Positions 1 through 64,000 of a stretch of 64,000 nt of DNA are shown here, piece by piece. The first letter of the stretch is position 1. Each line of letters begins with the position of its first letter. Below the pieces are notes generated by a model that saw only the letters and a list, made by a program, of their open reading frames with translations, made no database searches and had not been told where the DNA came from. Origin of the DNA: Candidatus Jettenia sp. (lineage in GTDB: Bacteria; Planctomycetota; Brocadiia; Brocadiales; Brocadiaceae). A program made the translations under genes and the position numbers. The stretch spans positions 649,659 through 713,658 of the forward strand of contig CP091278.1 in NCBI GenBank assembly GCA_021650895.1, in the 5' to 3' direction.

Positions 1-1238
1 ACAGGATTGCCTGGCAATTCTCTATCAGATGCATAGAAAATTGGTTCATTTTCATCAACACGGCCGTGAGTTCCTTTAATCCTCGATGGATTTTGAGATA
101 TAAAAGGCGGCCATCCCCAAAATAATTCACAGGGGTCATACCCGGGTTTATTATGTATATCTACATAGAAGGCATATTCAGGGGCCTCCTTTACTTCTGT
201 CCACCACCTGTAATCAAACCATGCGCCTCGTTTCGCCACGAGTATCAACTCTCCGCTTCGTGTATGGCTAACCCCGGCTTCAGCTTTGGTAGTACCGTCC
301 AGTATGGTATCAATATAGGGCATCTTAGTCAAAAGCGATCTTACTTCTTCTATTAAGTTTTGATTAAATACATAGACATGGGCTACCTGATGATCCACAA
401 CGCTAAATGCTGCACTCGTATAAAAATCAGGATACTGCATGCCCTGTACAGAGCGCGTCTTTAGTAAACCGGCCTTTTTCAATACAATGTTGGGAAATAC
501 GACCGTATTTGCAGGAGTGACGGGGTAATCTCCGAAGAGAATAACCCGGTATTTTTCCTTCTGTGCAGCGCGTAAAAGTTCGCCAATAAGAGAATATACC
601 TCGATAAATGCCTTTTTGCTCACGGTTGAATCCGGACCAGATCTTTGAAGCACATAATCAAGATGAGGTAGATATGCATACAGCAGATCTGGCCTCTCGT
701 TCCCCATAACATTCATAATTGCTTTTACGATCCATCGACTCGATCTCTTGGAAGCAAATGGCCCCCAGTAATGATGAAGGGGAAATGCCCCCTTTAGTTC
801 TTTTTCCAGTCGTACACTAATGTGTGAAGGTTCTGAAATGCAATTCATTATTATGCCACCGCGGTGTTTATGAATGGGAGCAGGAGAAAGGAAAATATCA
901 CTGCCTGGTCCGAGCGACTGCTGGATAAACATCTGAGCAACTCTTCCACCATGCGAGCGAAAATTTTCCCAAATAAGTGGCCGCTGAATGAGACGGACAC
1001 TCTGTTCCCAGAACAATGGCTTCCATTGATCCTTAAAGAAAAATCCATTTCCTACAATACCGTGCTGTGCAGGAAGAGAGGCAGTACGCATAGTAGCCTG
1101 AACCACACAGGTTAATCCGGGGAATACTCCCTGCATCGGTTTAATATCAAGATCGTACAGCTTCTGACCGTTTACATTATTTCTTAAAAAGTTATATCCA
1201 AGCCCTGCTATTTGAAGTAAGAGAATTTTCTGTTCCAT
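1..1238 (-). CDS. eboF: EboF-like alkaline-phosphatase-superfamily phosphodiesterase (3' end outside window)
   Basis: The frame is open from an ATG at 1238 to the window edge, about 412 codons, so the C-terminus is missing. The protein resembles the nucleotide pyrophosphatase/phosphodiesterase branch of the alkaline phosphatase superfamily. A pocket VVQAT near residue 47 fits the Thr nucleophile region. It is followed by LPAQHGIVGNGFF, and GTHGRVDENEP near residue 388 supplies late metal-binding His/Asp residues. There is no signal peptide. Its neighbours upstream are a UbiA prenyltransferase and a TatD-like hydrolase, which is the ebo cluster set (established family knowledge: ebo genes are linked to export of secondary-metabolite precursors such as scytonemin monomers in cyanobacteria). 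The substrate here is unknown. The assignment to EboF rests on family plus context. Confidence 0.72.
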   Translation of the reverse strand, partial: MEQKILLLQIAGLGYNFLRNNVNGQKLYDLDIKPMQGVFPGLTCVVQATMRTASLPAQHGIVGNGFFFKDQWKPLFWEQSVRLIQRPLIWENFRSHGGRVAQMFIQQSLGPGSDIFLSPAPIHKHRGGIIMNCISEPSHISVRLEKELKGAFPLHHYWGPFASKRSSRWIVKAIMNVMGNERPDLLYAYLPHLDYVLQRSGPDSTVSKKAFIEVYSLIGELLRAAQKEKYRVILFGDYPVTPANTVVFPNIVLKKAGLLKTRSVQGMQYPDFYTSAAFSVVDHQVAHVYVFNQNLIEEVRSLLTKMPYIDTILDGTTKAEAGVSHTRSGELILVAKRGAWFDYRWWTEVKEAPEYAFYVDIHNKPGYDPCELFWGWPPFISQNPSRIKGTHGRVDENEPIFYASDRELPGNP

Positions 1239-1635
1239 ATTCTAAAGGCTCATTTTTAAAAAATCCTGCAATGGGACACGGATAAACACAAATACATACC
1301 AAGAAACTTACCATGGAGATATTTATAGTACAGTGTCAAGATAATTCATGATACTACGGCTGGCTCAATCTTCCACGATTGAATCGAGACGTTGAGTATT
1401 TCTCTCAGATAGTATCTTGTCATTGCGAGGGGTTTTTTCCCGAAGCAATCTCTTTTCTGTACTATTCAAAAGATTGCTTCGGACAATACCCTCGCAATGA
1501 CAAATATAGGAAATCAAGTTGACAGTGTAGTAGATACTTCACCCAATAGGTGATTAACCGTGCTTATATCTCCTGTTGAAAAATCCGTGTTTATCTGTGT
1601 TCTTCTGTGTCCAACTACAATTTTTAGATTCCATG
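1239..1635. other. Intergenic region between eboC and eboF with a MITE-like element
   Basis: No gene is supported here. Most of the gap is the 1326-1532 inverted-repeat element. The rest is AT-rich sequence with no clear promoter. Because eboC and eboF probably form one transcription unit, the element looks like a later insertion. Confidence 0.6.
1326..1532. mobile_element. MITE-like element, TIR TAGTACA.TGTCAA
   Basis: The ends TAGTACAGTGTCAAG and CTTGACAGTGTAGTA are imperfect inverted repeats. Inside lies a long hairpin: GTCATTGCGAGG and CGAAGCAATCTC on the left mirror GATTGCTTCGG and CCTCGCAATGAC on the right. A second copy with perfect ends lies at 16193-16385. There is no coding capacity, so a partner transposase elsewhere would be needed to move it. 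Confidence 0.75.
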
Positions 1636-2580
1636 TTAACTGCTATAAAATTTTCTTGATACCAGCCCGGAGGTAAAGAAGAGCAAAAGTAAAAACGCTA
1701 TAAGGAAAAAGTGGTAGTATCTCTGTTGAGGTTCCATAACTATCGTTATAAGGGTACATTGAATCAGGAGTAAACTACGGATTAAATCTCCTATTCTTGC
1801 AGGAATCTGTTCACGATAATATCGTATATGCCCAAGGATATAAAAAATCCATACAAAGGTTATAAAGAACGCACACATCTTTAGCAGGGAAATTCCTGTA
1901 ATACACAAGATCACCCCAAGGGTTAAGAGAGAGATAAGCGGCAACCAACACATCACAAAAGCTGGAGGTCTCTTCATTTCACTATATGCAATAGAACTGA
2001 CCGATACGATGTAAAGTGTTTCTATTCCTGCGCCATACAATATCTTACCATGAAAGGAGTTGGTAACAATAGCAGCACCTAAAAGAACATTTAACCCCCG
2101 GCACAATCCCATGATTATAAAACTTAACCAGGGAATTCTCCTGGCAAGCTTATTATAGAGAAGGATAAACATTACCAGAAGCAACACAATGGTAAAAACC
2201 CATGTCCTTTGAATGGCAAAAAATGGTAAAAGATTATTTTCACTTATCAGAAAACTGATAAGCAACGCCATCCCTATTAAGATTGAGGATACAGCAAGCG
2301 CTGTCTTCGGACATATCCGCCCGGAGGGCATCGGGCGTAACGGTCTTTCTTCTTTATCTATTTCATAATCGGCATAATCATTCAGAATTAAACCTGAAAT
2401 ATATAAGGATAATGAAATAATAATCACGGGAAAAATAACAGGGAGTTCATTTTTGGCAATACCAGCAAGGAAAGTCCCAACCAAAATATCCCCGGGCACA
2501 GTAAAAAGATTTGGAAGGCGAACAAGCTCTAACCAACTGTGTAAGGTCTCAACGTGATAAAATACTTCTCTGTTTTTCAT
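1636..2580 (-). CDS. eboC: UbiA-family prenyltransferase, EboC-like
   Basis: This is an integral membrane prenyltransferase of about 314 residues with roughly eight hydrophobic segments. The prenyl-diphosphate/Mg motif NDYADYEID, followed by KEERPLRPMPSGRI, is the classic first Asp-rich UbiA motif (D-x2-D-x3-D). The second Asp-rich motif is not obvious; IAYSEMKRPP sits about where it would be expected. The ATG at 2580 is chosen because it begins 13 bases after the upstream eboB stop; the longer frame starting at 2721 would overlap eboB by over 100 bases. Next to a TatD-like hydrolase and an alkaline-phosphatase-fold phosphodiesterase, it fits EboC of the ebo cluster. The prenyl acceptor is unknown. 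A menaquinone or chlorophyll-type UbiA is the alternative, but the context argues against it. Confidence 0.8.
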   Translation of the reverse strand: MKNREVFYHVETLHSWLELVRLPNLFTVPGDILVGTFLAGIAKNELPVIFPVIIISLSLYISGLILNDYADYEIDKEERPLRPMPSGRICPKTALAVSSILIGMALLISFLISENNLLPFFAIQRTWVFTIVLLLVMFILLYNKLARRIPWLSFIIMGLCRGLNVLLGAAIVTNSFHGKILYGAGIETLYIVSVSSIAYSEMKRPPAFVMCWLPLISLLTLGVILCITGISLLKMCAFFITFVWIFYILGHIRYYREQIPARIGDLIRSLLLIQCTLITIVMEPQQRYYHFFLIAFLLLLFFTSGLVSRKFYSS

Positions 2581-2593
2581 TGAATCACTATGG

Positions 2594-3430
2594 TTACCTC
2601 TGATAGTACGAAACGGGAATAGGTTCGATATGATAATTTGGCTTCCACTTTGGCGACTGGCTATAAAATTCATGCGCATTATCATGAAAGAGCCGTTTAA
2701 GAGTTTCTTCCCTATAACCATCGTTTCGTAAAAATTCTATAGTCTTCGGTAAAGATAACGGATCAGAAACACCCCAATCCGCGCTGCCATTTATAATCAT
2801 GCGCCCTGCTCCATATTTCCTCACGATATGTGATACACGTCGTGGATTCAGTTTGGAATAGGGATATACGGTAAGCCCGGTAAAGCACTCTGTATTCCGC
2901 GTAATACTCATGGTCTCTTCTGTATTATGGTCAATTTCTATTCTCCTTTGGTTTACACCTTCAGCCTTTATGATATCTACGATAATCTTTGCACCTTCTG
3001 CCTTCCTGATGTGAGGTAAATGAACTATTACCGGCATAGTTCTTTCTTCCGCAATGATAAGCTGCCGACGGAAGGCATAGATCTCATTTTCGGTAATCGT
3101 ATTAAGTCCTATCTCGCCTATTCCAATACATCGCGGATGATCCAGATACTCATCGATTCCGGAGAGCACTTCGTCTGTCAGTTTTTTATTTTCAGCTTCT
3201 TTGGGATTACACGATATACAGCAATAATGATCTATTCCAAAACGGCTGGCGCGTACTGTTTCAAATTCTAAAATGAGATGGAAATAATCGAAAAAACTGC
3301 CCGCATAACGACGATGAGAACCAAGCCAGAATGATGGTTCTACAACCACCCGTATACCAGCCTTGTACATTGCCTGATAATCATCAGTAATTCTTGAATA
3401 CATGTGAATATGAGGTTCAATGATATACAT
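2594..3430 (-). CDS. eboB: TatD-like metal-dependent hydrolase, EboB-like
   Basis: A 278-residue amidohydrolase-fold protein. Metal ligands are visible in order: PHIHMYS at residues 7-13 (HxH), GEIGLN near 102, HLPH near 136, a DHNTEE stretch near 168 and a late GSADWG. This is the TatD pattern. The genome has other uses for TatD proteins, but the tight coupling to eboC (13 bases) and the nearby eboF argue for EboB, the first enzyme-like gene of the ebo cluster. eboA, eboD and eboE are not visible in this window and, if present, must lie left of position 1. It is cytoplasmic, with no signal peptide. Confidence 0.75.
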   Translation of the reverse strand: MYIIEPHIHMYSRITDDYQAMYKAGIRVVVEPSFWLGSHRRYAGSFFDYFHLILEFETVRASRFGIDHYCCISCNPKEAENKKLTDEVLSGIDEYLDHPRCIGIGEIGLNTITENEIYAFRRQLIIAEERTMPVIVHLPHIRKAEGAKIIVDIIKAEGVNQRRIEIDHNTEETMSITRNTECFTGLTVYPYSKLNPRRVSHIVRKYGAGRMIINGSADWGVSDPLSLPKTIEFLRNDGYREETLKRLFHDNAHEFYSQSPKWKPNYHIEPIPVSYYQR

Positions 3431-3465
3431 AGATCTCTTTGAGATAATTACTCAAAATAAGGTAC

Positions 3466-3587
3466 AACAGGCTGTCCGAGAATGCTTTCACATGACAAAT
3501 CCTATACTATATGTTGACAAAATATTAGCACGATAACAATATTTAGTATGGCATTTGTGAGTCGATTGAATTCTCGGACAGCCTGTT
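3466..3587. mobile_element. Short MITE-like element with perfect 18-bp inverted ends
   Basis: AACAGGCTGTCCGAGAAT at the left is the exact reverse complement of ATTCTCGGACAGCCTGTT at the right, 122 bp end to end, with an AT-rich noncoding centre. A possible remnant, TTGTCCGAGAATT, occurs near 18724. It sits between the ebo genes and the polysaccharide operon. Confidence 0.7.
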
Positions 3588-3661
3588 TAGCCTTGCCTCC
3601 CTGCTTGCATGAGTGTTGGGAATGGCAACCCTAAATGGTTGCCTTATAAATTTGAAAAAAG

Positions 3662-4633
3662 TTACAAAAAGAACACACGGAACTTTATTGCTCCATAGAT
3701 ACGCCAGAAAACAGCAAGAAATGGTATCATAACCGATGTAACTGCCATCTCAGCTATATGGATAAAAGAGTGAGATGTTTTTCGTACCCGTTTAAAAAAA
3801 AATCTCCCTGTCATCAGCATCCAGACACTCAGTAAGCCAATGGTCACAGACTCTAAGTTATAGAGAATACTAAAAGGGAGAAGAATTGAGGCACAAACAA
3901 TACTATAATAATCCCACGGCGGTAATTGCTGTATGCGTTGGCGATACAACACCGGATGTTTTTTGTAGAGTAATGCATTAAACATACATTTCTTGTGTTC
4001 CCGAAGACTAATCCCCCATGGCGCATACCTTACCGGGTGGATAACTACTGCCTCTCTGGCATACACCAGCTTTACATTTTTTTTTAGTAAGGTAAAAAAT
4101 AAATCGGCATCCTCTCTCCATGCAGCAGTAAATTTTTCATCAAATCCCCCTACCAGGCGCATTACATCCCGCAGATAAAAACAGTTTGCGGTAACAAATT
4201 CAGAGTGTTCAAGCCTGGAAATAGTATATTCATAATCGGTAGGAACGGGTGGAATCGGAACGATAATTTTCCCCGATACACCCACCACTCCTTTCGTAAA
4301 AGCAGCTACCCCAGCCTTGAGCCATGTTGGTGAAGGAATACAATCATCATCAGTAAAAGCAACGATATCGCCGGTTGCAGCCCGCCAACCACAATTTCTG
4401 GCGGCAGCAGGACCACGGGTATTGCCGGCAGGAATATAGCGAAGGGAGGGAAAATCTCTTTGGGTTTTTTCTCTTTCAACAAGCTTTTGGGTTTCCTGTC
4501 TCTGGGCATCGTCCACGACAATAATTTCATAAGAAGAAGGTTCATATTCCTGAGCAAAAAGGCTTGTCAGACAACGCTGCAATAATTCATCCCGTCTGAA
4601 TGTCGGTAGTATAACGGAAACAGAAACAGTCAT
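3662..4633 (-). CDS. Family 2 glycosyltransferase with C-terminal membrane segments
   Basis: A GT-A fold transferase of 323 residues. VSVILPTFRRDELLQRCL at the N-terminus, EIIVVDD near 40, GPAAARNCG near 76 and AFTDDDC near 92 (DxD metal/nucleotide-sugar site) are typical of GT2. A later HSEFVTANCFYLRD and WREDADL (the ED motif) complete the catalytic domain. The last ~90 residues hold two or three hydrophobic helices, suggesting attachment to the inner membrane. The ATG at 4633 is chosen over a longer frame because it follows AGGAAAG and overlaps the carbamoyltransferase stop as ATGA. Last gene of the surface-polysaccharide operon; sugar specificity cannot be read. Confidence 0.85.
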   Translation of the reverse strand: MTVSVSVILPTFRRDELLQRCLTSLFAQEYEPSSYEIIVVDDAQRQETQKLVEREKTQRDFPSLRYIPAGNTRGPAAARNCGWRAATGDIVAFTDDDCIPSPTWLKAGVAAFTKGVVGVSGKIIVPIPPVPTDYEYTISRLEHSEFVTANCFYLRDVMRLVGGFDEKFTAAWREDADLFFTLLKKNVKLVYAREAVVIHPVRYAPWGISLREHKKCMFNALLYKKHPVLYRQRIQQLPPWDYYSIVCASILLPFSILYNLESVTIGLLSVWMLMTGRFFFKRVRKTSHSFIHIAEMAVTSVMIPFLAVFWRIYGAIKFRVFFL

Positions 4634-6369
4634 TTTCTTTCCTTCGGTTTCTCCAGCAAATATGAGCCGATAACCAGGGCATCTAGTGGCGAAGTCCAAA
4701 AACATTCTACGGCATCACGTGGAGTACATACAATTGGCTTGCCACGGGTGTTAAATGATGTATTAATCAGGATAGGCACTCCCGTATGCATTTTAAATGC
4801 ATGGATGAGATCGTAATACGCTGGGTTGTACTCCCGCTTAATCGTCTGAATACGCGCAGATCCATCAATATGGCACACGGCAGGTATGAAATCCGCCTTC
4901 TCAGGCCGTACACTGTGCACAAAGGTCATAAAGGGAGAGATTCCTCCGTTGATAAACCAGTTCGATGCCTCTTCCTCAAGTACTACAGGCGCGACAGGCC
5001 TGAAATCTTCTCTATCCTTTATCTCATTCAAGCGGGCTTGCATACATGCTTTCATGGGCGAAGCTATGATTGAACGGGCGCCAAGGGCTCGTGGTCCAAA
5101 TTCCATCCTTCCCTGAAACCAGCCAATCACCTTATCCTGAATAAGCAGAGCCGTGACTTCTTCTGCAATATTTGATAATTTGCGGTGATGAAGTTTCGAC
5201 CAGGAGAGAAACTCCTTAATCTCATAGTCACTGTAGCCGGGACCGAGATAGGTATGTTCCATAATATAATCTCTTTTACCCTGGAACTTTTTCCTCATGA
5301 GTGCATCTGTCCATAATGCTGCGCCAAGGGCTGTACCTGCATCGCCGGCTGCTGGTTGGACCCACACATGTTTAAAAGGCCCCCTATCACGCAGATAAGC
5401 ATTCATTACACAATTGAGGGCTACACCTCCGGCCATGCACAGGTTATCTTCACCGGTTTTCTTCTGTAACCAATGAACAATATGTAATACCGTTTCTTCA
5501 AGAACTGTCTGAAGAGAGCTTGCAATATCATAATGATACTGATGAAGTGGTCCTCCCCGCTTTCTCGCCGGTCCAAAAAGTTTCTCTAAAGATGGCTGCT
5601 CGATCGTATATTGACCATGATCTTTAACTTGTATGATTTTACGAAATTCATCTGCGTAAACCGGCTTACCGTATGATGCAAGCGCCATGACTTTGTATTC
5701 ATCGGAGGAATGCTGAAAACCGAGGTATGTTGTCATCTGTTCGTAAAAAAGACCGAGAGAATGAGGCATAGTAACTTCTCCCAAACGCTCAAGTCTGCAA
5801 TCGGTGCCGATACTATAACTGGTTGTTGTCTTTTCTCCTCTTCCATCGAGTGTTAACACGGCTGCACTACGAAAAGGCGATGCAAAAAAAGCACTTGCGG
5901 CATGTGCGGTATGATGGTCTATAAAATGCCATGCATACGGCCCATCGATATGGGTTTTTCTAAAACGCTCTTTCAAATGATAAGGAACTCCATCCACAAG
6001 CTGACGGGGAGCATTTATAATTGATGAGATAAAAAGAGGGTCCCATGGAGATCCCCATGATTCAGATACCTTATGTGCGCTCGGTTCGAGCGGTAAGGTT
6101 ATTACTGCATTCCTGCCGTTTTCTTTCAACAGCAGGAATGGGTTGTACGAATAAGCAATATGATCCACTTCTGAGAGGATAAGTCTTGCCTCTTTCAGGC
6201 AATAATCAATTGCATGAAAGGGAAGTTCATATGTTGAAAATGGAATTGGACGTTTTCCATGTTTTATTCCGGTAAACCGTTCCTCCTCAGATGCAGCTAT
6301 AACTTTTCCATTTTTAACAAGACATGCTGCAGAATCATGATACGCAGCATTAATTCCGAGGGTATACAT
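4630..6369 (-). CDS. NodU/CmcH-type O-carbamoyltransferase
   Basis: A 579-residue carbamoyltransferase that transfers a carbamoyl group from carbamoyl phosphate (via carbamoyl-AMP) to a hydroxyl, often on a sugar. Visible family landmarks: TLGINAAYHDSAACLV at the start, DHHTAHAASAFFASPF near 155 (His-rich metal site), TLDGRGE near 174, LCMAGGVALNCVMN near 310, and FQGRMEFGPRALGARSI near 415, which marks the C-terminal nucleotide/carbamoyl-phosphate domain. The length is normal for the family. It is translationally coupled by ATGA to the downstream GT2, and GT9 and gmhB lie upstream, so decoration of a surface polysaccharide is more likely than antibiotic synthesis. Confidence 0.9.
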   Translation of the reverse strand: MYTLGINAAYHDSAACLVKNGKVIAASEEERFTGIKHGKRPIPFSTYELPFHAIDYCLKEARLILSEVDHIAYSYNPFLLLKENGRNAVITLPLEPSAHKVSESWGSPWDPLFISSIINAPRQLVDGVPYHLKERFRKTHIDGPYAWHFIDHHTAHAASAFFASPFRSAAVLTLDGRGEKTTTSYSIGTDCRLERLGEVTMPHSLGLFYEQMTTYLGFQHSSDEYKVMALASYGKPVYADEFRKIIQVKDHGQYTIEQPSLEKLFGPARKRGGPLHQYHYDIASSLQTVLEETVLHIVHWLQKKTGEDNLCMAGGVALNCVMNAYLRDRGPFKHVWVQPAAGDAGTALGAALWTDALMRKKFQGKRDYIMEHTYLGPGYSDYEIKEFLSWSKLHHRKLSNIAEEVTALLIQDKVIGWFQGRMEFGPRALGARSIIASPMKACMQARLNEIKDREDFRPVAPVVLEEEASNWFINGGISPFMTFVHSVRPEKADFIPAVCHIDGSARIQTIKREYNPAYYDLIHAFKMHTGVPILINTSFNTRGKPIVCTPRDAVECFWTSPLDALVIGSYLLEKPKERK

Positions 6370-6404
6370 TAATGAATTCTCCTCTCTTCTTATATCAATA
6401 ACAA

Positions 6405-6436
6405 GTAGGGCAAGGCTTTAGCCTTGCCGCCCTGCA
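6405..6436. repeat. Dispersed palindrome GGCAAGGC-TTTA-GCCTTGCC
   Basis: One of many copies of a palindrome with a TTTA centre. Other copies or variants lie near 9096, 16417, 18657, 18844, 29406, 43583, 46957, 47283 and 63421. It falls in the only sizeable gap of the polysaccharide operon. Confidence 0.8.
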
Positions 6437-6497
6437 TATTTTCTCCAGGATGTTTGCCGGAATTCACCTGCCATTAAAACAATCCCGATTAACAACC

Positions 6498-7595
6498 CTA
6501 TAATACCTCCCGGGATTGCCCGACTCCTTCTCTCAATAATTCACAGGCAGCGCTTACCACAGTACCTGGAGATAATAATCTTAAGCAATTATGATGTACT
6601 TCCGGACAAATGCTCTTGTAGCAGTATTTGCAAGGCACATCGTGAAACAACACATGATGAGGAACTTTCCACGGTGTATGCTGCGGATTCGTAAGTGCAT
6701 ACAAGTCAACCACAGGTACACCTAATGCAGAAGCCACATGCACGGGCGCTGTGTTATTTGAAATCAAGAGCGACGAACATGATATCAGCGCCGAAAGCTC
6801 ACTAAAATTCAGTTTACCAGCAAGGGAATACGAGGGCACACCTATCATGTTTTGAATAGTATGAACAAGCTCCTGTTCTGATTCTGATCCCGTCAAAATA
6901 AGCAGAGAACCCGTTTCTTCGGCAAAACATCGGGCAACGGCAGCAAAACTTTCAGGTGGATATCTACGTGATGGCGCGCTGGCACCGGTATGCATTACTA
7001 CCCATGGCTGTTTTTTCTCCCTGTTTATTTCCCTGAGAATGGTGAGAACCTTAGCCCGTGCCTGGAACGGCACGAAAAGGGAGATCCGTTCATCGGCGGT
7101 ATGGCAGCCAATTGCTGCAACGAGATCGAGCTGACGCCGGACCTCATGACGGGTATATTGTTTCGGTTCAGGATCAGGCAGCCAATGCGTAAGAAGTTGA
7201 TAAGGATTCTCATGGCAATAGGCAAGACGGAGTGGGATATCTGCCAGATAACATAAGAAAGCCGATGGCAGCGGGTTTTGGGTATATACCGTAAAAATAA
7301 TCGCAGCATCAAACCTGCCCTGTCTCAAACACTCAACCATGGTGTATTCAAATTTGCTGTTGTGAGCCGGAGCCGTAGCTTTTATCCAGGGTGCGTCGTA
7401 TATGATGACATTGTCTATCTCAGGAATCAACCCCGATAATTTTGCGCCTGATGAAGAAGCCAGAAGCGTGATTTTACGCCCAGCGCAAGATTCCTTAAGA
7501 GCGCGAATTGCCGGGGTTGTCATAAGTACATCCCCAATATTATCGAGCCTTACACAGAGAATGTTTTTACAAGTATCCCAGTCATGTATAATCAT
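6498..7595 (-). CDS. Family 9 glycosyltransferase (heptosyltransferase-like)
   Basis: A 365-residue GT-B fold transferase of the ADP-heptose:LPS heptosyltransferase family. The N-terminal ILCVRLDNIGDVLMTTPAI carries the acceptor-domain signature with the catalytic-region Asp. The donor-domain signature SNNTAPVHVASALGVP near 286 is followed by LYALTNPQHTPWK. AAAGG lies just upstream of the ATG. It starts 7 bases after gmhB, which makes an activated-heptose intermediate, so a role in heptose transfer to LPS inner core or a heptose-containing glycan is a reasonable inference. WaaC, WaaF and WaaQ types cannot be told apart by eye. A late Cys cluster (CKYCYKSICPEVHHNC) is a possible small metal site. 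Confidence 0.85.
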   Translation of the reverse strand: MIIHDWDTCKNILCVRLDNIGDVLMTTPAIRALKESCAGRKITLLASSSGAKLSGLIPEIDNVIIYDAPWIKATAPAHNSKFEYTMVECLRQGRFDAAIIFTVYTQNPLPSAFLCYLADIPLRLAYCHENPYQLLTHWLPDPEPKQYTRHEVRRQLDLVAAIGCHTADERISLFVPFQARAKVLTILREINREKKQPWVVMHTGASAPSRRYPPESFAAVARCFAEETGSLLILTGSESEQELVHTIQNMIGVPSYSLAGKLNFSELSALISCSSLLISNNTAPVHVASALGVPVVDLYALTNPQHTPWKVPHHVLFHDVPCKYCYKSICPEVHHNCLRLLSPGTVVSAACELLREGVGQSREVL

Positions 7596-7601
7596 AACCT
7601 T

Positions 7602-8183
7602 TTATCTATTCATCATAATTCTTCTATCAATGAGTGTTATCAAATGTGCAGCCTCTAAAAGATTTCCCATAATATAATGCGGCATTCGATTGGGAGAAAG
7701 GACCCATTCTGTCTCATTGCCGTTATCTATAAGAATGGTCTTACATCCTGCACGGCGCCCTGCTTCAACATCGTTCAGGATATCGCCAATAAACCAGGAT
7801 TGCTTAAGATCTATGTTAAGCTCATTGGCTGCCAGGAATAGTAGCCCTGGTGCAGGTTTCCGGCATGAACATACCGTAGCATAATCAGGTATCCCATCGA
7901 GAACGGGAAGATGAGGACAATAATAAAATCCCGCAAGCGACACGCCAAACTCAGCCATACAATGACGAATATGTATTTCTACGTTGCGCAAATCTTCTTC
8001 TGAAAAATAGCCACGGGCTATCCCCGATTGGTTCGTAATTATCACTAATCTATACCCGGCAACATCAAGAAGTTGTAGGGCATCCCTGGCACCTGGCACA
8101 AACCGTATGTGACGAGGGTCAATATTATACGGCACATCCTCTATAATAGTACCATCTTTATCCAGGAAAATAGCTTGTGCCAT
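7602..8183 (-). CDS. gmhB: D-glycero-D-manno-heptose 1,7-bisphosphate 7-phosphatase
   Basis: A HAD phosphatase of 193 residues, the usual GmhB size. The nucleophile motif FLDKDGTI at residues 6-13 (DxDGT), VIITNQSGIARG near 48 and FIGDILNDVEAG near 136 are the HAD motifs. The zinc-binding insert YYCPHLP...CSCRKPAP (CxH...CxC) near 88-110 is diagnostic for GmhB and its histidinol-phosphatase relatives. It removes the 7-phosphate in ADP-heptose synthesis. It is set between an SDR gene (8 bases upstream) and a heptosyltransferase-like gene, which supports heptose rather than histidine metabolism. Confidence 0.88.
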   Translation of the reverse strand: MAQAIFLDKDGTIIEDVPYNIDPRHIRFVPGARDALQLLDVAGYRLVIITNQSGIARGYFSEEDLRNVEIHIRHCMAEFGVSLAGFYYCPHLPVLDGIPDYATVCSCRKPAPGLLFLAANELNIDLKQSWFIGDILNDVEAGRRAGCKTILIDNGNETEWVLSPNRMPHYIMGNLLEAAHLITLIDRRIMMNR

Positions 8184-8191
8184 ATTGAATA

Positions 8192-8917
8192 TTAAGGCCA
8201 GGATGTCTCACGCATGGGAAGGACCATTACCTCTGGTATAACCGTCTCATCAGGCAGCATCAACACAAACTTAACAGTCTCTGCAACGTTTTTTGGCTCC
8301 TGAAGTGTATTCAAATCTATATCGGGAAATCTCTCCAGAAGAAACGGTGTGCGCATCCCGCCACTTATTACCGCTATCACTTTAATATTTTGCCTTCTGG
8401 CCTCTACATGAAGTGCATGGCTAAAGCCGAGAAGTCCCCATTTACTTGCATGGTATGCAGATGCATTCGCCCACGTTCTTTTTGCTGCAGTAGATACAAT
8501 ATTTACGATATGGCCTCTGCCACGCTGTTTCATAACACTCAATGCGTATTTTGACATAAGAAACGGGCCGCGTAAGTTTACCTGAATGATACGATCCCAA
8601 TCAGCAATAGAGATCTCATCGACAGGCAGTGTTACATCAATTCCTGCATTATTAATGAGTATATCGAGATGCCCGTATCTTGCTACTACTTGATTTACGG
8701 CATCTTCTGCCTGTTGTTCATCACCAACATCAAGCGGCAAAGCCATAGATTCAATACCCTTTATTCTCAAGTCGTCAGCTACCTTTTTAACAAGTTCTTC
8801 CCTAATATCAGTCAGAACTACGGTAGCACCTGATTCTCCCAACATGCGGCATATGGCCTCGCCAAGCCCCCGCCCTCCTCCGGTAACTAAAGCCACATTT
8901 CCCTTTAATTCATTCAT
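8192..8917 (-). CDS. Short-chain dehydrogenase/reductase
   Basis: A classical SDR of 241 residues with a Rossmann fold. TGGGRGLG at 13-20 binds the cofactor; the Asp in LTDIRE near 37 suggests a preference for NAD(H), which is an inference. NNAG is near 90, and the catalytic triad is Ser in VSTAAK near 140 with Tyr/Lys in YHASK near 153. It resembles FabG and sugar/glucose dehydrogenases and cannot be resolved further. It is the first gene of the polysaccharide operon, preceded by GGAGAAGGGAAGG, so a nucleotide-sugar or envelope precursor is a plausible substrate. Confidence 0.85.
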   Translation of the reverse strand: MNELKGNVALVTGGGRGLGEAICRMLGESGATVVLTDIREELVKKVADDLRIKGIESMALPLDVGDEQQAEDAVNQVVARYGHLDILINNAGIDVTLPVDEISIADWDRIIQVNLRGPFLMSKYALSVMKQRGRGHIVNIVSTAAKRTWANASAYHASKWGLLGFSHALHVEARRQNIKVIAVISGGMRTPFLLERFPDIDLNTLQEPKNVAETVKFVLMLPDETVIPEVMVLPMRETSWP

Positions 8918-9757
8918 CCTTCCCTTCTCCTTTTACGTTCATAAAGGTAATATCTTCAAAAATTCTGAACACGAAGTATATATGCAATTTAATTGCCACC
9001 TATCACATTCCACATAAAAAATTTATACAAATAACTAAAAATCCTTAGTGCATAAGGTTGCGTTTTTTTATTCGAATGAGAATGGAGAAAATACGCAGGG
9101 CGGCAAGGCTAAAGCCTTGCCCTACTTCTTGTTGATGTAAGAAAAATGGAGTTGTGAAAAACGTGACTTGTTACAAAAGTGTGACATTGCAAGAAGTGCG
9201 TCATGTTACATGTTGCTTATATTCCCTCAAGATGGATCTTAAAAGTTTACGATATGCAGAACAGCTCTTCCGTACAAGGATGGATCAGGCAAAGCGAAGG
9301 TAATATCTCATAAGATGAGTTGGGTTTCGTTTCTTAATCTAAATTACCCAACTTGTATAGATAACTTAAGGAGAAATGCTCCGTTGTTATTCTTTTCCTA
9401 TTTACGTTACATTAGGTTGGGTTTTAAAAAGCAAAACCTAACGGATTTTTACCCACCCCTAACCCCTCCCAAGAGGGGACTTTTTTATTCCCCTCTTGGG
9501 AGGGGTTAGGGGTGGGTTAACGGCATCATGAAAAACTTTGAAATTCCTATACATTACATGAGATTGTAAACAGTGAAGCGAAGAAGCAATCTCTGCCTTT
9601 GGGATTGCTTCGGAAAAGACCCTCACAATGACGGGTGAGATAGTCTTTCTCCGGTTGATGAATATGTTCGGTTTCATCCCTGGGATACTATAGCTTGCTT
9701 TCTATATGATGTGCACTGGAAATATGAATGTAACGGATGAGAGAAAAGATTGCCGGA
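8918..9757. other. Repeat-rich intergenic region upstream of the polysaccharide operon
   Basis: No gene is supported. It contains a TTTA-centre palindrome (~9096-9124), a GATAACTTAAGGAG...CTCCGTTGTTATTC hairpin element (~9360-9400, also near 18759 and 47018), the 9451-9517 perfect inverted repeat, and a partial relative of the MITE hairpin (GAAGCAATCTC...GATTGCTTCGG...CTCACAATGAC, ~9572-9631). The polysaccharide operon promoter should lie in its first 150 bases but is not obvious. Confidence 0.6.
9451..9517. repeat. Perfect inverted repeat ACCCACCCCTAACCCCTCCC
   Basis: Arms of about 29 bp separated by a T-rich loop. Diverged copies lie at 18995-19060, 25363-25431 and 63611-63680. As RNA it would be a very stable hairpin. 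The small ORFs called through it follow from its composition. Confidence 0.85.
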
Positions 9758-11041
9758 CTAAACATGCGATATTTGTTCCTGGAGGTTGTTATAACGCACT
9801 CTCTCTTTGCTCTCTCTGCTCTCATTCTTTTCTGGTACAATAGTAAAATTCCATTGTAAAGGTGTTCCCTGGAATTCGCTCCTTAATTCTGTCATTTCGT
9901 AATCTGTTATTCCCATCTCTATTTTACGATTATCCGTATCAAAAAGAGGTCTCTTTTTTGAAGTTTTCGACGCGGGAGAGTTGATTACCTGGATAACAGT
10001 TTCAAAGTTTATCAACGATTCTCCTTTCCGGTTCATACTGACAAAAGAAAACGTTTTATACTCTACATTACTCCATTTGCTTATCCCCGGAGGAGAATAA
10101 CATACCGTGATACGTTTCTGTATTTCATCAGATATTTTTTGTAAATAGTATTTCCATTCTTCACCATGAAGACCGTTATTTTCTGAGCCATTTATACAAA
10201 TCATAATACTTTTTGCATGAGGATATTGTTTAGATCCAAAGAGAAACCACCACTCTTTAACACTCTCTGCGGTAAACTCTATCGCATCACGAGATACTTC
10301 AACAGTGGCCATTCCATTATTTTTCTGAATATCGTACGATCCAAAAGCTGTTGTTTTGTTATCAGATAATGTGGAAAGACCATATCTGTGTATTTGGTCT
10401 GAATATCCTTTTGGGGATAATCTTTTATCAGAATTTTTAACTCTATCTCTTCGTTCTTTCTTTTTTATATCAACCGATATTACCGGATTTCCTTCACGAA
10501 TATGCTTTTTTGCAAGGCTATTTATACACTGAAACTGATGTTCGCGCTCTTTACGTGAAATCCCTTTCCACATTTTTCCATTAAATTGTAAAGAATACTC
10601 CAACTCTTTAAGCCTTCTCTGAACGGTATCCTCACTTATAGAATACCCTAGCTCCTTTATTTGATCGCTGATCTGATACGTAGATTTCGTTGTCCATGTA
10701 AGCAAGCTTTTCGGATCATTTGCTGTTGTCTCGTTTACAATATTCTTTAGTATACGTAAAATTTCAGGATTCTTTTCTTCTATCTTTTTTCGTCCTCCTC
10801 CGGGTTGGCGGATCCTCCCCTCTTCGTACAATGTCCCTAATGTCCCTTTTGATTTAAGCTCTTTTATCCCTCTTATTACCGTAGGTTTTGATAAACCAGT
10901 AATATCACATATTTTTTTGATTCCTCCGTGTCCAAGAAGCATAGCTTCTCTGGCAACAAACCACCGGGTTTGTGCCTCATTGAGCGTATTCAAAATCTTT
11001 AAGAAAATTTTTTCTTGTTCTTTGCCTGTTAACTTTATCAT
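9758..11041 (-). CDS. ISAzo13-family-like transposase, catalytic site altered
   Basis: About 427 residues. The N-terminus has a helix-turn-helix (ICDITGLSKPTVIRGIKEL, near 45) and a PGGGRK segment, as in ISAzo13/Rhodopirellula-type transposases. The first catalytic region VISVDIKKKE (~190) is intact. The second, normally ADGGGSNG, reads MICINGSENNG, so Asp is replaced by Asn. The third region PPGISKWSNVEYKTFSF retains a Glu (established family pattern: W-x2-x-E-H). The ATG at 11041 follows GAAAGGAAA and is preferred to a longer start at 11125. No convincing terminal inverted repeats are seen in the flanks. It may be an immobile relic or a domesticated DNA-binding protein. Confidence 0.75.
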   Translation of the reverse strand: MIKLTGKEQEKIFLKILNTLNEAQTRWFVAREAMLLGHGGIKKICDITGLSKPTVIRGIKELKSKGTLGTLYEEGRIRQPGGGRKKIEEKNPEILRILKNIVNETTANDPKSLLTWTTKSTYQISDQIKELGYSISEDTVQRRLKELEYSLQFNGKMWKGISRKEREHQFQCINSLAKKHIREGNPVISVDIKKKERRDRVKNSDKRLSPKGYSDQIHRYGLSTLSDNKTTAFGSYDIQKNNGMATVEVSRDAIEFTAESVKEWWFLFGSKQYPHAKSIMICINGSENNGLHGEEWKYYLQKISDEIQKRITVCYSPPGISKWSNVEYKTFSFVSMNRKGESLINFETVIQVINSPASKTSKKRPLFDTDNRKIEMGITDYEMTELRSEFQGTPLQWNFTIVPEKNESRESKERVRYNNLQEQISHV

Positions 11042-11552
11042 AATTCTTTCGTTTCCTTTCAAAAAAACATCTTTCTCATAAATTATGAAGTCTAACTGTA
11101 GATGTATTAGCAATATACTTACCAACCGGTGAAACTTATCGTAAGAATAAAACTAAGACATAAGTAACTGAAATTTAAGAATATATAAAGTATCTGGTAA
11201 GCTGGCTTATACCATATATTTTATTTTTTAGGATAAGATAATTTATATCTTCTGTATGAATACAGATACAGTGATCACACATTATCACCTAAAAAATTAT
11301 GGCTTAAGTCCTTATATCAAATTTTACATGACCACAAAAACATACAATGAGTAGGTAATTGCATGCATGGTAACGTGAAGTTTGGAGGTTATTCCGGGTG
11401 GGATGAAGATTCTCTCGCTGGTGAAAAATGATGTGAAAATTACGAAAAGAAGGTATATTGATTGGAATTGTGAGTTTTGTATAACTTCAAGCTGAAGTAT
11501 GCATCAATCTTGAAGTAAGCGCATTCTTATCTGGTAGTATTATTGGCTTTTT
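11042..11552. other. AT-rich intergenic region, no feature seen
   Basis: Between the transposase start and the 3' end of the SurA-DsbA gene. It holds short AT-rich runs but no dispersed palindrome, tRNA or convincing ORF. The transposase promoter would lie in the first part. No inverted terminal repeat of an IS could be matched to the region before 9758. Confidence 0.5.
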
Positions 11553-13091
11553 TTACTTCATCGCAACCTCCTTCCAGGCTGTTTCAATGGCTGCTTTCAG
11601 AGATGCATAAGTTTTCTCTGCAATGCGTCGACCGTTCACAAAAACAGTTGGTGTCGAATTGAGTCCGAGCCGTAACGCTTCCATTCGGTCTTGCTTTACC
11701 TTATCAGCAAATTTCTCAGTATCAAGTGCTTCATCAAACATCTTTCGGTTAAGCCCCAATTGGCTTGCATACTCTTTCAGATTATCGACACCGAGTGCTC
11801 TCTGATTCTGAAACAAAATGGCAATGTACTCCCAATATTTACCCTGTTCGCGCGCAGCTTCAGCGGCAATAGCAGCCTTATAGGCGTTGGCATGTCGCAG
11901 TAACGGGAAGTCACGTGCTACGAGCCTTACCTTATTACCATATTCTTTCATCAGGTCTTCAAGGATTTCATGTAAATTTGAACAAGTCGAGCACTCATAG
12001 TCGATGAACTCCACAATAGTTATTGTAGCATTCTCATTACCTTTCGATGGCTGATCCCGGGTCGAGATCGCTTCAATAGAACGTTTTGGTGAAGCAAGAA
12101 AGACCTCCAGAGTAGCTGCCTGGCGTAATCGTTCAGTAAAAGCAGCCTTCGCCCGTTCTTCTTCGTGCTGTTTCAGATATTGAGTGATCTTACCCCTGTC
12201 AACTGCCATTCCGTGATTAGCATCAATTTTATCTTTGTTCTTCATATAAAATGCCAGAATATCCTTCTTCGTTATTCTCTTTTGTTTCAAAGTAACTTCT
12301 GCATTCAGTAGCTCCTGAATGGTAATATTCCTTCTCTGCGCCTCTTGCTGAAAAAGCAGATCATTTATCATGAGGTCAATGGTTTGTTTTTGCAACTCAT
12401 AGATCTGCTCTTGTACCTTAAAAATCTCTGGTTGAAGTTTTTTATCAATATCTTTCAGGGTAATCTTTTCGCCATTGACTACGGCAAGTACACGATCCGG
12501 CTCAGTAGTAACATCAGCAAGGGTCAGGTAGTCTACTACCGTCTGAATCTGAGCCTTAGAACGAAGGAGTTCGGCAAGCTTCTTTGCTTCCTCACTCTGG
12601 CGCTGTCTCTGAAGATAGTTCACAATCTGCTCTTTCAAGGCGTTAAACTCTTCTGAAAGCTGGCTCTTGTTCTCATGATAGAAAGCCAACGCCTCCGCCT
12701 CAGTCGGTTCCTTGACTTTTGATATAACTTCGTCCTGGAGTATCCTGGCAGTATCAACCTTACACTTTTTCGCTTCCTGATCCAGGAGATCGGAATTAAT
12801 CTTAAGATAGAGTTCATTTGATCGCGCATCGAGCAAGACCTGCTGGATTTCGAATACAGAGTCTCTGATCTTCTCATCAACCTCCTGCCGGCTAATGATT
12901 GTGCCATTAACTATGGCAATGGCATTGGATGGTATCTCTATATTGCAATCCTCATCATCTTCCTGTTTTCCACCGGACCCGATAGCTAATACCCTTTTCT
13001 CTTTTTCCAATGCAGCATCGGCCTGAGCCAGAAACACCGTGCCACATACCATGATCTTTGCGAAAAGAAGTAATGATAGTTTATTCATCAT
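11553..13091 (-). CDS. Exported SurA-like/DsbA thioredoxin fusion protein
   Basis: 512 residues with a signal peptide (MMNKLSLLLFAKIMVCGTVFLAQADA). Two SurA-N-like modules follow, each opening with a VNG-x-x-(I) motif (AIVNGTIISRQEVDEKI near 59; AVVNGEKITLKDIDKKL near 203), helical and charged. The C-terminal ~170 residues are a DsbA-type thioredoxin domain with ECSTC (CxxC) near 366 and the cis-Pro loop STPTVFVNG near 478. It probably forms or isomerises disulfides in periplasmic clients held by the SurA-like part. It is the last gene of the copper/redox cluster, 11 bases after the binding-protein gene, so the clients may be that cluster's exported proteins. Confidence 0.85.
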   Translation of the reverse strand: MMNKLSLLLFAKIMVCGTVFLAQADAALEKEKRVLAIGSGGKQEDDEDCNIEIPSNAIAIVNGTIISRQEVDEKIRDSVFEIQQVLLDARSNELYLKINSDLLDQEAKKCKVDTARILQDEVISKVKEPTEAEALAFYHENKSQLSEEFNALKEQIVNYLQRQRQSEEAKKLAELLRSKAQIQTVVDYLTLADVTTEPDRVLAVVNGEKITLKDIDKKLQPEIFKVQEQIYELQKQTIDLMINDLLFQQEAQRRNITIQELLNAEVTLKQKRITKKDILAFYMKNKDKIDANHGMAVDRGKITQYLKQHEEERAKAAFTERLRQAATLEVFLASPKRSIEAISTRDQPSKGNENATITIVEFIDYECSTCSNLHEILEDLMKEYGNKVRLVARDFPLLRHANAYKAAIAAEAAREQGKYWEYIAILFQNQRALGVDNLKEYASQLGLNRKMFDEALDTEKFADKVKQDRMEALRLGLNSTPTVFVNGRRIAEKTYASLKAAIETAWKEVAMK

Positions 13092-13102
13092 TTATTATCC
13101 CT

Positions 13103-14197
13103 TTATTGCAATTTTACCCAATCACTGGCACTGACAACTTTTTTTTCTTCAGGATCTACTAATGCTATATAGGCTCCCAGTGCGCCGATACGCCGGTTAG
13201 GACCGAAGGTTATCTGTGGTGTTAAACCGGTTTCAAACTCATACAATCCCTCAAGTACAGTTACCAGTCTTTCACGGCTCACATCCTTACCGGCACGCTT
13301 CAGCCCCTCGGCAAGTATTTTTGCTGAACAATAAGCCTCGATCTGAACAGATAAATGCTGTGCAGGAATTTTGTGTTTTTCAGCAAAGGAATGATATTCT
13401 TTTACGGAGGCGCGAATCATATCAGAGGGTCCCCGGGGAAAGGACAGAAAAATCTTATCTTTAAAGCCGGCAGAGACCGTGAGAATTTCCTTATCGATCA
13501 ATGGACCAGGAATGAAAACAAAAGGTCTCCATTGAAGCTGCTCGGCTTCACTCAACAAGGCTTTTTGCTCATTTCCTGAGCCAAGGAAGAAGATCGCATC
13601 TACCTCTTTCTCCTTCATCTCTTTCACAAGACGTTTAGCCTCGAATTGATCATGCGGGTATGTGAGTATTATCCGTGAATCCCAGCCATTTTTTTTGCAC
13701 TGCTCATCGATCGCATGGGTAATTTCCGAAAAAACTTCACCACCGGCAGAAAGGATTGCAATATGCGGATCCTCTGCACCAAACTTCTCCGATGCAAATT
13801 CAACCATAGCAAGAGATAGTTCTTTCACACCAGAGAACAAATAAAAAACATACCGGTTCAAGGGAAAATCCACCTGAGGAAAATTCGTTATAGCGCCCAC
13901 AAGCGGAATTTCACGTTCCTGTATAAGTACATCAATTTCTCTCTCTGATCCCTCAATGAAAGCGCCATTGATAACGAATACTTCTTCCTCGAGAAGAGAC
14001 ATCGCATTCGCTTGTGTTGCTGCAGGGGTATCTCCTGAGGCTGAAAACCTGAGTTCAATCCGGCGGTTGTAAATCCCCCCCTGTTCGTTAAGGTCGTGAA
14101 AATAGGACTGTAATACCTCTTTCATGGCCATTGCCATCTCTGCCGGGAATTCTTTACCCGGTAAAATAGCCCCTACCCGGATACTCGTATCCGTCAA
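13103..14197 (-). CDS. Type-1 periplasmic-binding-protein domain (Leu/Ile/Val-like), no signal of its own
   Basis: 364 residues resembling branched-chain amino-acid-type ABC substrate-binding proteins: IRVGAILPGKEFPAEMAMAM at the N-terminus, HDLNEQGGIYNRRIEL near 34, VINGAFIEGSE near 75, and the two-lobe periplasmic fold through to residue 360. It has no signal peptide and no ABC permease genes nearby. The only usable start is TTG, overlapping the upstream cytochrome stop (TTGA). The frame stays open upstream of the TTG (reading KEKEPGLTDTSIRVG) into an A-rich run, so it is either translationally coupled or the C-terminal half of a cytochrome-PBP fusion split by a one-base change. A sensing role is more likely than transport. 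Confidence 0.78.
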   Translation of the reverse strand: MTDTSIRVGAILPGKEFPAEMAMAMKEVLQSYFHDLNEQGGIYNRRIELRFSASGDTPAATQANAMSLLEEEVFVINGAFIEGSEREIDVLIQEREIPLVGAITNFPQVDFPLNRYVFYLFSGVKELSLAMVEFASEKFGAEDPHIAILSAGGEVFSEITHAIDEQCKKNGWDSRIILTYPHDQFEAKRLVKEMKEKEVDAIFFLGSGNEQKALLSEAEQLQWRPFVFIPGPLIDKEILTVSAGFKDKIFLSFPRGPSDMIRASVKEYHSFAEKHKIPAQHLSVQIEAYCSAKILAEGLKRAGKDVSRERLVTVLEGLYEFETGLTPQITFGPNRRIGALGAYIALVDPEEKKVVSASDWVKLQ

Positions 14198-14754
14198 CCC
14201 CGGTTCCTTTTCTTTCCTAACCGCTTGAGATATACTATGAGATTATTAACCTCTTCCCGGGTAAAACGGTAGACAGGCATTACAGGAGACAATTTATTCC
14301 CTGACGGATCGATTCCCTTGACAATGGCTTGCCGGAGAAACCGGTCCGTATAAGGCGGATGCTTTCTCCCGTTAGGATGAGTGATGCCATAGGGTTTCAT
14401 TAAGAAATCCCCGGTTATATCAGAAGGTAATACCCCGCCTTCAGGTCTGCCTTTACCATCATATCCATGACAGCTTACGCATGGTAGCGCGCTGGCTGGC
14501 ACTTCTGTTGTATCATTACCCAATAACGCAGTAATCTCACGGCCCGAGGCAGAAGAGCCAAGCAGGTATATCTGTTTTCCCTGTCTCTCCTGGGGTGTCA
14601 ATTGCCGGTTTACAACCGTTCCGGCAGATACATGATTCTTCAGATAAAAAATTGCGATAGTTGCCAGTATCCATGCCACGAAAATCTTCAGAGATATACC
14701 GATGTTAGGCCAGGAATGTCTCTGCATTGGCTCTAAACCTTTAATTGATACCAT
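14194..14754 (-). CDS. Membrane-anchored c-type cytochrome
   Basis: 186 residues. A hydrophobic anchor at about 22-41 (ISLKIFVAWILATIAIFYL) is followed by a single class I cytochrome c domain with heme motif CVSCH near 91 and a distal Met in LSPVMPVYRF near 158. LGSSASGREITALLGN before the heme is typical of cytochromes fused to or paired with binding proteins (family impression). The ATG follows GAGGGAG and overlaps the SCO stop by 14 bases. It should hand electrons from the exported copper oxidase module to the respiratory pool, which is an inference from context. The stop codon overlaps the next ORF in the -1 frame at an A-rich run. Confidence 0.85.
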   Translation of the reverse strand: MVSIKGLEPMQRHSWPNIGISLKIFVAWILATIAIFYLKNHVSAGTVVNRQLTPQERQGKQIYLLGSSASGREITALLGNDTTEVPASALPCVSCHGYDGKGRPEGGVLPSDITGDFLMKPYGITHPNGRKHPPYTDRFLRQAIVKGIDPSGNKLSPVMPVYRFTREEVNNLIVYLKRLGKKRNRG

Positions 14755-16075
14755 CGTTAAGCACTCCCTCTACCATAGGAATAAGTTCTTGCGCCTTTGC
14801 CAGCCCCATAGCCTTTTTCCAGAGTCCCGTTGCATCATTGCCGATAAGGAACAGACCACTGTGCTGATCTCTTTCTTCGACAAAAAAACCGAGCTTATAG
14901 AGGGCCTGATCCACATTCTCTTTTTTTCCGGATAAGAAATACCAACCGGGTTTTGCATGATAATTCTCAGCATACTGTTTGAGCCGTTGTGGCGTGTCGG
15001 TAATCGAGTCCACACTGATGGAAATGATGTGCACATCCTTACCTAAACGTTCACCCACAGCCTCTTGAATTGCCAGCAAGTTTTTGCTCATGACAGGACA
15101 GATGCCAGTGCACTCGGTAAAAAAACAGTTGATAATAACGACCTTTCCCTTGATCAGATCGCTGTAAAACCGCATCTTCTCTCCATACTGATTGATCAAT
15201 TCCACATCGGAAAAATATTTCTGTGCCGCCGGATTTCCTCCCTGTATGGCAGCGTTTTGTTGTACCTCTCTGGCAAGCCTCACGACCTCTCTCCCGGCAA
15301 CTGGTTCTCTTTTATCTTTTCTTGCCCTTTCCTTCTCCGCAGACAATTCTTTCTTCGGATTATCCAGCATATCCTCAATGACCTGGACTAATTGAGCCGA
15401 TGGCACAAGGCCGTTAACCCGTGTCCATTGTCCCTTCGCTTCATTACCCACAAGGATGAGAGGAGAATGGTCCTCCTTTATCGGGGTAAAGACCTTCAGT
15501 GCTTTAAGGAGTTTGTCTACATCTTGTTTCCTCCCGGTAAGGAAGGTCCATCCCGGTTTTGCCCCGAACTTTTCTCCCCAGGCCCTGAGCCTCTGAGGAG
15601 TATCATTTACAGGATCGACGCTGATAGAGATGAGATTAAAATCTCTGCCGGTACGATTGCCCATGAGATTCTGGACTTTAGAGAAGTTAACGCTCAAGGG
15701 AGGACATATCGTGGTACAGGTGGTAAAGATGAAATTTATAGCTACCACTTTGTCTTTTACCAGGTCACTGTAGAAGCGTACCTTCTTCCCCTCCTGATTC
15801 AGGAGTTCCACATCCGGTATCTTCATGTTTAAAGTTGCCGCAACCTTACCCCCCTCTTTCCGTGCTTTTTTTTCAGATGGACAGCAAGGCTTCTGTTCTG
15901 TGCTTTCCGGGGTTTCTGCCTGAATAGCTTGTTTCGGCTGTAAGGGAACCGACTTAATCTCATTCTGGGAAAATGATACACCTGACCAGAAAAAACAGAC
16001 CACCGGCACCAGTAGTTGCCATGATCTGAATAGTCTTTTTCTGGACTCTTTATCGGAACAGATGAATTTTGACAT
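14741..16075 (-). CDS. Tandem SCO1/SenC copper chaperone-like protein
   Basis: About 444 residues with an N-terminal anchor (WQLLVPVVCFFWSGVSFS), a small CCPSEKK cysteine pair, and two complete SCO1/SenC thioredoxin-fold domains. Domain 1: FTTCTTICPPLS (CxxxCP) near 116 with a conserved His in KEDHSPLILVGN. Domain 2: FTECTGICPVMSK near 312 with DQHSGLFLIGN. The CxxxC + His set binds copper in Sco proteins (established). Two domains in one chain suggest a high copper demand or two clients. ATG 16075 is preferred to the upstream GTG at 16090 because GGAG lies 8 bases before it. In mnx operons a Sco-like MnxC accompanies the oxidase, which parallels this locus. Confidence 0.88.
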   Translation of the reverse strand: MSKFICSDKESRKRLFRSWQLLVPVVCFFWSGVSFSQNEIKSVPLQPKQAIQAETPESTEQKPCCPSEKKARKEGGKVAATLNMKIPDVELLNQEGKKVRFYSDLVKDKVVAINFIFTTCTTICPPLSVNFSKVQNLMGNRTGRDFNLISISVDPVNDTPQRLRAWGEKFGAKPGWTFLTGRKQDVDKLLKALKVFTPIKEDHSPLILVGNEAKGQWTRVNGLVPSAQLVQVIEDMLDNPKKELSAEKERARKDKREPVAGREVVRLAREVQQNAAIQGGNPAAQKYFSDVELINQYGEKMRFYSDLIKGKVVIINCFFTECTGICPVMSKNLLAIQEAVGERLGKDVHIISISVDSITDTPQRLKQYAENYHAKPGWYFLSGKKENVDQALYKLGFFVEERDQHSGLFLIGNDATGLWKKAMGLAKAQELIPMVEGVLNDGIN

Positions 16076-16519
16076 TTCTGCAATCTCCACTTTTAAAATA
16101 GACCGTTCGGCGATTTTTTTATAACACCGGCGTAGGGGCAGGTTTTAAACCTGCCCCTACAACAGAACATTGGAATTACCTAAACGTTTAAACTAGTACA
16201 CTGTCAACTTAATTTATTATAATAGACTCTCTCGTATGTGTCATTGCGAGGGGCATTTTCCCGAAGCAATCTCTTTTGAGATATCCAGGGGGATTGCTTC
16301 GGACAATACCCTCGCAATGACACAGCCCCATGCAGTTGAACCGATACAAATCGTATTATCATGAATTATATTGACAGTGTACTAGGCCTTTGGCACCTTG
16401 TGTTTTTTATTAAACCGTAGGGCAAGGCTTTAGCCTTGCCTCTCCGCCTGAATATGCGCACGGCAATAGCAACCCTAAAGGGTTGCCCTACAGAATTGAA
16501 ATTCGTATATATCAGGTGA
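16076..16519. other. Repeat-filled gap in the copper/redox cluster
   Basis: Holds a perfect palindrome GTAGGGGCAGG-TTTTAAA-CCTGCCCCTAC-type hairpin (16132-16160), the 16193-16385 MITE-like element, and a compound TTTA-centre palindrome pair (16417-16495). No coding sequence is supported. The genes on either side run the same way, so these look like insertions into an operon. Confidence 0.7.
16193..16385. mobile_element. MITE-like element, perfect 15-bp TIR CTAGTACACTGTCAA
   Basis: The right end TTGACAGTGTACTAG is the exact inverse of the left end. The centre is the same GTCATTGCGAGG...CCTCGCAATGAC hairpin as in the 1326-1532 copy. 193 bp, noncoding. Confidence 0.82.
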
Positions 16520-18607
16520 TTACCCTTTGCTGGCAACCTGTAAGATTAAAGGCGGCAATTGGTTTAATCGGACGTTGAGCGATGGGCACTGGAAAGAGAT
16601 ATAATATGCCCCTGCCTTCGGGGGTGTAAGATCAATTTGATAGATACCATCACCCACAGGTCTCGCCCATTGCCGGTTCTGCCAGTTACCAGAAGTAAAC
16701 GCCATAACACCGAAGTCTTTCAGCCCAACCCTGGGTTGGTCAGTTCCTGGATCAATAACCTTGAACAGCAATTGTACATTCTCTCCCACATAAAGGGTTT
16801 TCTTCTCCAGCATTGGTTCCACCCGCAGGGGCAGATGCTTATTCTTTTTCGATATATCCGGATTATCCCTCACGTTGACTGAAAAGCAATGGATAATGCG
16901 GGGGGAATCCATAAAGAGGATAATATCAAGTTTTCCGTTAAGGGTAAGTCTGGTATTTGTTGCATAGACGCCTGCTTCCACTTCTTTGAGGCTCCGGTCA
17001 ATGACCAGAATAGCCAGCGGCTGGCACCCATAGTTTCGAAAATTGCCCATAGGCGCTGCCATTCCTTCCTGATAATAGTAGATGGCTTTGTCGACCGGAT
17101 TAGCCACGAGAACCGCCCCGCCTCCGGGAGCGGAAACAATACTATCGGCGATACTGAGGCTTTGAGCCTTGCCGAAAGGAACCTGGCCACCGCTGAAATC
17201 GTTGACGGGAACAGGCGCTCCCTCATGTCCAACCTGGTCAAGCGGAATCATGAGGATTGATTCGCTGCCCCGCGATCTGATGTAGGCAGTGTTTTCCGTA
17301 AAAGTTACCTGGTCCGGCTCCTTTCCAACGTCACCGGTTTGTATGATACGATGGGTTGATGCATCAATAATATGAACGCTGTTTTTCCGGGAGTTTACCG
17401 CGAATCCAAGGCGTCCGTTACGGGTAAAGCGCAGGACTCCAAGTCCAGGTTTCGCCTCGATACGATTTACGATCTCAAGGCTCTTGCCATCAACAACGAG
17501 AATCGTTCCATCTTCTTCGTTTACTACATAGGCCGCCTTGCTGAGGGAAGAGTAAGCTATCGAGACGGGCATCCTGCCACTCTGAATATCTCTGATTTTA
17601 TTTAGTTTCCAGATATCGATAATGGAAACGGTGCCAGCATCCCGGTTGGTCACAAAGGCATAACGGTCATCTCCGGTAAAGGCTATCTCGTGATGTCCTG
17701 CACCGGTGGGAATATGAGTCACCTTCTTCAATGAAACTGTGTCGATAACCGTCACACCGCTTGTTGTATCCAGGGTATCAGCAGCGCCATCAGCACCAAC
17801 CCAGAGGTACTTTTCATCCGGCTGCAGCACTATGCGCATGGGCCTCTGACCCGTATCGATGTTGGCGACAACCTTCCAGGTTGCGGTATCGATAACTGCA
17901 ATCTGATTCGCCTGTGGCATAGTAACAAAGAGTCTCCTCTGATCCTGACTCATAACCCAATCCTCACCCGGACTTTTCAAAGGGACCCTTGCCAGCAGAT
18001 TGCTGCCGCCATAATTAAAGAGGGGATCAACTACCGAAATACTCGCTTCATCGTTGAGCGTAAGGACATAAAAGATGTTCAAGTCGATTTCTGCCCGCGA
18101 GGAAAGGCTGCCAGACAGGAGCGATTGTACCTTCTTAGCACAGTCATCCGTTGTAGACGGTTGAATCCACGCTGCAGGGTCGAGCGTGGTCACCGGAGTG
18201 CCTGTCGTAGTATCGGTGATCCTGAACTGTACGGTAACATCATCACCCTCTTTAAGTTCTTCAGAAGCCTTCTCTCCGGAAGCAACAGGGACTATTGAAA
18301 ATTCTACAGCAATTCCCTCCCGGACGATTTTTTTTGCTTCGTCATCTGTTTCTCCGGAGGTTAATGCATTACTCGTGTCGGTCCCTCCCTGTTGTGCAGT
18401 AGTGGAATTGGGATTGCCGGAGGCCGATGCCACGTCTGCCGTCCCTGACTCCTTTTCAGGAATTGATAGTCCTTCTTTAGCCACACTGCCCTGGAATGAG
18501 GTATCACAGGAGAGGAGAAAGAGGCAAATCACTGCTGAACAAAAAAGCGCAAACTTTTTGCCAATATATCTCATATATCTAATTCTGGCGAAGAGGAATT
18601 TAACCAT
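16520..18607 (-). CDS. YVTN-type beta-propeller lipoprotein
   Basis: 695 residues. The hydrophobic start ends in a lipobox LLSC near residue 34, so the mature protein is probably lipid-anchored. A Ser/Thr/Gly-rich linker follows. Residues ~205-480 hold seven-bladed-type propeller repeats with signatures such as IAVIDTATWKVVANIDTGQRP, TVIDTVSLKKVTHIPTGAGH and VSIIDIWKLNKIRDI. The last ~130 residues form a beta-rich domain with LPLRVEPMLEKKTLYVGENV. GGAG precedes the ATG at 18607; an ATG at 18574 is possible. YVTN proteins often accompany surface copper or quinoprotein enzymes. Here it lies between the multicopper oxidase and the SCO genes. Confidence 0.83.
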   Translation of the reverse strand: MVKFLFARIRYMRYIGKKFALFCSAVICLFLLSCDTSFQGSVAKEGLSIPEKESGTADVASASGNPNSTTAQQGGTDTSNALTSGETDDEAKKIVREGIAVEFSIVPVASGEKASEELKEGDDVTVQFRITDTTTGTPVTTLDPAAWIQPSTTDDCAKKVQSLLSGSLSSRAEIDLNIFYVLTLNDEASISVVDPLFNYGGSNLLARVPLKSPGEDWVMSQDQRRLFVTMPQANQIAVIDTATWKVVANIDTGQRPMRIVLQPDEKYLWVGADGAADTLDTTSGVTVIDTVSLKKVTHIPTGAGHHEIAFTGDDRYAFVTNRDAGTVSIIDIWKLNKIRDIQSGRMPVSIAYSSLSKAAYVVNEEDGTILVVDGKSLEIVNRIEAKPGLGVLRFTRNGRLGFAVNSRKNSVHIIDASTHRIIQTGDVGKEPDQVTFTENTAYIRSRGSESILMIPLDQVGHEGAPVPVNDFSGGQVPFGKAQSLSIADSIVSAPGGGAVLVANPVDKAIYYYQEGMAAPMGNFRNYGCQPLAILVIDRSLKEVEAGVYATNTRLTLNGKLDIILFMDSPRIIHCFSVNVRDNPDISKKNKHLPLRVEPMLEKKTLYVGENVQLLFKVIDPGTDQPRVGLKDFGVMAFTSGNWQNRQWARPVGDGIYQIDLTPPKAGAYYISFQCPSLNVRLNQLPPLILQVASKG

Positions 18608-19136
18608 TTCATCAAATCTCCGACGAAAGAATATATCAAATAAAAATACTTTACAATGTAGGGCAAGGCTTTAGCCTTGCTTCCCCGCCTGAGCGAGTAC
18701 GGGGTGTGGCAACTCTAAACAAATTGTCCGAGAATTATTTTGCAGGTCGAAAGCTATAGATAACGTAAGGAGAAATGCTCCGTTGTTATTCTTTTCCTAT
18801 TTACGTTTCATGAGGCCTTCGGCGACTTTTATCTATTCGTCAGATGTAGGGCGAGGCTTTAGCCTTGCCGCCCCGCCTAAATATGTGCACGGGGATAGCA
18901 ACCCTGAAGGGTTGCCCTACAGAATTGAAATTCCTATACGTTTTAAATTAGGTTGGGTTTTAAAAGGCAAAACCCCCAATAACTTTTCCTTTTTACCCAC
19001 CCCTAAATCCCCTCCCGAGAGGGGACTTTTTTGTTCCCCCCTAGGGGTTAGGGGTGGGTTCATTCCCCTGGAGAGACGCAACATCTTGCGTCTCTACAAT
19101 TGAGGTTAGAGATGTGTTAACAGCATAATGAAAAAG
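18608..19136. other. Repeat-rich gap between oxidase and propeller genes
   Basis: No gene supported. Contains two compound palindromes with TTTA/TAAA centres (~18657-18711 and 18844-18926), a TTGTCCGAGAATT remnant of the 3466-3587 element (~18724), a GGAG..CTCCGTTGTTATTC hairpin element (~18759-18830), and a diverged ACCCACCCC inverted repeat (18995-19060). Confidence 0.65.
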
Positions 19137-22100
19137 TTACTCTTTAACCCGCATGATACCCCAAATTCCACCATCGAACTGGAAGGATGACATATCACGC
19201 CAGAGATAGTCACCGGCAACTTCAAACATACCACCGGCGCCGTTCTGGAGCACAACATCAAAATGGTTCGTCGGGCCATGACCCATTCTGGCGCCCTCAA
19301 ACATAGTCAACCATTTACCCCCTAGCTTGTTATCGCCAATCCGTGTGGAATTATTCTGGTACGGCAACTCCTGCCAAACATGGCCGTGCACCATAAATAC
19401 GTGGTTGCGCGGATGACCTCCCGGCTGAAGCACCCTGAAACGGACCTGTGTTCCTTTATCAACCGTAAAGACAGGGTTTCCGGGTCCTTATCTCCGACTT
19501 GTGCATTCGTAAGCGCATTGGCAAAGTCAACGGTTCGGGTAAATGTTAAAGGCGCATCCGGAGCAAAGCCCATTCGGAACCACATTGGCTCACTGCGATA
19601 GTTGACGGCCTTCTGGCCTGAATCCTCCGCATCCTCAGTCTCCGCTGTGTTAGGTACCGGCCCATTATCGGCAATAGTACCGTCACCCAGTTTATTACCA
19701 TAGCGGAAATTAATGTCATCCTGGAATACGGTAACAAACTCACGGAATAAAAGGTTATTATTTGCATCATAAATATTGGCAGCCATACGGGATTTTTTGT
19801 TCTGGTTCAGATCGAAATCGGTCTTCCATTTCGATCCTTGCGGTTCAATGATTAATGCCGCAACCGCCCCTTTATTGCTGTGTTTGATAAGGTCAGATGA
19901 TGATATGTTTATGCTGCCAAATTCTACTGGTTTTGCATTCAGGGTTCCATCGGGCTGCAAATCCAGGTGACCTGCATACCATCGATATCTTTTGCTGCTT
20001 CCCGGCTTGGTAGCCTGTAAACTGTTGTAACCAACGTTAACACCATCATGTCTGGCAACGTCGTAACTTAACAGTTGCGGGTGCAGTCCCGTGTAACCAG
20101 AAGGCCGAACCTGGTTAATGTTGAAGTGATCTACAATCATCGGCATCGTGCTAAAGCCAGGCAAATCGGGAGCTGCTCCTGATGGAAGCCTGTTTCTGAA
20201 GTTTATCTCGATACAATCGCCGGCATTTGCGCGCAGAACCAATGGTTCTATCGGAACATTTGGTTTCAGTTTACCTTTATTGGCGCCCGATGTTATCAGG
20301 TCGCCATGGAAAACGAAGAGTATTGCTGTAGGATCATGGAGCGGCCCACCATTCTCTTCCCGGGAATTATACACCAATGTTTTCTCTTTCAGGACATTCT
20401 TAGCAAGAACCGCTGATACTGCATATGACCGCACCGGCGCTGAATCAGGACAAACACCCTCAAAATCATCAGCATTGGCAATCGTATCATCCGAAATATC
20501 CATGTTATTAGGCAACGGTATGAGATCATCCTGCAGGTTCTTGTATGCGCGCAAGATTCCCCAGCAACCATTCCACAGACCATCCGATGAAGAATCCGGT
20601 TTATAGAGATAATCGTTAAACCTCCTGCCACTGGTGGTTTCAACCTTTATAACAGGTGCTATCATTTCAAAATGCTCCGAGATACCCATCATCTGAGAGC
20701 TGCGATAGCCTGAATTTGTCCAGTCAGGTTCATAAAACCACTTGAGTCCGTGGATGGAGAAATTGTGTCCCTCCTCCGTAGCGCCGACCATGGTACGAAT
20801 CTCGATCCTGTCATTTTGGTAGACACGCAAGAGAGGTGTGAAAGGGTCTCCGCGTTTCGCGCCCTGGGATGCCGTTGCGTTCGGATAAGGCCAATTACCC
20901 GGAGAAAGGTTAAGGGCTGGATCGGCCCGGCTTACATCAGAACGGAAGGCGTAGGAAAGATCGCCTGCCTTATCCGTTGCCTGGGTATTGGTACTCGGAT
21001 TGCGAATCCGCAAGGCAATCGGTTCGTTGCGGTTATTGATCGAAAAAGTACCGACGTCATCCGCTGAAATGGCTTCGGGGCAAGGGAGTGGTTCTCCTCC
21101 GGGGCATTCCTCAGCTCGCTCTACCAGGAAGGGAAGACCGATTTCCTCCCTGCCAGGAGGATTGACTGCCATATCTGGTTGGGTTGGTTTATCGAAACCT
21201 CCTCCAGGCTGACGGGCAACACCATTCCACGGCTTCGGGAAAGTAGGGCCTCCTCCGGACGGCAGTTCAGGATGGCTGCCTTTCCTGTATGACAATTGGA
21301 AATCGATGAACTCGAACATGAACTCACGGTAACTATCAGCGCCGTCTTCTCCTGCCAGGATATCAGCCCGCCAACTGGTCGGCCCGCCGTCATCACGTGT
21401 TCCCATAGTAACACCACTTACCGGATCACGCCATGTTGATCCCTTGGGTTCGATAAGCAACCCGGCGTATAGGCCTGCCTGCTGATGTGTCGATGGACCA
21501 TAATGATCATGGGTATACACGGTGCGGAGGGTACGGTCATGTCCATTGAGATTCAGGAGAGGATCCGCATACCAGCGCTGGACTGTCGTCTGAGCTCCAT
21601 CAACATGGAAGAAAGGATGAGCCTCCGCCTCTAAGTCTGGCTGCGGCTGGCCATCGTCATCCAGAAGTCCGCTATTACCGGTAGGATCAAAATGATTCAG
21701 CGCTTCAATTCTCTCTTTTACCTCGTCGGGACTAAAGGTGCCATCCTCGTAGTTCCAGCCATTGCCTGACCCATCGGCAGACAACACGTCGAATTTTACC
21801 AAATGGATGTGCTGCCCGATGACATCAGTTGGTGTGCGGACCTGGAAGTCATCTAACTCATAGATATGAGGAACCAGGTTCGTGTGCCAGTATTCAACAC
21901 AATCGCCGCTGTTAGCGCGGACGAACAAGGGTTCAGGGGCGCGGGTTCCATTATAGTATGCCGACACGTCTTTCCATAACGAGAGTATACGTGTCTGCGG
22001 GAAGTGCCAGCCTGCCTTATTGAGGATAGCATCGATCTGGATAACCGCAGCCTTGTAGGTTCGAAGTGTTGTGATGGGATCTCCGGAATCATCAACGCAA

Positions 22101-24181
22101 GGGTCTGCAAAGGGAGCCCCCCTCACCCGGGGTTGGCCGTTAGTAACGAAATTGCCCGCAGCAACATTTCCGTTGAGGTCGACGACAGAAGATAGATGAT
22201 TTAACTGTTCGTGAAAACTCATGGCTGCCTTCTCAACATCCGTCCCATCCTCAGGAAGCTCTTGAGCCTTCATAGCCAGGATTTCCTTGGTAAAGTCAAG
22301 GCGCGTATGCACTTCCCTGGTGACGTTGTCGGGATCGCTGACAACGACATGCCTGGGCAGACCACCATCATGAATGGTATCAAGCGGCGGATGAGGCGGC
22401 CGATGGCCTGCAACACCAGGAACGAAGAAAGGAAACCCGGGATTCCCGTTTCCTGTAATCTGTACCGCGCTTGAATCATCAGTACCGTCACCATTCGCAT
22501 CGGCTGGTATAATGGTTACCACTGCCCCCGGCATCGGCGCCATGGACAAACCCGGTAGCGGTACCACTCCTGGAATCGGCGTACCGGCTACAATCTCTCC
22601 GTCAGGCAGTTTGCGTGTACCATCCTCAAAGACATCATGAACACGCCAGAGCGCCCACATTCCCTGGGCGAAATGCGGGTAGAAGTGGCAGTGGAAGATA
22701 GAATCTCCCGGGGTTCTGTTACGGTTTCCGCTGCCGTTATAGCAAATCTCCGTCGTATATGCACTGCCGGGGCCAAGGGCCTGGCTATCAAGATAGGAGG
22801 AGTTATCGCTGTCGGGGCTATGTACCCACTGATGCGCATGGAGATGGTGGATGTGGTGCTCCTTGGAACCAGCGTTGAGTACCCGGAATTTTACATGATC
22901 ACTGAGATAGGAATGATAGACATTCGATGGATCATCAGGGTAAAGAGCTTTCGTGGCAACTGGTCCGGGTACCAGGGTGTCCAGAATATTTGGGTCTACT
23001 CTCAGATTAGCCGGATTATCAACCACCATGGAAGGATCGCCCACTGTCCACGAACTCAGGAAGAATTCCTCGTACTTGCACTCGGTGCAGTCCCACATCG
23101 GACCAACCCCGAGACGATTGGCAATAATCTCCGCACCTGCAGCGCCGGAACCGTAATTAATGCCAAAACTATCCCGCACACCATGTAACGTATGAATAAG
23201 AACCGGGTCCTCGAAGAAAGCAGGAAATGCCTGTACGGCGCCGATCTCATCGTGGTACATTATGGTAAATTCCCTGAATGGCTGGTCACGATTCGGATAG
23301 ACGGGATTTGGTAAGTATGTGCCACTGGCAGGGACGATGATTGCCGTCAGATCCGAGTGGACGATATTGTTGCCGCTATCGAGGATCTTTAAAACGGGAG
23401 TATTGGAAGGTATTAAACCCCCGGAAGGATACGTTGCTCCATCAGGGTAGACCTTGTTGTAGTTGATTTTAGGCTGCCCGGTAGGAGTTGTTGCCGTGGT
23501 GGCAGTCACTATATCACTGGCCGTTATCTGGCTGCGAAACCATACAGAATTTTTGGGCTCGACATTGACAGCGCCGAAGAGACCGCTGTTCAAAGATCCT
23601 CCATCCCCCTCACCGCCGGTAGTTGCTCCTGCACTGTAAAGAAAATGAGTTCCCTCACGTTCGGCGTACAGGGTATAAACGGCAGAGTCTCCGGGTTCAA
23701 CAAGACCACTATTCTGATTGTCGCCAACGTTTGAACCATCGTCAGCTATGCCGTTTACTAACTGCATACCAACTACATGTATCGAAGCAGCTCTTGTGGC
23801 TGGCTGTTGGTTATGCACAGGCGCGTTAGCCAGAAGATTGGTAAAGGTGATCTCCAGACAATCACCCTCATTCATGCGTAGAACGAGTGGCCGGGGTCGT
23901 TTATCTGGCCGGAGCTGAACGTTTCCAGGGGTTAATTCGCTCCCCGAGCTTGGGATAACGTCCCGTTTCAGAGCGAAGATCATTCCCTGTGGCTGAGAAG
24001 CGCCGAGCCGGTTCCAGAAGAACGGCTGATCCAGAGCCACAACATCGGCTTTAATAGTTCTCTGGCACCCCGCTTCTGCAGAACTTCCCCAAAAAACCGC
24101 TCCAAGAATCATTAGTAGTAGACTAATGGTAAACAATATCCCTGAGGTTCTTATAGTAAAATATGTTCGAACAGACATCAT
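19137..24181 (-). CDS. Very large multi-cupredoxin (MnxG-like) multicopper oxidase, frameshifted near 19484
   Basis: An exported oxidase of about 1,680 residues if the frame is restored. The signal region is MMSVRTYFTIRTSGILFTISLLL with a cleavage region near AEAG. Copper-ligand motifs: HHIHHLHAHQW near 442, FHCHFYPHFAQG near 497, THDHYGPSTHQ near 890 and HPRNHVFMVHGHVW near 1590. GQHIHLVKFDV and NYEDGTFSP near the third motif recall MnxG-type manganese oxidases (family impression). The main frame runs to 19322 but loses homology near 19484; the true C-terminus continues in another frame (19137-19433), restored by one extra G in the CCGGAAAC stretch. ATG 24181 follows GGAGGG. A riboswitch-like leader and terminator lie 180-320 bases upstream. 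Confidence 0.8.
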
Positions 24182-24358
24182 GATTGCCCTCCTTTTCTCT
24201 TTCACTTCGCAAAACAATTCAGATAAAATTATTCGTGAAAATTGACAAAATCATTGTGTCTTTGCATTCCGCACAGGAGTAAATTTTTCCTATAAAACAT
24301 AAAAGGAATTGTAAACTCTCTTTATGACATTGTTCAGCCTCCTTTCTCATCATGAAAA

Positions 24359-24411
24359 TAAAAAAGCCTTACCGCAAAGATACTCATGGAAAATATCTTC
24401 GGCAGTAAGGC
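24359..24411 (-). terminator. Intrinsic terminator/attenuator upstream of the oxidase gene
   Basis: On the minus strand, AGCCTTACTGCCGAAGATA pairs with TATCTTTGCGGTAAGGCT across a short loop and is followed by a T run. It lies about 180 bases before the start codon, in the 5' leader rather than at a gene end, so attenuation is implied. The other copy has GAGGATA in place of GAAGATA, a change that keeps pairing (A-U to G-U). Confidence 0.7.
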
Positions 24412-24444
24412 TATCTTATTTCTTCGTGTCAATTATGGGTGTAA

Positions 24445-24540
24445 GTGTCTGGTACTATTCACCAACACTGTCCACGGTTACAAGACCCTTTCCTTTGTGC
24501 CCCCTGATCGCTCAGGGTTTACCTTTATCGAATTACCGCA
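24445..24540 (-). promoter_or_regulatory. Riboswitch-like leader structure (GEMM-I-like, tentative)
   Basis: On the minus strand: AAAGGTAAACC, a CTGA-GCGA-TCAG hairpin with a GNRA loop, then GGGGCACAAAGG and GGGTCTTGTAACC. The spacing of AAACC / GNRA stem / CACAAAG recalls the cyclic-di-GMP-I/cGAMP (GEMM) aptamer, but the usual GGC...GCC closing pair is not present. Followed 34 bases later by the terminator. The ligand is unknown. Confidence 0.4.
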
Positions 24541-24772
24541 CTATTATTTTAACCTCAAAAACATATCAATTTACATACCAATTCCAGGTACCTGGTATTT
24601 TAAAGTTTAATAAAAGGTATTGTTATTCTGCGTTAACTTTACAACCTATACGCAAAATATCACAAAAGGGAATAAAGTCAATATTATTTTGCCTTTAAAT
24701 TATGAGAAATAATCATCACAGCAAGGTAGTAAAGGTGGCACGGACAGTAATTCCCCTTCGTCCCCCTTTAGA

Positions 24773-25062
24773 AAACTTGTCCTTACCCACATCTTTAAAT
24801 ACCACAAAGAGCACGAAGTACACGAAGAATAGGAGAGTTCCAAATCTCAATAAATTCTTTTTATGATCGATCCCTTCTTGAGGCGATGTGAGTGTGAGTG
24901 AGAAAACACTGACACTGACACTAAACAAAAAGCAACACACCCCTACCTCAATTGTAAAGACGCAAAATCTTGCGTCTCTACGCCCTTCTTTCTTCGTGTA
25001 CTTCGTGGTTTACCTTGCTTCTACCTTCGTTCTCTACCTAACTTGTGGGTAAGGATAAGTTT
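24773..25062. mobile_element. MITE-like element with TTACCCACA ends
   Basis: Left end AACTTGTCCTTACCCACA and right end TGTGGGTAAGGATAAGTT are 18-bp inverted repeats with one mismatch. The interior is itself palindromic (CACGAAGTACACGAAGAA ... TTCTTCGTGTACTTCGTG). Other copies: 28713-28934 (right end lost), 35363-35607 and 38262-38505 (inverted). A partial reverse copy lies at ~28530-28700. Confidence 0.8.
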
Positions 25063-25671
25063 AGAAAGGGGGAAATGGTGAATGCTTTAGAAAAGGGGGA
25101 AAAGTGTGGTATGTTTGATCAGGCAAACTTTTCTCAAGAAAAAATTCTTCCTTCTCTCTTTTTTAAAGGGGGGTTAGGGGGGATTAGAGGGGAATATGGA
25201 CACATCTTGCTCTTTCTCCAGGGGGATACCTCCTTTTTCATGGAACACGATTCTTAGCTTGATTGTATAGGAATTTTCTTTTATGTAAGCGGTTTTCAGG
25301 GTGGCACGGACAAACTCCGTTTGTCCGTGTTGCCGTCTTTAACTTGATGCATATGGGAATGAACCCACCCCTGACCCCTCCCAGGAGGGGAATAAAAAAG
25401 TCCCCTCTCGGGAGGGGATTTAGGGGTGGGTAAAAAAGAACAATCATTAGGTTTTGTCTTTTAAAACCCAACCAAATTATTACATAAATTTTTATGATTT
25501 TTAATACACGAAGATGATATACTTTGTGTAACCCTGTCACAGATGTGTGCCTGAGACAAGAGTGTGACATGTCGCACTTTGCCAGCAGCCTGTTCATTCC
25601 CACATGATTGAATTACCTTCTCTCCATACCGATCTATCCTATATTTAGTATAAAGAATCTGCTGACCGGAG

Positions 25672-28293
25672 CTAATTATACACTACGTGGAGCAATGGCG
25701 CCCCGTCTCTATTTCCTTCAAATGACTCAGCCACACGTCTACCGGTTCCCGTAATAATAATTACCAGCGAGTTGCCACTTGACCATCCAGTACGGCTTAC
25801 AATCTCCTGAATGACTGAAGATATGTTGGGCGTTCTCTGGTTGAGACCAGCTTCTTTTTTTGTTAGCCAGGCCGCTGGCGACCATGACACTGCAGCCGTT
25901 GTTCTTGGTCTGGACGATATGTTCCCGTCAATAGAGGTAAACGGAGCGGCATTATTGACAGCTTCCCCCTGGATGATCAGGGAAGTCGCTCCGGAGTGTA
26001 TCTCATCCGCCATAAACTGGATATAGGCTTTGATGATTGTTGCATCTTTCGGGATATCAACTCCGGTAAAACGCATTCCCACCTTTTGATTGTTTTTCTC
26101 AAAGATAAGGTCAAGATCAGTGCTATCAAGGATAATACGACCTGATTCTCTTTCTTCTGCATCGTTTGAACCTGTCGCAACTCTGGCGTCTGTGACAACC
26201 CCTCCCGGGTTATCCAGGACAGTAATAGTTATACTATCGCTGGTGTTTAACTCGCTATCATTGGCAGCCAGACGCAGCACATAGATTCCCGCTTCTGAGA
26301 AACTGGCCGTCGTATCGACGGCATTGGCATCGTCAAAAGTAACCGTACCCGGTCCACTAGCCTTGCTCCAGGTAGTGGTCACTGTGTCGGGCGGATTCGG
26401 CAGGCTATCGTCAAAAACCATACCATTCAAAGAAACATTTTCCGGTAGAATAATTGTCTGATTAGGTCCTGCGCTAACCGTGGGGCGCTGATTGCCTATG
26501 GTAGCCGGGATCAGAGAAATCTCATACACCTTGCCATCGTTTTCATTCGGATTATCGTTATTATCAAGTCCCCGTGCAGCGATATAGATATTCTTCATAT
26601 TCGGGTTCAGGCTATCAGGACCAAAGGCAAGTCCGGCCGGCTTTTTAGCGTCTGCCGCAGAAATATCGAACATTTGCTTAAGTGCGCCTGCCTTTGTTAA
26701 TTCAGCCAATTGTGTTTTTGGCTTACCAACTAAATACAAACGATTATTATCCGGATTATATTCGATTCCCTCCGGGTCATCCACCCCGATACTTAACGTA
26801 TCGAAATGTGTTACCTGATCATCACCCGATGGAGATACACCATCGAAGATATCGTTATTTCCTGGCGCAACCCGGTATACTTCACGGTTCAATCCGTCTG
26901 CTATAAAAAGCACTCCCTGCGAGGTATCGTAGGCAATCCCTTCTGGATCGGTGCTGCCGAAAGGCTTGGTATCAAAAGAAGTAAGTATGTCATCTGAGGT
27001 ATTATATTTTTCATCAGGCCCCGGATCTAATTCAAATATCTTATGATCAGCATCATCGGCAATGAAAAGATGCCTGTTATCGGGATTCATTGTTATCCCG
27101 GCTGGCTCATTTGAAAAGGATATAGTGCTCAGGGTATCGAGCAGATTACCAGCCAGACTCATTTCAAAGAGATTAACATCGGTAAAGGCACGCACTTCGT
27201 CGACCTCGCCATCAGAAATGAGAAGCCTGTTAGAGAATGGAAGGTAGATAATACCGGATGGATCGGGGCTGGGGGGTGAGAATTTGGAAGTATCAATCGT
27301 CCGTATCAGGGTAGTGGTATTTGTAGCAGCAATAAGAGCTGGTTGAGTAAAAGATAACTCGATAATTTTACCGTATCTTTGCCCTTCGTCTTTTCCCTTA
27401 TCGGTATATTTTTGCATATCTTCAAACAGCTCAGTCTTTCGATCTTCCTTTATATCATGATTGCGATCTACAATATACAGGCAGGTCTTTGATGGGTCAT
27501 CAGTTTGATCTCCACTGGGGGCAAAGACCATACTTCGTGGATTCCTGAGTTCAAATTCAGATACGGGGTAAGTTGTAACAATCTTGCCTTCCCTGGTAAA
27601 CTCGTATAATGTCTGCTCACGGAAATTCAGACTATAGAGATGACCATTCACAGGATTGAAGGCAATGCCCCGGAGGTCTGACTTCTCAATTTGCTCCAGG
27701 TGTATGCGGGAAATCTTTGCATTGTGAAAACCCCGACAGGGACGCAACTTGATATGAACAATCTCTGGCACAGCACTATCCAAAATAAAGAGATGCCCCT
27801 TCACCGGGTCAACAGTCATTCCCTGTGGATTTTGAAGACCAAATTTCTGAGCATCGAATTTGGTAATGGTATCAGGATTCAAATAGCCATCGGCCCTCGC
27901 CTTTATTTCAACCAATGTATTGGTATCTGATTGAAAGATAAGCAATCGATTGGCCTTATTATCAAAGGCCATATTTATTGGATCAGTAATACGAGTTGCT
28001 ATAGGCAGGGAACCAACTAACTCTTCAGTAGGAGTGATCATCGTGATATTATGAGAGGACTGAGCAGATAGAGGAGCCTCCACAACAAAAAAGGTCTTAG
28101 ATTTTGAACAGAATATCATACCGTCGGGATTTGGAATATTAAAACGGCTAGTCTTGATAATTCGGGCTAATCCGACATAAAAATTATCGTGCGCTAAAGC
28201 ATTTGAACTTCTTACTGATGATAAAAAGGAAGTGAATAGAGCATGGATTATCAAATAGATAAAAAGATTTTTATACCTGGCGTTAAAAAACAT
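25672..28293 (-). CDS. Secreted beta-propeller/PKD-like/CBM96-type protein (short paralogue)
   Basis: 873 residues with an N-terminal hydrophobic signal. Residues ~45-560 hold NHL/YVTN-like repeats (phrases such as [45 protein letters not shown]), a beta-propeller. Residues ~605-695 form one PKD/Ig-like domain (PTVSAGPNQTIILP ... ITVLD). The last ~165 residues (VATGSNDAEERESG ... APLLHVVYN) resemble a DNRLRE/CBM96-type beta-sandwich. GAGGAG precedes the ATG. It is divergent from, and paralogous to, the gene at 29552. Probably a surface or extracellular matrix protein; its ligand is unknown. Confidence 0.82.
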   Translation of the reverse strand: MFFNARYKNLFIYLIIHALFTSFLSSVRSSNALAHDNFYVGLARIIKTSRFNIPNPDGMIFCSKSKTFFVVEAPLSAQSSHNITMITPTEELVGSLPIATRITDPINMAFDNKANRLLIFQSDTNTLVEIKARADGYLNPDTITKFDAQKFGLQNPQGMTVDPVKGHLFILDSAVPEIVHIKLRPCRGFHNAKISRIHLEQIEKSDLRGIAFNPVNGHLYSLNFREQTLYEFTREGKIVTTYPVSEFELRNPRSMVFAPSGDQTDDPSKTCLYIVDRNHDIKEDRKTELFEDMQKYTDKGKDEGQRYGKIIELSFTQPALIAATNTTTLIRTIDTSKFSPPSPDPSGIIYLPFSNRLLISDGEVDEVRAFTDVNLFEMSLAGNLLDTLSTISFSNEPAGITMNPDNRHLFIADDADHKIFELDPGPDEKYNTSDDILTSFDTKPFGSTDPEGIAYDTSQGVLFIADGLNREVYRVAPGNNDIFDGVSPSGDDQVTHFDTLSIGVDDPEGIEYNPDNNRLYLVGKPKTQLAELTKAGALKQMFDISAADAKKPAGLAFGPDSLNPNMKNIYIAARGLDNNDNPNENDGKVYEISLIPATIGNQRPTVSAGPNQTIILPENVSLNGMVFDDSLPNPPDTVTTTWSKASGPGTVTFDDANAVDTTASFSEAGIYVLRLAANDSELNTSDSITITVLDNPGGVVTDARVATGSNDAEERESGRIILDSTDLDLIFEKNNQKVGMRFTGVDIPKDATIIKAYIQFMADEIHSGATSLIIQGEAVNNAAPFTSIDGNISSRPRTTAAVSWSPAAWLTKKEAGLNQRTPNISSVIQEIVSRTGWSSGNSLVIIITGTGRRVAESFEGNRDGAPLLHVVYN

Positions 28294-28712
28294 ATCTACT
28301 CCTCTAAGCTATTACCTTTATCTTTCTTCAAAGCTGAAGGACATTTTACCGCAAAATAATCTTATTATTATATGATTATAAATTTATTTCACAAGACATT
28401 CTTCTTCCTTTTTTTCCAAAGAGATTTTGTATAGAGTATGTTGCCCGGCAAGTATTGACAACAGACATTTAAGAGGTTTTCACGAATATCGGGAGATATT
28501 GATTGGTTCTTAGAGAAGGTTACATGTTGAGTAGGGAGCGAAGGTAGAAGTAAAGTAAACCACGAAGTACACGAAGAAAGAGGGACATAGAGGGCAAGAT
28601 TTTGCGAAAGATGGAGAGATGCAAGATTTTGCAATTGTAAAGACGCAAGATGTTGCGTCTCTATCCAATTCCGATTTTTCCCGCTTTTCTAAAACATTCA
28701 CCATTTCCCCCT

Positions 28713-28934
28713 TTGTCCTTACCCACATCTTTAAATACCACAAAGAGCACGAAGTACACGAAGAATAAGAGAGTTCCAAATCTCAATAAATTCTTTTTAT
28801 GATCGATCCCTTCTTGAGGCGAAGCAACACACCCCTACCTCAATTGTAAAAGCGCAAAATCTTGCTTCTCTCCGTTCTTCTTTCTTCGTGTACTTCGTGG
28901 TTTACTTTACTTCTACCTTCGCTCCCTACCTAAG
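28713..28934. mobile_element. Truncated copy of the TTACCCACA MITE-like element
   Basis: Begins TGTCCTTACCCACATC as in the other copies but stops at CTCCCTACCTAA, where the leader repeat begins, so the right inverted end is missing. The junction suggests that the leader repeat and the MITE have recombined. Confidence 0.7.
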
Positions 28935-29164
28935 GGGGACGAAGGGGAATTACTGTCCGTGCCACCTTTACTACCTTGCTGTGATGATTATTTCTCATAA
29001 TTTAAGGGCAAAATAATATTGACTTTATTCCCTTTTGTGATATTTTGCGTATAGGTTGTAAAGTTAACGCAGAATAACAATACCTTTTATTAAACTTTAA
29101 AATACCAGGTACCTGGAATTGGTATGTAAATTGATATGTTTTTGAGGTTAAAATAATAGTGCGG

Positions 29165-29253
29165 TAATTCGATAAAGGTAAACCCTGAGCGATCAGGGGG
29201 CACAAAGGAAAGGGTCTTGTAACCGTGGACAGTGTTGGTGAATAGTACCAGAC
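29165..29253 (+). promoter_or_regulatory. Riboswitch-like leader structure, copy 2 (GEMM-I-like, tentative)
   Basis: Same segment as the minus-strand copy: AAAGGTAAACC, CTGA-GCGA-TCAG hairpin, GGGGCACAAAGG, GGGTCTTGTAACC, then GTGGACAGTG. Because the two copies are almost identical, they do not give independent covariation support. Confidence 0.4.
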
Positions 29254-29287
29254 ACTTACACCCATAACTGACACGAAGAAATAAGAT

Positions 29288-29341
29288 AGCCTTACTGCCG
29301 AGGATATTTTCCATGAGTATCTTTGCGGTAAGGCTTTTTTG
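29288..29341 (+). terminator. Intrinsic terminator/attenuator in the leader of the giant PKD protein
   Basis: AGCCTTACTGCCGAGGATA and TATCTTTGCGGTAAGGCT form a long stem with a short loop and a run of six or more T. It lies about 210 bases before the start codon; a dispersed palindrome has inserted between the two. Confidence 0.7.
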
Positions 29342-29551
29342 TTTTCATGGTTAGATAAGGAGGCTGAACAATATCATAAAGAGAGTTTACAATTCCTTTC
29401 GTAAGACGTAGGGCGAGGCTTCAGCCTTGCCGCCCCGCCAGAATATATGCGCCGGGATAGCAACCCTAAAGGGTTGCCCTACAGAATTGAAATTCCTATG
29501 CATTTAATGTTATTTCTATAAAGGACAGAGTATATAAAAGGAGGGGTATCG

Positions 29552-32500
29552 ATGTTTTTTGCAAATAGCCGTAAAAATCACTTTGTCTATTTAATGATCC
29601 TTGCCGGGTTTATCACCTTTTTATCATGCATAAAAAGTCCAGCTATCCTGGCGCAAAATAACGCTGTTTATATTGGGCAAGCCAGAACCATCGAGACTCG
29701 TTATCTTGGTATCTTAGACCCTGCTGGTCTGTCTTTCTCCTCAAAGGCAGGGATTTTTCTTATCGTGGACTATTCCAAACTTGCTCGATCTTCTTCTGAT
29801 CTCTCTTCCGATATCACGATAATTACCCCTACTGAAGATCTGGTCGGCTCTGTACGCATAGCAGATTATATTCATGATCCTATAAATATGACCTTTGATA
29901 AAAAGGCTAGCCGCCTGCTCATCTTTCAGTCAGACACCAATACATTGGTTGAAATAAAGGCGGGGGCTGATGGCTATTTGAATCCTGATACCATTACCAA
30001 ATTTGATGCTCAGAAATTTGGTCTTCAAAATCCACAAGGAATGACTGTTGATCCGGCAAATGGACATCTCTTTATCTTTGATAGCGCTGTGCCAGAGATT
30101 GTTCATATCAAGCCGCATCCCCGCCGGGATTTTCATAGTGCAAAGATTTCCCGCATACACCTGGAGCAGGTTAAAAAGTCAGACCTTCGGGGCATTGCCC
30201 TCAATCCTGTGAATGGCCATCTCTATATCCTGAATTTTTATGAGCGGATGTTATGCGAGTTTACCAGGAAAGGTAAATTTATTGCAAGGTGTGATGTATC
30301 GGAATTTGGGTTGCAGGACCCGCAAGGTATGGTCTTTGCCCCCAGTGGAGATCTGACGGATGACCCATCCAAAACAAGCCTGTATATTGCCAACTGCAGT
30401 TTTACCGGTCAGGGTGTTCAAAAGACTCAGTCGTCCGATGATATACAAACGAATGCGGGGAAGCAAGAGGAGCAGGGGTACGGTAACATCATCGAGTTGT
30501 CCCTTACTCAACCACCTGTTGTGGCAGCCACGAGTAACGCTACTTTAGTTCGGACCATTGATACCTCCATATTTTCTCCACCCAGTCCTGATCCATCGGG
30601 TATTACCTATCTTCCTTCTTCTAACAGGCTTCTCATGTGTGATGGTGAGGTCGACGAAATGTCTATCTTTGCCGGCGCTAATCTCTTTGAAGCGAGTCTG
30701 ACTGGTAACCTGCTTGATACCCTGAGCACCATGTCCTTTTCAGATGAGCCGACCGGGATAACGATAAATCCTGCTAATAGACATCTCTTTATTTCTGATG
30801 ATGTTGAGCGCAAAGTATTTGAATTGGATCCCGGGCCAGATGGAAAGTACGATACCTCAGATGACATACTTACTTCTTTCGATACCAGGCCCTTCGGTAG
30901 TACTGATCCGGAAGGGATTGCCTACGATACCTCGCAGGGAGTGCTTTTTATAGCAGACGGATTGAACCGTGAAGTGTACCGGGTTGCACCAGGAAATAAC
31001 GGTATCTTTGATGGTGTATCTCCATCGGGTGATGATCAGGTAACGCATTTCGATACGTTAAGTATTGGGGTGGATGACCCGGAGGGAATCGAATGTAATC
31101 CGGATAATAATCGTTTGTATTTAGTTGGTAAACCTAAAACACAATTGGCTGAGTTAACGAAGACAGGCGCCCTGACGCAGATGTTCGATATTTCTGCGGC
31201 AGATGCCAACAAGCCTGCCGGACTTGCCTTTGGTCCTGGTAGCCTGAACCCGAATGTGAGGAACATCTATATTGCTGCACGGGGAGTTGATAATGATAGC
31301 AACCCGAACGAGAACGATGGCAAGGTGTATGAGATGTCCTTCACACAAACCCCGCCAGGCAATCAGCGTCCCACAGTGAGTGCAGGAGTTGACCAGACAA
31401 TTACTCTGCCAGCAAATGCCTCTCTGAATGGTACAGTCTCTGATGATGGTTTACCAAATCCTCCAGGCATTGTGACTACTATCTGGAGTAAGGTAAGTGG
31501 CCCAGGCACAGTAACCTTTGGCAATACCAATGCCGTCGATACAACGGCAAGCTTTTCGGTAGCAGGAACCTATGTGCTGCGCCTGACTGCCGACGATAGT
31601 GAGTTAAACGCCAGCGATGATGTAACCATTACTGTCCTGGATACTACGGGAGGAGGAACCATAGACATTCGGGTTTCGGCTGGTACAGATGATGCAGAAG
31701 AGAGCGCTTCAGGAAATATGTTATTAGGCAGCAGCGACCTTGAGATGGTTTCTACCGCTAGTGGTAACCAGAAGGTAGGGATGCGCTTTACCGGAGTCAA
31801 TATCCCAAACAATGCTGCCATTATGAATGCCTATATCCAGTTTATGGCAGATGAGATACACTCCGGAGCAACTTCACTGATCATTCAGGGGGAAGCTGTC
31901 AATAATGCCGCTGCGTTTACCTCTACCAATGGGAATATATCATCCAGACCAAGAACAACGGCTGCAGTGTCATGGTCGCCAGCGGCCTGGCTAATAAAAA
32001 AAGAAGCTGGTCTCAACCAGAGAACGCCCAACATATCATCAGTCATTCAGGAGATTGTAAGCCGTGCCGGGTGGTCAAGCGGCAATTCGCTGGTGATTAT
32101 CATTACAGGCACTGGCAGACGAGTAGCGAAGTCCTACAATGGTGACCAGGCGGGTGCGCCATTGCTCCATATCGTATACAGTGCAGGAGGGCAAACAAAT
32201 CAACCTCCTGCGGTTAATGCAGGCCAGGATCAGACGGTTACCTTACCGGCAAGTGCTGCTCTGGATGGTAGTGTTTCTGACGATGGTTTACCGAATCCAC
32301 CTGGTGCCGTGACTACTACTTGGAGTAAGGTAAGTGGCCCAGGCACAGTGACCTTTGGCAATGCCAATGCTGTCGATACAACGGCGAGTTTCTCAGAGGC
32401 CGGGACGTATGTGCTGCGTCTAACGGCTGATGATGGAGGGTTGAATGCTAGTGACGAACTGAGCGTTATTGTATCGAATACTATTATTAATCAGCCACCC

Positions 32501-34750
32501 ACGGTGAACGCAGGGATAGATCAATCGGTTACCTTACCAAACAGTGCAACGTTGGATGGAACGGTGGCGGATGACGGCTTACCGAATCCACCTGGCGCCG
32601 TGACTACTATTTGGAGTAAGGTAAGTGGCCCAGGCACAGTAACCTTTGGCAATGCCAATGCCGTCGATACAACGGCAAGCTTTTCGGTAGCAGGAACCTA
32701 TGTGCTGCGCCTGACTGCCGACGATAGTGAGTTAAACGCCAGCGATGATGTAACCATTACTGTCCTGGATACTACGGGAGGAGGAACCATAGATGTTCGG
32801 GTTTCGATTGGTACAGATGATGCAGAAGAGAGCGCTTCAGGAAATATGTTATTGGGCAGCAGCGACCTTGAGATGGTTTCTACCGCTAGTGGCAACCAGA
32901 AGGTAGGGATGCGCTTTACCGGAATCACTATCCCAAAAGATGCTGCCATTGTGGATGCCTATATCCAATTTAAGACGGATGAGATACATTCGGATGCAAC
33001 TTCACTGATCATCCAGGGGGAAGCTACCAATAATGCCACTCAGTTTACCTCTGTTGACGGGAATATATCGTCCAGACCAAGAACAACGGCTGCAGTATCA
33101 TGGTCGCCAGCGGCCTGGCTAATAAAAAAAGAAGTTGGTCTCAACCAGAGAACGCCCAACATATCCTCAGTCATTCAAGAGATTGTAAGCCGTGCCGGGT
33201 GGTCAAGCGGCAATTCACTGGTGATTATCATTACAGGTACTGGCAGACGAGTAGCGAAGTCCTACAATGGTGATCAGGCCGGTGCGCCATTGCTCCATAT
33301 CGTATACAGTACAGGAGGGCAAACAAATCAACCTCCTGCGGTTAATGCAGGCCAGGATCAGACGGTTACCTTACCGGCAAGTGCTGCTCTGGATGGTAGT
33401 GTTTCTGACGATGGTTTACCGAATCCACCTGGTGCCGTGACTACTATCTGGAGTAAGGTAAGTGGCCCAGGCACAGTGACCTTTGGCAATGCCAATGCCG
33501 TCGATACAACGGCGAGTTTCTCAGAGGCCGGTACGTATGTGCTGAGTCTAACGGCTGATGATGGAGAGTTGAATCCCAGCGATGAGATAACCATTGTGGT
33601 ATCGAACCCCATAGTGAACCAGCCACCAACGGTAGATGCGGGGATAGATCAATCGATTACCTTACCGGATAATGCTATTCTGGATGGAACGGTTACCGAT
33701 GACGGCTTACCGACCGGTACCCTAACGGCTACCTGGAGTATGGTCAGCGGTACGGGCACCGTAACCTTTGGCGATGCGAATGCTGTCGATACAACGGCGA
33801 GCTTCTCAGAGGCCGGGACGTATGTGTTAAGTTTAGTAGCCGATGATGGAGACTTAATTACGAGCGATGAACTCAGTATCACGGTATCGAATCCGATTAT
33901 AAATCAGCCGCCAGAGGTAGATGCAGGGGTAGATCAGGCGATTACCTTACCGGACAGTGCAATCCTGGATGGAACGGTGACGGATGACGGCTTACCGACG
34001 GGCACCATAACGGCAACCTGGAGTGTGGTGAGCGGTACGGGCACCGTAACCTTTGGCGATGCGAGTGCCGTGGACACAACGGCAAGCTTCTCAGAGGCCG
34101 GTACGTATGTATTAAGTTTAGTAGCCGATGATGGCGCTCTAATTACGAGCGATGAACTCAGTATCACGGTATCGAATCCGATTATAAATCAGCCACCAGA
34201 GGTAGATGCAGGGGTAGATCAGGCGATTACGTTACCGGACAATGCAATCCTGGATGGAACGGTGACGGATGATGGCTTACCGACCGGTACCCTAACGGTT
34301 ACCTGGAGTGTGGTCAGTGGTACGGGCACCGTAAGCTTCGGTGATGTGAATGCCGTAGACACAACGGCAAGCTTCTCAGAGGCCGGTACGTATGTGTTAA
34401 GTTTAGTAGCCGATGATGGCGCTCTAATTACGAGCGATGAACTCAGTATCACGGTATCGAATCCGATTATAAATCAGCCACCAGAGGTAGATGCAGGGGT
34501 AGATCAGGCGATTACGTTACCGGACAATGCAATCCTGGATGGAACGGTGACGGATGATGGCTTACCGACCGGTACCCTAACGGTTACCTGGAGTGTGGTC
34601 AGTGGTACAGGTACCGTAAGCTTCGGCGATGCGAATGCCATAGATACAACGGCGAGCTTCTCAGAGGCCGGGACGTATGTGCTACGTCTAACGGCCGATG
34701 ATGGAGAGTTGAGTCCAAGCGATGAGATAACCATTGTGGTATCCGACTGA
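29552..34750 (+). CDS. Giant secreted protein: beta-propeller, eight PKD-like domains, two CBM96-like domains
   Basis: 1,732 residues with a signal segment ([13 protein letters not shown]; a lipobox-like Cys near residue 26 is possible). Residues ~45-600 match the propeller of the divergent paralogue. Then PKD/Ig-like repeats of ~95 residues, each opening NQxPxVxAGxDQ and closing in I-x-V-x-(S/L), counted as eight. Two ~165-residue DNRLRE/CBM96-like modules (each opening with ...[11 protein letters not shown]) follow PKD 1 and PKD 3. At DNA level the last four PKD units repeat every 285 bp, and a larger unit is duplicated with an offset of 1,128 bp. A strong AAGGAGG precedes the ATG. Likely an extended surface or matrix adhesin. 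Confidence 0.85.
31390..33610 (+). repeat. 1,128-bp in-frame tandem duplication inside the giant gene
   Basis: Two long, almost identical blocks. For example, the segment coding [15 protein letters not shown] starts at about 31691 and again at about 32819. Each block carries one CBM96-like module and adjacent PKD units. 1,128 is divisible by three, so copy number can change without loss of frame. Confidence 0.85.
33611..34750 (+). repeat. Four tandem 285-bp PKD-coding repeats
   Basis: Near-identical units starting at about 33616, 33901, 34186 and 34471, each coding 95 residues. The third and fourth differ by only a few bases, a sign of recent expansion or gene conversion. Confidence 0.9.
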
Positions 34751-35914
34751 CACTCAAAAGGTGCGCCTGGAAGTGATTCTTTTGAAATGCTTGCTACCAG
34801 GAGACGGGATCATCTGAGATAAGCAGTTTTTGCGGTGGTAGGGCAATGTTATTAAGTTCATATTCATGCTTAGAATTTATTCCTTTGGTGGATTCGCTCA
34901 CTCCTCAATCATTCGGTAAGATGGATGAAACGAAGTGAATCCACCTTTGCATCGTAATGACATTGGGGAGCAGGGTAAACCCCATATGCATCAAGCTAAA
35001 GACGGCAACACGGACAAACGGAGTTTGTCCGTGCCACCCTGAAAACCGCTTATATAAAATGAAAATTCCTATACAATCAAGCTAAGAAGAGTGTTCCATA
35101 AAATAAGGAGATATCCCCTTGGAAAAAGAGCAATGTGTGTTTATGTTCCCCTCTAATCCCCCCTAACCCCCCTTTAAAAAAGGGGGGAAAGAAAGATAAG
35201 TTTAGAAAAGGGGAAAAAGAAGGAAGGATTTTCTCTTGAGAAAAGTTTGCCTGATCAAAAACATCAAACATTTCTCCCTTTCTAAAGGAGAACTAAGGGG
35301 GATTAGCATTTCCCCCTTTTCTAAAGGGGGACGAAGGGAGACTATGCATCTCCCCCTTTTCTAAACTTGTCCTTACCCACATCTTTAAATACCACAGAGA
35401 ACACGAAGTACACGAAGAATAAGAGAGTTCCAAATCTCAATAAATTCTTTTTATGATCGATCCCTTCTTGAGGCGAAGCAACACACCCCTACCTCAATTG
35501 TAAAAGCGCAAAATCTTGCTTCTCTCCGTTCTTCTTTCTTCGTGTACTTCGTGGTTTACTTTACTTCTACCTTCGCTCCCTACCTAACTTGTGGGTAAGG
35601 ATAAGTTTTCTAAAGGGGGATTAAGGGGGATTATGTTATTCTTCGCCGTTTCCACATGTTAGCTTGATGCATATGGGGTAAACCCTATCTCGGTATGTCT
35701 TGAACAGGGATTATCCAGCCATCCTGGAGACCGCTTATAGTTTCAGTCTCAATTAATTGTTTCATAAGGAAATGAAAGAAGAACAAGCAATTATTCTTCT
35801 TATCAAGAGATATATCGGGAAAGTGAAAAATGCGTACCTCCAGACATGAGAAGGGAGTTGTTACAAAGGGAGGATGATTAGATGAAATGCGATAAACTAT
35901 GAAAATAAGAATAC
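34751..35914. other. Intergenic repeat region before tRNA-Ser
   Basis: No gene supported. Contains the GACAAAC...GTTTGTC palindrome (~35010-35035), a CCTTTAAAAAAGGGGGG-type region shared with 25100-25260 and 38090-38240, the MITE copy 35363-35607, and a unique tail from 35660 to 35914 with nothing recognised. Confidence 0.65.
35363..35607. mobile_element. Copy of the TTACCCACA MITE-like element
   Basis: Left end AAACTTGTCCTTACCCACA, right end TGTGGGTAAGGATAAGTTT; interior CACGAAGTACACGAAGAA mirrored by TTCTTCGTGTACTTCGTG. Intact at both ends. Confidence 0.8.
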
Positions 35915-36000
35915 GGAGGGAGTAGGATTCGAACCCACGGGAGGCTTTCGCCTCCAGCAGTTTTCAAGACTGCCGCCATAGTCCACTCGGCCATCCCTCC
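35915..36000 (-). tRNA. tRNA-Ser (anticodon UGA)
   Basis: On the minus strand the 86-nt sequence starts GGAGGGATGGCCGAGTGG and ends CCTACTCCCTCC, closing a seven-pair acceptor stem. The anticodon arm GCAGTCTTGAAAACTGC displays UGA. A long variable arm (TGGAGGCGAAAGCCTCC-like) is typical of serine tRNAs. The T-loop GGTTCGAATCC is present. CCA is not encoded. Confidence 0.95.
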
Positions 36001-36005
36001 TGTTA

Positions 36006-36413
36006 TTAAAAGTTGTACTCTGGCTTACAAACTTCTTCTAAAACTTTTTTGGCCACAAAGATCGGAGTATTCTTAAGCATTGCTAATGCAATAGCATCGC
36101 TGGGTCTGGAATCAATTTCCACAACTGAATTATTTTGTTGCACTATAATCTTTGCATAGAAGGTATTATTTTTCAGATCATTAATAATAATCCTCAAGAC
36201 CTCTGCATTCAGACCTTCTATTACATTGCTAATGAGATCATGTGTAAGAGGCCGTGGAGTGGTAACACCCTTAACTGCCCTGTCGATTGCCCATGCCTCA
36301 TGGAGACCGATAACTATCGGAAAACTCCGCTGCCCTTCTTTTTCCTTTAAGACAATAATCTGATGATCGCTTGTCTCGGTGATTATAATTTTTGAGAGTT
36401 CCATAAGAACCAT
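36006..36413 (-). CDS. Bifunctional nuclease (BFN/DUF151) family protein
   Basis: About 135 residues, the usual length of the single-domain DUF151 family. Signatures: FPIVIGLHEAWAI near 27-40, RPLTHDLISNVIEGLNAEVLRIIINDL near 50, and EIDSRPSDAIALAML near 100, the conserved SRPSDAIALA block. Some family members have RNase/DNase activity; others have no known function. The ATG at 36413 is chosen because GAGAGGG lies six bases before it; the upstream ATG at 36428 has no such site. It ends five bases before the tRNA-Ser gene and may be cotranscribed with it. Confidence 0.9.
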   Translation of the reverse strand: MVLMELSKIIITETSDHQIIVLKEKEGQRSFPIVIGLHEAWAIDRAVKGVTTPRPLTHDLISNVIEGLNAEVLRIIINDLKNNTFYAKIIVQQNNSVVEIDSRPSDAIALAMLKNTPIFVAKKVLEEVCKPEYNF

Positions 36414-36490
36414 ACAAAGCCCTCTCATGTAAGCGATAAGGGAATAAATATAATTTATGCTATGTCTTTGTCTATGGACAAACTATGAAA

Positions 36491-36518
36491 ATTCTAACAC
36501 ATCACCCCTTTTTGTCAA
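36491..36518 (-). promoter_or_regulatory. Sigma70-like promoter for the BFN gene
   Basis: On the minus strand TTGACA, 16 bases, TAGAAT, about 80 bases before the chosen start. Confidence 0.5.
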
Positions 36519-36588
36519 ATGTTTTTTAATTTAAACATAACCAATCTTGATATTATTTATTGTTGTATGATGGACTTGTGAAACTTTA

Positions 36589-36617
36589 TTGACACTCTAC
36601 ACATTGACTGCTATACT
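36589..36617 (+). promoter_or_regulatory. Sigma70-like promoter for the CPBP-ubiX pair
   Basis: TTGACA at 36589, a 17-base spacer and TATACT at 36612, 42 bases before the ATG at 36659. Confidence 0.6.
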
Positions 36618-36658
36618 GATTTTACTTATGATAATTTCATACATTGAAGAGTATAATA

Positions 36659-37363
36659 ATGTCGTATTTCTACCAATCAAAGAGTCTTGCCAATAGTTTT
36701 TTATTTATCCTGCCCCTGTTGATCTTATATGAAGTGGGAATTGCATTGCAAGATTCAAAGATCAAGAATACCGCAGATGTTATTGTAAAGACTCCCCTGG
36801 CGCTATTTGGTAAAAACAGTTCTTTGATATTTAATCTATTAGTTATTATTCTTCTCATTGCATCGATATTTTATATAGAAAAGGAATATCAGCTCAGTAT
36901 TTTGGTATTTATTCCCATGATCATAGAGAGTATGGTTTATGCCCTTTTTATCAGTTACGGAATTGGATTTATCGTTTATAAGATAGTATCGTCCTGCACC
37001 ATCGCTATACCTTTTTCCCTGAGCATATGGATGGGAATTATTCTTTCTATCGGAGCGGGAGTTTACGAAGAAATTGTTTTTCGGCTTATTTTAATTACCT
37101 CATTATACTTTTTATTTGCGGTTCTCTTAAAAATAAATAAACCTATTAGCGCTGCACTAAGCATCCTAATCGGGGCATTCCTGTTTACTATTATGCATTA
37201 TGTGGGAACTCTCGGTGATACCTTTACCTATACCAATTTTACCTTCCGAATGTTATCCGGAATAGTATTATCGGCCATCTTTTTGTCTCGCGGGCTAGGT
37301 ATCGCTGTTTATACCCATGCAATTTACGATGTATTCACGGTCTTAAAACCTTTTTATGCTTAG
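36659..37363 (+). CDS. CPBP-family intramembrane metalloprotease
   Basis: 234 residues, mostly hydrophobic, with six or more membrane helices. The CAAX-protease/bacteriocin-processing signature is visible: EEIVFRL near 137 (EExxxR), TIMHYVG near 177 (the second motif, His), and HAIYDVF near 222 (third motif, HxxxD/N). The start is taken at the ATG preceded by GAAGAG, not at the TTG 15 bases upstream. Substrates are unknown; family members process prenylated or secreted peptides. It ends inside the first codons of the upstream-extended ubiX frame and is probably cotranscribed with ubiX. Confidence 0.87.
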   Translation: MSYFYQSKSLANSFLFILPLLILYEVGIALQDSKIKNTADVIVKTPLALFGKNSSLIFNLLVIILLIASIFYIEKEYQLSILVFIPMIIESMVYALFISYGIGFIVYKIVSSCTIAIPFSLSIWMGIILSIGAGVYEEIVFRLILITSLYFLFAVLLKINKPISAALSILIGAFLFTIMHYVGTLGDTFTYTNFTFRMLSGIVLSAIFLSRGLGIAVYTHAIYDVFTVLKPFYA

Positions 37364-37373
37364 AGGGAACTTT

Positions 37374-37982
37374 GTGGAAAATATTATCGTTGGCATTACC
37401 GGTGCCAGTGGGGCTATTTATGCCCAGCGTCTCTTGCATATCCTCAGTAAGAAGGAATACAACATTCATCTATCGATATCAGATGCTGCGGCCATCGTTA
37501 TCAAACATGAATTGGGAATTGATCTTAATGATAATCAACCGAATCTTATAAGGCTTCTTGGTTATGCCCCGGATAATGTTATCTATTATCGTAACTCAGA
37601 TATCAGCGCAACTATCGCCAGTAGCCGGTATTCTATCAAAGCAATGGTGATAGTTCCCTGCAGCATGAATACCCTCTGCTCTATTGCCTGCGGTATTTCG
37701 AATAATCTCATTCAACGCGCTGCAAGTATAACTATAAAAGAAGGCCGAAAACTCGTGCTCGTACCACGCGAAACACCATTTTCTTCCATTCATTTGGAAG
37801 CTATGTTAAAATTATCTTCGGCAGGGGCATGTATCCTGCCTGCTACGCCCGGGTTCTACTATAATCCGAAGACCATAGCAGATCAGATAGATTTTGTTGT
37901 AGCCAAGATATTGGATGTATTGGGTATAGCGCATAGCCTCATTCCCCAATGGCATGGTGAAGAACTTATGTATCGTGAATGA
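37374..37982 (+). CDS. ubiX: Flavin prenyltransferase UbiX
   Basis: 202 residues. The FMN-binding N-terminus IIVGITGASGAIYAQRL, the MVIVPCSMNTLCSIACGISNN stretch near 89 and LVPRETPFSSIHLEAMLKLS near 130 are standard UbiX. It makes prenylated FMN for UbiD-type decarboxylases. The GTG at 37374 is chosen because AGAGGG lies six bases before it. No ubiD lies in the window. In this lineage it could serve ubiquinone/menaquinone synthesis or another UbiD-type decarboxylation. Confidence 0.93.
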   Translation: MENIIVGITGASGAIYAQRLLHILSKKEYNIHLSISDAAAIVIKHELGIDLNDNQPNLIRLLGYAPDNVIYYRNSDISATIASSRYSIKAMVIVPCSMNTLCSIACGISNNLIQRAASITIKEGRKLVLVPRETPFSSIHLEAMLKLSSAGACILPATPGFYYNPKTIADQIDFVVAKILDVLGIAHSLIPQWHGEELMYRE

Positions 37983-38574
37983 CGATATGAGGATGTACTC
38001 ATTGAGGGTTTAAAACCTACTCCTACTCATGAGAAAATGGAGATGGAGGGCGAGGATTTGGCCTCATATGCATTAAGCTAAGAATAGTGTTCCATGAAAA
38101 AGGAGGTATTCCTTTGGAAAAAGAGCAAGGTTTGTCCATGTTCCCCTCTAATCCCCCCTAACCCCCCTTTAAAAAAGGGGGGAAAGAAGGACAAGTTTAA
38201 AAAAGGGAGGAAAGTAAAGATAAATTTAGAAAAGGGGGAACGAGGGATTTCCCCCTTTTCTAACTTATCCTTACCCACAAGTTAGGTAGGGAGCGAAGGT
38301 AGAAGCAAGGTAAACCACGAAGTACACGAAGAAAGAAGAACGTAGAGAAGCAAGATTTTGCGCCTTTACAATTGAGGTAGGGGTGTGTTGTTTCGCCTCA
38401 GGAAGGGATCGATCATAAAAAGAATTTATTGAGATTTGGAACTCTCTTATTCTTCGTGTACTTCGTGCTCTCTGTGGTATTTAAAGATGTGGGTAAGGAC
38501 AAGCTTTTCTAAAGGGGGATTATGTTATTCTTCACCATTTACATAATTTTAGCTTGATGCATATGGGGGATGCT
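37983..38574. other. Repeat-rich intergenic region before the MazG gene
   Basis: 38060-38240 carries the AGCTAAGAATAGTGTTCCATG and CCCCCCTTTAAAAAAGGGG repeats also found near 25150-25260 and 35085-35190. 38262-38505 is an inverted copy of the MITE-like element. No gene supported. Confidence 0.65.
38262..38505. mobile_element. Inverted copy of the TTACCCACA MITE-like element
   Basis: Ends AACTTATCCTTACCCACA and TGTGGGTAAGGACAAGCTT. The interior runs in the opposite direction to the 35363-35607 copy. Confidence 0.8.
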
Positions 38575-38862
38575 ATGGAAATTGATAAATTCCAAAAACT
38601 TATAGAAGAGATGTATCTAAAAAAAGACGCAAAACGCGGTCTATCCAAAACCTTTATGTGGTTTACCGAAGAGGTCGGGGAACTTTCCCGTGCGTTGAGA
38701 GAAAACAATAAAGAAGCATTGAAAAAAGAATTTGCTGATGTGCTTGCATGGTTGTTTACCCTGGCAAGTTTATCAGGAATCAAGATGGAAGAAACTATCG
38801 ATAAATATACTGCGGGATGTCCCGTATGTAGCAGAATTCCTTGTGCATGTAAGGAAGAATAG
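38575..38862 (+). CDS. MazG-like nucleotide pyrophosphohydrolase
   Basis: 95 residues, a single MazG/dUTPase-like all-alpha domain. EEVGELSRAL near 34 and KKEFADVLAWLFTLAS near 55 give the ExxE...ExxD metal-binding pattern. The C-terminal CPVCSRIPCACKEE is a Cys cluster seen in a subgroup and may bind zinc. It cleaves nucleoside triphosphates or their analogues to monophosphate and PPi. ATG 38575 follows GGGGGA. sppA starts 8 bases after its stop. Confidence 0.88.
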   Translation: MEIDKFQKLIEEMYLKKDAKRGLSKTFMWFTEEVGELSRALRENNKEALKKEFADVLAWLFTLASLSGIKMEETIDKYTAGCPVCSRIPCACKEE

Positions 38863-38870
38863 GAAGGTAT

Positions 38871-39953
38871 ATGGCAGATACGAATGCGCATGTTAATCCA
38901 CCTGGGGCGGAATGGCAGCCTGTTTATATCAAGAAGAGTCGGGGTGCTGGTTTTTGGATTGCGATTGGGATAGCCTCGTTCTTTTTCTTATGCACCCTTT
39001 TTTTATTCATACTCTTTATCGGTTCTCTCTTGTTAGGAAGGGCATTCCTGGGCGCAACGCCAGAAGGTAAAAGACAAATATTCGAGACCATTGTAGAAGG
39101 AAAAGGGGAAGATAAAATTGCCATAGTTCCCATCAAAGGTATATTAACGAATGAGTCAGGAGATGGCATTTTTGTAGAAAAATACAGCATAGTCGAGGCG
39201 GTAAAGCAGGATCTCGAACAAGCTACGCAGGATTCGCATGTTAAGGCCGTACTTTTAGAAGTTGACAGTCCTGGTGGCGGTATTACGGCCAGCGATGTTA
39301 TTTACAACAGAATTATGAAATTTAAGACCGATACCCAAAAAAAGGTTGTTGTATACATGGGGGATATTGCTGCATCTGGCGGATACTACATTTCCTCTGC
39401 GGCTGATGCTATTGTGGCACATCCAACAACAATTACCGGTAGTATCGGGGTTATTATGCCATTAATAAACGTGGCAGAACTCATTAACCGATATGGCATA
39501 AAAGATAATTCTATTGCCTCCGGTGCTATGAAAGAAATTGGCTCTCCATTCAAACAGATGACTCCAGAAGAAGCAACTATTCTAAAAGATATTATCCATG
39601 AACTCTACATGCAATTTGTAACCGTGGTTTCCACGGGCAGGAATCTGGATGTTGAAACGGTAAAGAAACTTGCAGATGGAAGAATATATACCGGTAAACA
39701 GGCCGTTGAAAAGGGATTGGCCGATCAACTTGGCTACCTGGAAGATGCCATTCATGTAGCCAAGAAATTATCAGGACTTTCTGAGGCAACTATTGTAAGA
39801 TACGAAAAACCATCCGGGCTTGCAGGTATGTTTGGATTACTATCCAAAAGACTTCTTCAAAATACTACCATCAATTTGGATATCCTGCAATTTCATGAGC
39901 AGGATAGTATAAAGCCCATGTATTTATGGACCGGTCATACTATAAATAAATAG
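38871..39953 (+). CDS. sppA: Signal peptide peptidase SppA (S49 family)
   Basis: 360 residues. A single N-terminal membrane helix (~28-55) anchors a periplasm-facing protease. LLEVDSPGGGITASD near 124 and YMGDIAASGGYYISSAAD near 162 (Ser nucleophile in ASGGYY) match the S49 short form, followed by TGSIGVIM and a KEIGSPFKQMTPEE segment containing the likely general-base Lys. The length fits the single-domain SppA, which acts as a tetramer or octamer. AGGAAGG precedes the ATG. It degrades leftover signal peptides in the membrane. Confidence 0.93.
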   Translation: MADTNAHVNPPGAEWQPVYIKKSRGAGFWIAIGIASFFFLCTLFLFILFIGSLLLGRAFLGATPEGKRQIFETIVEGKGEDKIAIVPIKGILTNESGDGIFVEKYSIVEAVKQDLEQATQDSHVKAVLLEVDSPGGGITASDVIYNRIMKFKTDTQKKVVVYMGDIAASGGYYISSAADAIVAHPTTITGSIGVIMPLINVAELINRYGIKDNSIASGAMKEIGSPFKQMTPEEATILKDIIHELYMQFVTVVSTGRNLDVETVKKLADGRIYTGKQAVEKGLADQLGYLEDAIHVAKKLSGLSEATIVRYEKPSGLAGMFGLLSKRLLQNTTINLDILQFHEQDSIKPMYLWTGHTINK

Positions 39954-40385
39954 ATTTCAGTATTTTGAGCGATTATAAATATGGAATTCCCTATACATTA
40001 CATGAAGCCTTTAACACCTTTTTTATAACATCAATGTAAGAGCGAACCTTATGTTCGCCCAAATGAGAAATAAACACAAACGTTTTGGATCGTAAAAGAC
40101 AAGCACAAGTAGGGGCAGGTTTTAAACCTGCCCCTACAACAAAACATTGAAATTCCTAAATATCAAGTTATTGTTTAGTCAAAGGTGGCACGGACAAACT
40201 TTGTTTGTCCGTGCTTGTTTCCCTACGCACGTGGGTAGGGAATATAATACACTGACAAACAGAGTTTGTCAGTGCCACCCTGAAAACCGCTTATATAAAA
40301 TGAAAATTTCTATACAATCAAGTTACCTGATATGGTATTTTCTATGGGTAAATTTTCATTACCGAGAAAGATTAAGTAATAATCT
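39954..40385. other. Intergenic region with dispersed palindromes
   Basis: Contains AGCGAACCTTATGTTCGCC (~40031), GTAGGGGCAGGTTTTAAACCTGCC (~40110-40138) and the GACAAAC/GTTTGTC palindrome in two versions (~40190-40280). No gene. Confidence 0.65.
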
Positions 40386-41834
40386 ATGATACGTGTTCGT
40401 TTCGCGCCATCACCTACCGGTCTCTTACACATCGGGAATGCACGCATGGCCGTTTTTAACTGGCTCTTTGCAAGGCGGCATAAGGGTACCTTTATCCTGA
40501 GAATCGAGGATACGGATGTTGCCCGCTCGGAAAAAAAGTACATGGCACAACTCATCGAAGACCTGCATTGGCTAGGGATAACCTGGCAGGAAGGGCCCGA
40601 TGCAGGCGGCCAGTACGGCCCCTATCTGCAGTCAGAGCGTTTATCTATCTATAACGATATTTGTCAAAAATTTTTAGACGAAGGATTGGCATATCGGTGC
40701 TATTGCACCCCGGAAGAATTGGAAGAACGCAGACAAATTGCTAAACTGACAGGGAAACCACCCCGGTACGATAACCGTTGCCGAAGATTAACGGATGCGC
40801 AAAAAAAGGCCTTTGCTTCCTCAGGCCTCAATTTTACTGTTCGTTTTCAAGTGCCAGATGAACTCCTTGTATTTGATGACCTGATTCGGGGAACCTGTCA
40901 ATTCGATATGAGCCTGATAGGAGATTTTGTGATTATGAGATCTGACGGAACACCCTCTTTCCACTTTGCTGTTGCCGTGGATGATACCTTGATGCGTGTT
41001 ACCCATGTTATCCGTGGAGAAGACCATTTATCAAATACACCTTGTCATATAATACTTTTCCATGCTTTAAAGCAGAAACCTCCCCAATTTGCCCATCTTT
41101 CACTCACTATGGGCACAGACCGTACCTTGCTGAGTAAACGACATGGGGCATTTTCTCTGACTGAATACCGTAAATTAGGCTATTTACCAGAAGCTATTCT
41201 CAACTACATGATGCTCCTCGGATGGGCGCCAAAAGATAAAAGAGAAAAATTTACCATCGATGAGATCGTTGATACGTTTGATATAAACGCCATGAGCAAA
41301 GCGCCCTCGGTATTCGATCAGCAAAAATTAGATTGGTTGAGTGGACAATACATCCGGGAAGCAAACCTGGAAAGGCTTACAAACCTGACAATACCTTATC
41401 TGCAAGCAGCCGGCTTCGTTCCTCTGGACGAGTCTCGAATTGACAGACCTCGGTTAAGAGCAGTTATCGATGCCACACGGGGCAGTATATCCCATCTGTC
41501 TCAAATCGTACAAGAAGCAGATATCTTCTTTAAAGATACTATAGTCAGCGAAAAGCATATTGAATTTTTATCATTAGAGACATCACGGATTGTACTCTCG
41601 TTATTTCTCACGGAACTTCAAAAATTACCTACCATCTCCCATGAAATTTTTCAGGATATTTTAACAACGATAAAAAAAGAAACAAAAATAAATGGAAAAG
41701 GACTTTATTTGCCTATCCGTATTGCTTTAACAGGACGGGAGCATGGTCCTGAACTGTATTCTATTGTCAATATTTTAGGCATTGATGTCTGCAAGAGGAG
41801 GATTGAGAGATTTCTCCTGGCACAAAACAAATAA
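40386..41834 (+). CDS. gltX: Glutamyl-tRNA synthetase
   Basis: 482 residues, the usual bacterial length. FAPSPTGLLHIGNARMA holds the HIGH-type signature (HIGN), RIEDTD near 38, a YCTPEELEERR segment, and LLSKRHGAFSL near 250 the KMSKS equivalent. The C-terminal anticodon-binding domain ends GPELYSIVNILG. It charges tRNA-Glu (discriminating versus non-discriminating cannot be decided by eye). Upstream of cysS with a 62-base gap; probably cotranscribed. Confidence 0.96.
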   Translation: MIRVRFAPSPTGLLHIGNARMAVFNWLFARRHKGTFILRIEDTDVARSEKKYMAQLIEDLHWLGITWQEGPDAGGQYGPYLQSERLSIYNDICQKFLDEGLAYRCYCTPEELEERRQIAKLTGKPPRYDNRCRRLTDAQKKAFASSGLNFTVRFQVPDELLVFDDLIRGTCQFDMSLIGDFVIMRSDGTPSFHFAVAVDDTLMRVTHVIRGEDHLSNTPCHIILFHALKQKPPQFAHLSLTMGTDRTLLSKRHGAFSLTEYRKLGYLPEAILNYMMLLGWAPKDKREKFTIDEIVDTFDINAMSKAPSVFDQQKLDWLSGQYIREANLERLTNLTIPYLQAAGFVPLDESRIDRPRLRAVIDATRGSISHLSQIVQEADIFFKDTIVSEKHIEFLSLETSRIVLSLFLTELQKLPTISHEIFQDILTTIKKETKINGKGLYLPIRIALTGREHGPELYSIVNILGIDVCKRRIERFLLAQNK

Positions 41835-41896
41835 TAATTGGTATATATTCATAACGAAAAACAATACAAACTATTCAGCATATTAAGAAAGAAAGT

Positions 41897-43357
41897 ATGG
41901 CGCTAAAATTTTATAATTCCCTAACGAAAAAAAAGGAAATTTTTATACCGTTACATGAGGGTCGTGTTACTCTGTATGTATGCGGCCCTACCGTTTATGA
42001 TCATCCCCATATCGGACATGCCAAGAGTTATGTTAGTTTTGATGTAATTGTCCGCTATCTTCGTTATTTATGCTATAAGGTACGTTATGTGCAAAATATT
42101 ACAGACGTAGGACATCTTACCGATAATGCAGACACGGGTGAAGATAAAATCATCAAACGTGCACAAAGAGAGCGTGTGGAACCTGCAGAACTTGTTGAAA
42201 TATATACACGAAGTTACTTCGAGGATATGGATGCATTGAACAATGTAAGGCCTGATATTTCACCACGAGCAACAGCACACATTCCTGAACAAATTGAGCT
42301 TTTAGAGAAATTAATTGAAAAAGGGTATGCTTACGTATCGCACGGTTCTGTTTATTTTGAAGTCCAAAAATTTAAAGAATATGGAAAACTCTCGGGAAGA
42401 AAACAAGAAGAACTTGATGCAGGAGCCAGGATAGAGATAAACCCTGAGAAACGATACCCATCCGATTTTGCCCTGTGGAAGAAGGCAGAGCCAGGCCATA
42501 TCATGAGGTGGAAAAGCCCATGGGGAGAAGGCTTTCCCGGATGGCACCTTGAGTGTTCTGCCATGTCAATGAAATATTTGGGACCGACTTTAGACATTCA
42601 TGGAGGAGGATTAGAAAATACCTTTCCCCATCACGAATGCGAAATTGCACAAAGTGAGGCAGCAAACGATCAGCCATTTGTCAAATATTGGATACACAAT
42701 AATATGGTTACCGTAAACGGGCAAAAGATGGGGAAATCCCTTGGTAATTTTATCACCCTCAAGGATGCCTTTAAGAAGTACCGCCCGTTAACGGTAAGGT
42801 TCTTTATTCTTACAACTCATTATCGCAGCCCGTTAGACTTCAGCAATGAGGCGCTTGATGCCGCAGATAAGGGCCTTGAACGCCTCTATAATACCATTCA
42901 ACATTTACGGGAGCGGTTAGCGTATGCACAGGATGGTTCAACCCCTCCTCACCTTTATGAAAGATTAGAACACTATAAAAAAGCGTTTATGGAAGCAATG
43001 GACGAGGATATCAATACTTCCGATGCCATTGCCGTACTCTTTGATGTATCGAAAGAAGTTAATACGCTCCTCAATTCCGGTGAAGAGATCAGCAAAAAAT
43101 GTTTAGAAGACATTCATACACTTTACCAGCAACTTGGTGGTGATATTCTTGGTATCATACCGAATGTCCTCGAGTCTGAACAGAAAGGTGAAACGGATAC
43201 CCTGAAAAATATCATGGGCGTGCTTATAGATACCCGATGTGAGCTGCGTAAGGCAAAACAATGGCAATTGTCAGATTTTATTCGTAATAAACTCCTGGAA
43301 ATAGGTATTACTCTGGAGGACAAACAAGACGGTACGGTATGGAGAAAGATAAAATAA
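41897..43357 (+). CDS. cysS: Cysteinyl-tRNA synthetase
   Basis: 486 residues. CGPTVYDHPHIGHAKSYV near 30 contains the first zinc Cys and the HIGH motif. LECSAMS near 218 and HHECEIAQSEA near 246 give the other zinc ligands, and KMGKSLGN near 275 is the KMSKS motif. The C-terminal helical anticodon region is complete. AAGAAAG precedes the ATG. Confidence 0.97.
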   Translation: MALKFYNSLTKKKEIFIPLHEGRVTLYVCGPTVYDHPHIGHAKSYVSFDVIVRYLRYLCYKVRYVQNITDVGHLTDNADTGEDKIIKRAQRERVEPAELVEIYTRSYFEDMDALNNVRPDISPRATAHIPEQIELLEKLIEKGYAYVSHGSVYFEVQKFKEYGKLSGRKQEELDAGARIEINPEKRYPSDFALWKKAEPGHIMRWKSPWGEGFPGWHLECSAMSMKYLGPTLDIHGGGLENTFPHHECEIAQSEAANDQPFVKYWIHNNMVTVNGQKMGKSLGNFITLKDAFKKYRPLTVRFFILTTHYRSPLDFSNEALDAADKGLERLYNTIQHLRERLAYAQDGSTPPHLYERLEHYKKAFMEAMDEDINTSDAIAVLFDVSKEVNTLLNSGEEISKKCLEDIHTLYQQLGGDILGIIPNVLESEQKGETDTLKNIMGVLIDTRCELRKAKQWQLSDFIRNKLLEIGITLEDKQDGTVWRKIK

Positions 43358-43834
43358 GGAAGAAATAATCGCTCTCGAACAGATCAAAAACCATCCAGAT
43401 GTCAAAGTATACATATAGGGGTAATCTTGGGCGGGTTCAGGTTGCAAACCTGAACCCGCTGGAGAATTTTACCTCCTCTTAGAAAAACCTCTTGAATGTC
43501 AGCTATGGGGTTGTTTTTCAAAAAACTCCCGTGTTACAAGTTATGGTATATCATGGTTTACTATTTAGGAATTTCGTTTCCGTAGGGCAAACCTTTAGGT
43601 TTGCACCTTTGCAAGGCTAAAGCCTTGCCCTACATCGACCTCGTTTTTTCATAAGGAGAGACGTAATATTTTACATCTCTCCTGCCAAAGGTAGCCTCAT
43701 ATATTCATGTAAATACAGAGTAAGAGAACATAGGTCAGGAGCGTTTTTTTAAGGTATCTATAGCGGCTATTGCAGGATATATTCATGATATTGGGAAGCG
43801 GAATTTAGTGATGATCGAAAAGCTATCAGAGACA
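43358..43834. other. Intergenic region with hairpins and an HD-domain remnant
   Basis: 43431-43459 is a GC-rich perfect hairpin that may end the cysS transcript although no T run follows. 43545-43735 repeats 47230-47395 and includes two TTTA/TAAA-centre palindromes. From 43729 a short frame resembles an HD hydrolase fragment. Confidence 0.6.
43431..43459. repeat. Perfect hairpin GCGGGTTCAGGTT-GCA-AACCTGAACCCGC
   Basis: Thirteen-base arms around GCA, located 74 bases after cysS. It has the same layout as the dispersed palindromes but a different arm sequence. Confidence 0.8.
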
Positions 43835-43867
43835 CTACTGTTTTGTAAGCTTATATATAGCTTCTGA
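43729..43867 (+). pseudogene. Fragment of an HD-domain protein (Cas10/Cas3 or HD-GYP-like)
   Basis: A short plus-strand frame after an in-frame TAA near 43720 reads ...QERFFKVSIAAIAGYIHDIG followed by KRNLVMIEK, then ends shortly after entering the rsmA 3' end. IHDIGK is the HD motif of metal-dependent phosphohydrolases. No start, no ribosome-binding site and no further domain, so it is at most a remnant. The CRISPR genes are within 5 kb, so a lost cas10 or cas3 HD domain is one option; a decayed HD-GYP gene is another. Confidence 0.35.
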
Positions 43868-44755
43868 AAGAGTTATTAATTGGTCCAGGTTTAAAACTTC
43901 ACCTCTTACCCGCTCATCGAACTGCATATTTTGGATAAGTTCTTTTATTTGTTCCCTCGATATTCTTGGCAATTTCAATTGTTCGAGACTATTGAGTAAT
44001 GTCTTACGCCGCGAGGTAAATATAGCATACATGATATTTTTAAAAAATGAATAATCTGTTATTTTTCCCGCATATTTTTCTTTGTGAACAACTACCTTAA
44101 CGATAACTGAATAGACTTCTGGTTTTGGCCAAAACACCTGTGGAGGCAAGGTCTTCACAACTTTTACTTCTGAAAATAATTGAATAATAAGAGATAATAT
44201 ACCGTATTCCCGCGTACCAGGAGCTGCCGCCATGCGTTCAGTAATTTCTTTCTGAAGCATGAGCACCATCAAATCTATGGATAGATCACTCTCTAAAAGA
44301 TTAATAATTACCGGTGTGCTAATGTTATAGGGTAGATTGGAAACTACTTTTATTTTGGCCTGGTTCTGTTCCCGAAGCCAATTCTGTATCAAAGATAAAA
44401 CGTCCCGGTTTAATTCATGTTTCGTCTTTAAAATATCGGTATTAATAAGAGTAATATTTTTATATAATTTCAGTATATCAGATGATACTTCAAATAACTT
44501 TTTGTCGATCTCAATCGTAAATACATGCCGGGCTTTTTCAGCCAGGAGTCTGGTTAATCCGCCAGTTCCTGTGCCAATTTCCAACACCACATCATTTTCA
44601 TTCAGACCGGCAATTTCTGGAATCGATAATAAGATATTCTGATCAATAAGAAAGTTTTGTCCAAAACGCTTATTCAGCATAATCCCTCTACTCCTAAAGA
44701 TTTGCTTTAGCATAGATGGGGTATGGGGAAGAAAATGTATTTCTTTTGATGACAT
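43835..44755 (-). CDS. rsmA: 16S rRNA dimethyladenosine transferase RsmA (KsgA)
   Basis: 306 residues. KRFGQNFLIDQNIL near 29, VLEIGTGTGGLTRLLAEKA near 56 (SAM motif I), VSNLPYNISTPVI near 133 (NLPY catalytic motif) and a C-terminal helical domain are diagnostic. It dimethylates two adjacent adenines near the 3' end of 16S rRNA. No strong ribosome-binding site is seen; ATGs at 44713 or 44680 are also possible, but the RSRG segment before the core matches the usual N-terminal arm. Downstream of pdxA and a cupin gene, echoing the common pdxA-rsmA pairing. Confidence 0.95.
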   Translation of the reverse strand: MSSKEIHFLPHTPSMLKQIFRSRGIMLNKRFGQNFLIDQNILLSIPEIAGLNENDVVLEIGTGTGGLTRLLAEKARHVFTIEIDKKLFEVSSDILKLYKNITLINTDILKTKHELNRDVLSLIQNWLREQNQAKIKVVSNLPYNISTPVIINLLESDLSIDLMVLMLQKEITERMAAAPGTREYGILSLIIQLFSEVKVVKTLPPQVFWPKPEVYSVIVKVVVHKEKYAGKITDYSFFKNIMYAIFTSRRKTLLNSLEQLKLPRISREQIKELIQNMQFDERVRGEVLNLDQLITLSEAIYKLTKQ

Positions 44756-44846
44756 GTATGTTTGATCGTAAAGGAAAATAGTAAGTATTACCGTGACCGG
44801 TGTAACTTCCGTATCAGGTATAGAATAAGCTCTAGGGAAGCAGGAA

Positions 44847-45206
44847 TTATACTATCTCTTCATCTTCTGGCCGCCATGCCGGGTCTACTATACAGAGGAA
44901 TTTTAAATCACCGGAACCCGTGTTTTTAATATATTGTACTGAGTGTGGCGGAATGTAGATTGCCTGATTCGGATAAACCTTCTCAAATTCATTATCGATA
45001 TACATAATCCCTTCTCCTTCCAGAATATAATATACCTCTGAATGAATGAGTTTATGACGCCGCGAGGTCTCACCGGGTTTAACAATAGCATACGCCAGAC
45101 TATAGCGTAGTTTCAAGTTCTCTTTCAGTGGATGCAGGAGTTCACGGAGAATTGTATTATCTCTGGCGGTAAATTGCTCACATTTTTGTAAATCTTTTAT
45201 AAACAT
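44847..45206 (-). CDS. Single-domain cupin protein
   Basis: 119 residues, one double-stranded beta-helix. Metal-type cupin motif 1 is HKLIHSEVYYILEGEGIMYID near 50-70 (H-x-x-x-H, E and G), motif 2 PNQAIYIPPHSVQYIKN near 80-95. It resembles small cupins related to the mannose-6-phosphate isomerase/GMP cupin domain. Function unknown. It starts four bases after pdxA, so it is translationally linked to it. Confidence 0.85.
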   Translation of the reverse strand: MFIKDLQKCEQFTARDNTILRELLHPLKENLKLRYSLAYAIVKPGETSRRHKLIHSEVYYILEGEGIMYIDNEFEKVYPNQAIYIPPHSVQYIKNTGSGDLKFLCIVDPAWRPEDEEIV

Positions 45207-45210
45207 TTGA

Positions 45211-46230
45211 TTATCTCCTCTCCGTGCAATGTGACATCTGTGCAGCCATTTTTATGGCCTCTATCATAGAATGTGGATTTGCAACACCCTTACCAGCAAT
45301 ATCATATGCAGTACCATGATCAGGTGATGTACGTACAAATGGAATGCCTAAAGTAATATTTACCCCGGTCTCAAAGGCATGTAATTTCAAGGGAATTGCA
45401 CCCTGGTCATGATACATAGCAACTACCAGATCATAAGCATCGTTCAGTACCTTGTAAAATACGGTATCAGCCGATACAGGACCATCACACCGAATACCCT
45501 TTTTCCTTGCCTTTTCAATGGCAGGGATAATAACCTTTCTTTCCTCATCTCCGAATATACCTTCCTCCCCTGCATGAGGGTTTAAACCACAAACGGCAAT
45601 CCGTGGCTTGTTAAGGTTAAAATATTTTTTAAGATTATCATTACTTATGGTTATCGTCTCAAGAATATTTTCCATGGTAAGTAAATGTGGCACATCCTTT
45701 AAGGCAACATGTGTGGTCACAAAGGCCACTCTCAGTTTTCCACCCACCATAAGCATAACAACACGTTCAACACCTGAAAAAATACGGAGCATCTCGGTAT
45801 GTCCGGGATAACCATATCCACCTAAATGGATAGCCTCCTTACAAATGGGAGCCGTAACAAGGGCATCGATGTATCTGGTCATTGCAAGATTAATGCCTCT
45901 GAGCACCCATTGAGCAGATAAGTAGCCTCCTTCCATAGTAGGTTTCCTCTGCTTCATAAGACTCGATTTCACATTACCTATGGACAAGAGAAAAAGAGAT
46001 TGCTTTGAATCCTCAATTTCTGATATATGGGATATTGTCTGATATCTTACTGGTATTTTTAATGTTTTAGCTGTCCGCTCTAATACCTCATCACTGCCAA
46101 TAATGACATAATTTGCACTCTTTCTTATTGTTGTGGATTTCAGTGATTTTAAGATAATCTCAGGCCCGATCCCGCATGGGTCACCCATAGTGATCCCGAT
46201 CAGTAATTTTGATCTTTTATCTTTTGCCAT
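45211..46230 (-). CDS. pdxA: 4-hydroxythreonine-4-phosphate dehydrogenase PdxA
   Basis: 339 residues, standard length. GDPCGIGPEIILKSL near 16, GHTEMLRIF near 140 (metal His), CGLNPHAGEEGIFG near 212, MYHDQGAIPLKLH near 268 and RTSPDHGTAYDIAGKG near 293 are PdxA signatures. It takes part in pyridoxal phosphate synthesis (DXP-dependent route). Some relatives (PdxA2) act on sugar acids; the surroundings do not suggest that. 20 bases after ribE. Confidence 0.95.
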   Translation of the reverse strand: MAKDKRSKLLIGITMGDPCGIGPEIILKSLKSTTIRKSANYVIIGSDEVLERTAKTLKIPVRYQTISHISEIEDSKQSLFLLSIGNVKSSLMKQRKPTMEGGYLSAQWVLRGINLAMTRYIDALVTAPICKEAIHLGGYGYPGHTEMLRIFSGVERVVMLMVGGKLRVAFVTTHVALKDVPHLLTMENILETITISNDNLKKYFNLNKPRIAVCGLNPHAGEEGIFGDEERKVIIPAIEKARKKGIRCDGPVSADTVFYKVLNDAYDLVVAMYHDQGAIPLKLHAFETGVNITLGIPFVRTSPDHGTAYDIAGKGVANPHSMIEAIKMAAQMSHCTERR

Positions 46231-46250
46231 ATAGTTTTGTATTCAACTAT

Positions 46251-46895
46251 CTAGAAAAATCCCTGTTCCATTAATTGCCCTTGCGTAATATTGACCTTTT
46301 TCTCCTGGGTATTTATTAAGAGTTTTTTAATCCACTTACCCATCATATCAATCTCAATATTCACCTGGTCACCTGGTTTTCTGAATCCTAACGTGGTTGA
46401 AGCTAAAGTATAAGGAATCAATGCCACAGAAAAAAAACTATCGGTAACGCCAACGATTGTGAGACTAATACCATCGATGGCAACAGAGCCCTTCTCAATC
46501 ATCATATCAGTAAATATTTTCGCGGTAGAGAAGGATAGAATACACTGATCGGCAGATTGTTTCTTTTCTCTTATGGTACCTATGCCATCCACGTGCCCTG
46601 AAACAAAGTGTCCTCCCAACCTGTCTCCTACCTTTAATGCCCTTTCAACATTGACTTTTTCAGCATGTCCTAAGGTGCCTAACGTAGTCCTTCTCAGGGT
46701 TTCGCCGGAGACATCAAAGCTAATCATCTGCCCTTTGATTTCTTTTACCGTAAGACATACCCCGTTAATAGCAATACTCTCACCAAGCTTAAGATCTTCG
46801 TAAAGACCATCTACATCGAGAAATAGTTCTCCACCGCCCGCCTTCGGTAATAATTTCTTTACTGATACTACATGCTCAATAATACCGGTAAACAT
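46251..46895 (-). CDS. ribE: Riboflavin synthase alpha subunit
   Basis: 214 residues with the invariant MFTGIIE start and two lumazine-binding repeats (LKLGESIAINGVCLTV near 35; MIEKGSVAIDGISLTIVGV near 132), plus GHFVSGHVDG near 98. It converts two 6,7-dimethyl-8-ribityllumazines to riboflavin. The ATG at 46895 is chosen because it begins MFTGIIE; the longer frame only adds a non-conserved extension. Confidence 0.96.
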   Translation of the reverse strand: MFTGIIEHVVSVKKLLPKAGGGELFLDVDGLYEDLKLGESIAINGVCLTVKEIKGQMISFDVSGETLRRTTLGTLGHAEKVNVERALKVGDRLGGHFVSGHVDGIGTIREKKQSADQCILSFSTAKIFTDMMIEKGSVAIDGISLTIVGVTDSFFSVALIPYTLASTTLGFRKPGDQVNIEIDMMGKWIKKLLINTQEKKVNITQGQLMEQGFF

Positions 46896-47514
46896 AGACA
46901 AAATTTTTAAACCAGGCTGCCTTTGGCAGCAATTCATGAAAAAACAGAATCGATGTAGGGCAAGGCTTCAGCCTTGCGGAAAGCAAATTAAAAGGTTTGC
47001 CTTGCTTTAAACCATAGATAACTTAAGGAGAAATGCTCCGTTGTTATTCTTTTCCTATTTACGTTTCATTAGGCCTTCGGCGACTTTCAGATCATAAAGA
47101 TATGTAGTGGCAAGGCACGCCTTGCCACTACAGAATCGTTTTGAAATTCCTATACATGAGATTGTAAACCAGAATATACCATAATTCTGATGAATTTATC
47201 TATAGAAGTTATCCCAAAACCTATCAATAACTTTATGAAAATTATGGTATATCCTCGTTTCCTGGTTATGAATTTCATTTCCGTAGGGCAAACCTTTAGG
47301 TTTGCACCTTTGCAAGGCTAAAGCCTTGCCCTACATCGGCTCCGTTTTTTCATAAACAGAGACGTAATATTTTACGTCTCTCTCGTCACAGGAGTGTTTC
47401 TCTTTAAGGCATCTATATTTCTGCATTCAAAACTTCTTGTGAATACCGCGATTTCAAATGTTTATAGATGCTAAATTGCGGTTTTGGGATGGCTTCTAAA
47501 GTAATTATCAAATA
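46896..47514. other. Repeat-rich intergenic region upstream of ribE
   Basis: Holds a TTTA-type palindrome (46957-46979), the GGAG..CTCCGTTGTTATTC hairpin element (47018-47090), a TGGCAAGGCACGCCTTGCCA palindrome (~47109), an inverted pair AATATACCATAATT / AATTATGGTATAT (47174-47258, remnants near 43550 and 56040), and two more palindromes (47283-47335). No gene. Confidence 0.65.
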
Positions 47515-48189
47515 TTACAATACCTTCAGACTTCCATAGTGTATTTTACCCAGTACCGTTTTCCCTGCTGTTACTTTTTCACCTACTTTAACCATTATCT
47601 CAAAGGTAACTGAATCCGGTATAAAAACTTCTACCCGTGAACCAAATTTTATCATACCAAATCGTTGTCCCTGCCTAAGAACATCTCCAATCTTACAGGC
47701 ACATACGATGCGTTTGGCAATCTTACCTGCAATCTGTTTTACTGCAATTTTTACATGACTTCCAGGTAAAGATAAACCCATCACATTATTTTCATTACTA
47801 CGAAAACATTCATCATCTCTGGCATCCAGAAATTTACCTTTTGTATGCTTAATAAACTCTACACGTCCATGCACTGGTATGCGATTTACATGTACATTCA
47901 ATACGGACATAAAAATACTAATCTTTGTTGTATTGCATTGTAAATAATTATCTTCAAAAACTGGCACAATGTGAGATACTACCCCATCAGCCGGAGAAAT
48001 AATAAGCCCGGTACCTTCAGGGACTTCTCTGTCTGGATCCCGAAAGAAGTTCAGTAAGAACATCAAAATAAACACCGGAACTGGAATCATCCATGGAAAT
48101 ACCATAAGGGAGAATCCAATTCCAACGATACAAGAAACACCGAAGATAATTAACTCTCTTAAACCATATTTAGCTAATGGAATACGCAT
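47515..48189 (-). CDS. psd: Phosphatidylserine decarboxylase (archaeal/short type)
   Basis: 224 residues, the short PSD form. Two N-terminal membrane helices (~10-50), GTGLIISPADGVVSHI near 60, NVHVNRIPVHGRVEF near 98 (His of the catalytic dyad), and FGSRVEVFIP near 183 with the GS self-cleavage site that yields the pyruvoyl group. It makes phosphatidylethanolamine. It stands alone on the minus strand; no pssA is adjacent. Confidence 0.93.
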   Translation of the reverse strand: MRIPLAKYGLRELIIFGVSCIVGIGFSLMVFPWMIPVPVFILMFLLNFFRDPDREVPEGTGLIISPADGVVSHIVPVFEDNYLQCNTTKISIFMSVLNVHVNRIPVHGRVEFIKHTKGKFLDARDDECFRSNENNVMGLSLPGSHVKIAVKQIAGKIAKRIVCACKIGDVLRQGQRFGMIKFGSRVEVFIPDSVTFEIMVKVGEKVTAGKTVLGKIHYGSLKVL

Positions 48190-48262
48190 AAATCTATAAC
48201 GGAATGTTAACTCACTTTCTCTGAGAAAATGGAAGGAAAAATAACGCAGGTATTACCGAAAA

Positions 48263-48412
48263 TACTGATTCCTTATAGGCTCAATGAATTGTTCTACTAT
48301 AATATACATAATATGAAAATTTCAAATCCTTACAGGTTCAATGAAACATCCTCATCACCAGGGATGAGAATAAGCAATATTATAGTTTAATTCCTTGCAA
48401 CTTCAATGAAAT
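48263..48412. CRISPR. Degenerate three-repeat CRISPR-like array
   Basis: Three 28-bp units at 48263-48290, 48320-48347 and 48385-48412 share the core (A/T)TCCTT...(C/T)TCAATGAA. The middle one ends in TTCAATGAAAC, close to the ATTGAAAC ends of many type I-B repeats. Spacers would be 29 and 37 bp. The repeats differ at several positions, so the array is decayed or not an array. It lies 40 bases beyond the 3' end of cas5. Confidence 0.5.
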
Positions 48413-48451
48413 TCCTTTTTGGATTCCGGTTTTGAAAGATCTGCCGATGAT

Positions 48452-49216
48452 TTAGAGGAACTGTATGGCAATTTTTTCGTCTACATACCCCCCATGCCTT
48501 ACTTTTGGTTTAAGACTCATATTGATAAATGATGTTACCGTCTCATAGCATACAGCCTCGCGGGTTTCACCATCATACCTGAATTTTACCGGTATCTTCT
48601 CTATACCTGGTGGAATAATTCTCTGACCAGGGACAAGAGAAGATACATCTATCTCATACCCTTCTGTAAAAATATTGAACGGCAAAACCGTATTGTTATA
48701 ATATAGGTTATTCTGATACGTTAACGTTACTTCTTGTATCGTTATGATTTTTATAAGTTCATCTTCCCGCCCTAAAGAGAGCGCATAGACAGGATGTTCC
48801 AATGCTTTCCCTATATCCCGAAGTATTGAGTTTTCAGAAGACGATAAGTAAATTATATATCGCGGAATAAAGAGCCATTCACGTACAAGAATTGCACCAA
48901 AATATTGGGTTCCATCAATAACGACAGTGTCCTCTGTCTTATCAGTATCTGTACGTGCCTTTATTTTTTTATATTTCCATAAATCCTTCGTTTCTCCATC
49001 GAATTTTTTTAAATAGATTCCAATACCCAGAGTATCCAGCAACTTCTCATTTACTTCTTCAGCCGAATAGCCAAGGGCAGAACCAATCATACCACAAATA
49101 GTTGTTTTCGGCGGAAAAAGATAGCTTTTCTGATAGGTATGATGGTCAGCAAGCCGAAAGGAATTTACCTTTCCTACCACTTCAATGCGTAAAACTTCGA
49201 TAGTATGAGCACCCAT
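48452..49216 (-). CDS. cas5: Type I-B Cas5 (Cas5t-like)
   Basis: 254 residues. The N-terminus TIEVLRIEVVGKVNSFRLAD...HHTYQKSYLFPPKTTICGMIGSAL (broken here by a few residues) is the Cas5 pattern: a beta strand, then the PPKTTICGMIGSAL glycine-rich turn. Cas5 caps the 5' end of crRNA in Cascade. The ATG at 49216 begins 7 bases after the cas7 stop. Last gene of the cas operon; degenerate repeats lie just beyond. Nothing in it looks broken. Confidence 0.87.
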   Translation of the reverse strand: MGAHTIEVLRIEVVGKVNSFRLADHHTYQKSYLFPPKTTICGMIGSALGYSAEEVNEKLLDTLGIGIYLKKFDGETKDLWKYKKIKARTDTDKTEDTVVIDGTQYFGAILVREWLFIPRYIIYLSSSENSILRDIGKALEHPVYALSLGREDELIKIITIQEVTLTYQNNLYYNNTVLPFNIFTEGYEIDVSSLVPGQRIIPPGIEKIPVKFRYDGETREAVCYETVTSFINMSLKPKVRHGGYVDEKIAIQFL

Positions 49217-49223
49217 AGAGTAG

Positions 49224-50165
49224 TTAAAAGATAACGCTGTCAGATGTAATATCAGCAATCATGGCGTTAATAGCCCCGTTGATTGGCATAATCTGATAAC
49301 CAGCTTCAGATAATCTGGTTTTTATCTCTTCGTCATTAGAAAAAATACCGCTACGGAGCCCAACAATCGTATGGTCAATAAAGGATGAATCCTGAAACAC
49401 CTCGAGGATGGTGTCGATATCAATAACCTCATTTTTATCCAAACTCAGGGACTCTAAAAGAACAGGAATTTTTCTCGATTGACGGGTATAGACTATGAAC
49501 TTAGGCGATAAATCTGTCATAAATCTCGATTGCTTACCGCCTCCCCAGAGAGTCTTAAAAGATTCTAAAAGCGCTATAACCCTTTTTTTCCGCTCCTGAA
49601 GAGGTAGTTCTATGGGATCGGGCTTTGCGTTTTTTTCTTTTTTCTCAAGCTCGTACCCTTTAAATCTTCCTACTCTATCCAGTTCTACCAAAATATCCGA
49701 TTTGAAAAAGTTATAATAGATTTCAGTCTCGAATAAATTACCACCAGCCTCCATTGTCTGTCCGTCTATACCCTCTTTGGATTTGGTTCCTAAATCACGG
49801 TCTCCTTTAAACGGAGAAAGTGCGATTGCCGCAGAAACTCTTACCGGAGCAGTCCTTCGGCGATTTTCTTTTTTTGATGCAATCATATAGCCGAAGAGGT
49901 CATCATCAATAAAATGAGGATCTCCTGCTGTAATATCAACACCTTTGTTATTCTCCGATGAAAAAACAGGAGATAATGAAAAACCTTGCTCTCTCAGTTT
50001 TGTCCGAATAGCATATTTTTGGCTCTGACCAGAAATATAGGGAATGGTCTTGCCGTCAAGGCAGGTAATCTTCTTAATGGTAGCTACATTGCCCTCAGTA
50101 AAACTGCCATTGACACTTCCTAAGGATGTTTTAAAGATATAACTGATATTCAGGCAGTTACTCAT
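49224..50165 (-). CDS. cas7: Type I-B Cas7 (Cst2/DevR family)
   Basis: 313 residues. SYIFKTSLGSVNGSFTEGNVA near 7 (broken by a few residues here), CLDGKTIPYISGQSQKYAIR near 30 (the GQSxKxxIR backbone-subunit motif), RTAPVRVSAAIALSPF near 105 and MTDLSPKFIV near 225 match Cas7/Cst2. It forms the crRNA-coating backbone of Cascade. GGAGG lies nine bases before the ATG at 50165, which overlaps the cas8 stop by eight bases. Full length. Confidence 0.87.
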   Translation of the reverse strand: MSNCLNISYIFKTSLGSVNGSFTEGNVATIKKITCLDGKTIPYISGQSQKYAIRTKLREQGFSLSPVFSSENNKGVDITAGDPHFIDDDLFGYMIASKKENRRRTAPVRVSAAIALSPFKGDRDLGTKSKEGIDGQTMEAGGNLFETEIYYNFFKSDILVELDRVGRFKGYELEKKEKNAKPDPIELPLQERKKRVIALLESFKTLWGGGKQSRFMTDLSPKFIVYTRQSRKIPVLLESLSLDKNEVIDIDTILEVFQDSSFIDHTIVGLRSGIFSNDEEIKTRLSEAGYQIMPINGAINAMIADITSDSVIF

Positions 50166-51753
50166 TCTCTGCATCCTCCTTCTTCGGATTGTAAAAAAAC
50201 TGATTTGCGGCAAAAATAGAAATGAGAGACTTATAATCTTCCCAGTTTTCCTCTCGTAGAGAATCAAAGAGGTTCCTGTTATAGCTTATTTCTAATGGGA
50301 ATTGGATCTGCGACAGAATTTTGATAAATTCGCTCTGACACCTGCAGTTCCGGATAGCATACAAAAACCCTTTCGTATCCTTTGCTTTCGATTTTCTTCC
50401 GATCTCTCCCCCTATCGCAGCGCACAGGGTAATCATACTTTCTTCCATTCCCGCCACCTCCTTGTTGTAAAGCCTGATAAAGTAAAATAGATTCTTGTTC
50501 GTCCTTTCAGATCGAAATAAATACTCTTCCAGGAGATCATTTGTTTTGGTGAAATTAAGGATACGCTCACAAATACGATTTCTCAAAACTGAATTCTCAT
50601 CGGTCTTGCTATACAACGCATTAAGAAATGCCTTCCATTCTATAGCCTCCTTTTCACCTCTGCCTATCAAAGATAGATTTCTGGACTTTTCGAAAAAGAT
50701 AAAAAGTTCCGCAATCCTGCTAAACTCTACCATGTGTTCAACGATAACAGTATTTCCCTGCTTTAAAGCCAGAATGCCTATTATTTTCTTTGCAGTAGTA
50801 CGATTGAACCATTTCTGTTTACCATCACACCTGAGCTTCTCAAAAAGAGAAAGCAAAAAAACAAAGAGGGTCTCATAGAGATACGTTGTAATAACCGATT
50901 GTTTATCAAAATTACCATAAGGATTACCGGTAAGAGCGCCCGCCTCTGATTGTAAACGATACATTTCAGAAAGATCAGGGTCGTATAGTATAAAACAGCT
51001 CAGATATGCATTATGAATCGAAAAGTAGCTCTTATAAGAGCCTGCTAGTGCGGCAAGACTGCATTTTCCACACAGACGGAACTCACTATCCAAATTTGAG
51101 TAAAAGGTTTTAAGATTCGGGAACCCTACCAGTAAAGGAAAATGCATTCTATCAAGGGAAATCAGTTTTTTGAAACGATCACCACAAAAAGAACAGGGCT
51201 TCCTTCCCGGTCTCAACATGTCACTGTTCACTATCGTTTTATTACTTAAAGCAAAGATCATTTTCGATGTAGGAATTTCATTTTCAATCGAGAGTTTGTA
51301 TGTCTTGTTTTTAACCAGGAAATTTTCAAGTTCTTTGTGAACTGATACAGAAAGCCCTTTCAAAGGTATCTTTCCATCCGGTTTAGGTACAAAACCCTGG
51401 AAATAATACTTTTTATCGATTCGGAGATCTCTTTTTCTTGATAAAACAAACCGATTGCTCGCCTGATCATAGTAGAAGCCGTAATTGTTTGTCTCATAAA
51501 CAAACGCTTCAATTAAAAGCCTTTTGAGTTCAGCAAAAAAAGAATCGGTGCATTTCTGATTAACACCAACGATTAATGTATCCGCCTCTAATGGAGATAG
51601 CTGCATGCCGAAGAGTTGTTCGAAATGAGCTTGATGGGATATGAGTATGCTGTAAAGACCAACAATTCCATTATCAATCCAGAAATTACCCGTTTTCTTA
51701 AAAACTATCCTGGTAAAATTGTTGTTTGTTTGCTGCGCTTGTAACTGTGTCAT
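50158..51753 (-). CDS. cas8b: Type I-B Cas8 (Cst1-like, CXXC-CXXC)
   Basis: 531 residues. The zinc-finger pair CSFC near 187 and CGKC near 233 is the mark of the Cst1/CXXC_CXXC subgroup of Cas8 (Tneap-type I-B). The rest is alpha-helical and weakly conserved. It is the large subunit for PAM recognition. A start at ATG 51753 is chosen because CGGAG precedes it; an ATG at 51777 and a GTG at 51801 are in frame. It overlaps cas7 by 8 bases. It looks intact. Confidence 0.83.
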   Translation of the reverse strand: MTQLQAQQTNNNFTRIVFKKTGNFWIDNGIVGLYSILISHQAHFEQLFGMQLSPLEADTLIVGVNQKCTDSFFAELKRLLIEAFVYETNNYGFYYDQASNRFVLSRKRDLRIDKKYYFQGFVPKPDGKIPLKGLSVSVHKELENFLVKNKTYKLSIENEIPTSKMIFALSNKTIVNSDMLRPGRKPCSFCGDRFKKLISLDRMHFPLLVGFPNLKTFYSNLDSEFRLCGKCSLAALAGSYKSYFSIHNAYLSCFILYDPDLSEMYRLQSEAGALTGNPYGNFDKQSVITTYLYETLFVFLLSLFEKLRCDGKQKWFNRTTAKKIIGILALKQGNTVIVEHMVEFSRIAELFIFFEKSRNLSLIGRGEKEAIEWKAFLNALYSKTDENSVLRNRICERILNFTKTNDLLEEYLFRSERTNKNLFYFIRLYNKEVAGMEESMITLCAAIGGEIGRKSKAKDTKGFLYAIRNCRCQSEFIKILSQIQFPLEISYNRNLFDSLREENWEDYKSLISIFAANQFFYNPKKEDAENE

Positions 51754-51847
51754 ATAGTCTCCGATTGCATACAACATTCTTACGTTATATTCCCAGTACA
51801 CAACTCAATTAAGTATTTTAATACAATTCCTCCATAACAAGAACCAT

Positions 51848-52690
51848 TTAAACTATCTTATATTCTTCTACATATCCACATCCCATGCTATTGTTTTGTC
51901 CGAAGCCACATTCAAGACCAATTTTAATTAATTCTTTCGGACCGGTTACGGTAAAAGGCTGTAATGTTCCTTTTATACGAATGTACTTTCTATTGCCATC
52001 CAATCCTTCCTTAAAGACGGTAAACTGTTTCATGGATTTCCCTTTGACAGGATGGAAATGAAACTTTAATGATTCGCCCGAAAAAGATTTATCGTAGAGG
52101 ATTTCATATTTATGGGTAAGGTTTCGATTAAGGAATACTTCGTATTCTTCATCTCCCGGAAATAGATACATGTCTCTCTGTCCAGGAGGCATAGGTTTCT
52201 TAATAAAAATAGGAGATTCTAAAGGGTGTAAGCTTATGCTGTTTAATGGGTCTGGAAGAATCTCAATTCTGGAGATAGAGACCATTTGATATCCCAGGGC
52301 AATTTCATTTCCTTCCCGGAATATCCCATCAATCAAGTGCTGAAGAAATTTATTGACTGGAGAAGCGATTTGAAAAGAAAATGTAAAAGGAACGTTCTGA
52401 GAGCCATTGAACAAAAAGCCATTCAAGCTATGTAAGTCATTCAAATCGGCTGGGTAACGGAAACCATTAGAACGCATGGCCTTGATTGGTTTGTGAAATG
52501 TTATACCTGAAAACACAAAGAGCTTGAACCGCTTATCCCTTTTGTAAATGTAACCTTGTTCATGAAGCCATTGGGAATAATCAGGGTCTGATCTGGATAA
52601 AAATCCATAGATTAGAGCTTGTATCTGATGCTGATAGTTAAAATCAATGAGCCCTGATTTTTCTGATGAGAGGGTTATCTTTATCCTCAT
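51848..52690 (-). CDS. cas6: CRISPR repeat endoribonuclease Cas6
   Basis: 280 residues. MRIKITLSSEKSG at the start and IQALIYGFLSRSDPDYSQWLH near 23 (broken here by a few residues) match the Cas6 first ferredoxin-like domain; the C-terminal glycine-rich loop GLECGFGQNNSMGCGYVEEY is diagnostic. Catalytic His: HxxG-type position unclear, with His in WLHEQG a candidate. It cuts pre-crRNA in the repeat. It begins the cas operon; a promoter (TTGACA-N16-TATTTT) lies so close that the mRNA would be nearly leaderless. Confidence 0.88.
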   Translation of the reverse strand: MRIKITLSSEKSGLIDFNYQHQIQALIYGFLSRSDPDYSQWLHEQGYIYKRDKRFKLFVFSGITFHKPIKAMRSNGFRYPADLNDLHSLNGFLFNGSQNVPFTFSFQIASPVNKFLQHLIDGIFREGNEIALGYQMVSISRIEILPDPLNSISLHPLESPIFIKKPMPPGQRDMYLFPGDEEYEVFLNRNLTHKYEILYDKSFSGESLKFHFHPVKGKSMKQFTVFKEGLDGNRKYIRIKGTLQPFTVTGPKELIKIGLECGFGQNNSMGCGYVEEYKIV

Positions 52691-52704
52691 TTTTTTTAAA
52701 CAAC

Positions 52705-52732
52705 AAAATAACAAATTAGTATACGATGTCAA
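52705..52732 (-). promoter_or_regulatory. Possible promoter of the cas operon
   Basis: On the minus strand TTGACA, 16 bases, TATTTT, ending about 15 bases before the cas6 ATG. It predicts an almost leaderless message. Confidence 0.4.
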
Positions 52733-52752
52733 TCATTTTTTAAAATATCTGT

Positions 52753-52781
52753 TTGACAAGTCCCGAAAAATTTGATATAGA
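52753..52781 (+). promoter_or_regulatory. Sigma70-like promoter of eno
   Basis: TTGACA at 52753, 17-base spacer, TATAGA at 52776, about 70 bases before the eno start. It is back to back with the cas operon promoter. Confidence 0.55.
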
Positions 52782-52807
52782 AAATACTATATTCCTTGTT
52801 TTCATAA

Positions 52808-54747
<1,940 letters not shown>

Positions 54748-56011
54748 ATATGCAAAAATAGCATCGCGAACTATTGCTTCCGCGAGCACGATTACAAAAA
54801 ACGATGCACTGAATTACATGGCAGAGGAAATCATATCCTCTGCTTCGATACTCAAATCAGAAAATGAAAAAGATATCCTTGCTGCCCAGAATGCTGGCCT
54901 GTCAGAGGCTATAATAGACCGCCTTCGCCTTACCGAGGGCCGCATTAAAGGTATGGCTGATGGTGTCAGACAGATTATCAACTTACCTGACCCTGTTGGA
55001 GAGTTATTACAGGGATATACCCGTCCGAACGGCTTACAAATTCAAAAAATACGTGTCCCTATTGGCGTTATTGTTATCATCTATGAATCCCGGCCTAACG
55101 TGACAGCCGATGCAGCAGCGTTGTGTTTAAAGGCAGGTAATGCGGTTATTCTGCGTGGAGGTAAGGAATCAATCCACTCCAACAGAGCCATCTATACATT
55201 ACTTACTTCTGCCCTTGAAAAAGCAGGATTGGACAAACGATGTATCCAGCTTGTGGAAGTTATCGAACGTGAAGCTATTGATTATTTACTCAAGGCAGAT
55301 CAGTATGTAGATGTTGTTATTCCCCGGGGCGGCGAGGCTCTTATTCGTACCGTAGTAGAAAAATCTACTATTCCCGTAATCAAACACTATAAGGGTGTAT
55401 GCCATATCTACGTCGATGAATTTGCGAATCTCAATATGGCCGAAGATGTCTGTTTTAATGCCAAGGTACAACGCCCTGCTACCTGTAATGCCATGGAAAC
55501 TATGGTAGTACACGAAAGGATTTCTGAAACTTTTTTACCTGCTATTATAAAAAAGTTTCTTGATACAGGGGTGGAAATAAGAGCTTGTAATAAAACCTAT
55601 ACTATCTTAGGCAGGAGCCATCTTCTGACGGCAATGAATGGCAATTATGTAAGGAATATAAAACAGGCTACAGATGAAGACTTTTATAACGAATACCTCG
55701 ACCTGATTGTAAATGTAAAGGTTGTGCATACCTTTGATAATGCACTCGACCACATAGCCAAACATGGATCAAACCACTCCGACGCAATCATCACAGATAA
55801 TGTCAATAACGCCCTGCGATTTACCAAAGAGGTAGATTCTGCAGCCGTATATGTCAATGCCTCTACCCGTTTCACCGATGGTTATGAATTTGGCATGGGC
55901 GCTGAGATTGGCATCAGCACCGATAAACTTCATGCCCGGGGCCCCATGGGTCTTGAAGAACTCACATCATATAAATTTGTAGTATTTGGGAATGGGCAGG
56001 TAAGAAAATAG

Positions 56012-56230
56012 TACTCCTTCGGCACCAGGAAGCGAGGATATACCATAATTCTCATAAAGTTATCTATAGCGGATGTTCACCCCAAAAGTGAGAAATAAAA
56101 AGGCCACGAAATCTTTAATTTTATTGGATTACTCGTTGATGGATAAGTTTTTTTCTGGTGACTACCCGAATGTCCCGGCTTGGCAATACCTAAGGATAAT
56201 ATTTTTGTATAATTATCACATCCTTTTCCT
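56012..56230. other. Short gap before the defence operon
   Basis: 56032-56080 carries a fragment of the AATATACCATAATT repeat also at 47174-47258. A run GGATAAGTTTTTTTC near 56142 may end proA transcription but has no clear stem. Confidence 0.5.
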
Positions 56231-56259
56231 TTGACATAGCAATATAACATGTGTTATAT
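56231..56259 (+). promoter_or_regulatory. Strong sigma70 promoter of the helicase-methylase operon
   Basis: TTGACA (56231-56236), exactly 17 bases, TTATAT (56254-56259). The start codon lies 46 bases after the -10. Confidence 0.72.
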
Positions 56260-56263
56260 TGCT
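56238..56263. promoter_or_regulatory. 26-bp palindromic operator overlapping the promoter
   Basis: AGCAATATAACA and TGTTATATTGCT are perfect 12-bp arms around TG. They cover the spacer and the -10 box, an ideal position for repression. The encoded protein begins with a Cro/C1-type HTH, so self-repression is a reasonable inference. Confidence 0.7.
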
Positions 56264-56304
56264 GTCGCTCACACCACACGACAACATAAAAAAGGAGAAA
56301 AGGA

Positions 56305-59300
56305 GTGCGGGAACAATATACCGTTGGGGCTTGTCCTAAGGAAGATTATCCTGAACGCATTAAACGTCTCCGCGCTAATCTTGGGCTTACACAGCAAACC
56401 CTGGCTGAGCACCTCGGTGTCTCATTCGCAACAGTTAATCGATGGGAAAACGGCCAGGCAAAACCTTCACAACTCTCATGGAATCAACTCCGTCAACTCG
56501 AAAAAAGCATTTCTCAAGAATCTAACCCTTATGATAGGCAGGTAACCCGGAGCAAAGAGATTCCTTTGGACTTTACTGGTAATCCGGAAACTGTCAAAAT
56601 CCTTGCAGAGGGAAAGCGTCTTTCTTTCGGGCACCTGGTAAATCCAACCTTTGCGACCGAAATATCCTGTATCCACCCCCTGCCACACCAGAGGATTGCA
56701 GTCTATGATCACATGCTTAAACAATCACGATTACGATTTCTTTTAGCAGATGATGCGGGAGCCGGCAAAACGATCATGACCGGTCTTTATATTCGTGAAA
56801 TGTTGTCTCGTCGTCTTTTGCGCCGGATACTCATCATAACTCCCGCAGGTCTTGTGGGAAACTGGAGGCGTGAATTAATGACTCTCTTCAGCCTTCATTT
56901 CCGGATTATTAGCGGAAGCGATGCCAGAAACGAGAACCCCTTTATTGGTGAAGATAGTAACAGAATCATTGTAAGCATGGATACTTTGTCAAGTCAAAGG
57001 ATGTTTACTCGACTAAAAGAATCTGGTGTTATCCCTTACGATCTTGCAGTCTTTGATGAGGCCCATAAATTGTCAGCAGACCGTGGAACTGATTTGCGTG
57101 TACGAAAAACCGATCGTTACCGTCTTGCTGAATCGCTTGCAGGAATACCCGGTCTTCCTGCATGCCGTAACGGTGATGTAAGCAAGGATGAACGATGGAG
57201 TTTAACCTGGAGTGTTCAACATCTTCTCTTGCTTACCGCAACACCTCACATGGGAAAGGACTACCCCTACTATGCATTATGGCGGCTTCTGGAACCGGAT
57301 GGACTATCAACACCTGAAGCATTTAATGAATTTAATATTGAGCAGCGTCGCATGCATTTTATCAGACGTACTAAAGAGGAAATGATTTTTCTCGATGGGC
57401 GTCCCCTTTACCCGAAACGCGTATCTAACACCCTTGCCTATGAACTGAGCCAGGGAGAAGTAAGTGAGCAGACCCTCTATAATGAGACCACAGACTATCT
57501 GCGTTTCGTTTATAACAAGGCAAAGCTTCTTAACAGGGAAGCGGCTCGATTGGCTATGAGTGTCTTTCAGAGACGTCTTACAAGCTCAACCTATGCCCTC
57601 CTCCGTTCTTTTGAAAGAAGAATCGAAAAACTGGACACACTTATCAAAGATGTCCAGGATGGTAAAATAAGCGCCGAACATCTGGTAACAATGCAACGCC
57701 GCATTACCGATGATGACGATATCCTTGACTCGAAAGCTGCCGATGATGAAAACCCTGAAGAAGGCTATGAAGAGAATGAATTAGCAGAGGAAAAGATTCT
57801 GCAGGGCGTAATTGCAGCATCTCTAACTGATCTGCTTGCAGAAAAGGAACAGGTCAATCAGTTGCTTATCCTGGCAAAAAAGGTTTATGGCACCGGAATG
57901 GAATCCAAATTTGAAAGATTACGGGAAATTCTCACTGATCCGAAGTTCAAAGGAGAAAAATTTATTATTTTCACAGAGCATCGTGATACTTTGGAATTTC
58001 TCGTTAAACGCCTTACCGGTTTAGGATACACCGATCAGGTAGCACAGATTCATGGGGGTATGCATTACACCTTACGGGAGGAAGAGGTTGAGAGATTTAA
58101 GAAACCACTCGATATCGAAGGAGCACGTTTTCTCATATGTACCGATGCAGCAGGAGAAGGCATCAATCTTCAGTTCTGTTGGATAATGATTAATTATGAT
58201 GTCCCCTGGAATCCTGCCCGACTTGAACAGCGTATGGGTCGAATTCACCGTTATGGTCAAAAACATGACCCTGTTATTATCCTTAATCTGGTTGACCCTT
58301 CCACCCGTGAAGGTAGGGTACTCAAAACCCTTCTCGATAAGCTGGAAAGGATTCGCAAAGAGCTTCAGTCAGACAAGGTCTTTGATTGCATAGGCCGCGT
58401 CTTTTCGGGAATTTCTATAAAACAATATATGGAGCTTGCTGTTACTGAGGATGCAGACACAGTAGCCAGAGAATTAGATGGGCGCCTTACCAAAGAACAA
58501 ATTGAAGCCCTTGCTGCTCGTGAAAAGACCCTCTATGGTACAGGCGGTGATGTAGCTAAGGAACTGCCCCGCCTTCGTACCAGTCTGGAAAAGGAAATTT
58601 ATTTTCGATTGTTGCCAGGCTATGTCAGGCAATATATCGGGAAAGCTGCAACGCTGGTTAATATCGAAATAGATGGTGATATGAGTAAGGAATTTTCATT
58701 GCTTCCTACGAAACTTGATGCCCTTGATCCCCTGCTTCCCGCCCTGGAAATGTATCCTGAGGATGCCCGGAATCGTATGACGGTTCTTCAGCCTCCTGAT
58801 CGTGACTCTTGTATCTGGCTCCATCCAGGCGAACCGGTCTTCGAGCGATTTCGTCAGCTTGTAACTGAACGTCTTAGCCTCGAGAGCAGGCGTGGTGCTG
58901 TGTTTATGGACCCATCAACAGACAAGCCTTATCTTTTCCATCTGGCGCTTCTTTCTATTGTTCGGAATGCAGATCCAGAGATTGAAGAATTTGCCAGAGA
59001 AGAAGTTTTGGAATACCGCCTGGTGGGAGTGAAACAATATGAAGGCGCAGAGATATCGCTCTGTCCGATTGAACATCTCTTACTCCTGAAAGGAGGCCGT
59101 GGACTCCCAGCATCTGCTCAAGGACTTGCCATAATCGCAAATACCGAAAAGAACCATGCCCATGCCTTCTTGATTGAACGGGTAGCACGAAAAATGGCTT
59201 TAGAATACAAAAAAAAGCTTTTAGAGAGTATCACTGATCGGGAGAATTTTATCGTACGGGGGTTCGACTTCAATGAAGCGGAACTAGCGGCAGCCAGATC

Positions 59301-59907
59301 CAGGCAGTCTGAAAAGGCACGTTCCGGAAACCGCAAGGTGCTTGAAACCCTTGATGAAATAAAGCAGCAGCAGAAACATATTGCCCAACGCCGTGCTAAG
59401 GCTTTGGCGGTTATAAGACGTGAGCCTGATCTTATTTCGCCCGGTTCGATTACGTTTCTTGCACATGCCATTGTAGTACCATCATCTGATTCTATGGATA
59501 GAGAGCAACATAATGCCAATGTTGAAATGGTTGCAATGAAGCACGTATGGGCATTTGAAGAGGCAGCAGGGGCAAAGGTCATTGATGTGCATACCCCTGA
59601 CTTAGCCCGTGTTGCTGGTCTACCTGACAATCCTGGGTTTGATCTTTTGTCTATTCGTCCCGGTGGTGAAAAACGTCATATTGAAATAAAAGGGCGTGCC
59701 GGCACTGGTGATATTGAGATATCTGCGAACGAATGGGCAAAGGCATGCAATATACGCCAAAGTTACTGGCTCTATGCAGTCTATGATTGCGCCACACCGG
59801 CCCCGAGACTTGCCCGTGTGCAGGACCCTTTTGGCAGTTTGCTGGTAAAGGCAAAAGGTAGTTTTCTTATAAGTTCTAAGCAGGTTATTGAGACATCGGA
59901 GGTATAA
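56305..59907 (+). CDS. HTH-SNF2 helicase-DUF3883 fusion protein (predicted defence)
   Basis: 1,200 residues. Domain order: a Cro/C1-type HTH at ~18-68 (RLRANLGLTQQTLAEHLGVS); a SNF2/HepA-type ATPase core with DDAGAGKT near 150 (Walker A), FDEAHKLS near 250 (DEAH box), LLLTATPHMG near 311, GEKFIIFTEHRDTLEFL near 551 and RLEQRMGRIHRYGQKHD near 640 (motif VI); then a long linker; and a C-terminal DUF3883-type domain (NPGFDLLSIRP, HIEIKGRAG, EWAKACN) near 1110-1180 that resembles a restriction-endonuclease-like fold. Start is GTG with GGAG seven bases before it. Methylase gene downstream. No DISARM or BREX core gene is present. Confidence 0.85.
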   Translation: MREQYTVGACPKEDYPERIKRLRANLGLTQQTLAEHLGVSFATVNRWENGQAKPSQLSWNQLRQLEKSISQESNPYDRQVTRSKEIPLDFTGNPETVKILAEGKRLSFGHLVNPTFATEISCIHPLPHQRIAVYDHMLKQSRLRFLLADDAGAGKTIMTGLYIREMLSRRLLRRILIITPAGLVGNWRRELMTLFSLHFRIISGSDARNENPFIGEDSNRIIVSMDTLSSQRMFTRLKESGVIPYDLAVFDEAHKLSADRGTDLRVRKTDRYRLAESLAGIPGLPACRNGDVSKDERWSLTWSVQHLLLLTATPHMGKDYPYYALWRLLEPDGLSTPEAFNEFNIEQRRMHFIRRTKEEMIFLDGRPLYPKRVSNTLAYELSQGEVSEQTLYNETTDYLRFVYNKAKLLNREAARLAMSVFQRRLTSSTYALLRSFERRIEKLDTLIKDVQDGKISAEHLVTMQRRITDDDDILDSKAADDENPEEGYEENELAEEKILQGVIAASLTDLLAEKEQVNQLLILAKKVYGTGMESKFERLREILTDPKFKGEKFIIFTEHRDTLEFLVKRLTGLGYTDQVAQIHGGMHYTLREEEVERFKKPLDIEGARFLICTDAAGEGINLQFCWIMINYDVPWNPARLEQRMGRIHRYGQKHDPVIILNLVDPSTREGRVLKTLLDKLERIRKELQSDKVFDCIGRVFSGISIKQYMELAVTEDADTVARELDGRLTKEQIEALAAREKTLYGTGGDVAKELPRLRTSLEKEIYFRLLPGYVRQYIGKAATLVNIEIDGDMSKEFSLLPTKLDALDPLLPALEMYPEDARNRMTVLQPPDRDSCIWLHPGEPVFERFRQLVTERLSLESRRGAVFMDPSTDKPYLFHLALLSIVRNADPEIEEFAREEVLEYRLVGVKQYEGAEISLCPIEHLLLLKGGRGLPASAQGLAIIANTEKNHAHAFLIERVARKMALEYKKKLLESITDRENFIVRGFDFNEAELAAARSRQSEKARSGNRKVLETLDEIKQQQKHIAQRRAKALAVIRREPDLISPGSITFLAHAIVVPSSDSMDREQHNANVEMVAMKHVWAFEEAAGAKVIDVHTPDLARVAGLPDNPGFDLLSIRPGGEKRHIEIKGRAGTGDIEISANEWAKACNIRQSYWLYAVYDCATPAPRLARVQDPFGSLLVKAKGSFLISSKQVIETSEV

Positions 59908-59993
59908 TGATGAAACTTGAGGATTTGAAACGAGCTTTGAAGACTGAATGCACAGGGCCTTCACATAAACCTCAACAAACTGTGAGGCGATAA
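59907..59993 (+). CDS. 28-residue coupled ORF between helicase and methylase
   Basis: MMKLEDLKRALKTECTGPSH then KPQQTVRR. Its ATG uses the last A of the helicase stop (TAATGATG), with GGAGG at 59898-59902 in ideal position. Its stop in turn overlaps the methylase start (TAATGA). Both junctions are typical of translational coupling. It is not similar to anything I recognise. It may be a real small protein, or what is left after an in-frame deletion of a larger gene (for example a DUF499 ATPase that often accompanies DUF1156 methylases). Confidence 0.5.
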   Translation: MMKLEDLKRALKTECTGPSHKPQQTVRR

Positions 59994-62900
59994 TGAACGA
60001 TACACCACGATTGATTGAACGTGCTTTTCCTTTGAAACAGGCATCTTTGGATTCGGTTCATGAAAAGAACGTGAGGCATGGCCACATATCGACACTTCAT
60101 ATATGGCCGGCAAGGCGTCCACTTGCCGCATGCAGGGCGGCGCTTATTGCTACATTGCTTCCTGATCCAGGTACACCAGAAAAACGCAAAGAACTGTGTG
60201 AAAAAATTGGTGGAAAGATCGACAAAAAGATTGAAAAGAAGAAAATGCCAAACGGGCAGATTATTGAACGTATGAAGGAAGTAACGAAAGGTGGTATTCT
60301 GCACTGGGGTCGGGAGACTGAAGAAAAAGAACTCCTCGAATGGTTCAGACAGGAAATCAGAAATACTTACGGTGGGCGTACACCAAAAGTGCTTGATCCA
60401 TTTGCCGGAGGAGGTGCAATCCCGCTTGAAGCAATGCGGTTAGGATGCGAGGTAACGGCGATTGATATCAATCCGGTCGCATGGTTCATTTTAAAATGTA
60501 CACTGGAATATCCTCAGAAACTTGCAGGCAAGGTACATCCCTTACCCGATTTCATTCTTGAGAATGAAGAATTCATGGAGGCTTTCTATAAAGCACACCC
60601 CCATCTTGTTGGACGTACAAAGCCTACAAAAAAACAACTTAAAGATCAACAAGGAAAACTATGGAAGACACACCGGGATGATAATGAACGTATTCCCAAG
60701 GCAGACCTTTCATGGCATGTAAGGGCATGGGGTTATTGGGTTTTAGATAAAGCAAGGCGGGAACTGGCAATGTTTTATCCTACCTATGCTGAATTTGAGC
60801 CTATTGATAAGTTGAACGCCAAACCATATGAGAAACAGCCGACCCAACTTGTGCCAATAAAAGAAGATGGTACACCTGATATTAATGCGCTTAACAAAGA
60901 ATTCAGCGAGGAGTATCTTGATAGTAAACGTAATCCTCGCTGGATAGCCAAGCCTACCGTCGCATACCTGTGGGCGCGAACGTTGACTTGTAAAAATTGC
61001 CGTGCTACAATTCCGCTTCTCAAGACACGCTGGCTTTGTAAGAAGGACAAAAAACGCGTACTACTTACGATGGAGCCTAATGCAGACAAAAGCGGTGTTG
61101 TTTTCGGAATAAATCCAAATGTTCCCATCAAAGGTGGTAATACAGCCCAAAGACGTGAGCATGATAAAAGGATTGGTGCTGGTACAATGTCACGTTCCGG
61201 CGCAAAGTGCCCATGCTGCGATGCAATTATGACAATGGAGGATATACGATTGGAAGGCAAGGCTGGAAGGCTTGGAGCAATAATGACAGCGGTTGTGGTT
61301 GACGGCCAGAATGGGAAGGAATATCGGCTGCCGACAGAGTATGAAACTCAAAGAGCCGAAGAGGCTGAGAAAGAATTGCCTCGTTTGTTCTCACAAATCC
61401 CATTTGGATTGCCAGAAGAACCTCTTCCGAGCAAAGAGGCATTAGGATTTCGCATTCCACTTTACGGTTTCAATCAGTGGAAAAAGTTGTTTACCTTCAG
61501 GCAACTCTTTTCATTAGGAATGTTTGTTAAACACACAAGGGAATCAAATACTATGTTGAAGGATATGGATTATTCAGATGAATGGAGAGAAGCAATAGAG
61601 GGATATTTAGCTTTGGCGCTCGATAGACTAGCTTCTATGTCGACCCACCTTTGTCGTTGGGAATCAGGGAGCGAATTCGTTGTCCAGACTTTTGTTCGTT
61701 TTGCATTACCCATTTTGTGGGATTTTACGGAAACTGCAGTTCTCTCGGATACCACGGGAAATTATTATGGAGGTATTGATTGGATTGCTCGCTTTATTGA
61801 TCATGCGAACTTTGCAGTTCAAAATGCTGTGCCTCCAAAAATCAAAGCACAATCTGCTACTGTCTTTAACAATGAGGGTGGTTTTGATTTTGTTTTAACT
61901 GACCCTCCATATTATGATGCTATACCATATTCAGACCTAATGGATTTCTTCTATGTGTGGTTACGACGATCACTCTATGGTTTTTCCTCGGAAATAGGTA
62001 CTGTGTTTAGTGAAACATTATCACCTAAATGGAATCATAAAAATAATGACGGAGAATTAATTGATGATACAAGTCGCCATGGAGGTGATAAAGTGAAGTC
62101 GAAAACTACTTATGAAGAAGGAATGTTCCGTGCTTTTCGTTTTTGCAATGATGCATTGAGCACTGGCGGTCGTTTGGTTGTTGTTTTTGCCCACAAAAAA
62201 CCAGATGCTTGGGAGACGTTAGCTTCAGCAATTATTCGTGCAGGATTTATTGTAGATGGTAGCTGGCCAATTCAAACCGAACGTATAGCTCGTTCTCGGG
62301 CTCATGGATCCGCAGCCCTCTCTTCCTCCGTTTGGCTTGTTTGCAAAAAGCGTCCAATTACAACCCGTTCTGGATGGGATAATCAGGTACTCGAAGAGAT
62401 GCGACAGAACATAAAGGAACGCCTCCGTGAATACTGGGATGCTGGTATCCGTGGACCGGATTTTGTATGGGCTGCAACTGGCCCGGCACTTGAGGCCTAC
62501 AGCAAACACCCCATAGTAAAGAAGGCCAATGAACCTGGAATATTGACGGTAAATGAATTCCTTAATCACGTCCGCCGGATTGTTGTGGATTTTGTTGTAG
62601 GCCGTGTCCTTTCTCATGGAAAAGAAGGAGATGCAGAATTGGCCACCGCTGACCGTTTGGATGAACCGACAGCGTATTACTTACTTCATCGTAATGATTT
62701 CGGACTGGAAGAGGCGCCAGCGGGGGCATGTATCCTCTATGCAATTTCATGCGGTATTTCTGACAAAGAGCTCGCCGATACATGGAATCTCATTTCCTTC
62801 ACAAAAGGGAAATCCACGGATGACAGTGATGAAGAGGAGATAGATGTGGATGCTGAGGCTGACGAAATTGAGAAGGATTCCGGTAGCAAGGTGAAGCTCA

Positions 62901-63208
62901 AGACCTGGGCACAGAGGAAGAGTCGTTCTCTCGGGTATGAAACATCTGGGGGAAAACCCATTCCACTCATTGATCGTGTCCACCGCCTTATGCATCTCTG
63001 GAAAGAGGGAGATTTGCATAAGGTTGATGCGTATCTTGATGATAATGGATTGAGGCGCCATGAGTTGTTTAAACGGCTTCTTCAGTCACTTATTGAACTT
63101 TCTCCGCATGGAAGTGAAGAACGCTCGCTTCTGGAGAGCATAAGCAATCATATTCAGGCCAAAGGTGCTGTGGCACAGAAGAGATTGCCTTTACCAGGCG
63201 AAGAATAA
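59993..63208 (+). CDS. DUF1156 adenine-specific DNA methylase with zinc ribbon
   Basis: 1,071 residues, COG1743-type. N-terminal DUF1156: RAFPLKQASLDSVHEKNVRHGH near 10 (broken by a few residues), HIWPARRPLAACRAAL near 36. SAM motif: LDPFAGGGAIPLEAMRLGC near 133. A zinc ribbon CKNC near 333 / CPCC near 405. Catalytic motif LTDPPYYDAIPYSDLMDFFY near 633 (DPPY), implying N6-adenine methylation. An acidic stretch (DDSDEEEIDVDAEADE) near 945. Likely protects self DNA or marks foreign DNA in the helicase-linked system. GAGG precedes the ATG, which overlaps the mini-ORF stop. Confidence 0.88.
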   Translation: MNDTPRLIERAFPLKQASLDSVHEKNVRHGHISTLHIWPARRPLAACRAALIATLLPDPGTPEKRKELCEKIGGKIDKKIEKKKMPNGQIIERMKEVTKGGILHWGRETEEKELLEWFRQEIRNTYGGRTPKVLDPFAGGGAIPLEAMRLGCEVTAIDINPVAWFILKCTLEYPQKLAGKVHPLPDFILENEEFMEAFYKAHPHLVGRTKPTKKQLKDQQGKLWKTHRDDNERIPKADLSWHVRAWGYWVLDKARRELAMFYPTYAEFEPIDKLNAKPYEKQPTQLVPIKEDGTPDINALNKEFSEEYLDSKRNPRWIAKPTVAYLWARTLTCKNCRATIPLLKTRWLCKKDKKRVLLTMEPNADKSGVVFGINPNVPIKGGNTAQRREHDKRIGAGTMSRSGAKCPCCDAIMTMEDIRLEGKAGRLGAIMTAVVVDGQNGKEYRLPTEYETQRAEEAEKELPRLFSQIPFGLPEEPLPSKEALGFRIPLYGFNQWKKLFTFRQLFSLGMFVKHTRESNTMLKDMDYSDEWREAIEGYLALALDRLASMSTHLCRWESGSEFVVQTFVRFALPILWDFTETAVLSDTTGNYYGGIDWIARFIDHANFAVQNAVPPKIKAQSATVFNNEGGFDFVLTDPPYYDAIPYSDLMDFFYVWLRRSLYGFSSEIGTVFSETLSPKWNHKNNDGELIDDTSRHGGDKVKSKTTYEEGMFRAFRFCNDALSTGGRLVVVFAHKKPDAWETLASAIIRAGFIVDGSWPIQTERIARSRAHGSAALSSSVWLVCKKRPITTRSGWDNQVLEEMRQNIKERLREYWDAGIRGPDFVWAATGPALEAYSKHPIVKKANEPGILTVNEFLNHVRRIVVDFVVGRVLSHGKEGDAELATADRLDEPTAYYLLHRNDFGLEEAPAGACILYAISCGISDKELADTWNLISFTKGKSTDDSDEEEIDVDAEADEIEKDSGSKVKLKTWAQRKSRSLGYETSGGKPIPLIDRVHRLMHLWKEGDLHKVDAYLDDNGLRRHELFKRLLQSLIELSPHGSEERSLLESISNHIQAKGAVAQKRLPLPGEE

Positions 63209-63729
63209 ACCAAATTGTCCAATATTTGTCTGAAAGTCCACATCATCCTTGAAATAAGGACATTATATTGATAAATTGTCCTTGGTTAAAGGACAAATAT
63301 TCAATGTTAAGGAATTTCAATATTTGTTGTAGGGGCAGATTTTAAACCTGCCCCTACGTGGTCACAAATAAAGCTGCCGCAAGGCCTAACTTAATGCATA
63401 GGAATTTCAAACTAACTCTATAGTGGCAAGGCGCGCCTTGCCACTGTTATAAAAGTTACGTAGGGCGACCCTTTAGGGTTGCTCTCCCCGTATGCACGTT
63501 CATACGGGGAAGCAAGGCTAAAGCCTTGCCCTACGTTTTGATTAAAAACAAAAGTAGCCGAAGGCCTATTTTAACGTTTAGGAATTTCAAAGTTTTTCAT
63601 TATGCCCTTAACACACCCCTAACCCCTCTCAAGAGGGGAATTTAAGAAGTCCCCTCTTGGGAGGGGATTTAGGGGTGGGTAAAAAGCGTTGGGTTCTTGT
63701 CTATTAAAATCCAATCTAACTTAATCTTT
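63209..63729. other. Intergenic region with TTGTCC repeats and dispersed palindromes
   Basis: 63212-63300 carries TTGTCC/GGACAA units in direct and inverted order, including TTGTCCTT-GGTTA-AAGGACAA. Then GTAGGGGCAG...CTGCCCCTAC (63330-63357), TGGCAAGGCGCGCCTTGCCA (~63422), TTTA-centre palindromes (to 63533) and the ACCCC inverted repeat (63611-63680). No gene. Confidence 0.6.
63611..63680. repeat. Diverged ACCCACCCCTAACCCC inverted repeat
   Basis: Same family as 9451-9517; arms ACACCCCTAACCCCTCTCAA and TTGGGAGGGGATTTAGGGGT are imperfect. Confidence 0.7.
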
Positions 63730-64000
63730 ATGGTAAACATACAGACCCTTAAAGAAATAATTGTCTCCAATGAAGATTTCATTAACAAGGAAATTGGCAA
63801 ACCTGTTCCCAGAGAGGGACTGGCATTTCCTGAATCTTCAAATAAGGTTATTGTTTTCTATGGCGTGAGGAGGAGCGGCAAGACCTTTATTCTCTACGAT
63901 CTTTTCCGGAGATATGAGGGAAGGGCGTTGTACATTGATTTCGAAGACGACCGGCTCTCGCAATTTGAGACTAAGGATTTTGAACGATTGAAGCAGGCGT
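63730..64000 (+). CDS. AAA_14/DUF4143-type ATPase (3' end outside window)
   Basis: 90 codons visible. VIVFYGVRRSGKTFILYDLF near 43 holds a Walker A motif with the R-R-S-G-K-T form of the AAA_14 family, followed by ALYIDFEDDRL near 72, typical of the strand-2 acidic segment. The start ATG has no good ribosome-binding site; a later start is possible. These stand-alone ATPases are common, mobile and of unknown function in bacteria and archaea. Not clearly linked to the methylase operon because of the 521-bp repeat-filled gap. Confidence 0.75.
   Translation, partial: MVNIQTLKEIIVSNEDFINKEIGKPVPREGLAFPESSNKVIVFYGVRRSGKTFILYDLFRRYEGRALYIDFEDDRLSQFETKDFERLKQA

Follow-up and report, generated by a model that had tools for sequence, protein, structure and literature searches.

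A conserved, probable composite operator upstream of the HTH-bearing hmaA gene of Candidatus Jettenia sp. and its predicted autoregulation

The hma operon and its promoter palindrome

The window, i.e., the entire 64,000-nucleotide stretch of DNA analyzed here, contains a plus-strand gene cluster which, as judged from its genes, is an Hma operon, an anti-phage system type represented in PADLOC (PMC8565338) and filed as the DUF499-centred BREX-Related Type-1 (BR Type-1) in the consulted part of PMC12839542. The gene order is hmaA, a DUF1156 methyltransferase gene (hmaB), an AAA_14/DUF4143 ATPase gene and a DUF499 ATPase gene (hmaC), the last of which is located outside the window. The hmaA gene (56305-59907, plus strand) encodes a protein of 1200 residues which, based on Pfam, PADLOC and AlphaFold, combines an N-terminal Cro/C1-type helix-turn-helix (HTH) with an SNF2-family helicase and a C-terminal NOV_C (PD-(D/E)XK-like) domain. 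The PADLOC HmaA profile matches residues 84-1159 (E 4.8e-153), while Pfam returns HTH_3 for residues 19-56 (E 9e-11), confirming the Cro/C1 HTH that the initial annotation had placed at the start of the downstream helicase, followed by SNF2, Helicase_C and NOV_C (residues 1074-1164, E 4.4e-15). The coding part of the HTH extends from 56353 to 56478 on the plus strand (residues 17-58), with AlphaFold helices at residues 15-26, 30-37, 41-48 and 56-71. The predicted nuclease residues D1113, E1127 and K1129 are invariant in 41 sequences, and the C-terminal PD-(D/E)XK nuclease that characterizes the Hma helicase is thus predicted for the window HmaA also. The best matches of a PDB fold search with the AlphaFold model (mean pLDDT 71.5) included RapA along with further helicases of the SNF2 or related types, and gave no pointer to a second DNA reader.

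HmaB (59993-63208, plus strand) is a predicted DUF1156 N6-adenine methyltransferase (Pfam DUF1156, 6.7e-18; PADLOC HmaB, 2.7e-117) with a hypervariable specificity region at approximately residues 495-632. The domain-matched AAA_14/DUF4143 ATPase gene starts at 63697 on the same strand and continues past the end of the window at 64000 (L008:7756-9132), while hmaC is found at about L008:9092-11650 (PADLOC HmaC, 2.7e-70; Pfam DUF499, 6.9e-19). The ‘restriction-like’ system that had been proposed for this locus is supported by PADLOC matches to all of HmaA, HmaB and HmaC. The inserted ATPase matches PADLOC PDC-S01, and similar proteins are encoded near hmaA in loci L010-L013 and L049. A cas6 gene (51848-52732, minus strand) lies near the operon, with an enolase gene and an aldehyde-dehydrogenase-family gene in between, and its minus-strand neighbours at 49224-51801 are uncharacterised.

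The GTG start codon of hmaA at 56305 is preceded by a likely ribosome-binding site, AGGAG (56293-56297, plus strand), and is positioned 42 nt past a palindrome, AGCAATATAACA-TG-TGTTATATTGCT, at 56238-56263 (no strand assigned). Together with the -35 element TTGACA (56231-56236, plus strand), this region (56231-56263) reads TTGACA-TAGCAATATAACATGTG-TTATAT-TGCT. Both arms of the palindrome are perfect over 12 bp, although its 2-bp centre TG is not self-complementary, so that the description ‘perfect 26-bp palindrome’ was a slight overstatement. The promoter had been read as TTGACA-N17-TTATAT, of which the -35 element stands, while the -10 element was one base out of register: the best sigma-70 fit combines TTGACA with an 18-bp spacer and TATATT (56255-56260), extended by TG at 56252-56253, and matches the consensus at 11 of 12 positions. 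The palindrome indeed covers both the spacer and the -10, the latter being an extended element, TG-T-TATATT (56252-56260, plus strand), made by the right arm.

Inverted repeats with arms of at least 12 bp and a gap of at most 8 were absent from 15 first-order shuffles of the window, and the exact 26-mer, with up to three mismatches allowed, occurs once in the 3.82-Mb genome. The window holds a few other perfect inverted repeats, mostly G+C-rich dispersed hairpins; these include REP-like families, i.e., GTAGGGGCAGGTTTTAAACCTGCCCCTAC (16132-16160 and 40109-40137), CACGGACAAAC..GTTTGTCCGTG (25305, 35009, 40188 and 40250) and AGTGGCAAGGC..GCCTTGCCACT (47103 and 63422).

Conservation of the probable operator upstream of HTH-bearing hmaA genes

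The decisive evidence that the palindrome is real comes from its conservation. A single scan of genome contigs yielded 64 loci whose HmaA relatives range from 100% to about 42% identity and which, according to their record titles, derive from Planctomycetota, Deltaproteobacteria, Acidobacteria, Latescibacterota, Magnetococcales, Verrucomicrobia, Bacteroidetes, Chloroflexi, Armatimonadetes, Elusimicrobia, Kiritimatiellae and others. With an iterated palindromic weight matrix, 57 of the 58 HTH-bearing genes in this first set were seen to be preceded by a site; sites scoring above 10 bits were present in 57 loci, as compared to one among 604,463 control positions located in these loci but away from the upstream regions. 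Following the addition of two phylum-wide searches and the removal of duplicates, the final set comprised 64 HTH-bearing loci, 62 of which possess the operator, as opposed to one of 47 HTH-less loci. The operator inference is thereby based on about 60 relatives in more than 12 bacterial phyla.

The element shared by these 62 loci is an 18-bp core, ATATAACATGTGTTATAT, at 56242-56259 of the window. Its occurrence upstream of homologues, which had been suggested as a check, was thus observed, while the opposite case, i.e., an HTH retained with the palindrome missing, is limited to two loci (L054 and L076) in which no recognisable site was found. Within the HTH clade as defined by helicase sequence, the L050 protein starts past the HTH region, and here both HTH and operator are absent. 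The association between HTH and operator across the family is strong (Fisher 1e-27), although it corresponds to a single clade and this value therefore overstates the number of independent events, so that tests within the clade carry more weight. Judged from sequence and from the consulted part of PMC12839542, the HTH-less HmaA proteins appear to begin with a TUDOR-like stretch at the place of the HTH. The only HTH-less hmaA gene with a palindrome of this type is that of L077, whose upstream region (L108) contains CTATTGCATTTGCAATAG and lacks motif B (described below).

In the homologues the right arm, TGNTATA, is near-invariant, which is partly explained by its double role as the extended -10 of the promoter; conservation of the left arm is almost as strong. 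TTGAC precedes the 18-bp core by 9 or 10 nt in 31 of the 56 aligned promoters, and the site keeps a fixed register relative to the -35 and -10 elements.

Operator covariation and motif B

The half-site consensus is TATAACA, with TATATCA, TATAGCA, TATCGCA and TATGGCA as variants. Symmetric changes on the two arms exceed those in shuffles at half-site position 4 (p 0.014) and at position 5 (p 0.004). In the recognition helix, S40, F41, N45, R46, W47, E48 and N49 are nearly invariant, while residue 42 (Ala in the window, codon 56428-56430, plus strand) may be A, P, V or T. When aligned without gaps to a PDB chain (query residues 17-55, chain residues 4-42), residue 42 falls on residue 29 of the 434 repressor, where Gln29 is the classical base-contacting glutamine.

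The operator base at half-site position 5 varies together with residue 42. With the HTH columns left out of the tree, residue 42 changed from A to P or V approximately nine times, and a change of position 5 to T on at least one arm accompanied P/V in, on average, 6.6 of eight independent pairs, with the reverse seen in none (median p 0.016). By mutual information, residue 42 ranked first and residue 51 second among 1020 variable HmaA columns, although this measure alone is inflated by clades, as was also seen in the motif B scans. In a tree-aware scan, residue 42 ranked second of 572 columns by purity and tenth of 724 by net pairs, the columns ranked above it being mostly hypervariable with fitted residue groups.

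The promoter alignment revealed a second half of the operator which the initial annotation had missed. This element, designated motif B, is the 8-bp sequence ATCGNGTG, with seven fixed positions, sharp borders and near-random flanks. In the window it is represented by GTCGTGTG on the minus strand (CACACGAC on the plus strand) at 56275-56282, matching the consensus ATCGCGTG at six of eight positions and located 24 nt downstream of the dyad. Across 48 of the 62 sites motif B lies 24 +/- 2 bp from the dyad (22-26, mostly exactly 24), and the operator is therefore composite. It is positioned upstream of the -35 in 36 of these sites and downstream, as the reverse complement, in 12, having changed side at least six times on the tree. 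Since its orientation and distance toward the dyad are the same on both flanks, the two placements are equivalent by the symmetry of the palindrome, which argues for one palindrome-anchored complex and against an upstream activator. The flank opposite motif B displayed no clear residual motif in the alignment.

A reader of motif B was sought by mutual information with HmaA columns, yet the results follow clades and indicate no domain. HmaB is an unlikely reader, since its specificity region is hypervariable while motif B persists, which leaves HmaC or some other part of HmaA as candidates.

Elsewhere in the genome of origin, further matches to TATNNCANNTGNNATA stay within approximately two- to threefold of a reversed-pattern control. 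The exact composite pattern, which the weaker motif B of the window does not match, occurs at three places in 392 Planctomycetota genomes, two of which are hmaA promoters. Candidate additional operators, i.e., the strongest one in the same genome (C1:1314606), one in genome G392 and one in G395, all lack motif B and were rejected. A role of the operator as a phage decoy was likewise rejected: of the twelve IMG/VR contigs that carry the composite pattern, two carry it at an hmaA promoter, while the remainder show no HmaA and match mostly in or beside unrelated coding genes.

Predicted autoregulation and comparison with known systems

The conservation of the palindrome, its linkage to the HTH and the covariation between recognition helix and operator support the self-repression that had been suggested in the initial annotation. 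It is thus very probable that the hma operon has its operator in the palindrome and its repressor in the N-terminal HTH of HmaA, through which HmaA would set its own level as well as that of HmaB and HmaC. Two HmaA protomers are envisaged to place their HTHs on the half-sites TATAACA and TGTTATA, thereby covering the spacer and the extended -10. Protein bound at this position would exclude RNA polymerase and hence repress, such that the helicase-nuclease subunit would limit its own expression together with that of HmaB and HmaC, i.e., negative autoregulation. Motif B, at its fixed distance of 24 bp from the dyad on either side, may be in contact with some other region of this bound complex, which would result in an asymmetric composite operator. 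Dilution of HmaA, or its recruitment elsewhere, as when it is engaged on invading DNA, would lift the repression, and this would represent the response of the operon to infection. A more elaborate version, to which we assign somewhat less than even chances, would have HmaA act as both effector and repressor, with a dimer reading the palindrome through its HTHs and a second module, belonging to HmaA or to the HmaA-HmaC complex, reading the ATCGNGTG of one flank only, so that the assembled defence complex silences its promoter until it is engaged elsewhere.

Several other explanations were considered. The HTH might, on the palindrome, activate or both activate and repress, in the manner of the controller (C) proteins of Type II systems, which dimerize, belong to the Xre type and have both activating and repressing sites (PMC12707154), and the frequent location of motif B upstream of the -35 would suit such a function. 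However, the sole HTH site overlaps the spacer and the -10, a position which argues against activation, no second palindrome accompanies it, and the downstream placement of motif B in 12 loci is unlike that of an upstream activator site; activation is consequently considered improbable. It is rather less probable that motif B is the methylation or recognition site of HmaB and that the operator senses methylation. The ATCGNGTG element is a sharply bounded, asymmetric 8-mer resembling BREX and restriction-modification targets, and HmaB is co-encoded, yet the HmaB specificity regions display a median pairwise identity of 34%, as compared to 63% for the C-terminal part. The window and L011 possess related motifs B and HmaA proteins of 94% identity, whereas their HmaB specificity regions are 36% identical, and 13 pairs share the exact ATCGCGTG despite specificity regions below 35% identity. 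For this reason motif B as an HmaB target is disfavoured.

An unrelated host regulator could also bind the palindrome, or the latter could simply be a conserved promoter, with the HTH serving another role such as helicase targeting. The double use of the right arm as extended -10 is consistent with this explanation, which is nevertheless slightly less credible still: the left arm almost equals the right in conservation, the site is missing upstream of 46 of the 47 HTH-less hmaA genes, the arm bases covary with the specificity residue of the HTH, and hardly any further copies of the exact composite pattern occur in the genomes tested. Finally, the perfect inverted repeat might function as RNA or DNA secondary structure, i.e., as an attenuator or cruciform, for which we see hardly any likelihood. 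Its arms are A+T-rich with a 2-nt loop, they often differ at position 5 (symmetric in 31 of 62 sites), which fits a protein half-site better than a stem, and the palindrome is mostly untranscribed because it lies inside the promoter.

Relative to typical Hma/BR Type-1 systems, the window operon is alike in combining a helicase, a DUF1156 N6-methyltransferase and a DUF499 ATPase in one operon, and in the C-terminal PD-(D/E)XK domain of the helicase. It differs in that its helicase bears a Cro/C1-type HTH where typical relatives have an N-terminal TUDOR domain, and in its dedicated composite operator. In the consulted part of PMC12839542, the TUDOR domain is described as shared helicase architecture with no stated requirement, and neither an HTH in its place nor a dedicated operator was found mentioned; the HTH at the TUDOR position makes this system a variant of Hma/BR Type-1.

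HTH regions fused to restriction-modification enzymes are known from M.SsoII and M.Ecl18kI (PMC3978073, PMC6100179, PMC12707154). The N-terminal HTH region of M.SsoII represses its own gene at a palindrome, and its catalytic domains have been proposed to sit on flanking DNA (PMC3978073). HmaA resembles these proteins in its HTH fused to a system enzyme and, as conservation and covariation indicate, in a palindrome in its own promoter that matches this HTH, with repression being predicted. The fusion partner is, however, the Snf2 helicase of a BREX-like system as opposed to a Type II methyltransferase, and a specific flanking 8-mer is conserved, whereas the flank contacts of the M.SsoII type are described as non-specific. 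Thus, HmaA appears to work alike and has in M.SsoII what may be regarded as its closest functional precedent, although by its sequence it is not assigned to the M.SsoII family, its partner being an SNF2 helicase and not a C5-methyltransferase. Controller proteins of Type II systems are similarly Xre-family dimers on operators of their own operons, but are mostly stand-alone, small and activate before repressing, whereas HmaA has one palindrome over the -10; C-REase fusions are cited in the consulted part of PMC12707154. BrxR (PMC9122589, PMC9122601) and RptR (PMC12255303) are dedicated regulators of phage-defence operons, yet they are separate small proteins and not effector-fused, BrxR carrying a WYL domain and RptR acting on TAGCTA repeats. 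The consulted parts of the literature searched describe neither an HmaA fused to an HTH nor its operator. Motif B is a new element.

How costly multi-gene defence systems are curbed until needed is largely an open question, and in most of the known cases a small, separate regulator does this. In the present system the regulatory role appears to fall to the effector helicase itself, and the operator is conserved from anammox bacteria to Desulfobacterota, Magnetococcales, Verrucomicrobia and others. Testable predictions follow from the covarying pair of residue and base and from the side-switching motif B, and the latter furthermore offers a route to establishing which component of a BREX-related complex recognises DNA sequence.

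Two observations concern HmaB. The HmaB proteins of the window and L011 differ by what resembles a specificity-domain swap, the region of approximately residues 495-632 being 36% identical and the adjoining parts 84-92%. In addition, the HmaB methyltransferase genes of six loci from three phyla (L018:11581-12637, L040:11628-13838, L041:7723-9810, L046:10823-13531, L047:10845-13544 and L063:4198-6900) contain a Y1_Tnp (IS200/REP-type HUH transposase) insert of approximately 300 residues, each time at about the same place, near residue 361 of the window HmaB; in five of the six the insert shares one reading frame with HmaB, and translated short repeats adjoin it.
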